The notes under the pieces: generated by a model | What the model was told of the DNA's origin: nothing | The model's database searches: none | Seen by the model: the letters and a program-made list of their open reading frames with translations, nothing else | In this document: one piece after another, positions 1 through 64,000 of the stretch | Position numbering within the stretch: position 1 is the first letter of the stretch | Layout of the letters: each line of letters starts with the position of its first letter | From: Amycolatopsis deserti | Lineage (GTDB): Bacteria > Actinomycetota > Actinomycetes > Mycobacteriales > Pseudonocardiaceae | NCBI RefSeq assembly: GCF_014653945.1 | Contig: NZ_BNAU01000002.1 | Span: 1,282,354-1,346,353, forward strand | Reading direction: 5' to 3' | Length of the DNA stretch: 64,000 nucleotides | Position numbers and translations under genes: made by a program

Positions 1-87
1 GTCGAAGTTCGGTTTGAGTTCGTCGAACGGCACCTCGACATTGATCTTGACTCGCGTCGGGCTGAGCTGCTCGACGGTGCTCTTCAA
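1..87 (-). CDS. tig: Trigger factor, N-terminal fragment (runs off the window)
   Basis: Reading leftward from a TTG at 87 gives about 29 residues beginning [20 protein letters not shown], which is the highly conserved N terminus of the ribosome-bound chaperone and prolyl isomerase trigger factor. A GAGGAG Shine-Dalgarno lies just upstream of the TTG on the minus strand, which supports this unusual start. The rest of the gene (ribosome-binding tail, PPIase and C-terminal domains) lies outside the window. In actinobacteria tig normally precedes clpP1-clpP2, so those are expected to the left. The identification rests on the N-terminal signature alone but that signature is distinctive. Confidence 0.9.
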
Positions 88-306
88 CGTGTTCTCCTCG
101 AGCCGTGAAAACCTGGTTTTCGGGTGGTAGCCGACAAGCGGGCACGGCGGTGCCCAAAGGCCGAGTCTAGGCCAGCGACTTGACAGCACCGGCCGGACCC
201 TGCTTCCCCGCCCGCGCGGTCCGGTCGCGGACTCTCCGTTTACATTTCCACACGCTTTGTCTACCGTCGTGGTCCAGCCGTCCCGCCGTCCCCAGGAGCC
301 CGGTCA

Positions 307-1854
307 GTGACAGCCGATGCCCAGGTCCAGGGCGTTCCGCAGGCTCTGGCGGAGTCCCGGACGCGCCTGCCGCCGGTGGTGGTGCCGACCGTCGGTCTGC
401 TGGTCGCCGGGCTCGCGTTGTGGGGCTGGGCGACCCTGCTCGCGCTCGTCTGGCACTCACCGGCGTGGGTGACCGTCCCGCTGCACACGCTCGCCGTGGT
501 CACCCTCTTCACCGTGCTGCACGAGGCCGCGCACCACGCGGCGGGCAGCCTCACGTCGGTGAACGAGGTGCTCGGCCGTCTGACGCTGCCGTTCGTGTCG
601 CCGTTCGGCGGCTTCCCCGCGGCCCGGTACGTGCACCTGACCCAGCACCGGTCCGGCTCGCCGGAACACCTCACGCCGTGGAACACGCGCGGCCCGGCCT
701 GGACGCTGCCGGCGCGCTGGGCGACCGTCGACCTCTGGTACGCGTGGCGCTACCTGTCCACGCCGGGGCGGCCGACCGCGGAGAGCGCCGAGATGCTCGG
801 GATGCTCGTGTTCCTGCCGTGCGTGCTGGCCGCGGTGGTGGGCACCGGGCACGGCTGGGAGCTGGCGGTGGTCTACCTGGTGCCGCAGCGGCTCGCGCTC
901 ACGCTCGTCTCGTGGTGCCACGACTGGCGCCCCCGGCGGCGGCCGACCGGCTACCACCAGATGCACGCCGAGCGGCCCAGCCAGCCGTTCTACCGCTACG
1001 CCGCGATCCCCGCGCCGCGTGCGCCGGAGCCGCCGGCCTCGGCCGCCGAGGCCGCGCCCGCGGAGTTCCACCCGCTGACCGTCACCGGCGTGCGGTGGCT
1101 GACCGGGGAGGCCGTCGCGGTCACCCTCGCGGTGCCGGACGGGCTGCGCGAGGTGTTCCGGTTCGCGCCGGGACAGCACCTGGTGCTGCGGGCCGAGATC
1201 GACGGCGAGCCGGTGGAGCGCAGCTACGCGATCTGCGCGTGCCCGGACGAGCCGGAGCTGCTGGTGGCGATCAAGCGGGTGCCGGGCGGGCGGTTCTCCG
1301 AGTACGCGATGGGGTTGCGGCTCGGCGACCGGGTCCTGGCGCGGCCGCCGTCCGGGACGTTCGTGCTGCGCTCACAGCCGCGGCACGTGGTGGCCGTGGC
1401 GGCGGGTTCCGGGATCGCCCCGGTGCTGCCGGTGGTGGTGCACCTGCTCGAGACCTCGCCCCGCAGCCGGGTGACGCTGCTGTACGTGAACCGGTCCGGC
1501 GACGACACGCTGTTTTCGGCCGAGCTGTCGGAGTACACGCGCCGCTTCGAGGGGCGGCTGCGGGTGACCCACTACCGGACCGACGAGCGCGACCCGTCGC
1601 TGCGGTACTCGCGGGGGTCGCGGCCGTTCGACAGCATCGGGCAGGCGCTGGCGATCTCGTACGAGCGGTACGTGCCGGGCGGGCTGGACCCGGGGCGCAT
1701 CCGGGGGCTGCTGGAGGCGCGCCTGCACCCGGCGAAGGTGGACGAGTGGCTGCTGTGCGCGCCGTCCGAGGTGGCCGGGCCGGTGCGGGACGCGCTGACC
1801 GAGCACGGGGTGCCGGACGACGTCGTGCACGTGGAGCACTTCCACCGGCCCTGA
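307..1854 (+). CDS. Fatty-acid-desaturase/hydroxylase domain fused to FAD/NAD(P) ferredoxin-reductase domain
   Basis: A 515-residue protein from a GTG start. Residues 20-230 form a membrane di-iron desaturase/hydroxylase domain. It has hydrophobic segments and histidine clusters HEAAHH (72-77), HLTQH (110-114) and a third group around 204-220 (CHDW, YHQMH). Residues 255-515 are a ferredoxin-reductase-type module with the FAD-binding RSYAIC motif (304-309) and the NAD(P)-binding GSGIAP motif (366-371). No C-terminal 2Fe-2S ferredoxin domain with its cysteine cluster is visible. The probable reaction is O2-dependent desaturation or hydroxylation of a lipid, with electrons delivered in cis from NAD(P)H. 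The substrate cannot be read from sequence. It stands alone between tig and an SRPBCC gene. The upstream 88-306 region shows no gene. Confidence 0.75.
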   Translation: MTADAQVQGVPQALAESRTRLPPVVVPTVGLLVAGLALWGWATLLALVWHSPAWVTVPLHTLAVVTLFTVLHEAAHHAAGSLTSVNEVLGRLTLPFVSPFGGFPAARYVHLTQHRSGSPEHLTPWNTRGPAWTLPARWATVDLWYAWRYLSTPGRPTAESAEMLGMLVFLPCVLAAVVGTGHGWELAVVYLVPQRLALTLVSWCHDWRPRRRPTGYHQMHAERPSQPFYRYAAIPAPRAPEPPASAAEAAPAEFHPLTVTGVRWLTGEAVAVTLAVPDGLREVFRFAPGQHLVLRAEIDGEPVERSYAICACPDEPELLVAIKRVPGGRFSEYAMGLRLGDRVLARPPSGTFVLRSQPRHVVAVAAGSGIAPVLPVVVHLLETSPRSRVTLLYVNRSGDDTLFSAELSEYTRRFEGRLRVTHYRTDERDPSLRYSRGSRPFDSIGQALAISYERYVPGGLDPGRIRGLLEARLHPAKVDEWLLCAPSEVAGPVRDALTEHGVPDDVVHVEHFHRP

Positions 1855-1858
1855 GCGG

Positions 1859-2188
1859 TCATTCGCAGAGCGCGCGGACGGTCTCCAGCTCACCTCGCAC
1901 GACCGACGCCTGCTCGGTGATCGCGGTCTCCGGCGTGCCGTCCGGGAAGAACATCGTGAACTGGTACTCGGCACCCGTGCCGTTGGGCAGCACGCGGGTG
2001 TAGACGCCCAGGCTCGGGTTGTCGGTGGCGAAGAAGTCGACGGTGCCGTGCTCGCGGGAGGCGCGGACGTCGACGCGCGTGGCGTCCACCCCGGGCGCCC
2101 ACTTGGGCAGCTGGCCGGGGTCGGACACGAGATCGAAGACGGTGTGCGGCGTGGCGGCGATCGAGATGGACTCGGTGATTGTCTGCAT
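1859..2188 (-). CDS. SRPBCC (START/Bet v1-like) family small protein
   Basis: A 109-residue protein starting MQTITESISI. It has the opening typical of polyketide-cyclase/SRPBCC proteins (…ATPHTVFDLVSD…LPKWAPG) and their alternating beta-strand composition. This fold makes a cavity for a hydrophobic ligand. Members serve as cyclases, lipid carriers or unknown stress proteins, and the ligand here is not predictable. The ATG at 2188 is chosen because a good -10/-35 pair sits immediately upstream, implying a leaderless or near-leaderless message. The gene is divergent from the marR-type gene with only 51 bp between starts, so the regulator probably controls it. Its stop lies 4 bp beyond the stop of the convergent desaturase-reductase gene. 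Confidence 0.75.
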   Translation of the reverse strand: MQTITESISIAATPHTVFDLVSDPGQLPKWAPGVDATRVDVRASREHGTVDFFATDNPSLGVYTRVLPNGTGAEYQFTMFFPDGTPETAITEQASVVRGELETVRALCE

Positions 2189-2194
2189 TAGCAG

Positions 2195-2232
2195 ATCGTA
2201 CGCTCTTGCGTATTGTTTTGTCACTCTACGAT
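2195..2232. promoter_or_regulatory. Divergent promoter region with inverted repeat, probable MarR operator
   Basis: An inverted repeat TACGC-tctt-GCGTA lies at 2199-2212. On the minus strand GTGACA (2219-2224) and TACGAT (2195-2200) are separated by 18 bp and fit a sigma-70-like promoter. The -10 ends 6 nt before the ATG of the SRPBCC gene. On the plus strand TACGAT (2227-2232) precedes the GTG at 2240 by 7 nt. Both messages therefore look leaderless. The inverted repeat lies between the minus-strand -35 and -10, where a bound MarR protein would block transcription. Operator function is inferred. Confidence 0.5.
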
Positions 2233-2239
2233 TCTGGGC

Positions 2240-2647
2240 GTGACGGATCTCGGCGCTTCGCTGGCGCGCATCGTGCGGCGGTTGATGAAGGCGGAAGAGC
2301 CGGTGCTGCGTGCGCACGGGCTCTCGATGTGGGCCTACGCGGCGCTGTCGAGCCTGGCCGAACGCCCGGCGACGTCGCAGCTCGCGCTGGCGAAGGCGAT
2401 CGGCTACGACAAGACCCGCCTGATCGGCCTGCTGGACGAGCTCGCCGAGGCGGGACTGGTCGTCCGCGAACGGGACCCGGCCGACCGGCGCTCGCACATC
2501 GTGCGGCTGACACCGGCCGGCGAGTCCCGGCACGCCGCCGCGCGGGCCGACATCCGCGCTCTGGAGGACGACCTGCTCGGCGCGCTCAGCCCCACGGAGC
2601 AGCGTCAGTTCCGCGCGATGCTGGCCCGGCTCGCGGACGAGTCCTGA
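2240..2647 (+). CDS. MarR-family transcriptional regulator
   Basis: A 135-residue protein starting at GTG 2240. It shows the MarR winged-helix layout: an N-terminal dimerisation helix, then LAKAIGYDKTRLIGLLDELA as recognition helix region, then the wing VVRERDPADRRSHIVRLTPAG with the conserved D-x-R basic turn. It probably represses its own gene and the divergent SRPBCC gene through the short repeat between them, responding to a small phenolic or hydrophobic ligand, as is usual for the family. A longer start nine codons upstream (2213) is possible, but it would overlap the -10. The 3' end overlaps the convergent MFS gene by 43 bp. Confidence 0.85.
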   Translation: MTDLGASLARIVRRLMKAEEPVLRAHGLSMWAYAALSSLAERPATSQLALAKAIGYDKTRLIGLLDELAEAGLVVRERDPADRRSHIVRLTPAGESRHAAARADIRALEDDLLGALSPTEQRQFRAMLARLADES

Positions 2648-3798
2648 CGCCGGTCGAGCAGGATCAGCGGCACCGCGGCCGCCGCGAGCGCGGCACCGAT
2701 CAAGCACACCGCGGTGAGCGGGGCGCCGCGGGTGAGTGCCGCGGCCGCCAGGACCGGGGTGATGCTGATGCCCAGCTGGAACGCCGACACGGTGGTCGCG
2801 CCGGCGAGGGTCGGCGCGTCCGCCGCCACCGCGAAGACGCGCCCGTAGACGGCCGGGTTCAGCACGAACGCCGCCACGCCCAGCAGGAAGACCACCGGCA
2901 CCACCAGCCATCCGTGCCCGACCACGGCGGCCATCACGACCGACAGGACCACGATCGCGGCGGCCCCGGTCAGCAGCGCGAGGTGCGGACGCCGGTCTGA
3001 CACCCGGCCGCCGATCGACAGCCCGGCGAACGCCCCGGCCCCGAAGAGCGCGAGGATCGCCGGGATCCACACCTCGGGCACGGTGAGCATGGCCGCCAGG
3101 TAGTTGAACGTGATCATGTAGGCGGCCGTGGTCAGGATCGTGATCGCGAACAGGCCCCACAGCGCCGGTTTCCGCATGGTCGCCAGTTCCCGCGAGACGC
3201 TCGGCCGGGTGACCCGGTTCGGCGCCGCGGGGATGCCGAGCAGGCACCCGCCGATCCCGGCGACGGTCAGCGCCACCACCGCCCAGAAGCCGCCGCGCCA
3301 GTCGGTGAAGTGGCTCAGCAGCGTGCCCGCGGGCCCGCCGGCGACCATCGCGACGCTGAGCCCGCTCACCACGACGCCGGAGGCGCGGGCGGTCCGGTCC
3401 GGTGTCACCAGGCTGATCGCGGTCACCGAGGCCACCGCGAAGAAGCCGGCGTAGGCGACGCCGGCGATCGCCCGGCTGACCAGCAGCACGGGGTAGCCGC
3501 CGAGCAGCCCGGCGGCGACGCTGCCGGCGAAGACGGCCTGGGTCAGCACCAGCGTGGTGCGGCGGGGCCAGCGCAGGCTGAGCACGGCGAACGGCGGCCC
3601 GCCGAGCACCACCCCGAGCGCGAACGCGGTGATCAGGAACCCGGCAGCCGACAGCGGGACGTCCAGGTCGGCGGCCACCGCGGGCAGCACCCCGGCCAGC
3701 AGGAACTCCGCGGTGCCCATCGCGAAGAGGCTGAACCCCAGCAGGTGGACCCCGGCGGGCAGGCGGTTCCGGGTGCGTGTGGCAAGCATCGTCTCCAT
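2605..3798 (-). CDS. MFS drug/sugar efflux transporter (12 TM)
   Basis: A protein of about 397 residues. It has twelve hydrophobic segments, the N-terminal FSLFAMGTAEFLLAGVLPAV signature of the arabinose-efflux/Bcr-like drug:H+ antiporter branch (motif D-like), and a basic loop LSLRWPRRT between TM2 and TM3. It likely exports a drug or metabolite across the plasma membrane using the proton gradient. ATG 3798 is preferred to an upstream in-frame codon at 3834, because the latter lies inside the large operator-like palindrome. It is divergent from an XRE-cupin regulator that probably controls it. Confidence 0.82.
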   Translation of the reverse strand: METMLATRTRNRLPAGVHLLGFSLFAMGTAEFLLAGVLPAVAADLDVPLSAAGFLITAFALGVVLGGPPFAVLSLRWPRRTTLVLTQAVFAGSVAAGLLGGYPVLLVSRAIAGVAYAGFFAVASVTAISLVTPDRTARASGVVVSGLSVAMVAGGPAGTLLSHFTDWRGGFWAVVALTVAGIGGCLLGIPAAPNRVTRPSVSRELATMRKPALWGLFAITILTTAAYMITFNYLAAMLTVPEVWIPAILALFGAGAFAGLSIGGRVSDRRPHLALLTGAAAIVVLSVVMAAVVGHGWLVVPVVFLLGVAAFVLNPAVYGRVFAVAADAPTLAGATTVSAFQLGISITPVLAAAALTRGAPLTAVCLIGAALAAAAVPLILLDRRQDSSASRASIARN

Positions 3799-3821
3799 GT
3801 CGCGAGCATCCGGAGATCCGG

Positions 3822-3853
3822 CCGGTTTCGACAACCGGCGTTGCCGAAACCGG
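3822..3853. promoter_or_regulatory. 32-bp near-perfect palindrome between divergent MFS and XRE-cupin genes
   Basis: The arms CCGGTTTCG and CGAAACCGG are separated by an inner CAAC…GTTG pair around a CGGC centre. The whole 32-bp element pairs except for one outer mismatch and the centre. It lies between the MFS start (3798) and the regulator start (3877). This is the expected place for an autoregulated operator of the XRE-cupin protein. The regulator assignment is inferred from position. Confidence 0.6.
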
Positions 3854-3876
3854 GAAGCCTTGGTTCACTGCGTGCC

Positions 3877-4455
3877 GTGGACTCACAACCGGCCGTCGGC
3901 GCCGTCATCGAGCAGATCGCTCCGCGGTTGCGGCGCGCCCGCGAACGGAAGGGCGTCAGCCTGACCGATCTCGCGCGGACCACCGGGATCTCCACGAGCA
4001 CCCTGTCCCGGCTGGAATCGGGGCAGCGCAAGCCGAGCCTCGAACTGCTGCTGCCGGTCACCGCCGCACTGGGCATCCCGCTCGACGAGATCGTCGCCGC
4101 GCCCCGGATCGTCGATCCGCGCGTGCCGCAGGAACCGACGCGGAAGGACGGCCGGGTGCTGATCCCGTTGTCGCGGCACCAGGGTGAGCCGCGGGCGTAC
4201 AAGATGATCATCCCCGCGCACGACGAGGAGCCGCACCTGCGCACGCACGCGGGCTACGAGTGGCTCTACGTCCTGCGCGGGCGGCTGCGCGTCCGGCTGG
4301 GCGAGCACGACTTCGTGATGGGCGCCGGCGAGGCGGCCGAGTTCGACTGCCAGATCCCGCACTGGTTCGGCGCGGCCGGCCGGGGCGGCGTCGAGGTGCT
4401 CAGCCTGTTCGGCCGCCAGGGCGAACGCATCCACCTGCGCACACGGGCGCGTTAG
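3877..4455 (+). CDS. XRE-family helix-turn-helix regulator with C-terminal cupin sensor
   Basis: A 192-residue protein from GTG 3877. An XRE HTH spans residues 9-65 (GVSLTDLARTTGISTSTLSR, then LESGQRKPSLELL). A cupin beta-barrel spans about 105-185, with HLRTHAGYEWLYVLRGRLRV and a second histidine in the PHWFGAA strand. This architecture resembles PuuR/SinR-like regulators that sense small metabolites through the cupin. It is divergent from the MFS exporter with a 32-bp palindrome between them, so it most likely controls that exporter. The start is supported by the family N terminus; the in-frame extension upstream has non-coding composition. Confidence 0.85.
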   Translation: MDSQPAVGAVIEQIAPRLRRARERKGVSLTDLARTTGISTSTLSRLESGQRKPSLELLLPVTAALGIPLDEIVAAPRIVDPRVPQEPTRKDGRVLIPLSRHQGEPRAYKMIIPAHDEEPHLRTHAGYEWLYVLRGRLRVRLGEHDFVMGAGEAAEFDCQIPHWFGAAGRGGVEVLSLFGRQGERIHLRTRAR

Positions 4456-4586
4456 CGGCGCAACCGCAAGGCCGATGTCGGGCAGAGGCGGGCCGCTCGT
4501 TCGCGTGGGTGACCGATCCGGGCGGCCACGGCCATCACGCTGCGCGGTGCGACGTAACAGCACACCTGCCGCGCCGCACGCCCCGG

Positions 4587-5165
4587 TCAGTTCGAACCTG
4601 ACTCCGTGCTGTCGTCGCGGCGTGGGAGGACGCCCTGCTGGGCGCCGGGGCCGCCCGTGCCGGCCTGGTCGCCCTCGGTCAGCGTGTCCGCGGTGGCCGT
4701 GTCACCGGAGAGCGACGCGACGACGGTGACCGTGTCGCCGCTGGCGATGCTGCTGAGATCGGCGTTGCCGCCGACGGCGGTGCCGCTGTCGATGCTGTAG
4801 GTCTTGGTGTAGCCGTCGTCGCTCTTGGCGGTCAGTGAGGTCGCGCTGATCTCGGTGACGGTGCCGGTCTGCATCAGCTCGGTGGTGTAGCCGCCGTTGC
4901 CGTCGGAGACGACGTACTCGCCGTGCAGCGCGTTCCCCAACCCGCCCGGCGAGCCGCCGGGCATCCCCATGCCGCCGGGCCCGCCCTGGCCGGTGGTCGA
5001 GGAGCCGGAAGACCCGCTCGCCGCGTAGATCGCCACGCCGCCCGCGCTCGCGACGCCGACCGCGATGGCGGCCGCGGCGACGGTCCGGCGCGCCGACCAC
5101 TTCCGCGGCGGCTGCTGGGCGCCCCATTCCCGGGACTGCGGGGCGGTCTGCTGTTCGGTGGTCAT
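4587..5165 (-). CDS. Membrane-anchored/secreted glycine-rich protein with DUF5666-like OB-type domain
   Basis: A 192-residue protein. It has a Gln-rich cytoplasmic N terminus ending in WSARR, one transmembrane or signal segment (about 26-50), a Gly/Ser/Met-rich linker (about 51-80, GGPGGMGMPGG), then a beta-rich region with alternating TVTEISATSLTAKSDDG and TVTVVASLSGDTATADT strands. This is like small DUF5666-type exported proteins of unknown function. It is divergent from a sensor kinase. Its upstream region carries CACAG elements spaced 11 bp apart on its own strand, suggesting control by an OmpR/PhoB-type regulator. The function is unknown. Confidence 0.6.
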   Translation of the reverse strand: MTTEQQTAPQSREWGAQQPPRKWSARRTVAAAAIAVGVASAGGVAIYAASGSSGSSTTGQGGPGGMGMPGGSPGGLGNALHGEYVVSDGNGGYTTELMQTGTVTEISATSLTAKSDDGYTKTYSIDSGTAVGGNADLSSIASGDTVTVVASLSGDTATADTLTEGDQAGTGGPGAQQGVLPRRDDSTESGSN

Positions 5166-5207
5166 CGTGGGTTCCTTCCGCTGGTGGGTCGATGACCAGC
5201 TTCAGCG

Positions 5208-5251
5208 GCTCCGCTGTGCGCGGACTGTGTGAGCGCCCAAGGATTTCTGTG
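5208..5251 (-). promoter_or_regulatory. 11-bp phased CACAG repeats upstream of the exported-protein gene
   Basis: On the minus strand CACAG begins at 5251, 5229 and 5218. These positions are separated by 22 and 11 bp, i.e. whole helical turns, and the intermediate position is degenerate. Direct repeats with an 11-bp period are the classic binding pattern of OmpR/PhoB-family response regulators. They lie 43-86 bp upstream of the ATG at 5165. The binding protein is inferred. Confidence 0.45.
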
Positions 5252-5272
5252 CCCGGCCGGATACAGCCGCCG

Positions 5273-5305
5273 CACAGGAACCCCACAAGGACTCCACACG
5301 ATCCG
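5273..5305 (+). promoter_or_regulatory. Three 11-bp phased CACA direct repeats upstream of the sensor kinase
   Basis: CACAGGAACCC, CACAAGGACTC and CACACGATCCG follow one another at 5273, 5284 and 5295 with an exact 11-bp period, ending 16 bp before the kinase ATG at 5322. The same unit recurs at 6752-6784 and, on the other strand, at 5208-5251. The pattern fits tandem recognition by a PhoB-type response regulator. The regulator itself is not in this window. Confidence 0.5.
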
Positions 5306-5321
5306 GACGGATCGTCGTGGG

Positions 5322-6815
5322 ATGAACACGCGACCGCGGCGCGTCCGCCCGCTGCGGACCAAGCTGATCGCGGCGCTCGTCGCGCTGCTCGCCGTGGTGT
5401 GCCTGGTGGTCGGCGTGATCAGCGAGTTCGCGCTGAGCCGGTTCCTCACCCAGCAGGTCGACGCTCAGGTGCGTGAGGCGGTCGAGCGGACCCGGCACTT
5501 CGACGGGCCGGCCGGTGACGATCCGCTGCACATCCCGGGCACGGCGGAGGGCACGCTGTACGCGCAGGTCGCCGGTGGTCAGGTCCGGGTGGCGGCCACC
5601 CTCGCCCAGATCCCGGGTTCGCCGGAGAACGAAGCCCAGGCTCTGCCGGCCGCCGACGCCGCGGCCCTGCTGGCGATTCCGGTCGACGGTCACGCGCACA
5701 CGATCTCGCTGTCCGGCGGCGACTACCGGGTGATCGCGACGATCGACGACGGCGTCGTGCTGATCCTCGGCCTGCCGATGGACCAGGCCGAGGACACGCT
5801 GCTGACCGTCGGGATCATCCTCGCCGCGGTCGCCGCGATCGCCGTCGTGGGCGCGGGGTTCGTGGGCGCGTTCGTCGTACGCCGGACCCTGCGCCCGCTG
5901 GACCGCGTGGCCGCGGCGGCGTCGCAGGTGACCGAGCTGCCGCTGGACCGCCGAGACGTCGCGTTGTCGGTGCGCGTCCCGGTGACCGACACCGATCCGT
6001 CGACCGAGGTCGGGCAGGTCGGCTACGCGCTGAACCGGATGCTCGTGCACATCGACAACGCGCTCGACGCCCGCGCGAACAGCGAAATGCGGGTGCGCCA
6101 GTTCGTCGCCGACGCCAGCCACGAGCTGCGCACGCCGCTGGCCGCGATCCGCGGGTACGCCGAGCTGACCCGGCGCGGCGGCGGGCGCGTGCCGCCGGAG
6201 ATCGCGCACGCGATGAGCCGGGTCGAGTCCGAGGCCGACCGCATGACGACGCTGGTCGACGACCTGCTGCTGCTCGCCCGCCTGGACGCGGGCCGCCCGC
6301 TCGACGTGGCCGAGGTCGACCTGACCCGCCTGGTGGCCGACGCGGTCGGCGACGCGCACATCACCGGACCGCGGCACCGGTGGCGGCTCGAACTGCCGCC
6401 GGACCCGGTCGTGGTGACCGGCGACGCCCAGCGCCTGCACCAGGTGCTCGGCAACCTGCTCGCAAACGGCCGCACCCACACCCCGCCCGGCACGACCGTG
6501 ACCACGCGGCTGGCCGTGTCCGCGGACGGCGGCGCGGTCCTGACCGTCACCGACGACGGCCCGGGCATCGCACCCGGCCTGTTGCCGCACGTCTTCGAAC
6601 GCTTCGCACGCGGCGACTCGTCGCGTTCCCGCGCGGCCGGCAGCACCGGTCTCGGCATGGCGATCGTCGCCGCGGTGGTGCACGCGCACCACGGCACGGT
6701 CGGCGTCCAGAGCAGACCCGGTCGCACCGAGTTCGAGGTGCGGCTGCCGCGCACAGGTTTCCCACAGGAACGCCACAACGACCGCCCAGCTCGGCCGGTG
6801 AAGGTGAACTCATGA
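5322..6815 (+). CDS. HAMP-type sensor histidine kinase (orphan)
   Basis: A 497-residue membrane kinase. TM1 is at about 13-33, an extracytoplasmic sensor region at about 40-155, TM2 at about 160-182 and a HAMP linker at about 183-245. The HisKA phosphoacceptor helix is FVADASHELRTPLAAIRGY, with the phosphorylated His at 267. A HATPase_c domain follows, with N box (LGNLLANGRTHT), G1 (DDGPGIAPG), F box (FERFARGDSSRS) and G2 (STGLGMAIV). Kinases of this class normally sit beside an OmpR-type response regulator, but none is present on either side. The gene overlaps the following glycosyltransferase by the ATGA motif, so the two are translationally coupled. ATG 5322 is chosen because the upstream in-frame extension runs through the 11-bp repeats. 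Confidence 0.88.
   Translation: MNTRPRRVRPLRTKLIAALVALLAVVCLVVGVISEFALSRFLTQQVDAQVREAVERTRHFDGPAGDDPLHIPGTAEGTLYAQVAGGQVRVAATLAQIPGSPENEAQALPAADAAALLAIPVDGHAHTISLSGGDYRVIATIDDGVVLILGLPMDQAEDTLLTVGIILAAVAAIAVVGAGFVGAFVVRRTLRPLDRVAAAASQVTELPLDRRDVALSVRVPVTDTDPSTEVGQVGYALNRMLVHIDNALDARANSEMRVRQFVADASHELRTPLAAIRGYAELTRRGGGRVPPEIAHAMSRVESEADRMTTLVDDLLLLARLDAGRPLDVAEVDLTRLVADAVGDAHITGPRHRWRLELPPDPVVVTGDAQRLHQVLGNLLANGRTHTPPGTTVTTRLAVSADGGAVLTVTDDGPGIAPGLLPHVFERFARGDSSRSRAAGSTGLGMAIVAAVVHAHHGTVGVQSRPGRTEFEVRLPRTGFPQERHNDRPARPVKVNS
6752..6784 (+). promoter_or_regulatory. Second set of 11-bp phased CACA repeats, inside the 3' end of the kinase gene
   Basis: CACAGGTTTCC, CACAGGAACGC and CACAACGACCG begin at 6752, 6763 and 6774, again with exact 11-bp spacing. 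They end 27 bp upstream of the glycosyltransferase ATG at 6812. The middle unit shares CACAGGAAC with the first unit at 5273. They suggest an internal promoter for the glycosyltransferase under the same response regulator. That is inference, but the periodicity is directly visible. Confidence 0.45.
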
Positions 6816-8629
6816 CGGCCCTCGCCGAGCGTGACTCCGCGCCCCCGACCCCCGCCAGTCCGCGCCCGCCCCTGCCGGTCTGGGTGCGTCCGGCGCTGGC
6901 CGGGCTGCTGCTGGGCACCGCCGTGCTCTACCTGTGGGGACTGAGCGCGTCCGGCTGGGCCAACGCGTTCTACTCGGCCGCCGCGCAGGCCGGTGGGCAG
7001 AGCTGGCAGGCCTGGTTCTTCGGCTCCAGCGACGCGGCCAACGCCATCACCGTCGACAAGACGCCCGCCGCCCTGTGGGTGATGGGCCTGTCGGTGCGGC
7101 TGTTCGGGCTCAGCTCGTGGAGCGTGCTGGTGCCGCAGGCGCTGATGGGGGTCGGCTCGGTGTGGGCGCTGTTCGCGGCCGTGCGGCGGGTGTCCGGGCC
7201 GGCCGCGGGTCTGCTGGCCGGTGCAGTGCTCGCGCTGACCCCGGTGGCTGCGCTGATGTTCCGGTTCAACAACCCGGACGCGCTGCTGGTGCTGCTGCTC
7301 GTGCTCGGCGCGTACTGCGTGGTGCGGGCGCTGGAGAAGGCGAGCCCGAAGTGGCTCGCGCTGGCCGGGGTCGCGGTCGGGTTCGGGTTCCTGGCGAAGA
7401 TGTTGCAGGCGTTCCTGGTGCTGCCCGCGTTCGGCATCGCCTACCTGCTCGCGGCGCCCACGTCGATGGGCAGGCGGCTGCTGCACCTGCTCGGCGCGCT
7501 GGGCGCGCTGGTGGTTTCGGCCGGCTGGTACCTCGCGGTCGTCGAGCTGTGGCCGGCGTCGGCGCGGCCCTACATCGGCGGTTCGCAGACCAACAGCATC
7601 CTCGAACTGACCCTGGGCTACAACGGCGTCGGCCGGATCACCGGGAACGAGGTCGGCAGTCTCGGTGGCGCGCAGAGCAGCGGCAGCTGGGCGCGGCTGC
7701 TGGGCAGCGAGATGGCCGGCGGGATCGCCTGGCTGCTCCCCGCGGCCGCGATCGCCACCGGCGCGCTGGTCTGGCTGACCTGGCGCGCGCCACGCACGGA
7801 CCGCACGCGCGCCGCGACGATCCTGTGGGGCGGATGGCTGGCCGTCACCGGCGGCGTGTTCAGCTTCATGAACGGGATCATCCACCCGTACTACACGGTC
7901 GCGCTGGCCCCGGCGGTCGCCGCGCTCGTCGGCACCGGCGGCGTGCGGTTGTGGCGGGCGCGGGCGCATCCGATCGCGTCCGGGTTGTTGTCCAGCGGTG
8001 TGGTCCTCACGGCACTGACCGCGTATCTGTTGCTGAGCTCGGAATCCACGTGGCTGCGGTACGTGGTGCTGGTGCTCGGGCTGACGGACGCGGTACTGAT
8101 CCTGGTGTCCGACCGGCTGTCGCGCGCCGGTGCGCGCGGGGTCGCGGTGCTGGCGCTGATCGCTTCACTGCTCGGGTCCGGCGCGTACACCGTCGCGACC
8201 GCGGCCACGCCGCACTCCGGGGCGATCCCCTCAGCCGGCCCGGGCAGCGGCAGGTTCGGCGGTCCGCGCGGCGGCAGCCTGCTCACCACGACGACACCGG
8301 GAGCGGAGATCACCGCACTGCTGCAGGCCGACGCGGAGAACTACACGTGGGTGGCGGCCACGGTGGGCTCCAACCCCGCGGCGAGCTACCAGCTGGCGTC
8401 CGGCTTCCCGGTGATGGCGCTGGGCGGGTTCAACGGCACCGACCCGTCGCCCACCCTGGAGCAGTTCCAGCGGTACGTCGCGAGCGGACGGATCCACTAC
8501 TTCCTCGGCGAACCCCGGGAAATCAACAGCACCGGCGGTAGCGACGAGGCCGAGAAGATCGCCGAGTGGGTGGCGACCAACTATGCGGCGACCACTGTGG
8601 ACGGGGTGACCGTGTACGTGCTGAGCTGA
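6812..8629 (+). CDS. ArnT/GT39-like membrane glycosyltransferase
   Basis: A 605-residue polytopic membrane protein. After a Pro-rich N terminus come many hydrophobic segments, an early extracytoplasmic loop NAITVDKTPAALWVMGLSVR carrying the acidic DK motif of ArnT/PMT-type polyprenyl-phosphate-sugar transferases, and FRFNNPDALLVLLLVLG in a later helix. A C-terminal extracytoplasmic domain (about 470-605) ends FLGEPREI…TVYVLS. It should transfer a sugar from a lipid-phosphate donor onto a cell-envelope acceptor. Donor and acceptor are unknown. Its start overlaps the kinase stop. Such transferases are often grouped with two-component systems in actinobacteria, which fits envelope remodelling in response to a signal. 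Confidence 0.8.
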   Translation: MTALAERDSAPPTPASPRPPLPVWVRPALAGLLLGTAVLYLWGLSASGWANAFYSAAAQAGGQSWQAWFFGSSDAANAITVDKTPAALWVMGLSVRLFGLSSWSVLVPQALMGVGSVWALFAAVRRVSGPAAGLLAGAVLALTPVAALMFRFNNPDALLVLLLVLGAYCVVRALEKASPKWLALAGVAVGFGFLAKMLQAFLVLPAFGIAYLLAAPTSMGRRLLHLLGALGALVVSAGWYLAVVELWPASARPYIGGSQTNSILELTLGYNGVGRITGNEVGSLGGAQSSGSWARLLGSEMAGGIAWLLPAAAIATGALVWLTWRAPRTDRTRAATILWGGWLAVTGGVFSFMNGIIHPYYTVALAPAVAALVGTGGVRLWRARAHPIASGLLSSGVVLTALTAYLLLSSESTWLRYVVLVLGLTDAVLILVSDRLSRAGARGVAVLALIASLLGSGAYTVATAATPHSGAIPSAGPGSGRFGGPRGGSLLTTTTPGAEITALLQADAENYTWVAATVGSNPAASYQLASGFPVMALGGFNGTDPSPTLEQFQRYVASGRIHYFLGEPREINSTGGSDEAEKIAEWVATNYAATTVDGVTVYVLS

Positions 8630-8714
8630 CTCACAGCCCGGGTTCACACCGATCACAGGCTGACCTCAGGCGCGGTGCGGACAGTGGAGGTATAACAGCA
8701 CGAAGGAGGTCACC

Positions 8715-9434
8715 ATGTACCGCCTCGCCTCCAGCCCCGTGTGGGCCACCGCGACCGCCCGCGGCCCGCGTTCGGTGAACGCCGACGCCACCGCGGCCTA
8801 CACCGACCCGAGCACCGGGGAGGTCGTGTTCGCCCTGGCCGACGGTGTCGGCGACGAGCGGTCCGCCGCGCGGGCCGCCCAGGTCGCGGTGTCCACCGCC
8901 GTCCAGGTGCCGGCGTCGCAGGGCCCCGCGGCCGCGCTGGCCGCCGCCCAGCGGGCCGTGCGGGCGGAGGCGGCCGGCGACTGCGTGCTGGTGGTCGCGA
9001 CCCCGTTCGGCGGTGGTTACCGGGTGGGGTGGGTCGGCGACGTGCGGGCCTACGCCTGGAACGGCGACTCGCTGCGGCAGCTGACCAGGGACCACACGCT
9101 GGCCCAGTACTTCCGCGATCGTGGCCAGGTGCCCACCCCCAGGATGGAGCACCTGGTCACGACCAGCGTGCGGACGGCGCGGCCGGCGGAGTTCGGCCAC
9201 GCCGAGGTCTTCGGCCCGGCGGGACTCCTCCTGACCAGCGACGGCGTCCACAAGCCGCTCACCCGCGCCGCTATGGCCGAGCTGCTGCGGGTGCCGTCGA
9301 ACAGCGCGCGGGCCCTGGTGGATGCCGCACTGGCCGCGGGCGGCCTGGACAACGCGACCGCCCTGATGGCCGACCTGGCGCCCGCCCTGCCCGACCTGAC
9401 GACCACCCCGCTGCCGACGGCCACCCCGGCGTGA
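8715..9434 (+). CDS. PP2C-family Ser/Thr phosphatase-like protein, divergent motifs
   Basis: A 239-residue protein with PP2C landmarks in order: GPRSVNAD (motif 1), ADGVGD in place of the usual DGMGG, GDVRAY (motif for GDSRAY), a helix TRDHTLAQYFRDRG, TSDGVHK (for SDGL) and GGLDNATALM (for GGxDN). All metal-binding aspartates appear to be kept, so activity is plausible despite the glycine changes. A strong Shine-Dalgarno (GAAGGAGG) precedes ATG 8715. CACA elements upstream (8632, 8645, 8654) resemble those of the kinase cluster, but they are spaced 13 and 9 bp and so are not phased. The YbjN gene follows 28 bp downstream. Confidence 0.75.
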   Translation: MYRLASSPVWATATARGPRSVNADATAAYTDPSTGEVVFALADGVGDERSAARAAQVAVSTAVQVPASQGPAAALAAAQRAVRAEAAGDCVLVVATPFGGGYRVGWVGDVRAYAWNGDSLRQLTRDHTLAQYFRDRGQVPTPRMEHLVTTSVRTARPAEFGHAEVFGPAGLLLTSDGVHKPLTRAAMAELLRVPSNSARALVDAALAAGGLDNATALMADLAPALPDLTTTPLPTATPA

Positions 9435-9462
9435 GGCAGCGGCATGCGGAAGGATCCGCACG

Positions 9463-9948
9463 ATGACCAACGATCCGTCCCCGGCCCCGGACCTCGTCGT
9501 GCCCGACCAGGGCCTGGTGGAGCAGCTCCTGGACCAGATCGAGCTGAAGCACGCCGTCGACGAAGACGGCGACCTCGGCGCCCCGTGGGAGCACTACCGC
9601 ATCTACTTCCTCTTCCGGGGCGAGCAGGAGCAGCAGACCTACTCCGTTCGCACCTTCTACGACCGCCCCCATCCCATCGAGCTCAAGCCGATGCTGCTGG
9701 AGGCGATCGACGACTGGAACCGCCGCACGCTGTTCCCCAAGGTCTACACCCACACCGACGACGACGGGACGGTGCGCCTGATCGGCGAGGAGTCGATGCT
9801 GATCGGCACCGGCGTCGCGCTGGAACACTTCGTCAACAGCACCGTCAGCTGGATCCGCGCGTCGATGGAGTTCGACAAGTGGCTCGTCGAACACCTCGGT
9901 CTGGCAGCCGACCTCGACGGCGACACGAAGCCCGACGACGAGCGATGA
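9463..9948 (+). CDS. YbjN-domain protein
   Basis: A 161-residue acidic cytoplasmic protein that looks like the actinobacterial YbjN group (type III secretion chaperone-like fold). It has an N-terminal helix, then RIYFLFRGEQEQQTYSVRTF strands, LLEAIDDWNRRTLFPKVYTH, and a long helix VALEHFVNSTVSWIRASMEF. YbjN proteins are implicated in stress and cell-surface phenotypes, but no biochemical activity is settled. It follows the PP2C-like gene closely and is probably co-transcribed with it. It converges on the beta-glucosidase gene with a 7-bp gap. Confidence 0.72.
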   Translation: MTNDPSPAPDLVVPDQGLVEQLLDQIELKHAVDEDGDLGAPWEHYRIYFLFRGEQEQQTYSVRTFYDRPHPIELKPMLLEAIDDWNRRTLFPKVYTHTDDDGTVRLIGEESMLIGTGVALEHFVNSTVSWIRASMEFDKWLVEHLGLAADLDGDTKPDDER

Positions 9949-9955
9949 GGCGCCG

Positions 9956-11359
9956 TCACGAGGTGACCGGCACCGCGTTGTCGCGGATCACGTCTGCGTA
10001 GTAGTGGGCGCTGCGCTTCAGCGTGCGGACCTGCGTCCGGTAGTCCACGTGCACCAGGCCGAACCGCTTCGAATAGCCTTCCGCCCACTCGAAGTTGTCC
10101 AGCAGCGACCAGTACGAGAACCCCCGCAGGTCCACCCCCTGCGCGAGCGCCGCGTGCGCCGCCCGCAGGTGCGCGGCCAGGAACTCGACCCGGTCGACGT
10201 CGTCGATCCAGCCGTCCGGCCGCACGGAGTCGTCGTAGGCCGCGCCGTTCTCCGTGACGTACAACGGCACCGCCGGGTACTCGCGGTGCACCCGCACCAG
10301 CGTCTCGGTCAGCCCCTCCGGCTGCACGGACCAGCCCGAGTGCGTCACCGAGGCCGCGGCGTCGGGCACGAAGCCGATCCCGTCCGCGCCCACCCACTCC
10401 AGCCCGCCCGGCTCGACACCCGGCCGCAGCGTGCCGGTCACCTCGTAGCCGCGGTAGTAGTTGATCCCCATCTGGTCGATCGGCGCCCCGATCAGCGCCA
10501 GATCGCCGTCGCGGACACAGGAACCGAGGCCGAACGGCTCCAGGTCCGCCAGCAGGTCCTCCGGGTACCGGCCGCGCAGGACGGGGTCGAGGAACAACCG
10601 GTTCTGCAACCCGTCCACGCGCCGCGCCGCGTCGAGGTCCGCCGCCGAATCCGAAGCCGCCCGCACCGGGTACAGGTTCAGCGTGATGCCGGCCTGGACG
10701 TCCGCCGCGCGCCGGATCTCGGCGAGCCCGAGGCCGTGCGCGAGCAGCAGGTGGTGCGCGGCCGCGACCGCCGCCCGCGGCTCCTGCCGCCCCGGTGCGT
10801 GGATCCCCTTGGCGTAGCCCAGGAACGCCGAGCACCACGGCTCGTTCAACGTGGACCAGAACGGGACGCGATCCCCCAGCCGCTCCGCCGCCGACGAGGC
10901 GAACTCGGCGAAGCGGTAGGCCGTGTCGCGCGTGGCCCAGCCTCCGCGCTCCTCCAGCGCCTGCGGCAGGTCGAAGTGGTACAGCGTGGCCCAGGGCGTG
11001 ATCCCCCGTTCCAGCAACGCGTCCACCAGCCGCTCGTAGAAGTCCAGCCCCTTCGGGTTGACCGCGCCGCCGTCCGGCCGCACGCGCGACCAGGCCAGCG
11101 AAAACCGGTACACCCCGAGCCCGAGTTCGGCCATCAACTCGACGTCGTCGCGGAACCGGTGGTAGTGGTCGGCCGCCGGTTCCCCGGTGTCACCGCCCGC
11201 GACCGCGCCCGGACGGCGGCAGAACGCGTCCCAGATCGAGTCGGTGCGACCGTCCACAGTGGTCGCCCCCTCGATCTGGAAGGCCGCCGTGCTGGCCCCC
11301 CACGCGAACCCGGGCGGGAACTCCAGCCCGGCGGTGACCTCTTCACCCAGAACCGACAT
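9956..11359 (-). CDS. bglC: GH1 beta-glucosidase
   Basis: A 467-residue protein of normal GH1 length. It has the N-terminal FPPGFAWGASTAAFQIEG signature, acid/base Glu173 in STLNEPW, and nucleophile Glu370 in YVTENGAAYDD. There is no signal peptide, so it acts in the cytoplasm on imported disaccharide, most likely cellobiose. It is the last gene of the uptake operon: its ATG is 2 nt beyond the stop of the second permease. The gene order binding protein, permease, permease, GH1 enzyme with a CebR-type operator in front matches the Streptomyces cebEFG-bglC operon, so intracellular hydrolysis of cellobiose or cello-oligosaccharide to glucose is the best reading. Confidence 0.88.
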   Translation of the reverse strand: MSVLGEEVTAGLEFPPGFAWGASTAAFQIEGATTVDGRTDSIWDAFCRRPGAVAGGDTGEPAADHYHRFRDDVELMAELGLGVYRFSLAWSRVRPDGGAVNPKGLDFYERLVDALLERGITPWATLYHFDLPQALEERGGWATRDTAYRFAEFASSAAERLGDRVPFWSTLNEPWCSAFLGYAKGIHAPGRQEPRAAVAAAHHLLLAHGLGLAEIRRAADVQAGITLNLYPVRAASDSAADLDAARRVDGLQNRLFLDPVLRGRYPEDLLADLEPFGLGSCVRDGDLALIGAPIDQMGINYYRGYEVTGTLRPGVEPGGLEWVGADGIGFVPDAAASVTHSGWSVQPEGLTETLVRVHREYPAVPLYVTENGAAYDDSVRPDGWIDDVDRVEFLAAHLRAAHAALAQGVDLRGFSYWSLLDNFEWAEGYSKRFGLVHVDYRTQVRTLKRSAHYYADVIRDNAVPVTS

Positions 11360-11361
11360 GC

Positions 11362-12204
11362 TCACCCTTTCACCGCACCCTGCATGATCCCGGACACGAT
11401 CTGGCGCCCGAGCAGCAGGAAGACGATCAGAACCGGAATGGTCGCCAGCGTGGTCCCGGCCAGCACCAGCGAATAGTCGACGTAGTGGCCGCTCTGCAGC
11501 TTCTCCAGCGCCACCTGCACGGTGGGGTTGCCGGCGTCGAGCACGATCAGCGGCCACAGGAAGTCGTTCCACGACATCATGAACGTGAACATCGCGAGCA
11601 CCGCGGCCGCCGGGCGGATCGCGGGCAGGCAGACGTGCACGAAGGTGCCGAACACGCTGCACCCGTCCACCCGCGCCGCCTCGATCAGCTCGTACGGCAC
11701 GGCGTCCACGATGTACTGCCGCATCCAGAACACCCCGAACGCGGTGACCAGGTTCGGCACGATCACCGCCTGCAGGTGCCCGGCCCAGCCGAGCTCCGAC
11801 ATCATGATGAACAGCGGGATCACGCCCAGCTGCGTGGGCACCGCGAGCGTCACCACGATGAACACGAACAGCCCGTTGGACCCGCGGAAGCGCATCTTGG
11901 CGAAGGCGAACCCGGCCAGCGCGGAGAACAGCACCGTCGTGAGCGTCACCGTGCCCGCCACGATCAGGCTGTTGCCCAGCGCCTTCCAGAACGGCACCGC
12001 GTCGAACACGCGGCCGGCGTTGGCCCAGAAGTTGCCCCCCGGCAGCAGCGGCGGCAGGTGGTCCGACAGCATGCCGGTGTCGCGGCTGGCCACCAGGAAC
12101 GACCAGTAGAACGGGAACAACGAACCGGCGACGAACGCGATCAGCGTGGCGTAGACGAAGAAGTGCGATCCGCCCCGCCGCCGGGGAAGTCGGAGTACGG
12201 TCAT
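11362..12204 (-). CDS. cebG: ABC sugar transporter permease, MalG/CebG type
   Basis: A 280-residue inner-membrane permease with six hydrophobic helices. The cytoplasmic EAA loop reads YELIEAARVDGCSVFGTFVH (EAA---G consensus), which docks to the ATPase. The start ATG overlaps the stop of the upstream permease by ATGA, and the stop lies 2 nt before the beta-glucosidase start, so all are one transcription unit. No ATP-binding subunit is encoded here. In Streptomyces and relatives such carbohydrate importers borrow the shared MsiK ATPase, which is the likely case here. Confidence 0.88.
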   Translation of the reverse strand: MTVLRLPRRRGGSHFFVYATLIAFVAGSLFPFYWSFLVASRDTGMLSDHLPPLLPGGNFWANAGRVFDAVPFWKALGNSLIVAGTVTLTTVLFSALAGFAFAKMRFRGSNGLFVFIVVTLAVPTQLGVIPLFIMMSELGWAGHLQAVIVPNLVTAFGVFWMRQYIVDAVPYELIEAARVDGCSVFGTFVHVCLPAIRPAAAVLAMFTFMMSWNDFLWPLIVLDAGNPTVQVALEKLQSGHYVDYSLVLAGTTLATIPVLIVFLLLGRQIVSGIMQGAVKG

Positions 12205-13181
12205 CGTTTCAGTCCCGTCGTCGCGGCGACCCGCCGGGTGATCAGGAAGTTGACCAGCGCGATGAGGACGATCAGCAGGAACAGCAGCCACGCGATCGCC
12301 GACGCGTAGCCGAGGTCGAAGCCCTCGAACGCGGACTGGTACAGGTACAGCGTCAGCGTCTGGAACTGGTGCTGCGAACCGCCGTTGTTCGACCCGGGCA
12401 TCGCGTCGAACAGCTTGGGCTCGGTGAAGATCTGCAGCCCGCCGATGGTCGAGGTGATCACCACGAAGATCAGCGTGGGTTTCAGCATCGGCAACGTGAT
12501 CGAGAAGAACCGGCGGACCGCGCCGGCGCCGTCGACCACCGCCGCCTCGTACACGTCCCGCGGCAGCGCCTGCATCGCCGCCAGCACGATCAGCGCGTTG
12601 TAGCCGGTCCAGCGCCAGTTGACCATCGTGGCGATCGCCAGGTGGCTGGCGAACCGGTTGGCCTGCCACTCCACCCGGTCCAGCCCGAACGCCTCCAGCA
12701 TCGCGTTGACCAGCCCGTACCGCGGGCCGAACAGGTTCGCGAAGATGATGCCGAGCGCGACCAGGCTGGCCGAGTACGGCAGCAGGATCCCGACCCGCCA
12801 GCTCGCCGGGAAGCGCAGCCGCAGCGACAGCAGCGCCGCGAGCAGGACCGCGATCACCAGCTGCGGCCCGCTGGAGAGCACGAAGATCGAGATCGTGTTG
12901 ACGACCGCGTTCCAGAACTGCGGGTCGCCGAGCAGCGTCGCGAAGTTCCGCAGCCCGACGAACTTCGGGTCGTCGTCGCCGATCTCCCAGTCGAACAGCG
13001 ACACGTAGCCCGTGTAGAGCAGGGGGAACAGGCCGGTCAGGCCGAACACCACGAAGAACGGCGTGATGTAGAGGTACGGCGAGAACTTGACGTCCCAGCG
13101 CGAGAGGCGTTGCCGCAGCGTCGGTTTCGCCGGTTCCGGCGGCACGTCCTGCCTCGGCGGTTTCTCGGCCACGGTGGTCAT
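12201..13181 (-). CDS. cebF: ABC sugar transporter permease, MalF/CebF type
   Basis: A 326-residue permease with a Pro-rich cytoplasmic N terminus (about 1-35) and then six transmembrane helices beginning YLYITPFFVVFGLTGLFPLL. The EAA loop is DVYEAAVVDGAGAVRRFFSI. It forms the heterodimeric channel with the following gene, which it overlaps by 4 nt. It lies 19 bp downstream of the binding-protein gene. The extended N terminus before TM1 is usual for this family in actinobacteria. Confidence 0.88.
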   Translation of the reverse strand: MTTVAEKPPRQDVPPEPAKPTLRQRLSRWDVKFSPYLYITPFFVVFGLTGLFPLLYTGYVSLFDWEIGDDDPKFVGLRNFATLLGDPQFWNAVVNTISIFVLSSGPQLVIAVLLAALLSLRLRFPASWRVGILLPYSASLVALGIIFANLFGPRYGLVNAMLEAFGLDRVEWQANRFASHLAIATMVNWRWTGYNALIVLAAMQALPRDVYEAAVVDGAGAVRRFFSITLPMLKPTLIFVVITSTIGGLQIFTEPKLFDAMPGSNNGGSQHQFQTLTLYLYQSAFEGFDLGYASAIAWLLFLLIVLIALVNFLITRRVAATTGLKR

Positions 13182-13200
13182 CGGCCCGTTCCCCCTCGGC

Positions 13201-14490
13201 TCACTTCACGATCTTCTTGGCTTCGTCGACCACCTGCCGCCAGGCCTGGTCGGGCGGTGTCCCCTGTTCGACCGCCTGCAGGGCCGGGCTGGTGACGTTC
13301 TCCTGGATCTGGCCGTCACCCGGGCCCTTGTACTGCGCGCGGGTCACCTTCCTGGCCTGCTCGGAGTAGAGCTGGCCGATCTTGGTGTCGCCGAAGTACG
13401 GCTCGGTCTGCTGCAGCAGCTGCGGCGAGGACAGCGCCTGCGTCTGGCTGGGGAAGTTGCCGCGCGCCTGGAACGCCTTGAGCTGCTGCTCCGGCGCGGT
13501 CAGCCACGCCGCGAACTCCGCGGCCTCCTTCGGGTGCTGGCTCTGCTTGGGCACGGTCAGGTAGGACCCGCCCCAGTTGCCGCCGCCGTTGGGGAAGGCG
13601 TCGGTGACCGCCCACTTGCCCGCGTTGCCCGGGCCGGCGTTCTCCTCGACCACGCCGAGCATCCACGACGGGCACACGGTGGTGGCGAAGGATCCCTGCT
13701 GGAACCCGGTCTTCCACTCGTTGCCGAACGCGATGAGCTTGGCGGACTGGCCGCGCTGGATCGCGCCGGTGATGCGGTCCCAGGCCGCCTTGATGCCCGG
13801 GTTCGTCTCGATGGTGAGGTTGTCGTTGCGGTCCAGGTAGCCGGTCTCGAGCTGGTTGACCATCGAGTTGTACAGCTGCGAGGAGGCGTCGAACCACGCC
13901 TTGCCGCCGGTGCGCGCCACGTACTGGTCGCCGGCCGCGAAGTAGGACTCCCAGGTCGCGAACAGCGACTTGACGCCCTCGGGGTCGGACGGCAGCCCGG
14001 CGGCCTGCAGCAGGTCCTTGCGGTAGCACAGGGCCAGCGGGCCGATGTCGGTGCCGTAGCCGATCAGCCTGCCGTCTTTGTCCTTGCCGGCCTCGTACTT
14101 CCAGTTCAGCCACCGGTCGGCGGTCACGTCCTTGGGACCGATCTCGGTGAGGTCGTTGAACTTGGACGACTTGTCGATGATGTCGGAGAAGTGGCCCTCC
14201 TCGACCGCGACCACGTCCTCCAGCCCGTTGCCCGCGGCCAGCTTGGTGATCAGGTTCTGGTGGTAGGGGCCACCCTCGCCGGTCTTGTGGTGGGTGATCT
14301 TGATGTTGGGGTGCAGGCGTTCGTACTCGGGGATCAGGTCCTCGTACCCGAACTCGGTGAAGGTGCCGATGGACAGCTCGATCCGCCCGTCGCCGGAGGT
14401 TCCGGACGAGCCGCCGCCACAGGCGGCCAGGCTCGCGCCGAGCACCGCCAGGCCGATCGCGAAGCTCACGCCCTTGTGAAGATGTCGCAC
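13201..14490 (-). CDS. cebE: Sugar-binding lipoprotein of the ABC importer
   Basis: A 429-residue extracellular solute-binding protein of family 1. The N terminus carries a lipoprotein signal with lipobox LAAC (Cys24), followed by a Gly/Ser linker and then the mature domain (IELSIGTFTEFGYEDLIPEY…). The domain contains many aromatic residues typical of carbohydrate clefts (for example WLNWKYEAG, GNWGGSYLTVP). It should sit on the outer face of the membrane and pass a cello-oligosaccharide to the two permeases. It is the first gene of the operon. Two CebR-like operators lie 40-121 bp upstream. Confidence 0.87.
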   Translation of the reverse strand: MRHLHKGVSFAIGLAVLGASLAACGGGSSGTSGDGRIELSIGTFTEFGYEDLIPEYERLHPNIKITHHKTGEGGPYHQNLITKLAAGNGLEDVVAVEEGHFSDIIDKSSKFNDLTEIGPKDVTADRWLNWKYEAGKDKDGRLIGYGTDIGPLALCYRKDLLQAAGLPSDPEGVKSLFATWESYFAAGDQYVARTGGKAWFDASSQLYNSMVNQLETGYLDRNDNLTIETNPGIKAAWDRITGAIQRGQSAKLIAFGNEWKTGFQQGSFATTVCPSWMLGVVEENAGPGNAGKWAVTDAFPNGGGNWGGSYLTVPKQSQHPKEAAEFAAWLTAPEQQLKAFQARGNFPSQTQALSSPQLLQQTEPYFGDTKIGQLYSEQARKVTRAQYKGPGDGQIQENVTSPALQAVEQGTPPDQAWRQVVDEAKKIVK

Positions 14491-14530
14491 GTCGTTTCCC
14501 TAACTCGTGGGGTTCCAGGGAGGGAGATTT

Positions 14531-14544
14531 TGGGAGCGCTCCCA
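14531..14544. promoter_or_regulatory. CebR-type operator, perfect copy
   Basis: TGGGAGCGCTCCCA is a perfect 14-bp palindrome identical to the operator known for Streptomyces CebR, the cellobiose-responsive LacI repressor. It lies 41 bp upstream of the binding-protein start, in the gap shared with the divergent lacI gene. Bound repressor would block the transport operon. Confidence 0.85.
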
Positions 14545-14597
14545 GAACGGGGTTGAGTGTGTCCCTAGTCACGAGCGGTGTCAAGATAGGTTATCCT

Positions 14598-14611
14598 TGG
14601 AAGCGCTCCCA
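14598..14611. promoter_or_regulatory. CebR-type operator, one-mismatch copy
   Basis: TGGAAGCGCTCCCA differs from the perfect operator at one base. It lies 22 bp upstream of the GTG start of the regulator, where it suits autoregulation. The centres of the two operators are 67 bp apart, which would allow cooperative or looped binding by a LacI-type protein. Confidence 0.8.
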
Positions 14612-14632
14612 TCATTGGCGGAAGGTGACCCG

Positions 14633-15664
14633 GTGACCGCACACGGCAACCACGAGGGCCGTCCGACGCTGGAGGACGTCGCCGCGTTCGCCGGGGTCTC
14701 CCGCTCGACGGCGTCCCGGGCGCTGAACGACGACCCGAACGTCAGCGCGCGTGCCCGGGAGGCGGTGCGCGCGGCGGCGGCCGATCTGGGCTATTCGCCG
14801 AACCAGGCGGCGCGGTCGCTGGTGACGCGGCGGACGGGCGCGGTGGCGGTGGTGCTGTCCGAGCCGGAGGAGGTCCTGCTCGGGGACCCGTACCGGACGG
14901 CGGTGATGCGCGCCGGCTACCAGGAGCTGGCCGCGACCGGGATCCAGATGGTGTTGATGTTCTGCGACGGGCGCGACGATTTGACGCGGACGATGCGCTT
15001 CCTGGAAGGCGGGCACGTCGACGGCGCGCTGGTGTTCGCGCCGCACCAGGCGGACCCGTTGCCGCGAGCGCTGCGGCTGCTGCGGTTGCCGGTGGTGTTC
15101 GGCGGTCCGGCCGGCGGGGTGGCACGCGGGGTGCACGTGATCGACTTCGACAACGAGTCCGGCGCGCGGCTCGCGGTGAAGCACCTGGTTTCGCGGGGCC
15201 GCCGTCGCATCGCGACGGTCGCCGGCCCGCAGGACCAGACCGCGGCGGTCCACCGGTTGTCCGGGTGGCGCAAGACCCTCGCCGACGCGGGCCTGGAGTC
15301 GGCGGGCCTGGCCGAGGAGGCCGACTTCACCCTGGACGGCGGCCGGGAGGCGATGGACCGCCTGCTGGCGCGGGAGCCTGAGCTGGACGCGGTGTTCGTC
15401 GCCAGCGACGTGATGGCCGCTGGGGTGCTGCAGTCACTGGGCGCCGCGGGCCGCCGCGTCCCGTCCGACGTCGCGGTCGTCGGTTTCGACGACCACCCGG
15501 CCCTGGCCGCCGCGATGAACCCCCCGCTGACCACGGTGCACCAGGACCCGGCCGCCCAGGTGCGCCAGATGGTGGCGACGCTGACTTCGTTGCTGGCCGG
15601 CGAAACGCTCCCCCCGCGGCGGCAGGTGCTGCCGGTGTCGCTGACCCTGCGCGAATCGGCGTAG
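14633..15664 (+). CDS. cebR: LacI-family repressor of the cellobiose operon
   Basis: A 343-residue regulator from GTG 14633, with a GGAAGGTGAC-type ribosome site upstream. An N-terminal LacI HTH is at about 10-60 (TLEDVAAFAGVSRSTASRAL, then hinge helix YSPNQAARSL). A periplasmic-binding-like sensor domain follows, ending in VAVVGFDDHPALAAAMNPPL. It is divergent from the uptake operon with two CebR boxes between, so it should repress uptake and cleavage genes until a cello-oligosaccharide binds. An upstream in-frame extension would run across both operators and is rejected. Confidence 0.88.
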   Translation: MTAHGNHEGRPTLEDVAAFAGVSRSTASRALNDDPNVSARAREAVRAAAADLGYSPNQAARSLVTRRTGAVAVVLSEPEEVLLGDPYRTAVMRAGYQELAATGIQMVLMFCDGRDDLTRTMRFLEGGHVDGALVFAPHQADPLPRALRLLRLPVVFGGPAGGVARGVHVIDFDNESGARLAVKHLVSRGRRRIATVAGPQDQTAAVHRLSGWRKTLADAGLESAGLAEEADFTLDGGREAMDRLLAREPELDAVFVASDVMAAGVLQSLGAAGRRVPSDVAVVGFDDHPALAAAMNPPLTTVHQDPAAQVRQMVATLTSLLAGETLPPRRQVLPVSLTLRESA

Positions 15665-15676
15665 ATCGGTGTCCAC

Positions 15677-16345
15677 TCAGGACTGGGCTGGGCCGAGCAG
15701 AGCCGCGACGGCGGCGGCCGCCTTCGCCGCGTCGGGTTCCTCCCCGACGATCAGATCGGCGTAGATGAACGACTCCGCGATGCGGGTCATCACGTACGCC
15801 GTGTCGCGCGCGGGAAGCGGCAACCGGAGACCGGAATCGGCCTCTTCGGCCTGGAGCAGTCCTTCGAACAGCGCGATCACGCGGGTCTGGTGCACACCGG
15901 CCCGGGTGGTGAGCAGCCGCAGCGCGCGGTCCCGCTCCCGGCGGAGGTAGGCCCGGAAGAACCCGGCGTCGATGATGGCGGCGCTGAAGGCGTGGAACAC
16001 CGACACGACCCGCGTCACCCCGGTCCCCTCGGCGCCGCGGACGGCGCCCTGCCAGGTCGGCAGGCACAGCGACCAGATCACCTCGGACAGCAACTCGTCG
16101 CGGTTGCCCACCCAGCGGAACAGGGTCGCCCGGTCGACCCCGAGTTCCGCGGCCAGCGTCCCCATGTCGACCCGCTCACCGGCGAGGAAGGTGCGCCGCG
16201 CCGCCCGCAGGGCTTGGCGCGGCCCGGCGTGGCGACTCTCCTGTCCCGCGTAGAGCTCGCGGGACAGCCTGGTGAACGGCTCCCGGCGCGCGGACTCCAC
16301 CGCAGCGTCCGACGCCAGCCTGCTCCAGGACACGTCTGTGCTCAC
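15677..16345 (-). CDS. QsdR-type TetR-family regulator
   Basis: A 222-residue protein from GTG 16345. A TetR-type HTH is visible around residues 55-85 (DMGTLAAELGVDRATLFRWV), followed by a helical ligand-binding domain. The layout, with a long N terminus before the HTH and LFRWVGNRDELLSEV, matches the QsdR-like group, named for regulators near lactone-degrading enzymes in Rhodococcus. It is divergent from a secreted lipase with a strong palindrome in the 121-bp gap, so it likely controls that lipase. Its ligand is unknown. Confidence 0.78.
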   Translation of the reverse strand: MSTDVSWSRLASDAAVESARREPFTRLSRELYAGQESRHAGPRQALRAARRTFLAGERVDMGTLAAELGVDRATLFRWVGNRDELLSEVIWSLCLPTWQGAVRGAEGTGVTRVVSVFHAFSAAIIDAGFFRAYLRRERDRALRLLTTRAGVHQTRVIALFEGLLQAEEADSGLRLPLPARDTAYVMTRIAESFIYADLIVGEEPDAAKAAAAVAALLGPAQS

Positions 16346-16375
16346 AACGGCACTCTACGGCGACAGGACGTCTCC

Positions 16376-16399
16376 TGCAACATTTTCGAATGTGTTGCA
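16376..16399. promoter_or_regulatory. 24-bp palindrome between QsdR-type regulator and lipase
   Basis: The outer arms TGCAACA (16376-16382) and TGTTGCA (16393-16399) and an inner ATTC-like pairing give 10 of 12 matching positions. The site lies between the divergent starts at 16345 and 16467 and has the size usual for TetR-family operators. The assignment to the neighbouring regulator is inferred. Confidence 0.55.
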
Positions 16400-16466
16400 C
16401 GGACGCCGGTGCGCGGTTATCGTTCCCGGCACCCGAAGTGGATCCGATGTGGACAGAAAGGCAGCG

Positions 16467-17486
16467 ATGATGCGCCTTCACCGTGTTCTCGCGGCGGCAG
16501 CCCTGATCGCCGTAGCCGTCGCCGTGCCGGCGCCCGCGGCCGCCGCACCGTCCTTTGCGCCGGTGGACCGCCCCGGACCGGTGCTCACCGTGCCCGCCGC
16601 GGAGCTGGCGAAGAGCATCACCTGCACGGCGAACGCGGCCGCGGCGACCGAAGACGTGGTGCTGTTCGTGCCCGGCACGACCCTGACCCCCCAGCAGGAC
16701 TTCGGCTGGAACTGGTTCCGGGCGCTGGACCAGCTCGGCCGGCCCTACTGCGCGGTGACCCTGCCGGACCAGGCGATGTCCGACGCCCAGGTCTCCGCCG
16801 AGTACGTGGTCAACGCGATCCGGCACGTGCACCGGATCAGCGGACGCCAGGTGGACGTCGTCGGCCACAGCCAGGGCGGCACCGAACCCCGCTTCGCGCT
16901 GCGGTTCTGGCCGGACCTGCGCCCGATGGTCGACGACTACGTCGGACTCGGGGCGACCAACCACGGCAGCGTCGTGATCAACGCGATGTGCCCGCCGGTC
17001 CTCGGGTGCGCACCCGCGCTGTGGCAGCAGACGCTGAACTCGGCATACACCAGGGCGATGAACTCCGGTCAGGAAACCTTCCCGGGCATCTCCTACACGG
17101 CGGTCTACACCCGCACCGACGAGTTCGTGCAGCCCAACCTGGACGACAGCGGCACCACCAGCCTCCGCGGCGGGGGCGGGCGGATCACCAACGTGGCCGT
17201 TCAGGACGTGTGCCCGGCGAACGTGGCCGGGGAGCACCTCGCCGTCGGCACCTACGACCCGGCCGCGTACGCGATCGCGATGGACGCCCTGACGCATCCC
17301 GGTCCGGCCGACCCCGGCCGCGTGCCCCGCGAAGCGTGCGGACAGCTGTTCATGCCCGGAGTCGATCCGGCGCGGTTCGCGACCGACTACGCGGCGCTGA
17401 CCGGTGTGATCGCCGAGCAGCTCGCCCTGCACAGCCGGGTGCCCGCGGAGCCGCCGCTCAAGCCGTACGTCTTCGCCACCCGCTGA
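16467..17486 (+). CDS. Secreted alpha/beta-hydrolase lipase, CalB-like
   Basis: A 339-residue precursor with a signal peptide (about 1-27, Ala/Val-rich core, cut near AAAA). The mature enzyme resembles Candida antarctica lipase B-type lipases of actinomycetes. It has oxyanion region LFVPGTTLTPQQDFGW, nucleophile elbow GHSQGG (Ser135), Asp218 in YTRTDEF and His257 in GEHLAVG. Cysteines at about 53/95, 175/181 and 249 suggest disulphides suited to an extracellular enzyme. It should hydrolyse esters or lipids outside the cell. Tandem ATG codons occur at 16467 and 16470 after an AAAGG site. A strong hairpin terminator follows the gene. Confidence 0.85.
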   Translation: MMRLHRVLAAAALIAVAVAVPAPAAAAPSFAPVDRPGPVLTVPAAELAKSITCTANAAAATEDVVLFVPGTTLTPQQDFGWNWFRALDQLGRPYCAVTLPDQAMSDAQVSAEYVVNAIRHVHRISGRQVDVVGHSQGGTEPRFALRFWPDLRPMVDDYVGLGATNHGSVVINAMCPPVLGCAPALWQQTLNSAYTRAMNSGQETFPGISYTAVYTRTDEFVQPNLDDSGTTSLRGGGGRITNVAVQDVCPANVAGEHLAVGTYDPAAYAIAMDALTHPGPADPGRVPREACGQLFMPGVDPARFATDYAALTGVIAEQLALHSRVPAEPPLKPYVFATR

Positions 17487-17491
17487 CGCGC

Positions 17492-17521
17492 GTCCGGTCC
17501 CGCCCCAGGGCGGGGCCGGAC
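17492..17521. terminator. Hairpin terminator after the lipase
   Basis: GTCCGGTCCCGCCC pairs with GGGCGGGGCCGGAC around a short loop, 5 bp after the lipase stop. It has no U tract but is a very stable GC stem. It separates the lipase from the convergent aldehyde dehydrogenase and may act in both directions. Confidence 0.7.
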
Positions 17522-17527
17522 CCCCGC

Positions 17528-18910
17528 CTAACCGCCCACCGGTCCGATGTGGACGACCTTCGTGACGGTCATCTCGTCCAGCAGTTCGGGCCCGTAACCG
17601 AATCCCTCGCCGCTGGCCTTGCGTGGATGGGCCGCCCCGGCGGGCGCGCCGCCGAAGACGTTGTTCACCTTCACCGTCCCCACCGGCAGCTCCCGCCACG
17701 CGCGCTGCGCGTGCGCCATCGACTCGGTCAGCACCGTCGCCGTCAGGCCGTACCGGTCGTCGGCCGCCTCCTCGAGCGCCTGGTCGAAGCTGTCGACCAC
17801 GCGCACCGGCGCGACCGGCCCGAACGTCTCCTCCGTCAGCACCCGCATGGACGGCGTGCACCCGCTCAGCACGGTCGCCGGGTAGTGCGCGCCCGGCCCG
17901 TCCGGCACCGTCCCGCCGGCCAGCAGCGAAGCGCCCTGCGAGACCGCGTCCTCGACGTGCGAGTGCACGTGCTCGCGCTGACGCTCGTCCACCAGCGGCG
18001 CCATCGGCACCTCCGCCGGACGCTTCCGCGCCTCGGCCACGAGCGCGTCCAGGAACTCGTCGGCGATCGCGCGGTGCACGTAGATCCGCTCGACCGACAC
18101 GCAGATCTGCCCGGCGTTCGCGAACGCCCCCAGCGCGGCCTGCGCGGCCGCCCACGCCGGATCGACCCCGGCGTCGACGATGAGCGCGTCGTTGCCGCCG
18201 TTCTCCAGCAGCACCTTCGCCCCGGTCCGCGCCGCGGCCACCGCCACCGACCGGCCGGTCGCGGTGCTGCCGACGTGCGCGATCACGTCCACGTCCGCGG
18301 ACTCCGCGAGCCACGCCCCGACCCGGCCGTCACCGTCCAGGCAGGTCAGCACGTCCGCCGGCAGGTGCCGCGCGAGCAGCTCGGTCAGCATCCGGCCCAC
18401 GTGCGGGCACCGCTCGCTCGGCTTGTGCACCACCACGTTCCCGGTCGCCAGGGCCGCGCCGAGCAGCCCGCAAGCGACCGCGACCGGGTCGTTCCACGGC
18501 GTCAGCGCCACCACGACCCCGCGCGGCTCGGGCACCATCAGGTCGGTCGCGTCCCAGCCGCCCTGCAGGCTGCGCCCGCGGTGGGCCGGGCCCAGCTCGG
18601 CGTACTGCTCCAGGGTGCCCGCTCCGGCGAGCACGCCCTCGCGCGCCTCGTCGAGCAGCTTGCCGGTCTCACGGTGGTTCATCGCGGCCAGCTCGTCCGC
18701 CCGCTCACGCAGCTCGGCCGCCGCGGCCTTCAGCGCGGCGGCCCGCTCCCCCGCCGCCGTCCGCGCCCAGGCCGCGAACGCCGATCGCGCCGCGCGCACC
18801 GCCTCGGCGGCCTGCTGCTCGGTCGCGCTCCGCACGCGTCCCACCAGCTCACCGGTCGCGGGGTCGTGGACCTCGATGGCCGGGTCTTCCCGGGTCATCA
18901 GCTCAGTCAT
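17528..18910 (-). CDS. Aldehyde dehydrogenase family protein
   Basis: A 460-residue NAD(P)-dependent aldehyde dehydrogenase. Landmarks are PWNDP (Asn140), VHKPSE (Lys163), the Rossmann glycine GSTATG, general-base Glu236 in LLENGGND and nucleophile Cys270 in NAGQIC. The usual ELGG is written ENGG, a succinate-semialdehyde/aldehyde dehydrogenase-like variation. The substrate is not predictable from context. ATG 18910 follows an AGGAGGT-like site (reading the minus strand). It lies 59 bp downstream of the DUF1360 gene on the same strand. Confidence 0.85.
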   Translation of the reverse strand: MTELMTREDPAIEVHDPATGELVGRVRSATEQQAAEAVRAARSAFAAWARTAAGERAAALKAAAAELRERADELAAMNHRETGKLLDEAREGVLAGAGTLEQYAELGPAHRGRSLQGGWDATDLMVPEPRGVVVALTPWNDPVAVACGLLGAALATGNVVVHKPSERCPHVGRMLTELLARHLPADVLTCLDGDGRVGAWLAESADVDVIAHVGSTATGRSVAVAAARTGAKVLLENGGNDALIVDAGVDPAWAAAQAALGAFANAGQICVSVERIYVHRAIADEFLDALVAEARKRPAEVPMAPLVDERQREHVHSHVEDAVSQGASLLAGGTVPDGPGAHYPATVLSGCTPSMRVLTEETFGPVAPVRVVDSFDQALEEAADDRYGLTATVLTESMAHAQRAWRELPVGTVKVNNVFGGAPAGAAHPRKASGEGFGYGPELLDEMTVTKVVHIGPVGG

Positions 18911-18969
18911 CGCACCTCCTGTCCGCGGTGCGAGTACCCCTGCTCTTCCCCCGCGACACCCGGGTGCGG

Positions 18970-19503
18970 TCAGCCCTCGGCGATCTGCTGCGCCTTCGCG
19001 TAGGCCAGCTGCAGGAAGTCGGCGCCGGTCAGCGCGGCCAGCGCGGCCGCGACCAGGCGCGTGAGGCGGGGTGCGAAGACGTGGCCGACGGTGAACCCGG
19101 TCACCACCCACATGTCGAGGCAGAACGGGCAGCTGAGCAGTTCGCCGATGCTGTGCCGGAGCCCGGAGGGCTTGCGCACCTCCTCCATCACCTCGGCGGG
19201 GCCGCCGGTGTCAGCGTATCGGGTGAACGGGGCGCGCAGGGGGCTGGTGACAGCGTCCTTGCTGATGGTGCGGGCCAGCTTGTGGGTACCCATCGCCATC
19301 AGGGCGATGTCGGACACCCGCAGGTCACGGGGCAGTTTCCGGCCGGTGAGCACGGCCGCGAGCGCCGCCGCCGCCACGAGCGAGGCGTAGACGAGCATGA
19401 CGACCAGATAGCCGCCCAGCGGGCGGTCGTGGTTCCCCCGGTAGGCGTCGGCCTCGGTGCGACCCGCGGCGGCGAGGTCCCGAAGTACCGCGTGTTGCGC
19501 CAT
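18970..19503 (-). CDS. DUF1360 membrane protein
   Basis: A 177-residue protein. It has a transmembrane segment at about 30-52 (GYLVVMLVYASLVAAAALAA), a central KLARTISKDAVTSPLRAPF motif, and a conserved SCPFCLDMWV cysteine pair next to a second hydrophobic stretch. These are features of DUF1360 proteins, which are linked to spore or envelope functions in Firmicutes and are uncharacterised in actinobacteria. The CxxC could bind metal or be redox-active. It is divergent from the acetyltransferase gene. Confidence 0.75.
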   Translation of the reverse strand: MAQHAVLRDLAAAGRTEADAYRGNHDRPLGGYLVVMLVYASLVAAAALAAVLTGRKLPRDLRVSDIALMAMGTHKLARTISKDAVTSPLRAPFTRYADTGGPAEVMEEVRKPSGLRHSIGELLSCPFCLDMWVVTGFTVGHVFAPRLTRLVAAALAALTGADFLQLAYAKAQQIAEG

Positions 19504-19588
19504 ACGCTCTCCTGATGCTCGGCTGTTCGTGCGGCCACCGGGTACCCCCGGGGTGCGCGGGCAACCGCCCGGCCGCGAAGGAGGAGAA

Positions 19589-20047
19589 ATGCCGCAACAC
19601 AAATACCTCTTCCGACGCGCGACGCCCGAGGACGCCGACGCGATCCGGGATCTGGTCCACGCCGCGTACGCGAAGTGGGTGGACCTCATCCGGCGCGAAC
19701 CCCTGCCGATGCAGACCGACTACCGGCAGGCCGTGACCGCGCACCAGATCGATCTGCTCTACGACGACGACCAGCTGGTCGCGCTGATCGAGATGATCCC
19801 GGCGGTGGACCACCTGCTGATCGAGAACGTCGCCGTCCGGCCCGCGGCGCAGGGCGCGGGATACGGGCGGCTCCTGATGCGGCACGCGGACCTGCTGGCC
19901 CAGTCGATGGGCCTGCACGGCGTGCGGCTCTACACCAACGCGCTGTTCACCGAGAACATCCGCTTCTACCGGCGGCTGGGCTACCGGGTCGACCGCGAGG
20001 AGCCGTTCCTCGACGGGGCTCTGGTGCACATGAGCAAGGCGGTCTGA
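19589..20047 (+). CDS. GNAT-family N-acetyltransferase
   Basis: A 152-residue protein behind an AAGGAGGAGA ribosome site. The GNAT fold is shown by the acetyl-CoA-binding motif A, LLIENVAVRPAAQGAGYGRL (with Q/R-x-x-G-x-G/A as QGAGYG), and by motif B, LYTNALFTENIRFYRRLGY. The acceptor amine is unknown; it could be a small molecule, a toxin or a protein terminus. The stop codon directly abuts that of the convergent Ser/Thr kinase. Confidence 0.85.
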   Translation: MPQHKYLFRRATPEDADAIRDLVHAAYAKWVDLIRREPLPMQTDYRQAVTAHQIDLLYDDDQLVALIEMIPAVDHLLIENVAVRPAAQGAGYGRLLMRHADLLAQSMGLHGVRLYTNALFTENIRFYRRLGYRVDREEPFLDGALVHMSKAV

Positions 20048-21145
20048 TCACTTGTCCTTGTGCGGCTTCTTCTGCGGCCCCTTGCCCTCGTTCTTGTCCT
20101 GACCCTTGCCCTTGCCGTTGCCCCGGCTGTCCGGCCCGGCCGGCGTCTCCTCGGCCTGGGTGACCGGGGCCGTCTTCGCCACCGGCGCCGGCGCGTCGCT
20201 CGTCACCGGCGGCGGGGCCACCGAAACCGGTGCGGGCGCCGGAACGGAGGCGGCGGGGACCTCCGCGGTGGAGCCGTTGAGGAGCGTGAACGCGAGAGCG
20301 GCCGCGGCGGCCGTCACCGCGGACCCGGCGGCCACCGCCAGCCGGCGACGCGGCCTCACCACGGCCAGCGGCCGCGTCACCCCGCCGAGCACGGCCGCCA
20401 CTTCCCGCGCCGGCGGCCGTGCGTCCGGGTCGCGATCTCCCATGCGCCGCAACAGGTCCGCGAGGTGCGGCGGCAGGCCGTCCGGCACCGCGGGCGGGCG
20501 GAGCAACCGCGCCACCGCGGACTCGGTGAGCGAGCCCGGGTACTCGCGCCGCCCGGACAGGCACTCCAGCAGCACCAGTGCCAGCGAGTAGACGTCCGCG
20601 GACGGTCCGACCGGTTCCCCGCGGACCTGCTCGGGCGCCATGTAGGCGGCGGTGCCGACGACGGTGCCGGTCGTGGTGAAGCGGGTGCTGTCATGGCCCT
20701 GCGCGATGCCGAAGTCGCCGAGCACGGCCCCGTCCGACGCGAGCAGGATGTTGGCCGGCTTGACGTCACGGTGCGTGATGCCGGCGCGGTGGACGTAAGC
20801 CAGGGCGTCCGCCAGGCGCGCGCCCAGCTCGATCGTCTCGTCCACGCTGAGCGGTCCCTCGGCGATGCGGTCCGCCAGCGTCGGGCCGTCGACCAGGCGC
20901 ATCACGAAGAAGACGCGCCCGTCGCGGACGCCGGAGTCGTAGAGCGGCACCAGCGCCGGGTGCCGCAGCCGGTCCAGGATGCGGAACTCCTGCGCCTGCC
21001 TCCGCTGCTGGGCGGGCGTCGGGCCGGCGTGGAAGAGCTTGACCGCGACCTCGCGTTCGGCGACGCGGTCCCACGCGCGGTGCACGTCGGCACTGCCACC
21101 GCCACCGATCCGCTCCTCGAGCCGGTACCGCTCGCCCATGTCCAC
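20048..21145 (-). CDS. Membrane Ser/Thr protein kinase (PknB-like, no PASTA)
   Basis: A 365-residue Hanks-type kinase. It has a Gly-rich loop (IGGGGSADVH), catalytic Lys36 (VAVKLF), HRDVKPAN (Asp127), DFG at 144-146 and an APE motif as MAPEQ. A single transmembrane helix at about 269-289 is followed by a Pro/Ala-rich extracytoplasmic tail ending in a Lys/Gly-rich region (NGKGKGQDKNEGK…). There are no PASTA or other sensor repeats. It phosphorylates unknown partners at the membrane. The start could be GTG 21145 or ATG 21139. It is divergent from the LigD-type polymerase gene. Two PP2C phosphatases elsewhere in the window could oppose it, but none is adjacent. Confidence 0.87.
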   Translation of the reverse strand: MDMGERYRLEERIGGGGSADVHRAWDRVAEREVAVKLFHAGPTPAQQRRQAQEFRILDRLRHPALVPLYDSGVRDGRVFFVMRLVDGPTLADRIAEGPLSVDETIELGARLADALAYVHRAGITHRDVKPANILLASDGAVLGDFGIAQGHDSTRFTTTGTVVGTAAYMAPEQVRGEPVGPSADVYSLALVLLECLSGRREYPGSLTESAVARLLRPPAVPDGLPPHLADLLRRMGDRDPDARPPAREVAAVLGGVTRPLAVVRPRRRLAVAAGSAVTAAAAALAFTLLNGSTAEVPAASVPAPAPVSVAPPPVTSDAPAPVAKTAPVTQAEETPAGPDSRGNGKGKGQDKNEGKGPQKKPHKDK

Positions 21146-21226
21146 GAGGAATCGCTACCCCTGCGCGGGTACGGGCAAACCCCGCCAGGAGTGGCCTGGA
21201 CGACACCGATCGGCAAGAGTGGGGCG

Positions 21227-22186
21227 ATGAGCAGCGCAGAGGTGCGGGACGGCGTGTCGTTGACGAACCTGGACCAGTCACTGTTCGCCGACGCCGGCGC
21301 CACGAAGCGCGACCTGGTGGACTACCTGGACGCGGTCGCCGACCGGATGATCGCCGCCCTGCGGGACCGGCCGCTGTCGGTGGTCCGGCTGCTGCGCGCC
21401 CAGGACCCGTTCATGCAGAAGAACCTGCCGAAGTACACGCCGGAGTGGGTGCCGCGGGTGAGCATGTGGGCGGAGAGTTCGCACCGGCAGGTGTCGTACG
21501 CGCTGTGCAACGACCGCCGGACGCTGCTGTGGTTCGGCAACCAGCGGGCGATCGAGTACCACCCGACGCTGGGCACCGCGGGGCACCTGGAGCGGCCCAC
21601 GCACCTGGTGCTGGACCTGGACCCGCCGGAGGGGTCGGACGCCTTCGGGCTGGCCGTGCGCGCGGCGCACCTGGTGCGCCAGGCCTTGGCCGACTGCGGG
21701 CTGGCGGGCGCGGTGAAGACGAGCGGGTCCAAGGGCGTGCACATCTTCGTGCCGGTGCGCGGCGCCGACGCGGAGCAGGCCGCCGCGGCGACCCGGGCGC
21801 TGGCCGCCCGCGCCGAGAAGCTCGACCCGGACCTGGCGACGACGGCGTTCATCCGCGAGGACCGCGGGGGCAAGGTCTTCCTCGACTCGACGCGCGCCGG
21901 CGGCGCGACGGTCGTGGCGGTGTACAGCCCGCGGGTGCGCCCCGGACTGCCCGTGTCGTTCCCCGTGCCGTGGGAGGACCTCGACAACGTGCACCCGAGG
22001 GACTTCACCCTGCGCGAGGCCCTCCGGCTGCTCGGTTCGGGTGACCCGTGGACCGAGTCGCTGCCGGAGCCGCAGGAGCTGCCGGAGGAGCTGGTGGAGC
22101 ACGGCCGGACCATCCCGATCGCCCGCGTCCAGGCGATGCACGAGGGCAAACGCCGGGCCCGCGCCCGCCGCGAGCAGGGCTCCTGA
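21227..22186 (+). CDS. LigD-type DNA primase/polymerase domain (PolDom), stand-alone
   Basis: A 319-residue archaeo-eukaryotic primase-superfamily polymerase like the NHEJ polymerase domain of LigD. Metal-binding HLVLDLDPPEG carries Asp130 and Asp132. Nucleotide-binding SGSKGVHIFVP spans 166-176, and the third acidic residue is Asp220 in FLD. Neither a ligase nor a phosphoesterase domain is fused, and no Ku or ligase gene lies nearby, so it corresponds to the separate LigD-like/PrimC-type polymerases of actinobacteria. These carry out ribonucleotide insertion and gap filling during repair. It is divergent from the kinase gene, and ATG 21227 is the clear family start. Confidence 0.86.
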   Translation: MSSAEVRDGVSLTNLDQSLFADAGATKRDLVDYLDAVADRMIAALRDRPLSVVRLLRAQDPFMQKNLPKYTPEWVPRVSMWAESSHRQVSYALCNDRRTLLWFGNQRAIEYHPTLGTAGHLERPTHLVLDLDPPEGSDAFGLAVRAAHLVRQALADCGLAGAVKTSGSKGVHIFVPVRGADAEQAAAATRALAARAEKLDPDLATTAFIREDRGGKVFLDSTRAGGATVVAVYSPRVRPGLPVSFPVPWEDLDNVHPRDFTLREALRLLGSGDPWTESLPEPQELPEELVEHGRTIPIARVQAMHEGKRRARARREQGS

Positions 22187-22196
22187 CCAGGCCGGA

Positions 22197-22290
22197 GTCC
22201 GCCTCGTGCCGTGCCACGCTTGTGCTCCGGCACCGGGTCCGCCCCGGTGAGCGGGGCGAGCCGCTCCACCGCCCGCCACTGGTCCGGCCC
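22197..22290 (-). pseudogene. Fragment of a second flavin-reductase gene
   Basis: This 94-bp stretch repeats 22612-22710 of the neighbouring flavin-reductase gene almost exactly. On the minus strand it encodes RAVERLAPLTGADPVPEHKRG, compared with …PVPDHKRG in the intact gene. It then loses 5 nt relative to the intact copy and goes out of frame before the shared HEAD codons. Nothing beyond this block matches on either side. It is the remnant of a tandem duplication that has mostly been deleted. Confidence 0.75.
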
Positions 22291-22311
22291 ACGTCTGCCC
22301 GGCCAGTGCTC

Positions 22312-22932
22312 CTAGCCGCGCGGGGTCTCCGAGCGGAAGCTGTGCCCCAGCTCCGGCCCGAGGCCGAAGTAGTGCCGGAAGTTGTAGATCAGCGGGCTCC
22401 ACTCCCCCGGATCGATGTGCTGCGTCCCCGGCACCACCAGCCGCGACTCGCAGTGCACGCGCAGCACCTCCGCCTGCACCACGACGAAACCGCCCGTGCA
22501 CCCTTCGCCCACCTCGACCGCGCGCGCTTCCATCGCGATCGGGCAGTCCGCCACCCGCGGCGGCCGGACCAGGTCGGAGTCCACCGGCCGCAGCCCGGCC
22601 GCCCCGAACTTGTCCGCCTCGTGCCGGAACGCGCCGCGCTTGTGGTCCGGCACCGGGTCCGCCCCGGTGAGCGGGGCGAGCCGCTCCACCGCCCGCCACT
22701 GGTCCGGCCCCGGCAGGTTGATCACCAGGTCCGGACGTGCCCGGAGGTTGGCCACCGTGTGCGACGCCGCGGCCAGCCCGAGGACGACCACCTGGCCGAG
22801 CGCCCAGGCCGAGGACATGGGTGCGAGGTTGGCGCTGCCGTCGGCGTTCTCGGTGGACAGCAGCACCACCGGGGTGCCGAAGTACAGGATCTTCGGGCTG
22901 ATCACGACGTGCCCGTCCGTCAAAGCCTTCAT
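22312..22932 (-). CDS. Flavin reductase-like FMN-binding split-barrel protein
   Basis: A 206-residue protein starting MKALTDGHVVISPKILYFGT. It has the flavin-reductase-like split-barrel signature: a strand pair then VVLLSTENADGSANLAPMSS (the conserved N-x-A/S-PMS flavin contact), and later NLPGPDQWRAVERLAPLTG. A C-terminal IYNFRHYFGLG segment follows. It probably binds FMN and reduces it or uses it on a small substrate with NAD(P)H. No partner monooxygenase is adjacent. A broken duplicate of its middle lies just downstream. ATG 22932 is preferred to an upstream codon at 22986 because the family begins at MKAL. Confidence 0.78.
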   Translation of the reverse strand: MKALTDGHVVISPKILYFGTPVVLLSTENADGSANLAPMSSAWALGQVVVLGLAAASHTVANLRARPDLVINLPGPDQWRAVERLAPLTGADPVPDHKRGAFRHEADKFGAAGLRPVDSDLVRPPRVADCPIAMEARAVEVGEGCTGGFVVVQAEVLRVHCESRLVVPGTQHIDPGEWSPLIYNFRHYFGLGPELGHSFRSETPRG

Positions 22933-23004
22933 GCCGCCCACGCTAGGAACGAAACGTGTCGGCCGCGGCCGAACCGGTCCTGCCACGAGAACCGGCCGAC
23001 CGTG

Positions 23005-23081
23005 TGGTCGGGATGACAGGATTTGAACCTGCGACCCTCCGCTCCCAAAGCGGATGCGCTACCAAGCTGCGCCACATCCCG
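23005..23081 (-). tRNA. tRNA-Pro (anticodon TGG)
   Basis: On the minus strand the acceptor stem CGGGATG pairs with CATCCCG. The D arm contains AGCTTGGTAGCGC, the anticodon loop is CTTTGGG-type with TGG, and the T arm is GCAGGTTCAAATCCTGT. The CCA end is encoded. This is the tRNA decoding CCA/CCN proline codons. Confidence 0.95.
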
Positions 23082-23163
23082 GTCGCCCCAGAGGCCGGGG
23101 CGGTGCGATCACTCTAGCGTGAGCCGCTAGACTCGCAGACGCGCCCGTGCGATGCGGGTGCAT

Positions 23164-23234
23164 GCGGGCGTAGCTCAATGGTAGAGCCCCAGTCTTCCAA
23201 ACTGGTGGTGCGGGTTCGATTCCCGTCGCCCGCT
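23164..23234 (+). tRNA. tRNA-Gly (anticodon TCC)
   Basis: The acceptor stem GCGGGCG pairs with CGCCCGC. The D arm contains TAGCTCAATGGTAGAGC, the anticodon stem CCAGT/ACTGG encloses CTTCCAA (TCC), and the T arm is GGGTTCGATTCCC. It is divergent from tRNA-Pro with about 80 bp between them. The P-loop kinase gene starts 35 bp downstream. Confidence 0.95.
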
Positions 23235-23268
23235 CTCGGTGTCTTCTGTTCGTTGGTACGGTCGCCAG

Positions 23269-23817
23269 GTGCCGCGGCTGATCTTGCTCAACGGGCCACC
23301 CGCGTGTGGCAAGTCGACCCTCGCCGGGCGGTATGTGGACGAGCACCCGCTGGCGCTGAACCTCGACGACGACCGTCTGCGGAGCCTGATCAGCCGCTGG
23401 CGCGACGACCCGCGTACCGCCGGCCGGCTTGCTCGCGACGTCGCGCTCGCTGCCGCACGCGCCCACCTGACATCCGGCCACGATGTGGTGGTTCCGCAGT
23501 TCCTGGGCCGGACGACGTTCATCGAACAGCTCGACGGCTTGGCGCGCGAGGTGGACGCCACGTTCCACGAGATCGTGCTGCTCGACAGCAAGGAGAACAC
23601 GCTGAGGCGCTTCGCGGAGCGCACGCGGGCGGCGGCGGATCCACTGCACGTCGAGGCCCAGGAGATGATCGAGCGCGGTGGCGGGTTCGACGACTTGCCG
23701 GTGATGTACGACCGGTTGATGGCGGTGATCGCCGCACGGCCGGCAGCGCGGATCGTCCACATCGAGGAAGGTCAGGTGGACCGGACCTACCAAGCCTTGC
23801 TGCGCAACCTTGAGTGA
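23269..23817 (+). CDS. P-loop AAA/kinase-like small protein
   Basis: A 182-residue protein beginning VPRLILLNGPPACGKSTLAG. The Walker A motif GPPACGKS is followed by an LNLDDDRLRSLI acidic strand, a helical lid (SRWRDDPRTAGRLARDVALA) and VVVPQFLGRTTFIEQL. This is the layout of zeta-toxin/chloramphenicol-phosphotransferase-like kinases that phosphorylate small molecules. The substrate is unknown. The GTG at 23269 is chosen as it starts directly before the first strand; a GTG at 23239 is possible. It overlaps the next gene by 8 nt, so the pair is co-translated. Confidence 0.72.
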   Translation: MPRLILLNGPPACGKSTLAGRYVDEHPLALNLDDDRLRSLISRWRDDPRTAGRLARDVALAAARAHLTSGHDVVVPQFLGRTTFIEQLDGLAREVDATFHEIVLLDSKENTLRRFAERTRAAADPLHVEAQEMIERGGGFDDLPVMYDRLMAVIAARPAARIVHIEEGQVDRTYQALLRNLE

Positions 23818-24349
23818 GGCAGACGAACAGCTGCGCGCCGACGTCGAGATCCTCTGGCGCTACCACCACCTGGACCACGAGCCCCGGCGGGCCGACGTCG
23901 GCATCGGGCTCGGGAGTCATGATCTCGGCGTCGCCGGCTATACCGCGGAGCTTTACCACGCGGGGCGGTTTCCGCTGGTCGTCTTCACCGGGGCCAACGC
24001 GCCCACCACCGTCGACCTGTTCCCGCGTGGGGAAGCCGTCCACTTCGCCGAGCACGCGTGCGCCCGAGGGGTGCCGGCCCGCGAGAACATCACCTTCACC
24101 CGCGAACTGCTCCGCGATCAAGACATCCGCGATGTCACGCTCATCTCGCGCCCTTACCAGCAACGCCGCGCCTACGCGACCTGCCGCAGGCTCTGGCCCG
24201 AGGTCGACATCGTCTGCGCCGCGAAGCCCGCACAATGCATCACCGTCTACGCCGAGCGCGGCTTCGCCATCCCGCAACCCCTCCCCGCGACCGTCCGGGC
24301 CGCCCTGCAACGCCTCATCGACGCCGGCTTCACCAAGCGCCTGGTCTAG
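23810..24349 (+). CDS. YdcF/ElyC-family DUF218 protein
   Basis: A 179-residue protein from TTG 23810. The DUF218 fold shows as ADVGIGLGSHDLGVAGYTAE (usual G-x-G-S-x-D pattern), LVVFTGANAPTT, GEAVHFAEHACARGVP, and DVTLISRPYQQRRAYATC for the typical 'vss.yH..Ra' strand. This family includes SanA/ElyC envelope proteins and soluble Rossmann-like enzymes. No membrane segment is present here, so this one is cytoplasmic. It is joined to the P-loop kinase by overlap, which suggests they act on the same metabolite. Confidence 0.72.
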   Translation: MSEADEQLRADVEILWRYHHLDHEPRRADVGIGLGSHDLGVAGYTAELYHAGRFPLVVFTGANAPTTVDLFPRGEAVHFAEHACARGVPARENITFTRELLRDQDIRDVTLISRPYQQRRAYATCRRLWPEVDIVCAAKPAQCITVYAERGFAIPQPLPATVRAALQRLIDAGFTKRLV

Positions 24350-24375
24350 CGGTTCCCCGGGATGCGCCCAGCCGG

Positions 24376-24597
24376 TCAGCCCGGGACAGCCAGTGACGAC
24401 ACGCACTCCCGGCACCGCGGCAGTTTGCGCCACGCGTGGGTCCGGTCGGACGGGATGCAGCGCCTCCCGCAGTTGGACCTCAGCCCCGTCCTCGGGTGGT
24501 AGTCGCGCGCTGGGGAGACCCAGTGGGTGGCCCCGGCCTCGCTGTCGGGGAGCCAGCCCCAGTAGACGCACAGTTCCAAAGGCGATCTGCCGTGCAT
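24376..24597 (-). CDS. Small cysteine-containing hypothetical protein
   Basis: A 73-residue protein with a GCGAGG ribosome site 9 nt before ATG 24597. It contains LELCVYWGWLPDSEAGATHWV, and then cysteines arranged SNCGRRC…KLPRCRECVSS, which could form a small zinc-binding knuckle (C-x3-C…C-x2-C). I do not recognise the family. GC at third positions is high across the frame. It is isolated between YdcF (convergent) and the SnoaL gene. Confidence 0.4.
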   Translation of the reverse strand: MHGRSPLELCVYWGWLPDSEAGATHWVSPARDYHPRTGLRSNCGRRCIPSDRTHAWRKLPRCRECVSSLAVPG

Positions 24598-24681
24598 GCG
24601 CGGCATCCTCGCCGGGCGTCAGCACAACGAACCACAGCCACACCGCCGGTAACGCACCGCTTACGCAGGCGCCCCCACTGT

Positions 24682-25128
24682 TTACCCGGACACCTGCCGC
24701 GCCGTCGCCATCGCGCGCTCGGTCTCCCAGAACGCCCGCATCGACCGGACCAGACCGTCGGCACCCACCCGGTACACGAACACGCCCTCGGTATCCACCC
24801 GGTACCCGCCGGGCAGGTATGTCGTGATCGTGCCGACGTTCGCCACCTCGTCACCCGCCGCGAAGGAATCCTTGATCACGAACTCGAACCGCTCGACCTT
24901 CGCGATCGTCAGCTCCCAGAACGCCGCGATCCCCTCGTGCCCGTGGTGCCCGCGGCCCTCCTCGTCGAACATCGACTTGCCGACCGGGTCCTCGACCACC
25001 GCGTCTGCAGCGAACAACGCCAGCCACTCGTCCTTGGCGCCGCGGCAGGTCGCGTTCATCGACTTCCACGACGCGACCCGCGCCGGCGGTTGCTCGGCAT
25101 CGACGTCCCAGCACACCTGAACACCCAT
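24682..25128 (-). CDS. SnoaL-like/ketosteroid-isomerase-fold protein
   Basis: A 148-residue NTF2-fold protein. It contains SWKSMNATCRGAKDEWLALF, then AADAVVEDPVGKSMFDEEG, where the aspartates before 'P-G' are typical of the SnoaL/nuclear-transport-factor-2 cavity, then FEFVIKDSFAAGDEVAN and the final FWETERAM helix. The ligand is probably a hydrophobic metabolite such as a steroid, and it may be an isomerase or hydrolase. The start lies 11 nt after the stop of the LLM oxidoreductase gene, so both share one message. Confidence 0.75.
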   Translation of the reverse strand: MGVQVCWDVDAEQPPARVASWKSMNATCRGAKDEWLALFAADAVVEDPVGKSMFDEEGRGHHGHEGIAAFWELTIAKVERFEFVIKDSFAAGDEVANVGTITTYLPGGYRVDTEGVFVYRVGADGLVRSMRAFWETERAMATARQVSG

Positions 25129-25139
25129 GGCACACCCCT

Positions 25140-26009
25140 TCAGAACCGGGAAATGATCTCGTCGGCGAACTTGCGGATCGCGTCCTTCTTCGGGCCGATC
25201 GGATCGCCGAACCCGACACCCTCGAACACCCACGGCTGCGTCACGATGTCGGTCACGCCGATCTCGGCCTGCGCGCGGTAGCCGTCCAGCCCGAACCGGT
25301 CGATGCACACCGCCTGGATCTCGAACGGCACGTCGGCCCGCCCGTACTCGGCGCGCAACTCCGCCAGCCGCGCGATCGTCGAGCGCAGGTCGTCGAACTT
25401 CATCATCGCCGAGGACCAGCCGTCGCCCACCCGCGCGGCGCGCTTCAACGCCACTTCGGTGTGCCCGCCGATGTAGAACGGCACGTGCTCCGACGGCGCC
25501 GGGCTCATCTGAAGCTTGTCGAAGTCGAAGTACTCGCCGTGGTACTCGACCATCCCGCCGTCCAGGATCAGCCGCAGCACCTCGATCGCCTCGTCCACGC
25601 GCTTGCCGCGGTTGGCGTACGGCGCGCCGCACCACTCGAACTCCTCCGGCGACCAGCCCACCCCGAGCCCGAGCCCGAACCGGTTGCCGGACAGCACCGC
25701 GACCGACCCGACCTGCCGCGCGAGCAGCACCGGGTTGCGCGAGCCGAGCTTGAGCACCGACGTGTAGAACTCGATCCGCTCGGTCACCGCGGCCATCGTC
25801 GCGACCGCCACCAGCGGGTCCGCCCACGGCGTGTCCGCGGTCCAGAACCGGCTGCCGTCCGGCGTGTACGGGTACTCGGCGGACACGTGCTCGGAGTAGA
25901 ACAGCGAGTCCGGCAGTGCGATCGAGGAGAAGCCGCACTCCTCGGCGGTGCGCGCCAACTCGGTGAACTGGTCCAGGGGGTTCATCGCGACCGAGAGGGT
26001 GAACTTCAT
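25140..26009 (-). CDS. LLM-class F420-dependent oxidoreductase
   Basis: A 289-residue TIM-barrel luciferase-like protein starting MKFTLSVAMNPLDQFTELAR. Motifs are ALPDSLFYSEH, VLKLGSRNPVLLARQVGSVA, RFGLGLGVGWSPEEFEWCG and PFYIGGHTEVALKRAARVGDGW, all typical of the actinobacterial F420-dependent group. It should transfer hydride between F420 and a carbonyl or enone substrate. It leads an operon with a SnoaL-fold protein. A box fitting the KstR steroid-regulator consensus lies 12 bp upstream of the start, so steroid or sterol side-chain metabolism is a reasonable inference. Confidence 0.82.
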   Translation of the reverse strand: MKFTLSVAMNPLDQFTELARTAEECGFSSIALPDSLFYSEHVSAEYPYTPDGSRFWTADTPWADPLVAVATMAAVTERIEFYTSVLKLGSRNPVLLARQVGSVAVLSGNRFGLGLGVGWSPEEFEWCGAPYANRGKRVDEAIEVLRLILDGGMVEYHGEYFDFDKLQMSPAPSEHVPFYIGGHTEVALKRAARVGDGWSSAMMKFDDLRSTIARLAELRAEYGRADVPFEIQAVCIDRFGLDGYRAQAEIGVTDIVTQPWVFEGVGFGDPIGPKKDAIRKFADEIISRF

Positions 26010-26020
26010 GCGCCCGAGAC

Positions 26021-26034
26021 TATAACGTGTTCTA
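26021..26034. promoter_or_regulatory. KstR-like palindromic box
   Basis: TATAACGTGTTCTA fits tnnAACnnGTTnnA, the operator consensus of KstR, the TetR-family repressor of cholesterol catabolism in mycobacteria and relatives. It lies in the 84-bp gap between the LLM gene and a divergent methyltransferase gene, where it could control either. Confidence 0.5.
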
Positions 26035-26093
26035 GTTTTCGTCGAGAGCGGAACCGCTTGCCCCGCGATTCCCGCAGGTCACAGACTGGGCGG

Positions 26094-26879
26094 ATGATCC
26101 AGGAATTCGCCGGCGAGGTGGCGTCGAACTACGCGAGGTTCCGCCGCGGGTACCGGCCGGAGGTCTTCGACCTGCTGGCGGCGGAGTTCCCGCTCGGCCG
26201 GGTGCTCGACCTGGGTTGTGGCACCGGCCAGCTGACCGCGCCGATGGCCGCCCGGGCCGGCGCGGTGATCGGCATGGACCCCTCGCCCGACATGCTCGCG
26301 CAGGCCCGCGCGGCGGAGATCCCCAACGTCGTCTGGGTGGTCGGCGCGGACACCGACGTGCCGGCCCTGGAGCCGCTGCTCGGCCCGGGCAGCCTCGACC
26401 TGGTCACCATCGGCCAGGCGCTGCACTGGATGGATCCCGGCCCGCTGTTCGCCGCGCTGACCCGGCTGCTGCGGCCCGGCGGCGGGGTCGCGGTGATCGC
26501 CAACGGCACGCCGGTGTGGACGCAGCACAGCCGGTGGGCGACGGCGATCCGGCAGGTGTCCGGCCGCTGGCTGGGCGCGCTGGAGTTCCCGGCGTGCGGC
26601 AGCAGCGAGGACGAGCGCGCGCACTACCGCGAGCTGCTCGACCGGGCCGGGTTCAGCCGGGTGCGGGAACATCGTCTTGATCACACCGAACGGCTGAGCC
26701 TCGACGAAGTGGTCGGCGCCTTCTACTCCGCCAGGGCTCTGGAGAAGCTCGACGCCGCAGGTCGGCGCGGTTTCGACGCCGATCTGCGGGCTGAGCTGCT
26801 GGCCGCCGAACCCGGGGGCGTGTTCAGGGAGGAAGTGCCCGTGCGCGTGCTGTGCGGAACCTGGGAACCAACGGCGTAG
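26094..26879 (+). CDS. Class I SAM-dependent methyltransferase
   Basis: A 261-residue protein. SAM motif I is VLDLGCGTGQLTAPMA (about 37-52), the acidic residue of motif II is in VIGMDPSPDMLAQA, motif III is in DLVTIGQALHWMDP, and the post-motif is RLLRPGGGVAVIANG. The N terminus FAGEVASNYARFRRGYRPEV is typical of the UbiE/small-molecule methyltransferase group. The substrate is unknown. It is divergent from the LLM operon with a KstR-like box between. Confidence 0.85.
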   Translation: MIQEFAGEVASNYARFRRGYRPEVFDLLAAEFPLGRVLDLGCGTGQLTAPMAARAGAVIGMDPSPDMLAQARAAEIPNVVWVVGADTDVPALEPLLGPGSLDLVTIGQALHWMDPGPLFAALTRLLRPGGGVAVIANGTPVWTQHSRWATAIRQVSGRWLGALEFPACGSSEDERAHYRELLDRAGFSRVREHRLDHTERLSLDEVVGAFYSARALEKLDAAGRRGFDADLRAELLAAEPGGVFREEVPVRVLCGTWEPTA

Positions 26880-26925
26880 CGTCCGCGTTGTCCGGTTCAA
26901 GACACCGAACTTCCGGGAGTAAGCC

Positions 26926-27717
26926 ATGGGCACCACGATCACCGTGATCGTGCTCCTCGTCCTCATCGTGGGCGGCATCGCCTACTTCGCGAAGGCTCAG
27001 GCCGCCACCCGGCGGCGCCAGCTCGACGACGCCAAGGCCGACGCGCGGCGCCTGGTCGAGCGCCTGGGCGGGCAGGTGCTGAACCTCGTGGGTTCGAACG
27101 AGCCGGCGAAGCAGGCGCTGGCCGACGCGTCCGAGCGCTACAACGCGGCGGGCTCGCAACTGGAGCAGGCGCAGACGGCCGAGCAGGCCAAGCTCGTCAA
27201 GGAGACCGCCCTGGAGGGCCTCTACTACGTGCGCGCGGCCCGCGAGGCGATGGGCATGGACCCGGGCCCCAAGCTGCCCGAGGAGACCGAGCGCGAGCGC
27301 GCCGGCAAGGTCACCGAGCACCGCAGCGTCGACGTCGAGGGCAGGCACTACGAGGCCTCGCCGAACCCGGGCGACAACACGCCGTACTACTACCCCGGCG
27401 GCCGCGTGGCCGGGCGCCCGGTGCCGCAGGGCTGGTACAGCGAGCCGTGGTGGAAGCCGGCGCTCGTGGCCGGCGCGTGGGGCCTGGGCTCGATGTTCCT
27501 GTTCAGCGCGATGTTCAGCGGCATGGCGGGCATCGCCAGCGCCGAGGCGTGGGAGTCCGGCTACGACGCCGGCCAGGAAGACGCCATCGGCGACGCCGGC
27601 GGTGACATGGGTGACGCCGGTGGCGACGCGGGCGGAGACTTCGGCGGAGACATGGGCGGCGACTTCGGCGGTGGCGATTTCGGTGGCGGGGACTTCGGCG
27701 GCTTCGGCGACTTCTGA
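26926..27717 (+). CDS. Membrane protein with Gly/Asp/Phe-rich C-terminal tail
   Basis: A 263-residue protein. It has one N-terminal transmembrane helix (about 5-24), a charged helical region with heptad-like spacing (about 30-105: RRRQLDDAKADARRLVERLG, ETALEGLYYVRAAREAMGMD), a Tyr/Pro-rich linker, a second hydrophobic segment (about 182-206), and a tail of repeated GGDFGGD/GGGDFGG units (about 217-263). Similar proteins of unknown function occur in actinobacteria. The tail resembles low-complexity, phase-separating or surface-binding sequences. A Shine-Dalgarno GGGAG precedes ATG 26926, and a strong terminator follows. Confidence 0.7.
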   Translation: MGTTITVIVLLVLIVGGIAYFAKAQAATRRRQLDDAKADARRLVERLGGQVLNLVGSNEPAKQALADASERYNAAGSQLEQAQTAEQAKLVKETALEGLYYVRAAREAMGMDPGPKLPEETERERAGKVTEHRSVDVEGRHYEASPNPGDNTPYYYPGGRVAGRPVPQGWYSEPWWKPALVAGAWGLGSMFLFSAMFSGMAGIASAEAWESGYDAGQEDAIGDAGGDMGDAGGDAGGDFGGDMGGDFGGGDFGGGDFGGFGDF

Positions 27718-27728
27718 TTCACCGCACA

Positions 27729-27759
27729 GCGGGCCGGACGCGCAGTCCGGCCCGCTTTT
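27729..27759. terminator. Rho-independent terminator
   Basis: GCGGGCCGGAC (27729-27739) pairs perfectly with GTCCGGCCCGC (27745-27755) around a 5-nt loop, followed by TTTT. It sits between the convergent tail-rich membrane protein gene and nei and terminates the plus-strand gene. Confidence 0.9.
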
Positions 27760-28569
27760 CTACGCCGCCTGGCAGACCGGGCACCAGTAGAGGTTCCGCC
27801 CGGCCAGCTCGGTGTGCGCGACCGGCGAGCCGCAGACCAGGCACGGCTGCCCGGTGCGCCGGTAGACGTAGACCTCGCCGCCGTGCCGGTCCTGCCGCGG
27901 CGCGCGGCCGGTGACCTCGGGCAGGTGCTCGTCGTCCACGGTGTCGATGCGGCCGATCCGCACGCCCTTGCGCATCAGCGTCACGAGGTCGGTCCACATC
28001 TCCTTCCACTGCACCTGGTCCAGCGCCCGGCCGGGCACCATCGGGTTGATCCGGTGCCGGAACAGCACCTCGGCCCGGTAGACGTTGCCGACTCCGGAAA
28101 CGACGCTCTGGTCCATCAGCAGCGCGGCGATCGACGTGCGGGACGCCGAGATCCGCCGCCACGCCTCGTCCGGGCGGGCGTCGCGGCGCAGCGGGTCCGG
28201 GCCGAGGCGCGCCTTGATCGCGTCGACCTCGTCCGGGGTCAGCAGCTCGCACCGGGTCGGTCCGCGCAGGTCCGTCCAATGTGTCCGGCCGGTGAGCCTC
28301 AACCGGACCTGCCCGACCGGCGGGGTTTCCGGCAGCTTGGCCTCGGTGAACGTGCCGTAGAGTCCCAAGTGGACGTGCACGGACCCGAGCGGGCCGAAGT
28401 CGTGGAACAGGTGCTTGCCGTAGGCCTCCGCCTTGAGCATCACCTGACCGTCCAAAAGGGCCGCCTCGCTCGCGAAGCGGCCCTGCGGACTGGAGACGCC
28501 CACCGGCGCGCCCGCGTAGCGCCGCTGGTGCAGGCGGGCGAGCCGGTGGAGGGTGTGCCCTTCGGGCAT
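27760..28569 (-). CDS. nei: Endonuclease VIII-type DNA glycosylase (Fpg/Nei family)
   Basis: A 269-residue bifunctional DNA glycosylase/AP lyase for oxidised bases. The N terminus MPEGHTLHRLARLHQRRYAG gives the catalytic Pro2-Glu3. The helix-two-turn-helix contains LLMDQSVVSGVGNVYRAEVLF, and the C-terminal zinc finger is CLVC…WCPVC. It closely matches my memory of M. tuberculosis Nei1 (Rv2464c) along its length. It overlaps rpiB by a TGATG junction, and the pair is also adjacent in mycobacteria (Rv2464c-Rv2465c). Confidence 0.93.
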   Translation of the reverse strand: MPEGHTLHRLARLHQRRYAGAPVGVSSPQGRFASEAALLDGQVMLKAEAYGKHLFHDFGPLGSVHVHLGLYGTFTEAKLPETPPVGQVRLRLTGRTHWTDLRGPTRCELLTPDEVDAIKARLGPDPLRRDARPDEAWRRISASRTSIAALLMDQSVVSGVGNVYRAEVLFRHRINPMVPGRALDQVQWKEMWTDLVTLMRKGVRIGRIDTVDDEHLPEVTGRAPRQDRHGGEVYVYRRTGQPCLVCGSPVAHTELAGRNLYWCPVCQAA

Positions 28570-29039
28570 CAGGCAGGCAGCGGCGGCGGCGTGCCGGTGC
28601 GCTCGTAGTCGAGCATCTGCTGCACGCGACGGCCGTGCCGCGCGTCCTCCGACGGCGGGGTGTTCAGGAACGTGTCGACGATCGCGGTGGCCTCTTCGAC
28701 CGTGTGCATGCGGGCGCCGATGCCGATCAGCTGCGCGTGGTTGTGCTCGCGGGCGAGCGCGGCGATCTCCGGCTTCCAGGCCAGCGCGGCCCGGGCGCCC
28801 TTCACCTTGTTCGCGGCGATCTGCTCACCGTTGCCCGAACCGCCGATGACGATGCCCAGGCTGCCCTCGTCCGCCACCACTCGGCGGGCGGTCTCGATGC
28901 AGAAGGCCGGGTAGTCGTCGGCGGCGTCGTAGACGGCCGGGCCGATGTCGGTGACCTCGTGGCCCTGGCCCTTCAAGTACTCGACCAGGTGGTTCTTCAG
29001 CTCGAAGCCGGCGTGGTCTGATCCCAAGTAGACGCGCAC
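28569..29039 (-). CDS. rpiB: Ribose-5-phosphate isomerase B
   Basis: A 156-residue protein from GTG 29039, starting VRVYLGSDHAGFELKNHLVE. It has the RpiB phosphate-binding and catalytic features: the conserved D-HA near the N terminus, YPAFCIETARRVV with the active-site Cys, and IVIGGSGNGEQIAANKVKGA. It interconverts ribose-5-phosphate and ribulose-5-phosphate in the pentose phosphate pathway. It is translationally coupled to nei. The ComB-like gene starts 35 bp away on the other strand. Confidence 0.93.
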   Translation of the reverse strand: MRVYLGSDHAGFELKNHLVEYLKGQGHEVTDIGPAVYDAADDYPAFCIETARRVVADEGSLGIVIGGSGNGEQIAANKVKGARAALAWKPEIAALAREHNHAQLIGIGARMHTVEEATAIVDTFLNTPPSEDARHGRRVQQMLDYERTGTPPPLPA

Positions 29040-29073
29040 GGGTTGGAGTCTCGCATCCGGGCCGCAGCCGGGC

Positions 29074-29763
29074 ATGCTGGGGGGTGTGGACGTGTTCGCC
29101 CAGGACGGGCATGACCTGCGGGTGGAGTGGGGCGCGGAGGGGGTCGCCGGGCTGGGGCGGGAGTGCGCGGTGCTGGTCGTCGTGGACGTCCTGTCGTTCA
29201 GCACGACGGTGGACCTCGTGACGGGCCGGGGTGGCCGGGTGCGCCCGCTGCGGTGGCGCGGCGGCCGGGTGCCGCGGCCGGCCGCGGTCGGGCCGGATCC
29301 GGGACTGCTCGACCTGCCGTCCCCGAACGGCGCGACCCTGTGCGCCGCGGTCGCCGAGACGGGCGCGACGGTGCTCGTGGGCTGCCTGCGCAACGCCACC
29401 GCGGTCGCGGCCGCCGCGGACCGGCTGGCCGGCGCGCGCCCGATCGGCATCATCCCGGCCGGCGAACGCTGGGGCATCAACATCACGACGACCGCGTCCG
29501 CCGGGCCGCTGCGCCCGTGCGTGGAGGACCTGCTCGGCGCGGGCGCGATCGCCGCCGCCCTGTCCGGCCGCTCCGCCTCCCCCGAGGCTCTGCTGGCCGC
29601 CACCGCCTACCGCGGCACCGACATCGGCGAAGCCCTGCGAGGATGTGCTTCCGGCCGGGAACTCGCCTGCAACGGCCACCGGCGGGACGTCGAGCTCGCC
29701 GCCGCGGTGGACGTCAGCGCGACGGTCCCCGTCCTCGTCGACGACCTGCTGGAGGCCGCGTGA
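29074..29763 (+). CDS. ComB-like 2-phosphosulfolactate phosphatase family protein
   Basis: A 229-residue protein. It contains CAVLVVVDVLSFSTTVDLVT (the DVLSFSTT metal/phosphate motif of the ComB family), LLDLPSPNGATLCAAVAETG and LVGCLRNATAVA. In archaea ComB makes sulfolactate for coenzyme M. Bacterial members without that pathway have unknown phosphatase roles. It overlaps the metallo-beta-lactamase gene by GTGA, forming a two-gene unit inserted between rpiB and the DsbA gene compared with M. tuberculosis. The start may be ATG 29074 or one of the GTG codons a few residues downstream. Confidence 0.75.
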   Translation: MLGGVDVFAQDGHDLRVEWGAEGVAGLGRECAVLVVVDVLSFSTTVDLVTGRGGRVRPLRWRGGRVPRPAAVGPDPGLLDLPSPNGATLCAAVAETGATVLVGCLRNATAVAAAADRLAGARPIGIIPAGERWGINITTTASAGPLRPCVEDLLGAGAIAAALSGRSASPEALLAATAYRGTDIGEALRGCASGRELACNGHRRDVELAAAVDVSATVPVLVDDLLEAA

Positions 29764-30437
29764 CCTGGCTCGAACTCGCCGACGGCGTGCACGCCCGGCG
29801 CTACGAGCACCTGGACCAGACGCTCGGGCTGGTCGTCGGCACCGAGCGGTGCCTGGTGATCGACACCGGCGGCGACGAGGTGCAGGGCGCGGCCTTCGCG
29901 GCCGAGATCCGTGAGATCACCGCCCTGCCGTGGACGGTGGTGATCACCCACGCCCACTTCGACCACCACTTCGGCACCGCGGCGTTCCTGCCCTGCCCGG
30001 TGTGGGCGCACGAACGCTGCCGCGACGCCCTGGAACGCGAGGGCGAGTCGGACCGGACCGAGTGGGTGCGCCGGTTCGCGGGCAAACCCGAAGCCGACCG
30101 GCTCGCCGCGGCCCGCCTGGTGCTGCCGGACCACCTGGTCACCGACCGCGTCCAGCTCGACCTCGGCGGCCGGGTCGTCCAGCTGGTCCACCCCGGCGTG
30201 GCGCACACCGACCACGACGTGGCCGTGCACGTGCCGGACGCCGGGATCCTCTTCGCCGGTGACCTGGTCGAGCAGGGCGCGCCGCCGTCGGTTGGGCCGG
30301 ACGCGCACCCGGCGAGCTGGCCCGCAGCGCTGGACCGGCTGCTCGCCCTGCGCCCCGCCACGATCGTGCCGGGGCACGGCGACCCGGTGGGCCCGGATTT
30401 CGTGGCCGCCCAGCGGGACGAGCTCAGTCGAAGTTGA
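29760..30437 (+). CDS. Metallo-beta-lactamase-fold hydrolase
   Basis: A 225-residue MBL-fold protein. The metal ligands are [10 protein letters not shown] (HxHxDH), [10 protein letters not shown] (third His), FAGDL (bridging Asp) and the final PGHG. It is a cytoplasmic hydrolase of the glyoxalase II/beta-lactamase-like superfamily, with an unknown ester or thioester substrate. It starts inside the stop of the ComB-like gene. Its last 14 bp overlap the convergent DsbA-family gene. Confidence 0.82.
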
Positions 30438-31035
30438 GCTCGCCGGTGCGGGTGCGCTTCAGCTCGTAGAAGTCGGGGTAGCTCGCCAGCAGCCGGGCAC
30501 CGTCGAACACCTTCACGGCGTCCTCGCCGCGCGGGATCGAGCTGAGCACCGGCCCGAAGAACGCGACCCCGTCGATGTGGATGGTCGGCGTGCCGACGTC
30601 CATGCCGACCGGGTCCATGCCCTCGTGGTGGCTCTTCTTCAGCGCGTCGTCGTACTCGGCGGAGTCGGCCGCCGAGGCGAGGTCGGCGGGAGCGCCCACG
30701 GCCTCCAGCGCCTGGCGGATGACCTCGGGGATGTCCTTGTTGCCCTGGTTGTGGTAGCGGGTGCCGAACTCGGTGTAGAAGTCGCGCAGGATCGCCTCGC
30801 CCTTCTCCTGCGCGAGCGCCGTGGCCACGCGCACCGGGCCCCACGCCTTCTCGAGCAGCTCCTTGTACTCCGCCGGGAGGTCGCGCCCGCTGTTGAGGAC
30901 CGCGAGGCTCATGACGCGGAAGTTCAGGTCGAGGTCGCGCTGCTTCTCCACCTCGAGGATCCAGCGTGAGCTGATCCAGGCGAACGGGCAGACGGGGTCG
31001 AAGTAGAAGTCCACGCGTGTGCGCTCTGCGGTCAT
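30424..31035 (-). CDS. DsbA-family oxidoreductase, Rv2466c-like (mycothiol-dependent reductase)
   Basis: A 203-residue thioredoxin-fold protein with [20 protein letters not shown], then [35 protein letters not shown] and [20 protein letters not shown]. These match M. tuberculosis Rv2466c, a mycothiol-dependent nitroreductase/mycoredoxin-like enzyme, along nearly the whole length. In Rv2466c the active site is CPWC. Here it is Cys16-Pro-Phe-Ala, so the resolving cysteine is missing and a monothiol mechanism relying on mycothiol is expected. It sits beside pepN as in mycobacteria. ATG 31035 is chosen by family alignment. Confidence 0.87.
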
Positions 31036-31137
31036 GGGTGTTCTCCCTGTGGATGCCGGGGCTGTCAATCCGGCCAACAGCGCGCGGAGTGCACTTGTTC
31101 CCCGCCCGGACATGATTGGATAGCGGGATCACCGAGA

Positions 31138-33729
31138 ATGACAACCGCGAGCGTTTCCGAGGTGCCTGTGCCCGCCCCTAACCTGACCCGTGACCAAGCC
31201 AAACAGCGTGCCGAGCTGCTCGAGGTCGAGTCCTACGACATCGCCCTCGACCTCACGGACGGTAACGGCGGCCCGGGCGAGAGAAGCTTCGACTCGAAGA
31301 CCACCATCCGGTTCGCCGCCACCAAGCCGGGCGCGAGCACGTTCGTCGACATCGTCGCCGGCTCCGTCCGCTCGGCGACGCTGAACGGCCGGGCGCTGGA
31401 CGTCTCCGGCTACACCGAGGAGAACGGCGTCGAGCTGCCGGACCTGGCCGCGACCAACGAGCTGGTCGTCGAGGCCGACTGCCGCTACATGAACACCGGC
31501 GAGGGCCTGCACCGGTTCGTCGACCCGGTCGACGACGCCGTGTACCTGTACACGCAGTTCGAGACGGCCGACGCCAAGCGCATGTTCGCCTGCTTCGACC
31601 AGCCCGACCTCAAGGCCACCTACCGGCTCACGGTCACCGCGCCCAGCGACTGGAAGGTCGTGTCCAACGCGCCGGTGGAGAGCACCGAGAAGACCGCCGA
31701 GGGCGCCACCCGCACGGTCTTCGCGACCTCGGAGCGCATCTCCACCTACCTGGTGGCGCTGATCGCCGGCCCGTACGCGGAGTGGCACGACCAGTACACC
31801 GACGAGCACGGCACGATCCCGCTGGGCATCTACTGCCGCGCGTCGCTGGCCGAGCACATGGACGCCGAGCGGCTGTTCACCGAGACCAAGCAGGGTTTCG
31901 GCTTCTACCACAAGGCGTTCGACACGCCGTACCCGTTCCGCAAGTACGACCAGCTGTTCGTGCCGGAGTTCAACGCGGGCGCGATGGAGAACGCGGGCGC
32001 GGTGACGTTCCTGGAGGACTACGTCTTCCGCAGCCGGGTCACCCGCTACGCCTACGAGCGGCGCGCCGAGACGCTGCTGCACGAGATGGCGCACATGTGG
32101 TTCGGCGACCTGGTCACCATGCGCTGGTGGGACGACCTGTGGCTGAACGAGTCGTTCGCCACGTTCGCCAGCGTGCTGGCGCAGGCCGAGGCGACCGAGT
32201 ACGTGCACGCCTGGACCAGCTTCGCCAACATCGAGAAGTCCTGGGCCTACCGGCAGGACCAGCTGCCCTCGACGCACCCGATCGCGGCCGACATCGTGGA
32301 CCTGCAGGCCGTCGAGGTGAACTTCGACGGCATCACCTACGCCAAGGGCGCCAGCGTGCTCAAGCAGCTGGTCGCCTACGTCGGGCTGGACCACTTCCTG
32401 GCCGGGCTGCGGGTGTACTTCGGCAAGCACGCGTGGGGCAACGCGACGCTGGCCGACCTGCTCAGCGCGCTGGAGGAGGCCTCCGGCCGCGACCTGTCCG
32501 GCTGGAGCGCGCAGTGGCTGGAGACCACCGGCCTGAACTCGCTGCGGCCGAAGTTCGAGACCGACGCCGAGGGCCGGTTCACGTCGTTCGCGGTGCTGCA
32601 GACCGGCGCCAAGCCGGGCGCCGGTGAGCTGCGCACGCACCGCATCGCGGTCGGCATCTACGACGACAAGAACGGCAAGCTCGTGCGCAAGCAGCGGGTG
32701 GAGCTGGATGTCGAGGGCGAGCGCACCGAGGTGCCGGACCTGGTGGGCCAGCCGGCGGGCAGGCTGGTGCTGGTCAACGACGACGACCTGACCTACTGCA
32801 CGATGCGCCTGGACGCCGGTTCGCTGACCACGCTGGTCGACCGGATCGCCGACATCACCGAGCCGCTGCCGCGCACGCTGTGCTGGTCGGCGGCGTGGGA
32901 GATGACCCGCGAGGCCGAGCTGAAGGCGCGGGACTTCCTGCAGATCGTGCTGCACGGCATCCACGCGGAGACCGAGGTCGGCGTCGTGCAGCGGCTGCTG
33001 CTGCAGGCGCAGACCGCGCTGAACTCCTACGCGCAGCCGTCGTGGGCGGCGGCCGAGGGCTGGCCGCAGTTCACGCGCAGGCTGCTGGAGCTGGCCCGCA
33101 GCGCCGAGCCGGGCTCGGACCACCAGCTCGCGTTCGTCAACTCGCTGACCGGTTCGGTCCTGGACGACGCGACGCTCGACGTGCTGGCCGGCTGGCTCGA
33201 CGGTTCGGAGCCGCTGGAGGGCCTGGTGGTCGACGCGGACCTGCGCTGGCGCCTGCTGAACGCGCTGGTGGCCCACGGCCGGGCCGCCGACGAGGAGATC
33301 GACGCCGAACTGGCCCGCGACGACACGGCGACGGGCCGCCGCCACGCCGAACACGCCCGCGCCCTGCGGCCCACCCCCGAGGCGAAGGCGGAAGCCTGGC
33401 AACGCGCGGTCTACGACGACGACCTCCCGAACGCGACGAGCAACGCCATCATCGGCGGCTTCTCCCACCCCGGGCAGAAGGACCTGCTGACGGGCTACGT
33501 GAGCACGTACTTCGCCGCCATCGACGAGGTCTGGTCGCGCCGGTCGAGCGAACGGGCCCAGCCGACGGTGGTCGGGCTGTTCCCGGCTTGGGCTGTTGAG
33601 CATGCGACGGTGCAGGCCGCGGACGAGTGGCTGGCGGGCGAGCACCCGGCCGCACTGAGGCGGTTGGTTTCGGAGGGCCGGGCCGGCATCGTGCGAGCAC
33701 TGGCGGCACGGGAATTCGACGAGGGCTGA
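31138..33729 (+). CDS. pepN: Aminopeptidase N (M1 zinc metallopeptidase)
   Basis: An 863-residue cytoplasmic aminopeptidase of normal length. GAMEN (281-285) binds the substrate N terminus. HEMAH (315-319) and Glu338 in NESFA bind zinc, with Glu316 catalytic. A C-terminal ERAP1-like helical domain fills residues about 530-863. It removes N-terminal residues from peptides downstream of Clp and proteasome proteolysis. It is divergent from the DsbA-family gene with 102 bp between, and followed by a strong terminator. The position matches Rv2467 in the mycobacterial order. Confidence 0.95.
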   Translation: MTTASVSEVPVPAPNLTRDQAKQRAELLEVESYDIALDLTDGNGGPGERSFDSKTTIRFAATKPGASTFVDIVAGSVRSATLNGRALDVSGYTEENGVELPDLAATNELVVEADCRYMNTGEGLHRFVDPVDDAVYLYTQFETADAKRMFACFDQPDLKATYRLTVTAPSDWKVVSNAPVESTEKTAEGATRTVFATSERISTYLVALIAGPYAEWHDQYTDEHGTIPLGIYCRASLAEHMDAERLFTETKQGFGFYHKAFDTPYPFRKYDQLFVPEFNAGAMENAGAVTFLEDYVFRSRVTRYAYERRAETLLHEMAHMWFGDLVTMRWWDDLWLNESFATFASVLAQAEATEYVHAWTSFANIEKSWAYRQDQLPSTHPIAADIVDLQAVEVNFDGITYAKGASVLKQLVAYVGLDHFLAGLRVYFGKHAWGNATLADLLSALEEASGRDLSGWSAQWLETTGLNSLRPKFETDAEGRFTSFAVLQTGAKPGAGELRTHRIAVGIYDDKNGKLVRKQRVELDVEGERTEVPDLVGQPAGRLVLVNDDDLTYCTMRLDAGSLTTLVDRIADITEPLPRTLCWSAAWEMTREAELKARDFLQIVLHGIHAETEVGVVQRLLLQAQTALNSYAQPSWAAAEGWPQFTRRLLELARSAEPGSDHQLAFVNSLTGSVLDDATLDVLAGWLDGSEPLEGLVVDADLRWRLLNALVAHGRAADEEIDAELARDDTATGRRHAEHARALRPTPEAKAEAWQRAVYDDDLPNATSNAIIGGFSHPGQKDLLTGYVSTYFAAIDEVWSRRSSERAQPTVVGLFPAWAVEHATVQAADEWLAGEHPAALRRLVSEGRAGIVRALAAREFDEG

Positions 33730-33741
33730 GAAAAGGGAGAA

Positions 33742-33782
33742 GGGCGCCGGGCCGACATGGCTCGGCGCCCTAGTTCTTTTTC
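33742..33782 (+). terminator. Rho-independent terminator of pepN
   Basis: GGGCGCCGGGCC (33742-33753) pairs with GGCTCGGCGCCC (33759-33770) apart from one mismatch, and is followed by TAGTTCTTTTTCT. It lies 12 bp after the pepN stop. Confidence 0.88.
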
Positions 33783-33834
33783 TGCTTTCGACACCGCAAG
33801 CCGGCAACGCAAGAAGACCGACTACCCCAACCAG

Positions 33835-33960
33835 ACCTCCCCCGCCCCCGATCCACAGCCTGCTTTTGGTCGCCGATCAGGCGTGTCAAGGTACTCTTTC
33901 CCGCCTTGACACGCCTGCTCGGCGACCGAAACACAATCAGGCATCGGGGGCGGGGGTGGT
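33835..33960. repeat. 126-bp two-tier palindrome (element 1)
   Basis: Outer arms of 18 bp (33835-33852 and 33943-33960, 17 of 18 matching, containing CCCCCGCCCCCGAT) enclose a non-pairing stretch. Then come inner arms of 24 bp (33868-33891 and 33904-33927, one mismatch, containing CAGGCGTGTCAAGG) around a 12-nt loop. No gene is credible inside. It lies between the pepN terminator and a second element of the same design. Candidates are a MITE-like or REP-like mobile repeat, or a structured RNA/DNA element. Confidence 0.7.
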
Positions 33961-34123
33961 CGTAAGGTGACCTTTCGGCGCCGTAAGGCGCTCTTTGGAA
34001 CCCGCCCGCAGGGCGGGCTCTTCGCCTGCTCAAGGCGCCGGTTTAAAGATCAAGGGATGTCCTCGCCGGACGGGCAGGCTCCGGGATGACGGGGACCGTT
34101 GTCGTCTCACCTCGGGTGGGTGG

Positions 34124-34278
34124 GAGCCGGGTGGTCATCCCGTCGCCTGCGGTTTGTGCATATCACCTTGAGCCAGGGCCGCAAGGTTGGCATGTTCGGC
34201 CGCCGGCGGGTGCCTGGGTTGCGGCCCTGGCTCAAGGTGATCGTTCCGGTGTCAGGCGACGGGATGAACACCCAGCTC
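34124..34278. repeat. 155-bp two-tier palindrome (element 2)
   Basis: Outer arms of 26 bp (34124-34149 and 34253-34278) match at 24 positions, including a perfect TCATCCCGTCGCCTG block. Inner arms of 23 bp (34162-34184 and 34219-34241) are perfect and include CCTTGAGCCAGGGCCGCAA. Short non-pairing bulges separate the tiers, and a 34-nt loop caps the inner stem. The design is the same as element 1 but the sequence is unrelated. The remaining DNA between 33783 and 34307 holds small GC hairpins and no gene. Confidence 0.72.
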
Positions 34279-34307
34279 CGCTTTGTGTTCAAAGCGCCTC
34301 GCGGCGC

Positions 34308-34343
34308 AAAAAAAAGGGGGGCGGCCGCTGCGCGACCGCCCCC
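34308..34343 (-). terminator. Rho-independent terminator of the DUF5130 operon
   Basis: On the minus strand GGGGGCGG pairs with CCGCCCCCC and is followed by eight T residues (complement of the A run 34308-34315). It lies just downstream of the DUF5130 gene stop at 34355. Confidence 0.88.
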
Positions 34344-34354
34344 TTGTTGTTGCC

Positions 34355-34840
34355 CTAGTGCTTGGGTGCGGAGCCGGCCTGGTCGGCCAGCATGCGCAAG
34401 CCCGAGACGAGCCCGCCGATGAGGTCGCCCTCCTTGAAGGACGCCACCATGCTCATCACGGCCAGCTTCGCGCCGCGGTCGGGCAAGCGGCGGATCGCGT
34501 CGGAGCCCGTCACGATCTCCACCACCCGCTCGCCCGGGGACACCGCGATCAGCACGGCGTTGGCGGAGTTCGGCTCGATCCGCGCGTGCAGCTCTTCCGC
34601 GCGGGCCCGGCTCTCGGAGCCCAGCTCGCCGAGGTACACGCTGAAGTCGAGCCCGGTCTCCCGGCTCGCCAGCGTCAAGGCTTCGTCCAGACGGGCCAAC
34701 TGGACGGTGCTGAATGGGCTGGATGGAGCAGCGGGCTCGTACATCCGGGCCACCGAGCGGCGACCGGTCGCCGTAATGGCGACCCCGATCTCCAGCTCCT
34801 CGTCCGATCCTGGCTGTCGGGTCAGCTCACCAGCTGCCAC
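34355..34840 (-). CDS. DUF5130 (TPM-like) protein, Rv2468c-type
   Basis: A 161-residue protein from GTG 34840. It contains FSTVQLARLDEALTLASRET, LDFSVYLGELG, PNSANAVLIAVSPGERVVEI and TGSDAIRRLPDRGAKLAVMS. This is the compact alpha/beta pattern of TPM-like DUF5130 proteins, which have no signal or anchor. The function is unknown. The gene overlaps the end of the upstream small membrane protein gene by 14 nt, and a terminator follows. Its place next to pepN matches Rv2468c. Confidence 0.78.
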   Translation of the reverse strand: MAAGELTRQPGSDEELEIGVAITATGRRSVARMYEPAAPSSPFSTVQLARLDEALTLASRETGLDFSVYLGELGSESRARAEELHARIEPNSANAVLIAVSPGERVVEIVTGSDAIRRLPDRGAKLAVMSMVASFKEGDLIGGLVSGLRMLADQAGSAPKH

Positions 34841-35096
34841 GGGCTCCTCCTGCCGCCGTCACGCGCGCGTTCCCGCTCGCGTCCCTGTTCTCCACCGGTT
34901 CGCCGGAGTGCGTGTCGTGCACGGTCCCGATACCTTCCGGGTTGCCGCTCCACCACATCGGCGGGTACTCCCAGGCCTGGCCGGGCCGGTAGCGCGGCGT
35001 GCCGGTCAGCTTCGACCGCAGGGTGAGCACGCTGATCACCCCGTAGATCGCGGCCGGGATCAGCGCGAAGATCAGGATCGTCTCTCCGATGTTCAC
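34827..35096 (-). CDS. Small membrane protein with C-terminal WEYPPMWWSGNPEG motif
   Basis: An 89-residue protein from GTG 35096. It has an N-terminal hydrophobic helix (IGETILIFALIPAAIYGVIS), a basic loop, and then YRPGQAWEYPPMWWSGNPEG, a Trp/Pro-rich motif found in small actinobacterial membrane proteins of unknown role. It is translationally coupled to the DUF5130 gene. Long upstream in-frame extensions are rejected as non-coding. Confidence 0.65.
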   Translation of the reverse strand: MNIGETILIFALIPAAIYGVISVLTLRSKLTGTPRYRPGQAWEYPPMWWSGNPEGIGTVHDTHSGEPVENRDASGNARVTAAGGARGSW

Positions 35097-35369
35097 GCGT
35101 GAAGAGTAGCCCGACGAGCCCTGGACCGCCGAAGCCGGTCGCGACCGCTCGTCGCGTGGGGGCCGCCGTCCGCCGAGCGTAGCGACGCCGTTGGCGCGAT
35201 GGGCTGAAGAGCGGTCGGACGAAAGGTTGCAACTCAACGTACAGCCGGCCGCACCCGGCGCGATTGCCTTGTCCGGTGGCCCAGTTCCTCGTAGCTTTTT
35301 CACCTGTACGGGCCTTGCGCCCCGCTCCCCTTCCCAATGAGTAACGCACAGGTCCCTGGAGGACAGATC

Positions 35370-35657
35370 ATGTACCTGCTCCGTACCCTCGCTCAGACCA
35401 ACGACGACCACGCTCCGTCACTGATCGACACGGCGAACGGCTGCTCCACGCGGGGCACGCGTGTGACGCGTGGCACAAGGGTCACTGCCGGTACCCGAGT
35501 CACCCGCGGTACCCGCGTCACCAGGGGAACCCGCGTCACCGCCGGCACCCGCGTGACCCGCGGCACGCGAGTCACCCGTGGCACGCGAGTCACGATGGGC
35601 ACCCGCGTCACGCGGGGCACCCGAGTCACCCGCGGCACGCGCGTCACCGCCGCCTGA
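35370..35657 (+). CDS. Small protein made of eleven GTRVT[RAM] hexapeptide repeats
   Basis: A 95-residue protein with a GGAGGA ribosome site 6 nt before ATG 35370. Residues 1-28 are a non-repeated head (MYLLRTLAQTNDDHAPSLID, then TANGCSTR) with a single cysteine at 25. Residues 29-94 are eleven consecutive hexapeptides GTRVTx, with x = R (7), A (3) or M (1), then a final Ala. Codons for G, T, R and V differ from unit to unit at third positions while the GTRVT core is invariant. The protein is strongly basic and Thr-rich, with no membrane segment. No RiPP-modifying enzyme is adjacent. Possible roles are a RiPP-like precursor with repeated cores, a miniature beta-solenoid (V at i and T at i+4 fit left-handed beta-helix hexapeptides) or a nucleic-acid or wall binder. 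A complementary-strand frame is also open because wobble positions coincide. I do not recognise the family. Confidence 0.6.
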   Translation: MYLLRTLAQTNDDHAPSLIDTANGCSTRGTRVTRGTRVTAGTRVTRGTRVTRGTRVTAGTRVTRGTRVTRGTRVTMGTRVTRGTRVTRGTRVTAA

Positions 35658-35713
35658 GACCCGTCCCCGCCCGGAACTGACCCCGAACCACCACCAAGAC
35701 GAAGACGTCGGAA

Positions 35714-35742
35714 CGCCCCGGCTCACCACCACAGCCGGGGCG
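35714..35742. terminator. Hairpin between the repeat ORF and the HNH gene
   Basis: CGCCCCGGCT pairs with AGCCGGGGCG around a 9-nt loop. It lies 56 bp after the repeat ORF and 16 bp past the stop of the convergent HNH gene, a good place for a bidirectional terminator. No long T run is present. Confidence 0.65.
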
Positions 35743-35757
35743 CCGGTGTGCGCGCGA

Positions 35758-36270
35758 TCAGGCCGCCACGCCGAGGTAGGGCTTCCACAGCGGATCCGCG
35801 TCCCCGGAGTGCACGAGCAACCGCCAGTGCGGGCCCCGCGGCGCCGTCGGCACCACCCGCAACTGCCAGCCCAGCTCCTCCAGGAGCCGGTCGGCCTTGC
35901 GGCGGTTGCACTTCGCGCAACACGCCACGCAGTTCTGCCAGCTGTGCGGACCGCCCTTGCTGCGCGGCAGCACGTGGTCGATCGTCTCGGCCCGCCCGCC
36001 GCAGTACGCGCACTTGTAGCGGTCCCGGTGCATCAGCCCGGCCCGCGTCAGCGGCACCTGCGCCCGGTAGGGCACCCGCACGTAGGTCGACAACCGGATC
36101 ACCGACGGCACCGGCAGCGACAGCGTCGCCGCGTGCAACGTCAGGCCACCCGGGTCGCCGTGCACGACCTCCGCCTTCCCGCACATGACCAGCACCACAG
36201 CCCGCCGCAGCGGGAGCGCGGTCAGCGGTTCGAACGTGGCGTTGAGCAGCAGCACGCGCCTGCGGCCCAT
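35758..36270 (-). CDS. HNH endonuclease family protein, Rv2469c-type
   Basis: A 170-residue protein starting MGRRRVLLLNATFEPLTALP. The HNH fold has two zinc-binding cysteine pairs around the catalytic His: CAYCGGRAETIDHVLPRSKG then CCAKCNRRKADR. The DHV/PRSKGG and N-C-x-x-C parts are canonical. It may be a nuclease of unknown cellular role; the family is very widespread in actinobacteria and lies next to the DUF5130/pepN genes as here. The start at ATG 36270 has a weak ribosome site, and an in-frame extension up to about 36522 is open but of poor coding character. The region 36271-36628 otherwise shows no gene. Confidence 0.85.
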   Translation of the reverse strand: MGRRRVLLLNATFEPLTALPLRRAVVLVMCGKAEVVHGDPGGLTLHAATLSLPVPSVIRLSTYVRVPYRAQVPLTRAGLMHRDRYKCAYCGGRAETIDHVLPRSKGGPHSWQNCVACCAKCNRRKADRLLEELGWQLRVVPTAPRGPHWRLLVHSGDADPLWKPYLGVAA

Positions 36271-36628
36271 GGAAAAAGCCCCGGGGGTGGTCGGACCGGC
36301 CGGATCCCGCCCTCTACGCTGACCCGAGGGTCGGCTCACGCGGCCGCCTCTTGGGGGTGGCCCACTGGGCTGAGGTCCGCCGCCGGGCGGCCCCTGACCC
36401 TGATGAGCACACAGGGCTACCTCCGGCGCCTGCCCGCCCACCGCTTGGTCGGGGGCGCCGAGGGGGATCGGTTGTCGGTCTGGCACTCGACCACCTCCAC
36501 CGGTGCAGCCATAGTCGACCACAGATCACACCCGATGCGCACCTGTGTTAGAAGACGTGTCCTGTGAAATTCGTTCGACGTCTGCGTGACGACGGGCGAA
36601 AACGGCCAGAAAGGGATCCCCGAGCCCC

Positions 36629-37585
36629 GTGACGCCGCTGCTCAACGAAGCACCCGAGTGCATCGACCAACCGGGCACCTGGTGCTATCAAGTGTTCCAG
36701 ATCACGCACAACGAGTGGCTGGCGGCCTCCGCCAACTGGCTGATCGCCAAGCCGCTGCGGATCATCCTGATCCTGCTCGTCGCGATGATCATCCGGTTCC
36801 TGCTGCACAAGCTGATCGACCGGGTCACCACCATGCCGCGCGGCAACGGCGGCAAGCTGCCCACCATCCTGCGTCCCCTGCGCGAGCGCGCCCCCGACAT
36901 CCTCGGCCCGGTCGTGGCCGAGCGGCGCCGCCAGCGGGCCAAGACGATCGGGTCGGTGCTCAAGTCGCTGACCTCGTTCGTCGTGCTCGGGCTCGCCGCG
37001 ATCTACATCCTCGGCGAGCTGGGCATCAACCTCGGGCCGCTGCTCGCCTCGGCCGGTGTGGTCGGCATCGCGCTCGCGTTCGGCGCCCAGAACCTGGTCA
37101 AGGACTTCCTGTCCGGGATGTTCATGATGCTGGAGGACCAGTACGGTGTCGGCGATGTCGTGGACATCGGGCCGGCCACCGGCACGGTCGAGTCGGTCGG
37201 CCTGCGCATCACCACGATCCGCGACGTCAAGGGCACCGTCTGGTACGTCCGCAACGGCGAGGTGACCCGGGTCGGCAACTCCAGCCAGGGCTACGCGATC
37301 GCCCTCGTGGACGTGCCGCTGAGCTACAACGCCGACGTCGAGCGCGCCACCGCCGTGCTCACCGAGGCCGCCCACACCGCGGCCGCGACCGAGCCGCTGT
37401 CGGTCGACCTGCTGGAAGAGCCCGAGGTGCTCGGTGTGGAGAAGGTCACCCCGGAGAGCATCGAGCTGCGGCTGACGGTCAAGGTGCGGCCGGGCCGGCA
37501 GTGGGCCGTGCAGCGGCAGCTGCGTGCGGCCTGCCTCACGGCACTGGAGGAAGCCGGCTTCCTCTCCACCGCGACCACGGCATGA
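36629..37585 (+). CDS. MscS-family small-conductance mechanosensitive channel
   Basis: A 318-residue protein from GTG 36629. TM1 is at about 38-60 and TM2 at about 112-132. The pore helix TM3, with its glycine/alanine-rich [20 protein letters not shown], passes into the [19 protein letters not shown] beta-domain entry, which is the MscS signature. A C-terminal alpha/beta vestibule follows. It acts as a pressure-release valve in hypo-osmotic shock. It lies 16 bp upstream of the glbO start on the same strand and is probably co-transcribed with it. Confidence 0.9.
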
Positions 37586-37601
37586 TGGAAGGGTGACCGG
37601 T

Positions 37602-37985
37602 ATGAGCGACCCCCAGTCCTTCTTCGAAGCCGTCGGCGGGGAACCGACCTTCCGCAAGATCGTCGCGCGGTTCTACGCCGAGGTGGCGAAGGACGAGGTG
37701 CTGCGGCCGATGTACCCCGAGGAGGACCTCGGGCCGGCCGAGGACCGGCTGCGGCTGTTCCTGATGCAGTACTGGGGTGGCCCCCACACCTACTCCGACC
37801 AGCGCGGACACCCGCGGCTGCGGATGCGGCACGCGCCGTTCAAGATCGGCCCCATCGAGCGCGACGCCTGGCTGCGCGCGATGCGGATCGCGGTCGACGA
37901 GGCCGGGCTGCCGGAGCCGCTGGAGACCCAGCTGTGGAACTACCTCGAGATGGCCGCCCACAGCATGATGAACAGCTGGGTCTGA
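37602..37985 (+). CDS. glbO: Group II truncated hemoglobin
   Basis: A 127-residue truncated hemoglobin O. It contains [20 protein letters not shown], then [25 protein letters not shown] with the distal-pocket Trp/Tyr, and [14 protein letters not shown] with the proximal His of helix F. It binds O2 or NO and is thought to support respiration and defence against reactive nitrogen. ATG 37602 has a GGAAGGG site at the right spacing, and it is preferred to GTG 37593. The position matches Rv2470 in the mycobacterial order. Confidence 0.92.
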
Positions 37986-37987
37986 CC

Positions 37988-38019
37988 GGCCCCGCGCCCG
38001 CCTGAGCGGGCACGGGGCC
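37988..38019. terminator. Hairpin terminator after glbO
   Basis: GGCCCCGCGCCCG pairs with GCGGGCACGGGGCC-type sequence around CCTGA, between glbO and the convergent LLM gene. It is stable and GC-rich without a T run, so termination may be bidirectional. Confidence 0.7.
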
Positions 38020-38026
38020 GTCGGCC

Positions 38027-38863
38027 TCAGAGCTTGGCCAGCGCGTTCGCGAGCGGCTCCAGCACGTCCGGGGTGTGCGGCGGCGGCAGGTAGACGATCG
38101 CGAGGTCCAGACCCTGCTCGCCGAGCGCGGCGGCTTCGTCGGCGACCTTGGCGTAGTCGAGGTCGGTGCCCAGCCGCACGTGGCTGGACAGCATGATCTC
38201 CTTCGGGTCGCGGCCGATGTCGGCGCAGTGCTGGTGCAGCACGTCCCGCTTGCGGGCGAACTCCTCCGGCGTGCCGCCGACGAAGTTCCAGTGCTGGGCG
38301 AAGCGCGCCGCGGTGCGCAGGGTGCGCTTCTCGCCGCTGCCGCCGATCACGATCGGCGGGTGCGGGCGCTGGATCGGCTTCGGCTCGTTGCGGGCGTCGG
38401 TGAGCTGGTAGTACTCGCCCTGGAAGGTCGTCGTCTCCTGCGTGAGCAGGCCGACCAGCACCTCGCAGGCTTCCTCGAAGCGGTCGCTGCGCTGCTTGAC
38501 CGTGCCGAGTTCCATGCCGTAGGCGCCGGACTCCTCCTCGTTCCAGCCCGCGCCGATGCCGATCTCCAGCCGCCCGTTCGACACGATGTCGAGCGTCGCG
38601 GCCATGTTCGCCAGCAGCGCCGGGTGCCGGTAGTGGATGCCGCTGACCAGCGTGCCCAAGCGCAGCCGCTTGGTCGCCTGCGCCAGCGCGGTCAGCGTGA
38701 CCCAGCCCTCCAGGCACGGGCCGGTCGGGTCGGAGAAGATCGGGTAGAAGTGGTCGAAGGTCCAGCCGGACTCGAAGATCTCGATGTCGTCGGCCGCTTG
38801 CCACACGGCGAGCATGTCGGACCATTCGGTGTTCTGCGGTGAGGTCTTGAACGCGAAGCGCAT
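38027..38863 (-). CDS. LLM-class F420-dependent oxidoreductase
   Basis: A 278-residue luciferase-like TIM barrel. It contains MRFAFKTSPQNTEWSDMLAV, ESGWTFDHFYPIFSDPTGPC, LGTLVSGIHYRHPALLANMA and RLEIGIGAGWNEEESGAYGM, with IVIGGSGEKRTLRTAARFAQ for the cofactor phosphate. These are typical of actinobacterial F420-dependent enzymes of unknown substrate. It is not part of the LLM/SnoaL operon near 25 kb; the two enzymes differ strongly in sequence. It converges on glbO. Confidence 0.83.
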   Translation of the reverse strand: MRFAFKTSPQNTEWSDMLAVWQAADDIEIFESGWTFDHFYPIFSDPTGPCLEGWVTLTALAQATKRLRLGTLVSGIHYRHPALLANMAATLDIVSNGRLEIGIGAGWNEEESGAYGMELGTVKQRSDRFEEACEVLVGLLTQETTTFQGEYYQLTDARNEPKPIQRPHPPIVIGGSGEKRTLRTAARFAQHWNFVGGTPEEFARKRDVLHQHCADIGRDPKEIMLSSHVRLGTDLDYAKVADEAAALGEQGLDLAIVYLPPPHTPDVLEPLANALAKL

Positions 38864-38902
38864 AGCCGTGACCCTAGCGACCTGGAGCAGCTCCAGCGCA
38901 AG

Positions 38903-39547
38903 TCAGAACAGCAGCGGAAGCAGCGCGTGCCGCCGCCGGACCACCGCGCCGTAACGGGCGTCCAGGCGCATCCACGAGTTCGTCGCCGTCACCCGGATGA
39001 TGTCGTCCGGAATGGACGAATCGAAGAACCCCATTCCGGACAGGGCGAACAGGCAGCGCATCTGGACCTTCACCTCGAGGTCGCCCTCGCTGACGGTCAG
39101 CACGGCCTGGTCCATCAGCGACGCCGGCGGGGTGCCGTGCGGGCCGGCGTTCTCCCGGGCCAGCGCGACCCCGCGGTCGGTGAGGTCGCTGATGACCTTC
39201 GTGGGCAGCTCGTCGACCAGCTGCCACTGGCCGGTGGCCGGCAGTTCGCTGTGCCACAGCAGGTCCCGCGGCGGCCCCGGGTCCATCCGCTCGCCACCGG
39301 CGACCGTGAGGGCGGCCAGCAGCTCGTTGCCGGACACCGTCACGTCGCCCGGTTCGACCTCGCCGTGCACCGCGCGGGTGGCCAGGCAATCGAACGGGGT
39401 GGACACCCAGGCCTCCACGATGCCCGGGACAGCACCGCCGCGGTTGCGCAGCCGCACCGCGGCCTGGCCGTCCAGCCGCACCGCCCGGGCCACGAAGGCC
39501 CCGAGCGTCTCGCGGTCGCCCCGGTCGGGGACGCGCAGCTCGGTCAC
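38903..39547 (-). CDS. Conserved actinobacterial hypothetical protein, Rv2474c-like
   Basis: A 214-residue cytoplasmic protein from GTG 39547. It contains VRLDGQAAVRLRNRGGAVPG, WVSTPFDCLATRAVHGEVEP, LLWHSELPATGQWQLVDELP and WMRLDARYGAVVRRR. No catalytic motif is evident to me. Its start overlaps the thioesterase stop by GTGA, so the two are translationally coupled, and the order thioesterase then this gene corresponds to Rv2475c-Rv2474c. The function is unknown, but the tight linkage to the thioesterase and gdh is conserved. Confidence 0.72.
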   Translation of the reverse strand: MTELRVPDRGDRETLGAFVARAVRLDGQAAVRLRNRGGAVPGIVEAWVSTPFDCLATRAVHGEVEPGDVTVSGNELLAALTVAGGERMDPGPPRDLLWHSELPATGQWQLVDELPTKVISDLTDRGVALARENAGPHGTPPASLMDQAVLTVSEGDLEVKVQMRCLFALSGMGFFDSSIPDDIIRVTATNSWMRLDARYGAVVRRRHALLPLLF

Positions 39548-39966
39548 GCGCCCGCCTCCGTAAGCCGGCTCTGCAGGAACGCCCGCTCCTCCGCGGTCAG
39601 CCGGCGCGGGCGGTTGGTGGTGACGTCGTAGGGCGCGAGGACGGTCTCGGCGGTTACCGCGACCGGCGACTCGGCGTCCGGACCGTCGTGCACCCGGTAG
39701 TCCAGGGTCAGCGACGCGAACTTGAGGTCCTTCAGCGAGATCTCCACCCGGATCTCCTGCCCGTCCACCACGACCGGGGCGCGGTAGTGCACGGCCAGCT
39801 TGACCACGACCATGCCCTTCGCGAACTCCGCGAGCCCGGCGCGGCCCGCTTCGTCGAACAACAACGGCACGCGTGCCTCTTCGAGCAACGTCACCATGTT
39901 CGCGTGGTTGACGTGCCCGAACACGTCCATGTCCGACCAGCGGGGCCGCACCTTCGCTACGTACAC
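39544..39966 (-). CDS. Hotdog-fold acyl-CoA thioesterase, Rv2475c-like
   Basis: A 140-residue 4HBT-type thioesterase from GTG 39966. VRPRWSDMDVFGHVNHANMV carries the active-site Asp and the HVN motif; the central hotdog helix LLEEARVPLLFDEAG follows, then VVVKLAVHYRAPVVVDGQEI. It hydrolyses an acyl-CoA of unknown chain. It follows gdh by 10 nt and overlaps the next gene by 4 nt, within one operon. Confidence 0.87.
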   Translation of the reverse strand: MYVAKVRPRWSDMDVFGHVNHANMVTLLEEARVPLLFDEAGRAGLAEFAKGMVVVKLAVHYRAPVVVDGQEIRVEISLKDLKFASLTLDYRVHDGPDAESPVAVTAETVLAPYDVTTNRPRRLTAEERAFLQSRLTEAGA

Positions 39967-39976
39967 CCCGATATTC

Positions 39977-42900
39977 CTACCTCACCGTGCTCCGCAGCTG
40001 TCGCGCGGCGACCGACAGCGTCGCGAGGTCGAGCCGTCCCGACTGGTTGATCTCGTCGAGCGACACCCGCGCCCGCGCCAGCCGGGAGGCGTTCGCCTTC
40101 TCCCACTGCGCGATCTTGGAGTCCGTCTCGTCCTCGGGATCGCTGTGCCGCAACGCGTCCAGCGTGATCGCCCGCAGCGACGAGTACACGTCGTCGCGCA
40201 GGGCAAGCCGGGCCAGGGCGTGCCACCGGTTCCCGCGCTCCAGCGCGCTGATCGAGGTGAGCAGCCGGTCGACGTCCAAGTGGGCGGACAGCGCGTAGTA
40301 CAGCCGCGACGCCTCCTCCGGGCTGCTCTCCGCGTCCACCCCGGCCTCGCGCACCGCCAGCTCGGCCACCTCGACGACGTCGAGCAGACCGTAGGCGTCC
40401 AGCAGGACCGCGACGCGCAGCGCCAGCTCACGCGGCACCCCGGCCTCGGCGTAGCGGTCGGCCTGCTCGCGCACGGCCTCGGCTTCGCGGCCGCGCAGGA
40501 GCGCGTCGACCTTCGGCGCCAGCTCGGCGATGACCGGACCGAAGCGGGAGATCTCCGCGCCGACGGCCAGCGGCTGCGGCCGGTTGGCGAGGAACCAGCG
40601 CGCGGCGCGGTCCAGCAGCCGCCGCGACTCCAGCATCATCTCGTCCTGCACCTCGGTGGGCACCGCGTTGTCGAGCGCGTTGATGTCGGCCCACAGGGCG
40701 TTGAGGTTGAACACGCGCGTGACGATCGTGTACGCGCGCACCGCGTCGGTGGCGGTCGCGTTCATCTCCTCGGCCAGGCGGTAGGCGTAGGACACGCCCG
40801 CCCCGTCGACGACCTCGTTGACCAGCAGCGTCGTGATGATCTGGCGGCGCAGCGGGTGCTCGCCGATGCGGTCGGCGAACCGCTCGCGCAGCGGTTTCGG
40901 GAAGTACTCGGGCAGCCGCCGGGCGAACACCTCCGCGTCCGGCAGGTCGCTGGCCAGCAGCTCGTCCTTCAGCTCCAGCTTCACGTGCGCGAGCAGGGTC
41001 GCCAGCTCCGGCGAGGTGAGGCCCTGCCCGGCCTTCTCCAGCGCCTGGAACTGCTGCTTGCTCGGCAGCGCCTCGAGCTTGCGGTCCAGTGCCCCGGCCT
41101 TCTCCAGGTTCGCCACCAGCCGGGCGTGCACCGGGAGCATCGGCACCGCGTGGGCCCGGCTCACGCCGAGCACCGCGTTCTGGTGGTAGTTGTCCGCGAG
41201 CACCAGGCGGCCGACCTCGTCGGTCATCTCGTGCAGCAGCTCGTTGCGCTGCTCGCGGTCCAGTGCGCCGCTGCTGACCAGGTGGTCGAGCAGGATCTTG
41301 ATGTTGACCTCGTGGTCGGAGCAGTCCACCCCGGCCGAGTTGTCCAGCGCGTCGGTGTTGATCTTGCCGCCGGCGCGGGCGAACTCGATGCGGCCGCGCT
41401 GGGTCAGGCCCAGGTTGCCGCCCTCGCCGACCACCTTCACCCGCAGCTGGTTGCCGTCGACGCGCACCGCGTCGTTGGCCTTGTCCCCGGCGTCGGCGTG
41501 GGTTTCGGTCTCGGCCTTGACGTAGGTGCCGATGCCGCCGTTCCACAGCAGGTCCACCGGGGCCAGCAGGATCGCGCGGATCAGGTCGGCCGGGGCGAGC
41601 TGGGTGACATCGTCGGCCAGGCCGAGCGCCTGACGCACCTGCGGCGACACCGGGATCGTCTTGGCGCTGCGGGAGAAAACGCCACCGCCCTCGCTGATCA
41701 GCGAGCGGTCGTAGTCCTCCCACGACGAGCGCGGCAGCTCGAACAGACGCTTGCGCTCGCGGAACGACGCCGCCGCGTCCGGGTTCGGGTCGAGGAAGAC
41801 GTGCAGGTGGTTGAACGCGGCCACCAGCCGGATGTGCTCGGACAGCAGCATCCCGTTGCCGAACACGTCCCCGGCCATGTCGCCGATGCCGACGACCGTG
41901 AAGTCCTGGGTCTGGGTGTCCACGCCCAGCTCGCGGAAGTGCCGCTTGACGCTCTCCCAAGCGCCGCGGGCGGTGATGCCCATGGCCTTGTGGTCGTAGC
42001 CGACCGACCCGCCGGAGGCGAACGCGTCACCCAGCCAGAAGCCGTAGTCCGCGGACACCTCGTTGGCGATGTCGGAGAAGGTCGCGGTGCCCTTGTCGGC
42101 CGCCACCACGAGGTAGTTGTCGTCGCCGTCGTAGCGCACGACGTCCTTGGCCGGGACCGTGCGGCCCTCGACGAGGTTGTCGGTCAGGTCGAGCAGGCCG
42201 GAGATGAACATGCGGTAGCAGGCGATGCCCTCGGTCAGCTGCGCGTCGCGGTCCACGCCCGGATCGCCGGTCGGGACAGGCGGGCGCTTGACGACGAACC
42301 CGCCCTTCGCGCCCACCGGCACGATCACGGCGTTCTTCACCGCCTGCGCCTTGACCAGGCCCAGGATCTCGGTGCGGAAGTCCTCCCGGCGGTCCGACCA
42401 GCGCAGGCCACCGCGGGCGACCGAGCCGAAGCGCAGGTGCACACCCTCGACGCGCGGCGAGTACACGAAGATCTCGAACCGCGGCCGCGGCTCCGGCAGG
42501 TCCGGCACGCTCTGCGGGTCCAGCTTGAGCGCCAGGTACGGGCGGGGGCGGCCGTCGGCGTCGGTGACCCGGTAGTTGGTGCGCAGCGTGGCGCAGATGA
42601 CCGACAGCAGGCGGCGGAGGATGCGGTCCTCGTCCAGGCTGGTGACGGCGTCGATCATCGCCGAGATCTCACCGACCAGGGCTTCGGTCTGCTCGTCCGC
42701 GGCCGGGTCCGTGGTCAGGTCGAAGCGGTGCTCGAACAGCTTGACCAGCATCTTGGCGATGTCGGTGTGCGCGAGGACGGCGCGCTGGATGTACTCCTGC
42801 GAGTACGGCGTGCCGGCCTGGCGCAGGTAGCGCGAGTAGGCGCGCAGCACCGCGGCCTGGCGCCAGGACAGCCCGGCGCGCAGCACGAGGGCGTTGAAGT

Positions 42901-44926
42901 CGTCGACCTCGCAGTCGCCCCGCCACGCGGCGGCGAAGGCGTCCTGGAAGCGCTCGCGCAGGTCGTGTTCGGCGTCGCCGAGGTCGGTCAGGCCGATGCG
43001 CAGTCCGAAGTCGTAGACCCAGGACCGGGTGCCGTCCCAGCGGCGCAGCTCGTAGGGCCGCTCGTCGACGACCTCCAGGCCCATCCGCTGCAGCACCGGC
43101 AGCACGGCCGACAGCGTGACGCCCTCGCCGAGCAGGTAGAGCTTGAACCGCCGCTCCCCCGGCTCGGCGCCCTCGGGCGTGTAGAACGACATCGCCAGGT
43201 CGTCCTGGCCGGTCAGGCTCTCCAGCTTGCGCAGGTCGGCCAGCGCCTCGGTGGCGGTGAAGTCCTCCTTGTACGCCTCGGGGAAGATGCCCGAGTAGCG
43301 CTGGCCCAGCTCACCGGCCGACTCCTCGCCGAGGACCGCGGTGGTGCGGGCGTTTTCCCGCCGTTCCGCGAGGATCGCCTCGACCATCAGGTCGTCCCAG
43401 TTGCGCACCGCGGCGTTGAGCCGCTCCTGGATGCGCAGGACGTCCGGCTCGACGCGCGTGGCCGGGTCGGTGTGGACGATGAAGTGCACCTGGGCGAGCG
43501 CGGTCTCGCCGACGCGGGTGCCGTACTCGAGGTGGGTGCCTTCGAGTTCGGCGAGCAGGACCTCCTGCATCGCCAGGCGCGAGCGGGTGGTGTAGCGGTC
43601 GCGCGGCAGGAACACCAGGCACGAGTAGAAGCGGCCGAAGGTGTCGCGGCGCAGGAACAGCCGCAGGCGGCGCCGGTCGGACAGGGTGATGGCGCCGATG
43701 GCGGTCGAGTAGAGCGAGTCGAGGTCGGCGGAGAACAGGTCGGCGCGCGGCCAGTTCTGCAGGACCTCCAGCATGCGCTGGCCGGAGTAGGACTCCATGG
43801 GGAAGCCGGCGCGGTGGATGACCTCGCACACCTTGCGCGAGACGACCGGGACGTCGAGGACGTCCTCGTGCAGCGCGGAGGTGGTGAACATGCCGAGGAA
43901 CCGGTGCTCGCCGGTGACGTTGCCGCGCTCGTCGAACGTCTTGACGCCCACGTAGTACGGGTAGACCGGACGGTTCACTGTGGACGGTGCGCTGGCCTGC
44001 GTGAGGACGAGCAGGTGCGGGGCGAGCGCGGTGGCGGCCGTGTCCGGGCCGGCGGTGAGGCTGCGGGCGGCGAGGCTGTCCTGGCGCAGCACGCCGAGGC
44101 CGGAGGCGAGGACGGCGCGCAGGGCGGGTTCGTCGGTGCCCGGGTCGGGGTCCTCGACCAGTTCGTAGCGGCGGTAGCCGAGGAACATGAAGTGGCCGTC
44201 GGCGAGCCAGCGGAGGAGGTTGGCGCCCTCGGCGACCTCGTCGGCGGGCAGGGGCGGCGGGGTGGCGTCGAGCTCGGCGGCCAGGCTTTCCGCGGCCTGG
44301 ATCATCTTGTCGGTGTCCTCGACGACCTCGCGGACGTCGCCGAGCACGGAGGCGAGGTGGGTGCTCAGCTCGCGGCCGCGGTTGGGGTCGGTGATCAGGT
44401 CGATCTCGACGTACATCCAGGATTCGACCATCGCGCCCTCGGGCGGGTCGGCGACGTCGGCGGCCGGGTGGACCTTGCTGAGCTCGCCGGTGATGTCCCG
44501 TGTGACGGCGACGATGGGGTGGACGAGGCGCTGGACCTGGACGCCGTCGCGGGCGAGCTTGGCGGTGATCGAGTCGACCAGGTAGGGCATGTCGTCGGTG
44601 ACGATCTGGACCACGGTGGCGTCGCGGGTCCAGCCGTCCTCGGCGGTGGTCGGGTTGAGGAGCCGGACCGCGGGGGCGCCCGGCACGCGGTTGCGCGCGA
44701 ACTCCTGGTGGGACCGAACGGCGCCGACGAGGTCGACGGGGTCGTCGCCGAGGATCTCGTCGGCCGGGATGTGGCGGTAGTAGAGGCGGATGAGGTCGGC
44801 GATGTCCGGCGCGTGCCGGGCCGCGGCTTCGATCAGCTCGTCCCGGATCTGCTCCGGGCTGGCAGGTCGTAGGCGGTCGGTTCCGGGCGTGGTTCCGGGG
44901 CGGACGGACACTCTTGTCGAGCTCAT
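39977..44926 (-). CDS. gdh: NAD-specific glutamate dehydrogenase, large (about 180 kDa) type
   Basis: A 1649-residue protein of the GDH180 class. The long N-terminal part (about 1-680) contains ACT-like regulatory segments (for example VVQIVTDDMPYLVDSITAKL). The catalytic part holds VARGGLRWSDRREDFRTEIL near residue 840, the lysine-bearing VPVGAKGGFVVKRPP, GDMAGDVFGNGMLLSEHIRL, and NGGIGTYVKAETETHADAG near 1127. It oxidises glutamate to 2-oxoglutarate, which feeds carbon and nitrogen balance. In mycobacteria the enzyme is inhibited by GarA; garA is not in this window. ATG 44926 fits the family length. It heads an operon with the thioesterase and the Rv2474c-like gene. Confidence 0.94.
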   Translation of the reverse strand: MSSTRVSVRPGTTPGTDRLRPASPEQIRDELIEAAARHAPDIADLIRLYYRHIPADEILGDDPVDLVGAVRSHQEFARNRVPGAPAVRLLNPTTAEDGWTRDATVVQIVTDDMPYLVDSITAKLARDGVQVQRLVHPIVAVTRDITGELSKVHPAADVADPPEGAMVESWMYVEIDLITDPNRGRELSTHLASVLGDVREVVEDTDKMIQAAESLAAELDATPPPLPADEVAEGANLLRWLADGHFMFLGYRRYELVEDPDPGTDEPALRAVLASGLGVLRQDSLAARSLTAGPDTAATALAPHLLVLTQASAPSTVNRPVYPYYVGVKTFDERGNVTGEHRFLGMFTTSALHEDVLDVPVVSRKVCEVIHRAGFPMESYSGQRMLEVLQNWPRADLFSADLDSLYSTAIGAITLSDRRRLRLFLRRDTFGRFYSCLVFLPRDRYTTRSRLAMQEVLLAELEGTHLEYGTRVGETALAQVHFIVHTDPATRVEPDVLRIQERLNAAVRNWDDLMVEAILAERRENARTTAVLGEESAGELGQRYSGIFPEAYKEDFTATEALADLRKLESLTGQDDLAMSFYTPEGAEPGERRFKLYLLGEGVTLSAVLPVLQRMGLEVVDERPYELRRWDGTRSWVYDFGLRIGLTDLGDAEHDLRERFQDAFAAAWRGDCEVDDFNALVLRAGLSWRQAAVLRAYSRYLRQAGTPYSQEYIQRAVLAHTDIAKMLVKLFEHRFDLTTDPAADEQTEALVGEISAMIDAVTSLDEDRILRRLLSVICATLRTNYRVTDADGRPRPYLALKLDPQSVPDLPEPRPRFEIFVYSPRVEGVHLRFGSVARGGLRWSDRREDFRTEILGLVKAQAVKNAVIVPVGAKGGFVVKRPPVPTGDPGVDRDAQLTEGIACYRMFISGLLDLTDNLVEGRTVPAKDVVRYDGDDNYLVVAADKGTATFSDIANEVSADYGFWLGDAFASGGSVGYDHKAMGITARGAWESVKRHFRELGVDTQTQDFTVVGIGDMAGDVFGNGMLLSEHIRLVAAFNHLHVFLDPNPDAAASFRERKRLFELPRSSWEDYDRSLISEGGGVFSRSAKTIPVSPQVRQALGLADDVTQLAPADLIRAILLAPVDLLWNGGIGTYVKAETETHADAGDKANDAVRVDGNQLRVKVVGEGGNLGLTQRGRIEFARAGGKINTDALDNSAGVDCSDHEVNIKILLDHLVSSGALDREQRNELLHEMTDEVGRLVLADNYHQNAVLGVSRAHAVPMLPVHARLVANLEKAGALDRKLEALPSKQQFQALEKAGQGLTSPELATLLAHVKLELKDELLASDLPDAEVFARRLPEYFPKPLRERFADRIGEHPLRRQIITTLLVNEVVDGAGVSYAYRLAEEMNATATDAVRAYTIVTRVFNLNALWADINALDNAVPTEVQDEMMLESRRLLDRAARWFLANRPQPLAVGAEISRFGPVIAELAPKVDALLRGREAEAVREQADRYAEAGVPRELALRVAVLLDAYGLLDVVEVAELAVREAGVDAESSPEEASRLYYALSAHLDVDRLLTSISALERGNRWHALARLALRDDVYSSLRAITLDALRHSDPEDETDSKIAQWEKANASRLARARVSLDEINQSGRLDLATLSVAARQLRSTVR

Positions 44927-45557
44927 CTCAGGCAACTCTCCACCGAGTCTGATCGCGCGCGTGACGCTGAACGAACACCACCATAACCAGCTCGAAAAAC
45001 CTGCTGACGCCCGACTGCCGGATCGTAGAATCGATGCACAATCGAGGCGGAGCCGCGGGGTGGTGGAGTGGCGTTCCACACCGGGGGGATCGCCTCCGGC
45101 GGGGGTCCCGAAACGCGTTTTGGCGCCCGGTGAATCAAAGCTCAACTCGGCCCCTCGCGGCGACAACCGTACCCCGACGAGCGCTACAGCATCGATCAAG
45201 CGGCCACGGCCCGGGCTCGACAACCCAGCCGTCCCGACTGTGGTCGCGTGCCCAGCCGTGCACGTCCGTTGCGCCACTACCGCCAACCGCATGGACCGTT
45301 GAGCCGGTCGCCGCGGCGGCGAAGTCTCCCCCGGCCTATGACCGCCCACCGACCAGCCGCAGCGAGCACAACTGCCCCAACGCCGCCAGCCCTCGCCCGT
45401 CGCGGCGGCCAACCATCACCGCAATGCCACGCAGAAGTTCAGCCGCCACCGCATCCCCGCCGGCCCAAACCCTGCGACCTCAACGCCCCCGTCGCCAAGT
45501 CGCCCGGACGCACCGCCATCGCGGCTGACCTTCACCGCCGCGGCGCGTCGGCGGAGG
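44927..45557. other. 631-bp intergenic region, no gene seen
   Basis: This region lies upstream of gdh and downstream of the 943-residue protein gene, both on the minus strand. Open frames here on both strands are Arg/Pro-rich and lack recognisable motifs or ribosome sites. The gdh promoter and leader should lie at its left end. The GC-rich sequence shows no clear terminator or riboswitch fold by eye. Confidence 0.6.
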
Positions 45558-48389
45558 TCAGCCGTCGCCGCGGTGGCGGCCGTTGCCTGGCTCGCTGCCG
45601 TTGCGCCCGTGGCCGTTGACCGGCCGCGGCTCGGACGACGATTGGTTGCCGAGCCGCTTCACGAGGGCCGCCGCGCTCGCGGTGCCCGCCTGGTGCTCGG
45701 CGAGCGCGCGGGCGAGCAGGTCGGCGAGTCCGGCGTCCTCGGGCAGGTCGTCGTCCGGCACGCCGGTCAGCTCGGTGCGGAACGGCTCGCCGAGGTCGTC
45801 GTCCTGCAGCACGGGCGCGGTCGTGAACGGCGTCTCCGACGTGCTGGTGCCGGTGGCCGGTTCGCTGTCCGTGTCCGAAAAGTCATCCCACGGCGCCAGC
45901 GACGGTGGCAGCCGCAGTCGAGGCAGCCAGTTGTCGATGACCGGCATGCTCGGCGCAGACCCGTTCTCCCCGCGAACGTCGGGCTCGGAAGCGCTGTCCG
46001 CCCGCGCAGCCGGAGCGGCGTCGGCACGGCTGACCGGCTCCGCCTCCGCGCTCAACCACGACTCACCGGAGGAGCCACCGTCGTCCCGGGCGGCGAACTC
46101 ACGGCTCGCCTCCTCGCGCTCGCGAAACTCCCGGCCCGCATCCCCGCGCCCGCCGAACTCCCGACCCGCTTCCTCACGCCCGTCGAACTCACGGCTCGCG
46201 CCCCCGCGCCCGGCAAGCTCACGGCTGGCGTCCTCGGGGGCAGCAGAACCCTGGTCGGCATCCGCGCGCCCGGCGAACTCGCGGGCAGCAGACTCCCGAC
46301 CGGCAGCGTCACGCGAGATGGATTCCCGGCTCGTGTCGTCGCGGCCAGCGGAGTCCTGTCCGGCGAAGTCCCTGCCCACGTCCTCGGGCACGGACTCGCC
46401 GCTCGTCTCCGCGCGCGTCGCGCTGTCGTGAGGCGTGTCGTCCTCCGCGCGGCGGCGTCCGCCGGCCTCGGGACGTCCCGGCTCGCCTGTTCCGGGCGCG
46501 CGGCGGCGACCGCCGCTCGCGCCGGTGCTGACGCCCAGCCTGTCCAGCACGCTTCGCGCCGCGACCGATCCGTGCTCCGAATCGTGCCGCGTCTTCCGGG
46601 ACGCCCGCGTATCGGCGCGCTCCGAGCGCGAAACCGCCACGGCCTCCGACGACACTTCGTCGCGCGACGAAACCTCGTCTGCCTTGTCTTCGGCCCGCCG
46701 ACGCCCCGCCGATCCCGCACGAGATCGATCCGACAGCGCCTTCAGAACCACGTCCGCGACCGGTTCGGACCGCCGGTACCGCACCACGTCGGACGGCGAC
46801 CCCGTCGCGGCATTCGCCCGCTCGGACCGTGACGCCACGCTCTCGTCCGCCGGCTTCGCGGATTCCCGCTGCTCGGGCCGTGAAGCCGTCGCGACTTCGT
46901 CCGAACGCGAAGCCCTACCCGGCTCCTGCGACCGGGATGCCGGACCGGTGTCGTTCGACCGTGAAGCCCGTACGTCTTCCACAGGCGCGGTCTTCGCGAC
47001 CTCCGCCGGCCGCTCGTCGACGGGTTCGGGCGCCAGCGACCAGCTCGGCCGAGCGCTCTGCGGCCGTGCCTGCTCCGCCGCCTCACGCGGCCGGGGCGTC
47101 TCCGCTTCCTCGCTCGAAGCCTCGGTGCTCGGCTCCCGGCTCGCCGGCACCGTCGGCTCAGGCACCGACAACGGCGCGACCGCCACCGAAGCCGTCGCGA
47201 CCTCGCTCGCCGGCACCGACCCCAGGACGTGGTCGAGATCGACATCGGCGTGCCCGTCGCCACCGAACTCGCCCGCCAGCAGACCGATCGCCTGACGCCG
47301 GGCCCGCGCGTGGATGTGCTCGGCGGCGCGCGCCAGCTGCAGGCACTCGATCGCCTCGGCGTAGCGGCCGAGGCGCTCCTCCACGTGCGCCAGCTCGGTC
47401 CACAGGCGCGCGGTCAGCGCGTGCAGCTCGTGCCGCTCGGTGGCGTGCACGGCGTCACGCAACATCCGAGCGGCCGCCTCCACGCTGCCGGAGGGCAGCA
47501 GGACCCGCGTGGCGATCGCCATCCGGAGCCACCCGGCCGGCGCGACGGACGCCGCACGGGCCGGCTCGTCCAGCACCGGCTGCGCCAAGTCCAGCGCGTT
47601 GGTGCCGTCCCCGCGGTCGAGCAGCGAGCAGACGAGCTGGAGCACCAGCCGGATCCGCACCACACCGCCGTCGTGCTGCGCGTCCTCCAACTGCTCGAGG
47701 AATCCCAGCCCCGTCCGCGCCGCGTCGGCCGCGCCGATGACGTCCCCGTGACGACGCCGGTGCGCCGACACCGCGACCCGCAGCAGCGACCGCGCCAGCA
47801 GCCGTCCGTCACCGTCGAGGTCGTCGTCCGCCCCGCACAGCCGGTCGGCCTCGGCGAGGGTCCGGTCGAGCTCCAGCTTGCGCCCGAACTGCGCCAGGCA
47901 CCCGACCAGCTGGCTGAGCGCCGCCGCCTTGCGCGCACCGCCGAAACCAGCCGCGTCCAGCACCGGCCGCAGCGCCGCGAGCCCGGTCAGGGGCGCGCCG
48001 ACACTGCGCGCACACACGGCGAGGTCGGTGCGCAACTGGGCCGCGAGCGTCGTCTGCCCCGTGTCCTCCGCGGCACGCAGCGCAGCCACGGCACGGCCCA
48101 CCGTCGGCGCCCGCAGACCGAGACGAACCCGCGCCGACACCGCGAGCCCCTCGCCACGGACCCACAGCTCCTCCGCACCGGCCGCCTCGGCCAGGGCAGC
48201 GGCCCGCTCACCGAGCACGAGCGCCAGCTCGGGCGCGCGCAGCTCGAAGTCGGCCGCCTGGCCGAGCAGCCGCTCGACCGCCGCGATCTCCGCGCTCCGG
48301 CCGCCGTCCTGCGAACGGGAACCGGATCGGCTGTGCTGGGTGGCTACCAAGGGGACTCCGCTTCCGTGTCGGCTCGAGCGTGCTAGCAC
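45558..48389 (-). CDS. Large TPR-like protein with long low-complexity charged tail
   Basis: A protein of 943 residues. Residues about 35-375 are Ala/Leu/Arg-rich helical pairs with TPR-like spacing (for example LAEADRLCGADD, LWTELAHVEERLGRYAEAIE). Residues about 390-800 are disordered and rich in Ser/Arg/Glu/Ala, with many ASRS and SRSE units, and then a run of [SG]REF repeats (SREF, GREFGGRGDAGREF, REREEASREF). The C terminus (about 800-943) is again more ordered (NWLPRLRLPPSLAPWDDFSD, AGLADLLARALAEHQAG). No enzymatic motif is seen. It starts 13 nt after the ettA stop, so it is in the same transcript. GTG 48389 is used, but TTG 48350 is possible. I do not recognise a named family. Confidence 0.7.
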   Translation of the reverse strand: MLARSSRHGSGVPLVATQHSRSGSRSQDGGRSAEIAAVERLLGQAADFELRAPELALVLGERAAALAEAAGAEELWVRGEGLAVSARVRLGLRAPTVGRAVAALRAAEDTGQTTLAAQLRTDLAVCARSVGAPLTGLAALRPVLDAAGFGGARKAAALSQLVGCLAQFGRKLELDRTLAEADRLCGADDDLDGDGRLLARSLLRVAVSAHRRRHGDVIGAADAARTGLGFLEQLEDAQHDGGVVRIRLVLQLVCSLLDRGDGTNALDLAQPVLDEPARAASVAPAGWLRMAIATRVLLPSGSVEAAARMLRDAVHATERHELHALTARLWTELAHVEERLGRYAEAIECLQLARAAEHIHARARRQAIGLLAGEFGGDGHADVDLDHVLGSVPASEVATASVAVAPLSVPEPTVPASREPSTEASSEEAETPRPREAAEQARPQSARPSWSLAPEPVDERPAEVAKTAPVEDVRASRSNDTGPASRSQEPGRASRSDEVATASRPEQRESAKPADESVASRSERANAATGSPSDVVRYRRSEPVADVVLKALSDRSRAGSAGRRRAEDKADEVSSRDEVSSEAVAVSRSERADTRASRKTRHDSEHGSVAARSVLDRLGVSTGASGGRRRAPGTGEPGRPEAGGRRRAEDDTPHDSATRAETSGESVPEDVGRDFAGQDSAGRDDTSRESISRDAAGRESAAREFAGRADADQGSAAPEDASRELAGRGGASREFDGREEAGREFGGRGDAGREFREREEASREFAARDDGGSSGESWLSAEAEPVSRADAAPAARADSASEPDVRGENGSAPSMPVIDNWLPRLRLPPSLAPWDDFSDTDSEPATGTSTSETPFTTAPVLQDDDLGEPFRTELTGVPDDDLPEDAGLADLLARALAEHQAGTASAAALVKRLGNQSSSEPRPVNGHGRNGSEPGNGRHRGDG

Positions 48390-48402
48390 GGGGCTTCCCC
48401 GC

Positions 48403-50079
<1,677 letters not shown>

Positions 50080-50177
50080 GCCCACGATCGTAGAGCCGTG
50101 TCACGCGCGGCCGAACGCCGGTCACCATCCCGCGACGGACAGTCAACCCCCCGTCACCGTGGAGAACGTCCGGCGCG

Positions 50178-50675
50178 TCACGGGCCCTGCCCTCCCGTCG
50201 GCCCGGCCAGCGCCGGCGCGCGTGCTCCGACGGGCCGGTTCTCCAGGGCTTCGGCGGCGAGGCCGGCAGAGTCCCACAACGGGATCTGGGACGGCACATC
50301 GGGTTCGGCCCGCAGACCCCGCCTTAGCGAGACGCTGCACTGGGCGAGGTTGGGCCCGAGCGCGAAAGCCTCGAGTTCAAGTTGAGCACGAGACCCGTCG
50401 ATGTCCGGATCGCCGGTGTGCAGCCGCCCGTTGACCACGACCGGATCCCCCCGGCGCAACGCCTCCGCCGCCGAAGCCGCCAGCGCGCGGCGGCACACCA
50501 CCCGCACCGAGAACCGCCTGCCCGGCACCCACTCCTGTCTGTGCCGGTCGAACCGGCGCTCGTCGCTGCGCACCCAGAAGATCGCCAGTTCGTGCCGGTC
50601 CTGCCCGACCCGCTTGACCGTGATGTCGCTGGTGATCGTGCCCACCAGGGTCACCATCGTCTCCCCGATCGCCAT
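50178..50675 (-). CDS. Single-stranded DNA-binding (OB-fold) protein, Rv2478c-like paralog
   Basis: A 165-residue protein with an SSB OB-fold: MVTLVGTITSDITVKRVGQD, then LAIFWVRSDERRFDRHRQEW, RFSVRVVCRRALAASAAEAL, and GDPVVVNGRLHTGDPDIDGS. The C-terminal tail is short and lacks the acidic DDxPF tip of replicative SSB, so it is a paralog rather than the main SSB. A GAAGGAGAGC site precedes ATG 50675. It lies upstream of ettA on the same strand, as Rv2478c-Rv2477c in mycobacteria. Two DnaA-box-like sequences lie upstream. Confidence 0.85.
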   Translation of the reverse strand: MAIGETMVTLVGTITSDITVKRVGQDRHELAIFWVRSDERRFDRHRQEWVPGRRFSVRVVCRRALAASAAEALRRGDPVVVNGRLHTGDPDIDGSRAQLELEAFALGPNLAQCSVSLRRGLRAEPDVPSQIPLWDSAGLAAEALENRPVGARAPALAGPTGGQGP

Positions 50676-50770
50676 CGCCGCTCTCCTTCTCGCTCGTCGT
50701 CACCGGCCTGACACCAGAGTGGCCCCGGGAACGAGCGGTTGGGAGAGCGAAGGCGAAATCGGCCGAAATC

Positions 50771-50798
50771 TGTGGATGAATTCGGGCCGTGTGGACAA
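50771..50798. promoter_or_regulatory. Two DnaA-box-like sites between ssb paralog and ctaG-like gene
   Basis: On the minus strand TTGTCCACA (complement of 50790-50798) equals the DnaA-box consensus of high-GC actinobacteria. TCATCCACA (complement of 50771-50779) differs from TTATCCACA at one position. They are 10 bp apart, in the 170-bp gap just upstream of the single-strand-binding protein gene, so DnaA control of that gene is possible. Confidence 0.4.
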
Positions 50799-50845
50799 CT
50801 CGTGGCGAAAACCGGTCGTGGCCCCGAAACTGTCGGTGCCGTGTG

Positions 50846-52855
50846 CTAGGGGCGGGGCTTGCCCTGTTCTGCCATCTGCTTGAGCATCGCGTTGTAGGCC
50901 GCCAGCTCCTGGTCGCCGCTGGCCTCCTCCCGGCGGTCCTTCCGCTTCGCCTCACGCGCGTCCGCCCGCGACCACTGCACGAGCAACGCGATCAGCACCA
51001 GCAGCACCGGAACCTCGCCGGAGGCCCACGCGATACCGCCGCCGAGCCGCTGGTCCGCCAGCAGGTCGGACACCCACGGCAGGTGCAGCGCGCGGTAGAA
51101 GTTGTCGCCGATGATCGTCTGCTTCGACATCAGGATCACGCCGAAGAAGGCGTGGAACGGCATGGCGGCGAACATCATCCCGAGGCGGCCGAGGTGCGGC
51201 AGCCGCCGCGGAGCCTGGTCGACGCCGATCACCGGCCAGTAGAAGACGTACCCGGCGAGGAGGAAGTGGGCGTTCATCAGAAGGTGTGCCCAGTGGTAGT
51301 TCAGCGCCGCGTCGAACAGGCCGGAGAAGTACAGCGCGTAGAACGAGCCGACGAACAAGGCCAGCGCGACGATCGGATGGGTGAGCACGCGCGCCACCGG
51401 TGAGTGCACCGCAGCCAGCAGCCACTCGCGCGGCCCCGGCGGGGCGTCCCGGCCCGCCACCGGCAACGCCCGCATCGCGAGCGTCACCGGCCCGCCCAGG
51501 ACGAACAGCACCGGGGCGATCATCGACAGGAGCATGTGACTGCCCATGTGCACGCTGAACATCGCCGGCGAGTAGCGCCCGATGCCCGACGACGTGGCGA
51601 TCAGCAGCACGAAGCACCCGGCGAGCCACGCCACCGTCCGCCCCACCGGCCACTCGACGCCGTTGCGCCGCAGCCGCCGCAGACCCGCCAGGTACAGCGC
51701 GGCCAGCACGATCGCCGCCGTGCCGTAGACCAGGTCGAAGCGCCAGTCGAACAGCAGCCGCGGCAGGGTCGGCGCGCCGGGCAGGTCGTAGCCGATGAGC
51801 AGTTCGGTCGTCGACGGCTGTACGGCTTCCTGCGGCGGCGGGGTGCGCCCCAGCGCGGTGGCGATGCCGATCGTGACGAACATGATCAGCACCTCGACCG
51901 CGGCCAGTCGCAGCAACTGCCCCCCACCCTGGCCGTCGACCACTGCGCGCACCCCGCGGCTGCGCTGCTGCTGGCCGAACACGCCGAGCACCAGCAACGC
52001 GACGATCTTCGCCACGACGAGCAGGCCGTACTCGGTGGTGAGCAGGTCGGACAGGGGCAGCCGGACCAGCGCGTTGATCACGCCGGAGAGGGCCATCACG
52101 ATCCAGCAGACCAGCGCGAGCCGGGAGAAACGCCTCGCCGCGAGCGAGAGGTGCTCGCCGCGCCGCCAGCCGAGCGCGAGCAGCGCCACCAGGCCGCCGA
52201 CCCACAGTGACGCGGCGATCAGGTGGTAGAGCAGGCTGTTCGTGGCGAGGTCGTGCGAGCCGCCGCTGGCCGAGTGGCCGGTCACGGCGACCGGGACGAG
52301 CCCGATGACGGACAGCCCGAACAGCACCGCGGTCCAGCCCCAGGACAGCGCGAGACGGCAGCCGAGGACCAGCACGAGCGCGATCGCCGCCGTCCACAGC
52401 CAAGCCTTGGGCTGCTCGATCGCATCCACCAGGTCCAGCAGGACCTGCGGTGAGAACAACTCGGTGACCGGCTTGCCCGCCGCGTCCGCCGCACTGAACA
52501 GGACCGAAGCGAGCGCGGCGAAGAACCACACCCACGCGGCGATCCCCGCGGCACGCAGAGCCGCGTACCCGTCTCGGGCCAGCACGCCGGACTTCTGCGG
52601 CGGCACCAGGAACGTCGCGAGCAGCAGGGACCCCACGCACACGACCGACGCCGCGTCGGCGAGCACCCGGACCACGCCGACGCCGTACTGGGTGACAAGG
52701 CCGGGCTCGGGCAGGCCGGCGATCTGGTAGGTGGCCCCGCCCGACAGCGCGAGCAGCGCGACGGCCACCACCGCCGCCAGCAACCCGCACACCAGGAGCA
52801 GCGGGAGGACGCTCACCCGGCGCCGGGTCGCGGGCTCGGAAACTTCGGAGGGCAC
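50846..52855 (-). CDS. CopD-CtaG fusion membrane protein (cytochrome c oxidase assembly/copper)
   Basis: About 669 residues with many transmembrane helices. The N-terminal half (about 20-330) resembles the CopD copper-resistance domain (LYHLIAASLWVGGLVALLAL is the signature). The C-terminal half (about 350-660) is a caa3_CtaG-type cytochrome oxidase assembly domain with histidines in FSVHMGSHMLLSMIAPVLF, HWAHLLMNAHF and AMPFHAFFGVILMSKQT. It probably moves copper across the membrane and delivers it to the CuB or CuA site of the terminal oxidase. GTG 52855 is chosen; a TTG at 52879 would overlap the MFS gene stop. It directly follows that MFS gene. Confidence 0.82.
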   Translation of the reverse strand: MPSEVSEPATRRRVSVLPLLLVCGLLAAVVAVALLALSGGATYQIAGLPEPGLVTQYGVGVVRVLADAASVVCVGSLLLATFLVPPQKSGVLARDGYAALRAAGIAAWVWFFAALASVLFSAADAAGKPVTELFSPQVLLDLVDAIEQPKAWLWTAAIALVLVLGCRLALSWGWTAVLFGLSVIGLVPVAVTGHSASGGSHDLATNSLLYHLIAASLWVGGLVALLALGWRRGEHLSLAARRFSRLALVCWIVMALSGVINALVRLPLSDLLTTEYGLLVVAKIVALLVLGVFGQQQRSRGVRAVVDGQGGGQLLRLAAVEVLIMFVTIGIATALGRTPPPQEAVQPSTTELLIGYDLPGAPTLPRLLFDWRFDLVYGTAAIVLAALYLAGLRRLRRNGVEWPVGRTVAWLAGCFVLLIATSSGIGRYSPAMFSVHMGSHMLLSMIAPVLFVLGGPVTLAMRALPVAGRDAPPGPREWLLAAVHSPVARVLTHPIVALALFVGSFYALYFSGLFDAALNYHWAHLLMNAHFLLAGYVFYWPVIGVDQAPRRLPHLGRLGMMFAAMPFHAFFGVILMSKQTIIGDNFYRALHLPWVSDLLADQRLGGGIAWASGEVPVLLVLIALLVQWSRADAREAKRKDRREEASGDQELAAYNAMLKQMAEQGKPRP

Positions 52856-52875
52856 ACGTCGAGGGTAGGCCCGGC

Positions 52876-54072
52876 TCAAACGGGGAGTTCGGCAGCGGTC
52901 CGTTCACGGTGACCTGCGCGACTCGCGCCGGCCGCGGCCGGGGCGATGAGCGCCGCGAGAACCGCTACCAGCACGAACGAAGCGGACAGGGAGGTCAGCT
53001 GGGCGATGCCGCCGATCAGCGGCGGACCGGCCAGGAACCCGGTATAAGCGACGGTGGTGACGAACGCGATCTCCCGTTCCCCGCCGCTGCCGTCCGCTCG
53101 CTTGCCCGCCTCACCGGCCAGGCTGAGCGCGACCGGGAAGGCGGCGGCCAGACCCATTCCGGCCAGGACGAACCCGGCGAACGCCAGCGTGGCGACCGGG
53201 ACCAGCGCGGACATCAGCAGTCCCGCTCCGGCCACGACCGCGCCGATCGCGAGGGTGCGGGTGGCCCCGAGTCGGCGCTGCACCCACGCGCTTGCCAGCC
53301 GGGTCACAGCCATGGCCAGCGAGAACGCGGTGAAGGCCAGCGCCGCGGCGCCCTGACCCGCGCCGTGCTCGGTGACCAGCAGCAGCGCGGACCAGTCGGA
53401 GCTGGCGCCTTCGGCCATCGCGGAACACAACGGCACCGCGGCCAGCAGCCACAGCACCGGCCGGCGGGTGGGCGCCGTGGTCGCCGCGCGTGCGGGCCGC
53501 TCGGACCGGGGCACCGCCCGCGGCAGGCCGGGGTAGACGACCAGCATCACGGCCGCGGTCACGATGGCGGCCACGAGGAAGTGCCGCTCCGGCGACCAGT
53601 GCTGTGCCGCGGCGAGCCCGGCCGCCGCCGACGCGACCAGGCCGCCGAAGCTGAACCCCGCGTGGAAGACCGGCATGATCGCCTTGCCGGTGCGCCGCTC
53701 GACGCTGACACCGCCGATGTTCATCGCCACGTCCAGCCCGCCGTTGGCGAACCCGAGGCCGAACAGGGCGACCGCGAGCCACAGCACCGAACCGGCGAGC
53801 CCGGTCAGCGGCAGCACGACGCAGGACACCAGCGTCGCGGTGAGCATGACGGCGCGCGCCCCGAAGCGCTCCGACAGCCGGCCGGACAGCGGAGCCGCCA
53901 GGAGGAGCCCCGCGGTGCCGCCGAGCAACGCCAGGCCCAGCGCGCCCGGACTGGCGCCGACCTGCTCGGCGAGGGCGGGCACACGCGGCGCCCACGACCC
54001 GTACACCGCGCCGTTGAGCGCGAAGACCACGAACACCGCTACTCGATCGCTGACCCGAATCACCCGTCCCAC
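52876..54072 (-). CDS. MFS transporter (YbjJ-like)
   Basis: A 398-residue transporter from GTG 54072 with twelve hydrophobic segments. It has YGSWAPRVPALAEQVGASPG in the first loop, a basic loop LSGRLSERFGARAV between TM2 and TM3, and FANGGLDVAMNIGGVSVERR, which is typical of the YbjJ/fucose-permease-like subgroup. The cargo may be a sugar or drug. It is divergent from a LacI regulator with a short operator-like core between, so sugar-responsive control is likely. The promoter is close enough that the message may be leaderless. Confidence 0.8.
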   Translation of the reverse strand: MGRVIRVSDRVAVFVVFALNGAVYGSWAPRVPALAEQVGASPGALGLALLGGTAGLLLAAPLSGRLSERFGARAVMLTATLVSCVVLPLTGLAGSVLWLAVALFGLGFANGGLDVAMNIGGVSVERRTGKAIMPVFHAGFSFGGLVASAAAGLAAAQHWSPERHFLVAAIVTAAVMLVVYPGLPRAVPRSERPARAATTAPTRRPVLWLLAAVPLCSAMAEGASSDWSALLLVTEHGAGQGAAALAFTAFSLAMAVTRLASAWVQRRLGATRTLAIGAVVAGAGLLMSALVPVATLAFAGFVLAGMGLAAAFPVALSLAGEAGKRADGSGGEREIAFVTTVAYTGFLAGPPLIGGIAQLTSLSASFVLVAVLAALIAPAAAGASRAGHRERTAAELPV

Positions 54073-54080
54073 AATGACTT

Positions 54081-54088
54081 AAGCGCTT
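54081..54088. promoter_or_regulatory. LacI-type operator core
   Basis: AAGCGCTT is an 8-bp palindrome with the CG centre typical of LacI-family operators, 9 bp from the MFS start. The flanks match poorly, so the site is weak or degenerate. TTGACC (complement of 54101-54106) may be the -35 of the MFS gene. Confidence 0.45.
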
Positions 54089-54129
54089 CAGAAGGTCAAC
54101 CGGTTTCCGCCTCGGTCTAGACTGCGGCG

Positions 54130-55203
54130 ATGACCGGTACCCGTCGGCGCCGCCCGACGCTCGACGACGTCGCCAGCGCGGTGGGCGTGTCGCGGGCGAC
54201 GGTGTCCAACGCGTACAACCGCCCCGACCAGCTCTCGGCCGACCTGCGCGACGAAGTGCTGCGCGTGGCGAAGCGGCTCGGCTACGCAGGCCCCAACCCG
54301 ACCGCCCGCAGCCTCGCCACCCAGCGGTCGGGCGCGATCGCCTTCATGCTCGACACCGGGTTGTCGGCGGCGTTCTCCGATCCGGCGTTGTCGATCACGC
54401 TCGACGCGCTCGCGAGCCGGGTGGATCCGGAGGGTCACGCGCTGCTGCTCCTGCCCGGTGGACACGACGGCGGACCGCGGGCGGACCGGGTGCTGGCGGC
54501 GCAGGCGGACCTCGCGGTGGCCTACTCGCTGGCGGACAACGCGCCGGCGCTGCGGGCGGTCAAGCAACGTGGGTTGCCGCTGGTGGTGATCGACCAGCCG
54601 ATCGTGCCCGGATCGGCGCGGGTCTCGACGGACGACCGCGGGGGCGCGACGGCCGCGGCACGGCATCTGCTGGAACTGGGACACCGGCGGTTCGCGATCC
54701 TGTCCGCGCAGTGCCTGTCCGAGCCGCGGGGTGGTCCCCTGAGCGCGGCCGAGGCGGCGAAGAGCCGGTTCCTGGACAACCGGGAGCGGCTCGCGGGATA
54801 CCTGGAAACGTTGGCGGGGGCCGGGATCGACCCGGACCCGGTGCCGATCTGGGAGGTGTCGGGGCTGTCCCGGGAGGAGGCGATGCCCGGTGCGGCGCGC
54901 CTGCTCGACCGCGAACCGACCGCGCTGTTGTGCATGTCGGACGAGCTGGCCCTGGCGGCGCTGGCGGTGGCGCGGCAGCGTGGTCTGTGCGTGCCCGAGG
55001 ACCTGTCGATCGTGGGGTTCGACGACACACCGCCGGCGGCGTGGTCGGATCCGCCGTTGACGACGGTGCGGCAGGACCTCGTGCGCAAGGGACAGCTCGC
55101 CGGGGAACTCGCGTTGCACCTGCTCGCCGGGCACCGCGCGCCGAAGGCGACCACATTGGACGTCGAACTCGTGGTGCGTGGTTCCACGGGTCCCGCCAAA
55201 TAG
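54130..55203 (+). CDS. LacI-family transcriptional regulator
   Basis: A 357-residue protein with a LacI HTH (TLDDVASAVGVSRATVSNAY, hinge GPNPTARSLA). Its effector domain ends LSIVGFDDTPPAAWSDPPLTT. A loop near 195-215 (SAQCLSEPRGGPLSAAEAA) is longer than usual. It is divergent from the MFS gene and probably represses it through the AAGCGCTT site. It is a different paralog from the cellobiose regulator at 14.6 kb. Confidence 0.87.
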   Translation: MTGTRRRRPTLDDVASAVGVSRATVSNAYNRPDQLSADLRDEVLRVAKRLGYAGPNPTARSLATQRSGAIAFMLDTGLSAAFSDPALSITLDALASRVDPEGHALLLLPGGHDGGPRADRVLAAQADLAVAYSLADNAPALRAVKQRGLPLVVIDQPIVPGSARVSTDDRGGATAAARHLLELGHRRFAILSAQCLSEPRGGPLSAAEAAKSRFLDNRERLAGYLETLAGAGIDPDPVPIWEVSGLSREEAMPGAARLLDREPTALLCMSDELALAALAVARQRGLCVPEDLSIVGFDDTPPAAWSDPPLTTVRQDLVRKGQLAGELALHLLAGHRAPKATTLDVELVVRGSTGPAK

Positions 55204-55243
55204 CAGAAAATTCGCCCGCTCGGCAAGGACGAGTTGGCGAACC

Positions 55244-55300
55244 TGTGGACAACCGCGGTTCGGTGGTCTCGATCGAGTTAACGGAACCTACTTATCCACA
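55244..55300. promoter_or_regulatory. Pair of DnaA-box-like sites
   Basis: TTGTCCACA (complement of 55244-55252) and TTATCCACA (55292-55300) are perfect matches to the two common DnaA-box forms, in opposite orientation and 39 bp apart. A weaker third site (complement of 55343-55351, 7 of 9) follows. They fill the leader between lacI and the secreted inhibitor gene. This is not the replication origin (no dnaA or dnaN), but it might titrate DnaA or regulate the inhibitor. Confidence 0.4.
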
Positions 55301-55396
55301 GAAGTAGAAATCCCTGCTGACAAGCTTTCCCACACCGGCCATTGTGGATCCCGGAACCGCGCAATGCGGGAAACCGACTCACAGGGGAGATGAGAA

Positions 55397-55777
55397 ATGT
55401 TCGGGAAAGTTCGCGCGTACCTGCCCAGAGTGCTCGTGCTGGCCGCACTGGGACTGCTGACCGCGGGAGGTATCGCCGAGGCGGAAACCGCTCCGCCCGT
55501 GGGGTATGGCTGCGAGCAGGGTGAGTTCTGCGCGTGGTCGGAGGAGTTCTACGGCGGGGCGGTGCAGTTCCTCGACCTGCGCACAGCCAACCCGGGCGAA
55601 TGCATCCCGCTCAACGGTGACGCGCGTTCCTTCGTGAACCGGCTGGACCGCGAAGTGACGGTGTACCAGGGCGAAGACTGCTCCACCGAAGGCGACTTCA
55701 CGACGTACCCGGGTGGCGGGACGTTCGTGCCGCACGCGCCGTTCGTCGTGCGGGCCATCCAGATCTGGGACTACTAG
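55397..55777 (+). CDS. Secreted peptidase-inhibitor I36-like protein
   Basis: A 126-residue precursor with a signal peptide (about 1-30, PRVLVLAALGLLTAGGIAEA). The mature domain is a small beta-rich crystallin-like fold of the peptidase inhibitor family I36 group: CEQGEFCAWSEEFYGGAVQF, SFVNRLDREVTVYQGEDC, and four cysteines that can form two disulphides. Family members inhibit extracellular metalloproteases or act as small exported structural proteins. A GGGGAGATG site precedes ATG 55397. DnaA-box-like sites lie upstream. Confidence 0.78.
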   Translation: MFGKVRAYLPRVLVLAALGLLTAGGIAEAETAPPVGYGCEQGEFCAWSEEFYGGAVQFLDLRTANPGECIPLNGDARSFVNRLDREVTVYQGEDCSTEGDFTTYPGGGTFVPHAPFVVRAIQIWDY

Positions 55778-55949
55778 GCCGCATTCCCCCGCAGACGGGA
55801 CCGGTGTCCGCTCGCTCCTGGGGACGTGAGTCCGAGCGGACGCCGGTCCGGGACCCGCACCCCGCGGTTCCCGCCCGCGGGCGCGGCGCAGGCACACGGC
55901 GCGCCCGCGGGTCACCCAAGTCGCGGCTGGGGCATCTCTCGGGCCGACC

Positions 55950-56341
55950 TCAGCTGGACGGCGGCTTCTCCGCGGCCTGGCCCTTCACCGCGTCCGCCAC
56001 CCGCGTCTGCGTGGTTGCCGTGACTTGGAGGCCGGACAGCACGTGCCCGCCGGCCAGCAGCAGCGTGCAGGTGGTGTCGTCCCACCAGTCGCGCGCGGCC
56101 TCGGCGCCGGCCGGACGGGTGCTTGTCAACTGCTGGCCGTCGCTTAGTCGACCTGTGCCGGCACGTCGGCAGCGGGGCGGTCCAGGTAGCCGGTGCCCTG
56201 CTGGGGCAGCGAGGAACAACTGACGTAGAGCGAGGTCGAGGGATCTCCGGCGGGCACGGCGTCGAAGGCACACCGAGACACCTGCGGAACCTGAGATACG
56301 ACGATCGCTGGTACGCACCCTGTGGCGGCGTTCGCCAACAC
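55950..56341 (-). pseudogene. Frameshifted remnant of a small secreted or lipoprotein-like gene
   Basis: Two adjacent minus-strand frames read as one protein. The first frame gives VPAIVVSQVPQVSRCAFDAV … YLDRPAADVPAQVD and hits a stop at 56157-56155. The second frame continues without a gap as SDGQQLTSTRPAGAEAARDW, WDDTTCTLLLAGGHVLSGLQ and VTATTQTRVADAVKGQ to the stop at 55950. The 2-nt register change marks a frameshift. The N-terminal part (56342-56600) is not readable as a gene. The cysteine spacing looks like an exported sensor-type protein, but the family is not certain. Confidence 0.5.
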
Positions 56342-56604
56342 GGCGGCGAGTTGGCCCTACCACTGATCGGGAAACGACGGGACCGACGAAGGTTTCCGCC
56401 AACGGCCGCTTGGTGGGGCTCCGTGACCGACTCCTCCACGTTCTCGATGCCGGCCGCGGCAGCACTTCCGGCGCTCGGTTTTGCTGCCCTCGAATGGCAC
56501 ATGTTCAACAGTTGGTTCAGTAGGTGAGGAGGATCATCGTGATCGACGGCAGGCCCAGGTTGGCACACTCCTAGCCCATGGCCGAGGACCAAGGACCTCC
56601 TCGG

Positions 56605-58428
56605 TCAGCCGCGCTCCCGGTAGGGGTTCAGCTCCTCCGGAGGCACGGCCGCCGCGGGACGGGTGAGGATGGCCCGAATCCGGGCCGGATCGACCTTCGG
56701 TGTGCGGTCGGCGGTGAGGAGGCCGTTGCGTTCCTGCTCGGTGTCGGTCAGCTGGGTATAGCAGAAACCGGCGAGTGCCGGGGACGAGAGGACGGCGGTG
56801 ACGAGCTGGTCCAGCCGGGCGACCAGCTCCTCGTCGTCAGCCACGGTGGAGTAGCCGAACCACTTCTCGTCTTCGGCGGGAACGTAGGAGAGACCGCCGA
56901 ACTCGGTGAGCATGACCGGTCGGCCCGGAGCCAGGTCGCCGAGCAGGAGGCGGCGACCACCGGGCCGGCGCTCGGCCAGGGTGCGGCGCCACGTGTCGGT
57001 GTCGCCGTAGCGAGTGGACAACGCCTCGCCCGTCGGGGCGTAGTCGTGCACGCCGAGGATGTCGGCTTCCGGAATCTCCCAGCCGTCGTTGCCGATGACG
57101 GGCCGGCTGGGATCGACACTCTTGGTGAGGTGATAGAGAGATCGCACGAAGTGGGCTTGAGCGGGTGCCGTGGCGATGTCCGGAACGCCCCAGCTTTCGT
57201 TGACCGGCACCCACGTGACGATGCAGGGGTGGCTGCGGTCCCGGCGCAGGATCTCCAGCCATTCCCGGGTCAGCCGTTCGACGGCTTCGGGCGCGAACTC
57301 GTAGGCGTTCGCGGTCTCGCCCCAGACGAGCAGGCCGAGCCGGTCGCACCAGAAGAGGAACCGCGGATCCTCGGCCTTCTGGTGCACCCGGACGCCGGTG
57401 AAACCGAGTTCCTTGATGAGCTCGACTTCCCGGCGCAGTGCGACGGCGTCCGGCGCGGCGAGGTGTGACTGCGGCCAGTAGCCCTGTTCCAGAACCATTC
57501 GCGGGTAGTACGGGAGGTGATTGAGGAGGAAGCGACCGTCGGCCACGCCGACCTCGCGCAGGCCCAGGTAGCTCGACACGGCGTCGGTCGGCGCTTCGGC
57601 GGCGTGCAGCTCCACCGCGGCGTCGATCAGTACCGGGTTCTCCGGAGACCACAACAGGCGGGACCGGTCCTGACCGTGCCGCAGCGCTGGCACGGCGACG
57701 TCGAACCGGAACCGTCGCCGGTCGACGCGCACGGACTGCTCGGCCAGGATCTCGTCACGGTGCCGCAGCACCACGCGGACTGTGACGGCCTCGCCGGGGG
57801 CCGCGGAAAGCTCGCCCTCGCAGGAGACCGAAGCCCGGGTGAGGTCCGGCGTCCAGTGCAGTTCGCGGAGGTGGAGGGCCGGCACGACCTCCGCCCACAC
57901 CGGCTGCCAGATGCCCGTGGTGCGGTGGTACCAGATGTCGTGCGGATCGTGGTGCCAGTCCTGCTTGCCCCGGGGCTGGGTGCCTTCGTCCGGCCGGTCT
58001 TCTGCCCGGAGAACGATGACTTGTGGACCGCTGGCCCGCAGAGCCGAGGTGATGTCGAAGGAGAACGGCGTCTGCCCGCCTTCGTGGCTGCCCAGGAGGA
58101 TTCCGTTGATCCACACCGAAGCCGCGTAGTCCACGGCGGCGAAGTGCAGGATCAGCCGGTGACCGTCGGGGATCGGCGGGGCATCGAACTCGCGCCGGTA
58201 CCAGACGACGGTGTGCGGTTCCGTCGCGCGCACGCCGGAAAGTTCCGACTCCGGCGGGTACGGAACCGTGATCGTCCGATCGAAGGGATCGGCCGAGGCG
58301 AACCAGTCGCCGTCGAGGCCGCGATCGTCGTCGTCGAAGGCGAAGCCCCACGGGCCGCCCAGGTCGAACCACTCGGGCCGGACGAGTTGCGGTCGTGGGC
58401 AGAGACGGTCCGGGTCGGCGGCGATCAT
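56605..58428 (-). CDS. GH2-family glycoside hydrolase (beta-galactosidase/glucuronidase-like)
   Basis: A 607-residue protein. It has an N-terminal jelly-roll sugar-binding domain (HTVVWYRREFDAP, DYAASVWINGILLGSHEGGQ), an immunoglobulin-like domain (about 185-285) and a TIM barrel. The acid/base is Glu411 in WVPVNESWG and the nucleophile is Glu509 in MLTEFGG. GVRVHQKAEDPRFLFWCDRL is the conserved GH2 barrel entry. There is no signal peptide, so it acts in the cytoplasm. It should remove terminal beta-galactose, glucuronate or a related unit; the specificity is not readable. ATG 58428 is chosen; ATG 58464 is in frame upstream. No regulator or transporter is adjacent. The region 58429-58753 shows no gene. 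Confidence 0.86.
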   Translation of the reverse strand: MIAADPDRLCPRPQLVRPEWFDLGGPWGFAFDDDDRGLDGDWFASADPFDRTITVPYPPESELSGVRATEPHTVVWYRREFDAPPIPDGHRLILHFAAVDYAASVWINGILLGSHEGGQTPFSFDITSALRASGPQVIVLRAEDRPDEGTQPRGKQDWHHDPHDIWYHRTTGIWQPVWAEVVPALHLRELHWTPDLTRASVSCEGELSAAPGEAVTVRVVLRHRDEILAEQSVRVDRRRFRFDVAVPALRHGQDRSRLLWSPENPVLIDAAVELHAAEAPTDAVSSYLGLREVGVADGRFLLNHLPYYPRMVLEQGYWPQSHLAAPDAVALRREVELIKELGFTGVRVHQKAEDPRFLFWCDRLGLLVWGETANAYEFAPEAVERLTREWLEILRRDRSHPCIVTWVPVNESWGVPDIATAPAQAHFVRSLYHLTKSVDPSRPVIGNDGWEIPEADILGVHDYAPTGEALSTRYGDTDTWRRTLAERRPGGRRLLLGDLAPGRPVMLTEFGGLSYVPAEDEKWFGYSTVADDEELVARLDQLVTAVLSSPALAGFCYTQLTDTEQERNGLLTADRTPKVDPARIRAILTRPAAAVPPEELNPYRERG

Positions 58429-58753
58429 GGCGAAAACCCTACGACAGGAAGGAGGATCGAGCATCGCACCACGATCTGACCGCCTCCACGCCGCGACAAC
58501 CGGGGCGGCTTCGCGCCGCGCACAGGCCGGACGCCCGGCCACGCCATGAACACCGGGCGGGCGCGCACCCTGCCCGCGCCACCCCTGGCAGCAACGCGAC
58601 CAGCGCCACCCCGTCCTTGAGACGACCGGGCCCCGCGCCCCCTCCCCTTGGACAACGCGACCCGCGCCACGCCGTCCCTGGGCCGACACGACGCTAGCCG
58701 CGCCTGACCGCTGCGCTCAGGCAGGGGCGCGCCGGCCGCAAGGCTCTGCGTGG

Positions 58754-58945
58754 GGTCAGGCTCCGGCTGCGCGGGCACGCCGGCCGTCGGCCCCCACGCC
58801 GGGTCAGGCTCCGGCTGCGCAGGCACGCTCGCCCTCGGCCTCCGCGTCCGGTCAGGCTCCGGCTGCGCGGGTGCGTCGGGTGTCGGCCTTCGCGTCCGGT
58901 CGGGCTTCGGCTGGGCGGCCGTACGCGCGGCCGTCGTTGCTGCGC
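58754..58945. repeat. Tandem repeat, 48-bp unit, four copies
   Basis: The motif GGTCAGGCTCCGGCTGCGC recurs at 58754, 58802, 58850 and (diverged, GGTCGGGCTTCGGCTGGGC) 58898, exactly 48 bp apart. The last two copies lie within the 3' end of the DUF2087 gene, so the repeat has grown across or from its C-terminal codons (16-residue period). Confidence 0.85.
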
Positions 58946-59373
58946 TCGAGGAAGCCTTCGTCGACGAGATAGCGGCGAAGCGCGGCGTGATCGTCGTGGA
59001 TCGCGGCGAGTTTTTCGCGTACCTCCGGCTCGGTGTAGACACGTCCCGGCTCGAACCGCTCCGCGAGTTTCGCGAGCAGTGCCTGGCGAAGCTTGCCCGG
59101 ACGAGGGATCGCGGTGAGCCTGCCGTGCCTGAACAGCGCTTCGAGCGGATCGGACGCGGGCTTGGCGAGCGAGTCGCGGAAGGCTTCCGGTACGGCCCGG
59201 TAGCGGTTCTCGGCGACGGTGACGATCCCCGCCGAGATGAGGCGCTTCGCGAGTTTCGCGGTGTGCCGGTCCTCGGCAGCCGGCAGCCCGTCGGGGGCGG
59301 TGCAGATCCGGGCGAAGAGCATCAGGCGTTCGGGGTCCGCCAGCGCGGAGACCAGCGCTTCGGGTGAGGCCAT
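58852..59373 (-). CDS. ArsR-like/DUF2087 transcriptional regulator
   Basis: A 173-residue protein. An N-terminal helical region that looks like a degenerate winged helix (LVSALADPERLMLFARI … LAKRLISAGIVTVAENRYRA) is followed by a DUF2087 domain, FRHGRLTAIPRPGKLRQALL, AERFEPGRVYTEPEVREKLA and HDDHAALRRYLVDEGFLERS, the last with the characteristic D-x-x-x-LRR-Y-L-V-D. DUF2087 proteins are thought to be DNA-binding. The C terminus (about 155-173) is encoded by the 48-bp repeat and is probably unstructured. The target is unknown. Confidence 0.8.
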   Translation of the reverse strand: MASPEALVSALADPERLMLFARICTAPDGLPAAEDRHTAKLAKRLISAGIVTVAENRYRAVPEAFRDSLAKPASDPLEALFRHGRLTAIPRPGKLRQALLAKLAERFEPGRVYTEPEVREKLAAIHDDHAALRRYLVDEGFLERSNDGRAYGRPAEARPDAKADTRRTRAAGA

Positions 59374-59893
59374 GGCCCGACCGTACCTGCGTCCACCCGA
59401 CGTGCGAACCGGTTTTCAAGATCCAGATCCGGCCCCACCTGCCGCCTACTTACCGGCTGGCAACGCCGCCCACCATCGGCCTCAGAGGCAGCGACAGCCG
59501 CAGCCACCTGGGCTCACGCAGGAGCTGATGCGACACGCCACCATGCTCGGGCGGCAGCGGTCGCCGCGTCAGCCGGGCCACAGTCCCATCGGGCTCCACT
59601 GGAGCCGCGGGGTCGTCCGTCGGGGTTCCAGTGGAGCCGGGCCCGGGCCGCACGGAGCGCGGCACCGCGGGGCCACGGATCTCGCGTGCGCTCGCCGCTG
59701 ACTCACCGCCGTCCGGGCGGGAGCGCGACGCGACTGCAACCATGGCGGGCTAGCCAAGGCCCCGACATCCCCCGATCACGCGGCGTCCAGGCTCGAAGCA
59801 GTCGAGCGACCCCCGAGCCGCTCCAGTACCTCACGCCAACCGGCTGCCCACGAGCAGCACCGTCCGAGCGCAACCCGGAAGACCAGACCGCCG
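59374..59893. other. 520-bp region without a gene
   Basis: This region lies between the DUF2087 start and the stop of the PP2C gene (both minus strand). Open frames are Arg/Pro/Ser-rich and unsupported. A short element CCACTGGAGCCGCGG / CCAGTGGAGCCGGG recurs near 59598-59640. No clear promoter or terminator is visible. Confidence 0.5.
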
Positions 59894-60631
59894 TCAGGCG
59901 GCGACGTCCGCCACGATGCAGCTGATGTTGTCGGGGCCGCCGCCGGCGTTGGCCAGCTCGACCAGCCTCTGCACGGCCTCCTCCGGGTCCGTGACCGCCG
60001 TCAGCACCTCCGTCAGCTGCTCCGGCGTGGCCACGTCCGAGAGGCCGTCGGAGCAGATGAGGTATCGGTCGCCGGCTCGGGTGTCCAACACGAAGAGGTC
60101 CGGCTCGGGCTCGCCGGCGCCCTGCAGCGCCCTGGTGAGCACCGAACGCTGCGGGTGGCTCATCGCCATCTCCGGCGAGATCCGCCCCTGGTCCACCAGC
60201 TCCTGCACCACGGTGTGGTCCCGCGTCACCTGCACCAGCTCGCCCTCGCGCAGCCGGTACGCCCGCGAGTCACCCACGTGGGCCACCGCGAACGACGCCC
60301 CGTCCCACGCCAGGACCGTCAGCGTGGTCCCCATGCCCTGCAGCCGGCTGTCCTCCTCGACCAGCGCCCGCAGACGCCGCCCCGCGTCGGACACGGCTTC
60401 CGCCAGCGCCTCCACGTCAGCCTTCGCGGACTCGGCCTCAAGGCGCTCGTCCAGGGCGGCGATCGCGGCGACCGCGCCCGAACTGGCGACCTCACCGGCG
60501 ACGTGACCACCCATCCCGTCGGCGACGGCGAGCAGACGCGGACTGGTGTAGACCGAGTCCTCGTTCGCTTCGCGTCGCTGTCCGACGTCGGAAGCCACGG
60601 CGTAGGAAATCGTCAGCGGCCCAGGTTCCAT
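59894..60631 (-). CDS. PP2C-family Ser/Thr protein phosphatase
   Basis: A 245-residue soluble phosphatase with complete PP2C motifs: VGQRREANEDS (R-x-x-N-E-D), AVADGMGGHVAGE (DGMGG), MGTTLTVLA, VAHVGDSRAYRLREGEL, LICSDGLSD and GGGPDNISCIVA. It dephosphorylates Ser/Thr phosphoproteins with Mn/Mg. The canonical partners are PknB-type kinases, but the nearest one is 39 kb away. ATG 60631 (MEPGPLTISYAVASDVG) gives the family start. It is divergent from the AfsR-type regulator with 59 bp between. Confidence 0.92.
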   Translation of the reverse strand: MEPGPLTISYAVASDVGQRREANEDSVYTSPRLLAVADGMGGHVAGEVASSGAVAAIAALDERLEAESAKADVEALAEAVSDAGRRLRALVEEDSRLQGMGTTLTVLAWDGASFAVAHVGDSRAYRLREGELVQVTRDHTVVQELVDQGRISPEMAMSHPQRSVLTRALQGAGEPEPDLFVLDTRAGDRYLICSDGLSDVATPEQLTEVLTAVTDPEEAVQRLVELANAGGGPDNISCIVADVAA

Positions 60632-60690
60632 ACGTGAAGTAAAGCAGCGGCCCGCGAACCGCGGCACAGCCTCACCCCGTCCGAGGCGCC

Positions 60691-63600
60691 ATGCGCCACA
60701 ATCACGGGGTGTGGTTCGCCGTCCTGGGTCCTGTCGAGGCGCGCTCCGCGGCCGGCGACCCGGTGCCCCTCGGCGGGCCACGCCCACGCTCCCTCCTCGC
60801 GCTCCTGCTGCTCGACGCCGGTCGCGTCGTCGGCACCGACCGGCTCATCGACGGCCTCTACGGCGACGACCCGCCGGGCGACGCGGCCAACGCGCTGCAG
60901 GCCCAGGTGTCCCGCCTGCGCCGCAAGCTCGGCGCCGAGGCCCGCATCGAGTCCCAGCCCGCCGGCTACCGGCTCGCGGTCGAACCCGATCGCGTCGACC
61001 TGCACCGCTTCACCCGGCTCGCCCGCGACGGCCGTCAAGCCCTCACCGGCAACGAACCCGCCCGCGCGGCGAAGCTGCTTCGCGAAGCACTGGACCTCTG
61101 GCGCGGCCCGGCGCTGGCCGACATCCGCGACGCCCCCTTCGCCGAAGCGCAGGCCACGCGCCTGGACGAGCTGCGCACCACCGCGCTCGAGGACCGCGCG
61201 GAAGCCGACCTCGCCCTCGGCCAGTCCCGCGCGGTGATCGACGAACTCACCCAGCTGTGCGCCGCCCACCCCCTCCGCGAACGGCCCCGCGTCCTGCTCA
61301 TGCGCGCGCTCGCCGCCAACGGCCGTCACGCCGAAGCGCTCACCGTCTTCGAGGACGCCCGCCGCACGCTCGCCGACGAACTCGGCGCCGACCCGTCCCC
61401 GGAACTCGCCGCCGCCCACGTCGCCGTGCTGCGCGCCGAGCCGGTGCCCGAACCGCCGAAGCTCCCCGCCCAGCTCACCAGCTTCATCGGCCGCGAACCG
61501 GAACTGGACCGCATCGCCGGCCTGCTCGCCGGCGGCCGGCTGGTCACCCTCACCGGCCCCGGCGGTGCGGGGAAGACCCGTCTGTCCATCGAGGCCGGTG
61601 CCCGCGCCGACGGCGAAGTCTGCTTCGTGGACCTGTCACCCGTCACCAGTGGCACCGACGTCGCCCAAGCCGTCCTCACCGCGCTCGGCCTGCGGGAGAC
61701 CGGTTTGTTCCCCGCCGCCGGCGTCGCGCCGGACCCGGTCGCGCGCATCGAGGTGGCGCTGACCGACCGCCGCATGCTGTTGATCCTCGACAACTGCGAG
61801 CACGTCATCGCCGACGCCGCGAAGCTCGTCCACCGGCTCCTCTCGTCGGCTCCCGGACTGCGCGTGCTCGCCACCAGCCGCGAACCGCTGGGCATCACCG
61901 GCGAGGCCCTGTGCGCCGTGCCGCCGCTCGCTTCCCCACCACCGGGGACCAGCGCGGCCGAGGCCACCCGCTACGAGTCGGTGCGGCTGTTCACCGAACG
62001 GGCCGCCGCCGTGCGCCCCGGCTTCCGGCTCGACGACGACTCGGCCGAGCGGGTGCTGCGGATCTGCGCCGCTCTCGACGGGCTGCCCCTGGCCATCGAA
62101 CTAGCCGCGGCGCGTCTGCGGAATCTGCCCCTGGACCAGCTCGAGGCGCGTCTCGACGACCGGTTCCGCCTGCTGTCCAGGGGAAGCCGCACCGCCGCGC
62201 CCCGGCACCAGACGTTGCGCGCGGTCGTCGGCTGGAGCTGGGACCTCCTCGAAGCGGCCGAGCAGGACCTGGTGCGGCGCTTCGCGATCTTCGCCGGCGG
62301 TGCCACGACGGACGCGGTCGCGAACGTGTGTGGACTGTCCGAAGCGGACACCGAAGACCTCCTCGACAGCCTTGTCGACAAGTCACTTCTCGAGATGTCC
62401 GGCGACCGGTACCGGATGCTGGAGACGATCCGGGCGTTCAGCGTCGAGAGACTGGACGAATCGGGTGAACGGGACGCGGTGGCTCGCGCGCACGCCGAGC
62501 ACTTCCTCGCTCTAGCCCAGACCGCCGACCCGCACCTGCGCCGGACCGAGCAGATCGAGTGGCTCGCCCGCCTGACCGCCGAACGAGCGAACCTGCATGG
62601 CGCGCTGCGCTGGGCGGTCGACGAAGACACCGGCCTGGCGCTGCGGCTCGTCGGCGCGCTGTCGTCGTACTGGCGGCTGCTGGGCGTGCGCACGGAGATC
62701 GCACCCCTGGCCGCGCGCCTGCTGGTCAACCTCGGCGCGGAACCGCCCGGCGATCTGGCTGAGGAGTACGCGTTGTGCGTGCTCAACGCCGCACCCGCGG
62801 AACCGCCCGGGCTGGACGAGCACTTGCGGCGCGTGGAATCGATCATGGCGTCGCCGGTCTGGCCGCTGCGCCAGCCGTACCTGCTCGTCTACTGGGCGCT
62901 GTTCGCCGGGCCGCCGGAGCCGGCGAGGCAACCGAACGCGCTGGAACAGGCCATGTTCGACGACGACGATCCGTGGTTCCAGGCGCTGCACCACTTCTCG
63001 GCGAGCTACATCCGGCTGTTGAACGGCGACACCCCGGGCGCGGAGGAGACGTTCGGCCGGTCACTCGAGTTGTTCCGCGAAATCGGCGACCGCTGGGGCA
63101 CCGCGCAGGTGCTCGACGGGCTGGCCGAGCTCGCGGACCTGCGGGGTGACCGGGAGCGGTCGCTGGCGCTCACCGACGAGGCGATGGCCTTGCTCGGGCA
63201 GCTCAACGCGACCGAGGAGCTGGCCGAACTGGGGGCGCGGCGGTCGGACCGGCTGCTGCGCGACGGCGACCTGACCGACGCCGAAGCCGGCTACCACCGC
63301 GCGGCGGACCTGGCGCGGCGCGCGGGGGCGTCGACCGTGCTGGCCCTCACCGAACGCGGGTTCGGCGAACTGGCTCGGCACCGCGGGGACTTCGCGCGGG
63401 CGCGGGAGCACTACGAGCGGGCGCTGGAGACGGTGGGCGCGGACTGGCAGAGCGACGCGGCGAGCGCGCAGACCTTCACCGCGCTGGGCCGGCTCGCGGA
63501 GGCGACGGGCGACCTGGCCGAGGCGCGTGCGCGGCACCGGCAGGCGCTGGACATGACGCTGACGCAGCACTTCCGCTCCAGCATCGCCGACGCGCTGGAG

Positions 63601-63852
63601 GGGCAGGCCGGGACGACCCTGCTCGACGGCGACGCCGAGGGGGCCGCCGAGCAGCTGGGGATGGCGGTAGCGCTGCGCGGCGCGACGCGACCGGGCGATC
63701 AGGACGTGGCGGGCGTCGCGGCCGGGTGCCAGAAGCTGCTGGGCGCCGACGCGTTCGCGATCGCCTACGACCGCGGCGCGGCGCGGCCCTACGAGGAGAT
63801 CATCGCGCGGCTCGCTCGGACCGGCCATGGACAGGACGACCGGGCGGGATGA
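60691..63852 (+). CDS. AfsR/SARP-type transcriptional regulator with NTPase and TPR domains
   Basis: A 1053-residue regulator. An OmpR-like winged helix occupies about 1-95 (GPRPRSLLALLLLDAGRVVG … LQAQVSRLRRKLG). The bacterial transcriptional activation domain fills about 100-250 (LREALDLWRGPALADI). An NB-ARC-type ATPase follows, with P-loop GPGGAGKT near 288-295, kinase-2 MLLILDNCEHV and TSREPLGI. A winged-helix segment and C-terminal TPR-like repeats come last. It likely activates a secondary-metabolite or developmental promoter in an ATP-dependent way, as AfsR does downstream of Ser/Thr kinases. No biosynthetic cluster is in the window. The start is ATG 60691 with GAGG, or GTG 60709. Confidence 0.88.
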   Translation: MRHNHGVWFAVLGPVEARSAAGDPVPLGGPRPRSLLALLLLDAGRVVGTDRLIDGLYGDDPPGDAANALQAQVSRLRRKLGAEARIESQPAGYRLAVEPDRVDLHRFTRLARDGRQALTGNEPARAAKLLREALDLWRGPALADIRDAPFAEAQATRLDELRTTALEDRAEADLALGQSRAVIDELTQLCAAHPLRERPRVLLMRALAANGRHAEALTVFEDARRTLADELGADPSPELAAAHVAVLRAEPVPEPPKLPAQLTSFIGREPELDRIAGLLAGGRLVTLTGPGGAGKTRLSIEAGARADGEVCFVDLSPVTSGTDVAQAVLTALGLRETGLFPAAGVAPDPVARIEVALTDRRMLLILDNCEHVIADAAKLVHRLLSSAPGLRVLATSREPLGITGEALCAVPPLASPPPGTSAAEATRYESVRLFTERAAAVRPGFRLDDDSAERVLRICAALDGLPLAIELAAARLRNLPLDQLEARLDDRFRLLSRGSRTAAPRHQTLRAVVGWSWDLLEAAEQDLVRRFAIFAGGATTDAVANVCGLSEADTEDLLDSLVDKSLLEMSGDRYRMLETIRAFSVERLDESGERDAVARAHAEHFLALAQTADPHLRRTEQIEWLARLTAERANLHGALRWAVDEDTGLALRLVGALSSYWRLLGVRTEIAPLAARLLVNLGAEPPGDLAEEYALCVLNAAPAEPPGLDEHLRRVESIMASPVWPLRQPYLLVYWALFAGPPEPARQPNALEQAMFDDDDPWFQALHHFSASYIRLLNGDTPGAEETFGRSLELFREIGDRWGTAQVLDGLAELADLRGDRERSLALTDEAMALLGQLNATEELAELGARRSDRLLRDGDLTDAEAGYHRAADLARRAGASTVLALTERGFGELARHRGDFARAREHYERALETVGADWQSDAASAQTFTALGRLAEATGDLAEARARHRQALDMTLTQHFRSSIADALEGQAGTTLLDGDAEGAAEQLGMAVALRGATRPGDQDVAGVAAGCQKLLGADAFAIAYDRGAARPYEEIIARLARTGHGQDDRAG

Positions 63853-64000
63853 CCTGGCCGGGCCGCGATGGAGCCGGTCCGGCGGGCGTAGCCCGGCGGC
63901 AGGATGCGCGGGAGCAGAGCCCGGCGGAAGCAAGGGGGCGGGCTAGCCGCGCGGCCAGCAAGGACAGGGCGGAAGCGCAGCCCGGCGGGGAGTTGCCGGA
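63853..64000. other. End of window, GC-rich sequence with short repeats
   Basis: No gene is seen. AGCCCGGCGG occurs three times (63890, 63918, 63980) with irregular spacing, a low-complexity pattern also common in other intergenic DNA of this type. Confidence 0.4.

Follow-up and report, generated by a model that had tools for sequence, protein, structure and literature searches.

Pentapeptide arrays behind a nearly invariant promoter element at the ctaJ-HNH locus of Pseudonocardiaceae

Several described systems rest on a short peptide unit repeated along the chain or on a short signal at its end. Docking arrays usually tolerate variants of their motif. Multi-copy precursors are represented by alpha-factor and the Phr-type precursors, and hexapeptide-repeat proteins of the LpxD/DapD class form left-handed beta-helices. 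In Streptomyces, the terminal double alanine of ClgR, Lon and sigma-AntA is described in a review as a ClpP degradation signal (PMC9775585). Here, a repeat gene of Amycolatopsis deserti is compared with these systems. It lies in a stretch of 64,000 nucleotides of contig NZ_BNAU01000002.1 (the window) and belongs to a family that none of the searched libraries covers and on which our searches found no paper. The window protein's matches in Pfam and NCBIfam stayed under the curated cut-offs; its single match in PHROGs had E 0.097, and PADLOC gave none at E<=0.01. The literature search, with most subscription journals outside its coverage, found nothing on this family; papers on GTRVT and SVRIT were unrelated, as judged by title and the beginning of the abstract.

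The repeat gene and its locus

The gene (35370..35657, forward strand) encodes a protein of 95 amino acids. A head of 28 residues (residues 1-28, 35370..35453), weakly constrained and different between genera, is followed by eleven GTRVT units with single R, A or M residues between them (35454..35648), and the chain ends in GTRVTAA. The C-terminal Ala-Ala (35649..35654) is a short form of the tail ending in DYALAA, DFALAA and similar sequences in many relatives. The sixth residues of the units are, in order, R, A, R, R, A, R, R, M, R, R and A, and the eleven units have eleven different DNA spellings. An alternative upstream ATG at 35337, with the frame open, would yield 106 amino acids; the start at 35370 is preferred because of the position of the Shine-Dalgarno sequence GGAGGA (35358..35363, forward strand), of which GGAGG is the consensus in an alignment of 33 genes. 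No signal peptide was apparent by eye. The coordinates, length, head, unit number and ribosome site given by an earlier, sequence-only reading were all confirmed. Elsewhere in the window, tandem repeats were seen at 46091-46236 and 58725-58918 (periods of 30/60 and 48 bases, respectively), and the region 52001-54000 has a strong local AT skew of 0.358, whereas no other 2-kb bin of the window exceeds 0.166 in absolute value.

The divergent neighbour (34827..35096, reverse strand, start predicted) is ctaJ, encoding a subunit of aa3-type cytochrome oxidase (NCBIfam NF050118, 97.4 bits, cut-off 43), and the convergent neighbour (35758..36270, reverse strand, start predicted) is an HNH endonuclease-like gene (Pfam HNH_5 and HNH). 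A GC-rich hairpin between the two convergent genes (35714..35742, forward strand) may, by its fold, be a terminator. A leader or attenuator of a downstream operon is unlikely, as the next gene is convergent and the hairpin lies between. Nor did a role in a known defence system emerge: the repeat protein had no PADLOC match, and the HNH gene matched over its HNH domain only.

The object proved larger than the single gene of the earlier reading, which belongs to a gene family of Pseudonocardiaceae with a shared locus (ctaJ, repeat gene, HNH). Its members were found through genome searches rather than by plain protein search, which returned, among 5.8 billion proteins, one match to the window protein below E 0.001 (P0001, 2.4e-4). 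The repeat gene was present in 19 of 19 Amycolatopsis genomes searched, the source genome included. Overall, the window protein matched at E<=0.001 in 55 of 100 genomes, again with its own, many of the weaker matches, including those outside the family Pseudonocardiaceae, being of low identity and having the look of chance low-complexity hits. Among the 38 stretches fetched, 32 contained the gene, each time flanked by divergent ctaJ and convergent HNH; the remaining six, with none of the sought genes, were chance regions. When the window's own genes were sought in the relatives' loci, all 32 family loci had ctaJ, DUF5130, HNH, mscS and globin genes, and 29 of them had pepN. In a further set of 15 loci around HNH the repeat gene was present in eight, while in five ctaJ and HNH lay 84-163 bases apart with no such gene, and two had no detectable ctaJ; a sixteenth genome in this search gave no HNH match. 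Its absence from 5 of 15 loci indicates that the repeat gene is dispensable in some genera. As judged from genome matches, it is carried by most of the 46 sampled genera of Pseudonocardiaceae. No match indicating a mobile or phage origin was obtained with P0014 (phages and plasmids), the window protein and P0034 (plasmids) or P0032 (phages), in BLAST searches whose low-complexity filter may hide matches.

Promoter element and selection on the unit

A sigma-70-type promoter precedes the gene, with the -35 hexamer TTGTCC (35269..35274) and, 17 bases past it, the -10 hexamer TAGCTT (35292..35297), both on the forward strand. Abutting the -10 hexamer is the nearly invariant element TTTCACCTGTACGGGCCTTGCG (35298..35319, forward strand), which is expected to cover the predicted transcription start, placed at about 35303-35306, and the first transcribed bases. 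The same arrangement holds for the family set of 131 unique proteins, chosen by the upstream element and at least two units. The 22-base element TTTCACCTGTACGGnCCTTGCG abuts the -10 hexamer in the family, and the pattern TTG[TAC]-N17-TAnnnT was found in 124 of 131 genes, compared with a mean of 0.56 and a maximum of 3 in shuffled sequences. The distance from the end of the element to the ATG is 49-53 bases in 128 of the 131 genes; in the other three it is 31. Positions 2-8 of the element are identical in 131/131, a figure to be read with the choice of these genes by the element itself. Another conserved block, CGAAAGGTTGCAACTCAACGTAC (35220-35242 in the window), lies upstream of the promoter and perhaps belongs to ctaJ.

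A scan of GTDB species genomes for the exact element revealed 83 contigs, all with the repeat gene directly downstream; both neighbours were found on 71 of them, and one of the two within the examined DNA on the other 12. By NCBI taxonomy, 82 contigs are named for genera placed in Pseudonocardiaceae. The one labelled Rhodococcus (L140, JOAA01000003.1, Rhodococcus rhodnii NRRL B-16535) has aligned stretches up to 90-94% identical to Kibdelosporangium contigs (L108, L147). It probably carries a wrong label or stems from a mixed culture, so that it cannot be taken as a sign of the gene beyond Pseudonocardiaceae. With up to three mismatches the element was found in 213 of 297 genomes of the family and in 36 of 46 genera, and since the reversed control matched in about 30 of 297, some of the 213 are chance sites. 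No repeat gene follows the sites of L174 and L204, the former being the only listed site of genus g42; conversely, members with a more diverged element occur in g17, g24, g33 and g40, genera with no listed match. At the order level the element was present in 24 of 29 genomes of the family, compared with 2 of 171 genomes of other families, with 3 mismatches each. The window genome contains a single site, with no other at up to three mismatches. A regulon was also sought there with the 14-base core of the element and rejected, as 12 sites were found at up to two mismatches, compared with 19 for the reversed control.

The units are conserved at the level of the peptide. The sequence-only reading had cautioned that the wobble positions of the antisense frame coincide with those of the sense frame, giving an equally regular TRVPRV repeat. 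The caution was right: the antisense stretch is open over at least 90% of its length in 108 of 131 genes. The arginine codons now settle the question for the sense strand and rule out an antisense gene. In 204 of 1696 GTRVT units arginine is encoded by AGG or AGA, which the antisense frame would read as leucine; in the repeats 212 AGR codons are kept for arginine, and sense leucine at the third position of the unit was found in none of 2078 unit positions. These observations identify the sense strand as the selected one. Within the genus (9 members, 36 pairs) the repeats have a mean dN of 0.043 and a mean dS of 0.671, and 51 of their 57 varying codons change synonymously only, so that the units are under strong purifying selection. 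The head, with a mean dN of 0.140 and a mean dS of 0.187 (35 usable pairs of 36), is weakly constrained, and hence it is the units that matter. Recent slippage is ruled out by the diversity of DNA spellings of the units. The earlier suggestion of selection on the peptide rather than slippage is thus borne out by dN/dS, spelling diversity and arginine codons together.

The conservation of the 5' region raises the question whether RNA or DNA is the functional product, e.g., a regulatory RNA that starts with the invariant element, with the repeat frame secondary. The element is indeed more conserved than the head, and consensus folding of the 5' region over 115 sequences gives -0.41 kcal/mol, below the column-shuffled values (-0.02, sd 0.13), but the fold comprises two base pairs only. 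The synonymous-only change of repeat codons and the retained AGR codons argue against this explanation, and Rfam gave no match at E<=1 over 34500-36500; we consider it highly improbable.

Across the 131 proteins the consensus of the unit is [GS][TVI]R[VI][TSN]. The 2065 units comprise GTRVT (1696), SVRIT (143), GVRIS (98), GVRVT (51), GTRIT (45), GIRVN (20), GVRVN (7) and five others; with the third position left open, arginine occupies it in 2065 of 2078. A single version of the unit, spelled in many synonymous ways, is used in 124 of 131 genes, which indicates that its sameness is kept at the peptide level. In the GTRVT genes 1696 of 1699 units are identical, with 14.1 distinct DNA spellings among 17.3 units on average. 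The number of units varies from 2 to 60 per gene, and the heads show little similarity between genera.

Net charge is not conserved either: the median per residue is +0.15 in GTRVT genes and -0.01 in SVRIT genes. A polybasic peptide binding nucleic acid or membranes, which had been offered as one model, would suit the window protein, with arginine in each unit and at 7 of 11 sixth positions. The near-neutral SVRIT genes, however, have the same kind of element, and the only one of them with the gap read (L207) sits at the same ctaJ-HNH locus; the charge values leave this model unsupported across the family, and very little weight can be given to it.

Spacing, predicted structure and the C-terminal tail

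The window protein, with its six-residue period, resembles a hexapeptide-repeat protein, and a miniature left-handed beta-helix had been suggested for it. More generally, the units could assemble by themselves, stacked as a beta-solenoid or as a cross-beta filament. The unit has the pattern of an amphipathic strand, and T, S or N at its fifth position would suit ladders. AlphaFold2 places a strand at nearly every unit with medium confidence. For the window protein (34 sequences) the head scored mostly below 50 and the repeat blocks 67-81, with pTM 0.51; for L198, an SVRIT protein judged Lentzea-like because it resembles P0012 (10 sequences), the mean was 76.2, blocks were mostly at 77-85, and pTM was 0.76. 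A solenoid may be read from this predicted strand pattern. There is also some sub-threshold likeness to hexapeptide-type enzymes: the best two PDB sequence matches of the window protein (E 0.26 and 0.75) are of the left-handed beta-helix fold class, and NCBIfam hexapeptide families scored up to 17.6 bits, far below the cut-offs of 160.8-440, with no such match in Pfam.

Several observations speak against such an assembly. Unit starts are six residues apart in 1302 of 1934 cases and 7-40 residues apart in the remainder; six-residue spacing throughout is found in 61 of 131 genes, and the smallest members have three or four units within 31-55 residues. With Foldseek, neither AlphaFold2 model had a PDB match at E<=0.001, and only one of the five models of L198 was confident (76, 64, 47, 44, 42). 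A filament would hardly be expected to carry an ALAA tail. Moreover, AlphaFold2 gives confident but unrealistic beta-solenoids for perfect repeats, with high pLDDT in 32 of 78 random perfect-repeat sequences, as one study reports (PMC11795689); because of this bias the repeat models count for little. The miniature left-handed beta-helix is therefore unsupported as a common fold, and one beta-helix or solenoid shared by the family is unlikely, given the free spacing and the smallest members. Self-assembly in general we rate as quite unlikely.

The C-terminus is the other recurrent feature. An Ala-Ala end is present in 73 of 131 family proteins, LAA in 47 and [DE][FYL]xLAA in 39, the ends seen including SDYALAA, SDFALAA, NDFSLAA and SEYALAA, as well as ALAA straight after the last unit. 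These ends resemble the tmRNA tag, as an SsrA-like degron would: tags end in FALAA in all 11 genomes read (the source genome and ten relatives), the source genome's own tag being AKTNSQRDFALAA. The window protein itself ends in VTAA and shares only AA with the tag. In the window, 3 of 43 likely genes, picked mechanically, end in AA, and since one of them is the neighbouring HNH gene, an AA end alone is weak evidence. The tail is common in the family and not universal: 58 of 131 proteins, comprising 11 of the 13 GVRIS genes and 47 others, have no AA end. Where it occurs, the tmRNA-like end suggests a chain meant to be short-lived.

The explanation we prefer, tentatively and as falling a little short of an even chance, is that the pentapeptide chain offers one partner protein a multivalent series of docking motifs and is removed by ClpXP via the tmRNA-tag-like end. 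A short motif is kept while the spacers are free in length and sequence and the number of copies varies, as in linear-motif arrays. Each unit would form an extended strand that turns positions 2 and 4 to one side and arginine to the opposite side, and the partner would bind it edge-on; many units per chain could raise avidity or gather several copies of the partner. ClpXP is predicted to remove the protein quickly through its tail, which would hold the level of the array low, so that it would matter only during its synthesis. As nearly all genes use a single version of the unit and the versions differ between genera, the groove of the partner has probably changed together with the unit. Units that are kept while head, spacers, number and charge are free are what a docking array would show; they fit less well with a fixed fold, with a polybasic peptide or with a leader-dependent precursor. 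The fixed locus, with ctaJ and HNH flanks in all family loci fetched, also speaks for the array. Against it stand the near-identity of GTRVT units, a sameness which also suits a peptide product, and the ordered rather than disordered repeats of the AlphaFold2 models. The proteins with no AA end count against ClpXP removal, and ClpXP could not act on the SVRIT arrays with signal-peptide-like starts described below.

SVRIT arrays elsewhere and comparison with described systems

A profile search for relatives was made, and the best 7990 candidates were scored. Among these there were short SVRIT proteins with starts that look by eye like signal peptides, named hypothetical or uncharacterised, in Kribbella (P0032, P0036), Glycomyces (P0025, P0026) and Kibdelosporangium persicum (P0047). 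They resemble the family in the SVRIT unit repeated with variable spacers and differ from it in the signal-peptide-like start and in ends such as NRDF or DDKIW. The Glycomyces proteins P0025, P0026, P0034 and P0046 and the two from Kribbella, all secreted-looking, combine SVRIT with NRDF/NREF and FTPPY or with DDKIW. Of eight Kibdelosporangium genomes searched, four match the secreted-looking type; its locus there is a different one, and in one genome the match contains a stop. In Kibdelosporangium (L236-L239) its neighbourhood includes, as judged by eye, an apparent serine hydrolase gene and, for L236 and L237, apparent two-component regulators. The arrays elsewhere may share descent with the ctaJ-HNH gene; five residues can also converge.

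The same candidates included SVRIT proteins with an STDW or TTDW head and no such start, mostly metagenomic, one of them ending in PDYALAA. Five of these (P0014, P0015, P0017, P0027, P0041), with SVRIT units, ends such as LAA or NRDF and no apparent signal peptide, possibly form a second group. Searches for their wider spread gave no match for P0017 in 394 genomes of the class (E<=1e-6) or for A1 in 396 genomes of the phylum (E<=1e-4), absences which show little, as no positive control matched. P0032 had two weak matches in the 394 class genomes at E<=0.001, which were not counted as spread. Two proteins, P0012 from Lentzea and P0014, carry the name DUF2345 in public sources. With the Pfam model (PF10106), P0012, so named in NCBI, scored 51.2 bits against a cut-off of 30.7, whereas P0014 remained under the cut-off and the window protein had no match. 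Probably, the DUF2345 naming of pentapeptide arrays is a false assignment reflecting likeness of repeated strands and not descent.

The secreted-looking arrays bear on the strongest alternative, i.e., a multi-copy precursor in which each unit is the core of an excised and perhaps modified peptide, a signal or a natural product, by analogy with known precursors of this kind. It is the strongest because of the identical copies and the arrays with signal-peptide-like starts; a five-residue core with free spacers would suit it as well. The repeated-core precursor of the sequence-only reading thus gains from these SVRIT arrays and loses in other respects. The head, the would-be leader, is little constrained and not a conserved one, no known maturation enzyme or exporter was found at the locus among the neighbours ctaJ, DUF5130, HNH, mscS, globin and pepN, and the window protein appears by eye to have no signal peptide. 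The one-residue spacers, often arginine, offer no obvious cleavage rule to free the unit. On balance, a precursor seems unlikely.

If the docking array is correct, a broader and somewhat doubtful proposal can be made, namely a new bacterial protein class: a stand-alone docking chain timed by ClpXP, under one nearly invariant promoter in most Pseudonocardiaceae, its unit changing with the groove of the partner by genus, and with secreted counterparts in other actinomycete families. Pseudonocardiaceae include many antibiotic producers, and most of their sampled genera have the gene, whose start element is almost invariant and whose peptide unit stays fixed while codons drift freely. Versions such as GTRVT, SVRIT, GVRIS and GIRVN are ready bait and specificity controls for the partner and for co-evolution, and the tail gives a clean prediction on regulated proteolysis.

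Among described systems, hexapeptide-repeat left-handed beta-helix proteins of the LpxD/DapD class share with the window protein the six-residue period and a weak profile likeness, but the period is not kept across the family and the NCBIfam scores are far under cut-off. Tandem arrays of short linear motifs, for example the heptad tail of RNA polymerase II, are closer in organization: a flexible chain bears numerous identical short motifs, their number variable between species and the motif kept while codons drift. There is no sequence relation to the heptad tail, and the repeat protein is bacterial, stands alone with no catalytic body, and has a tmRNA-tag-like end. In that end it resembles the Streptomyces ClpP substrates ClgR, Lon, sigma-AntA and also PopR, with their C-terminal AA or LAA (PMC9775585); these are regulators or a protease, whereas the body of the repeat protein is a pentapeptide array, and its degradation is a prediction.
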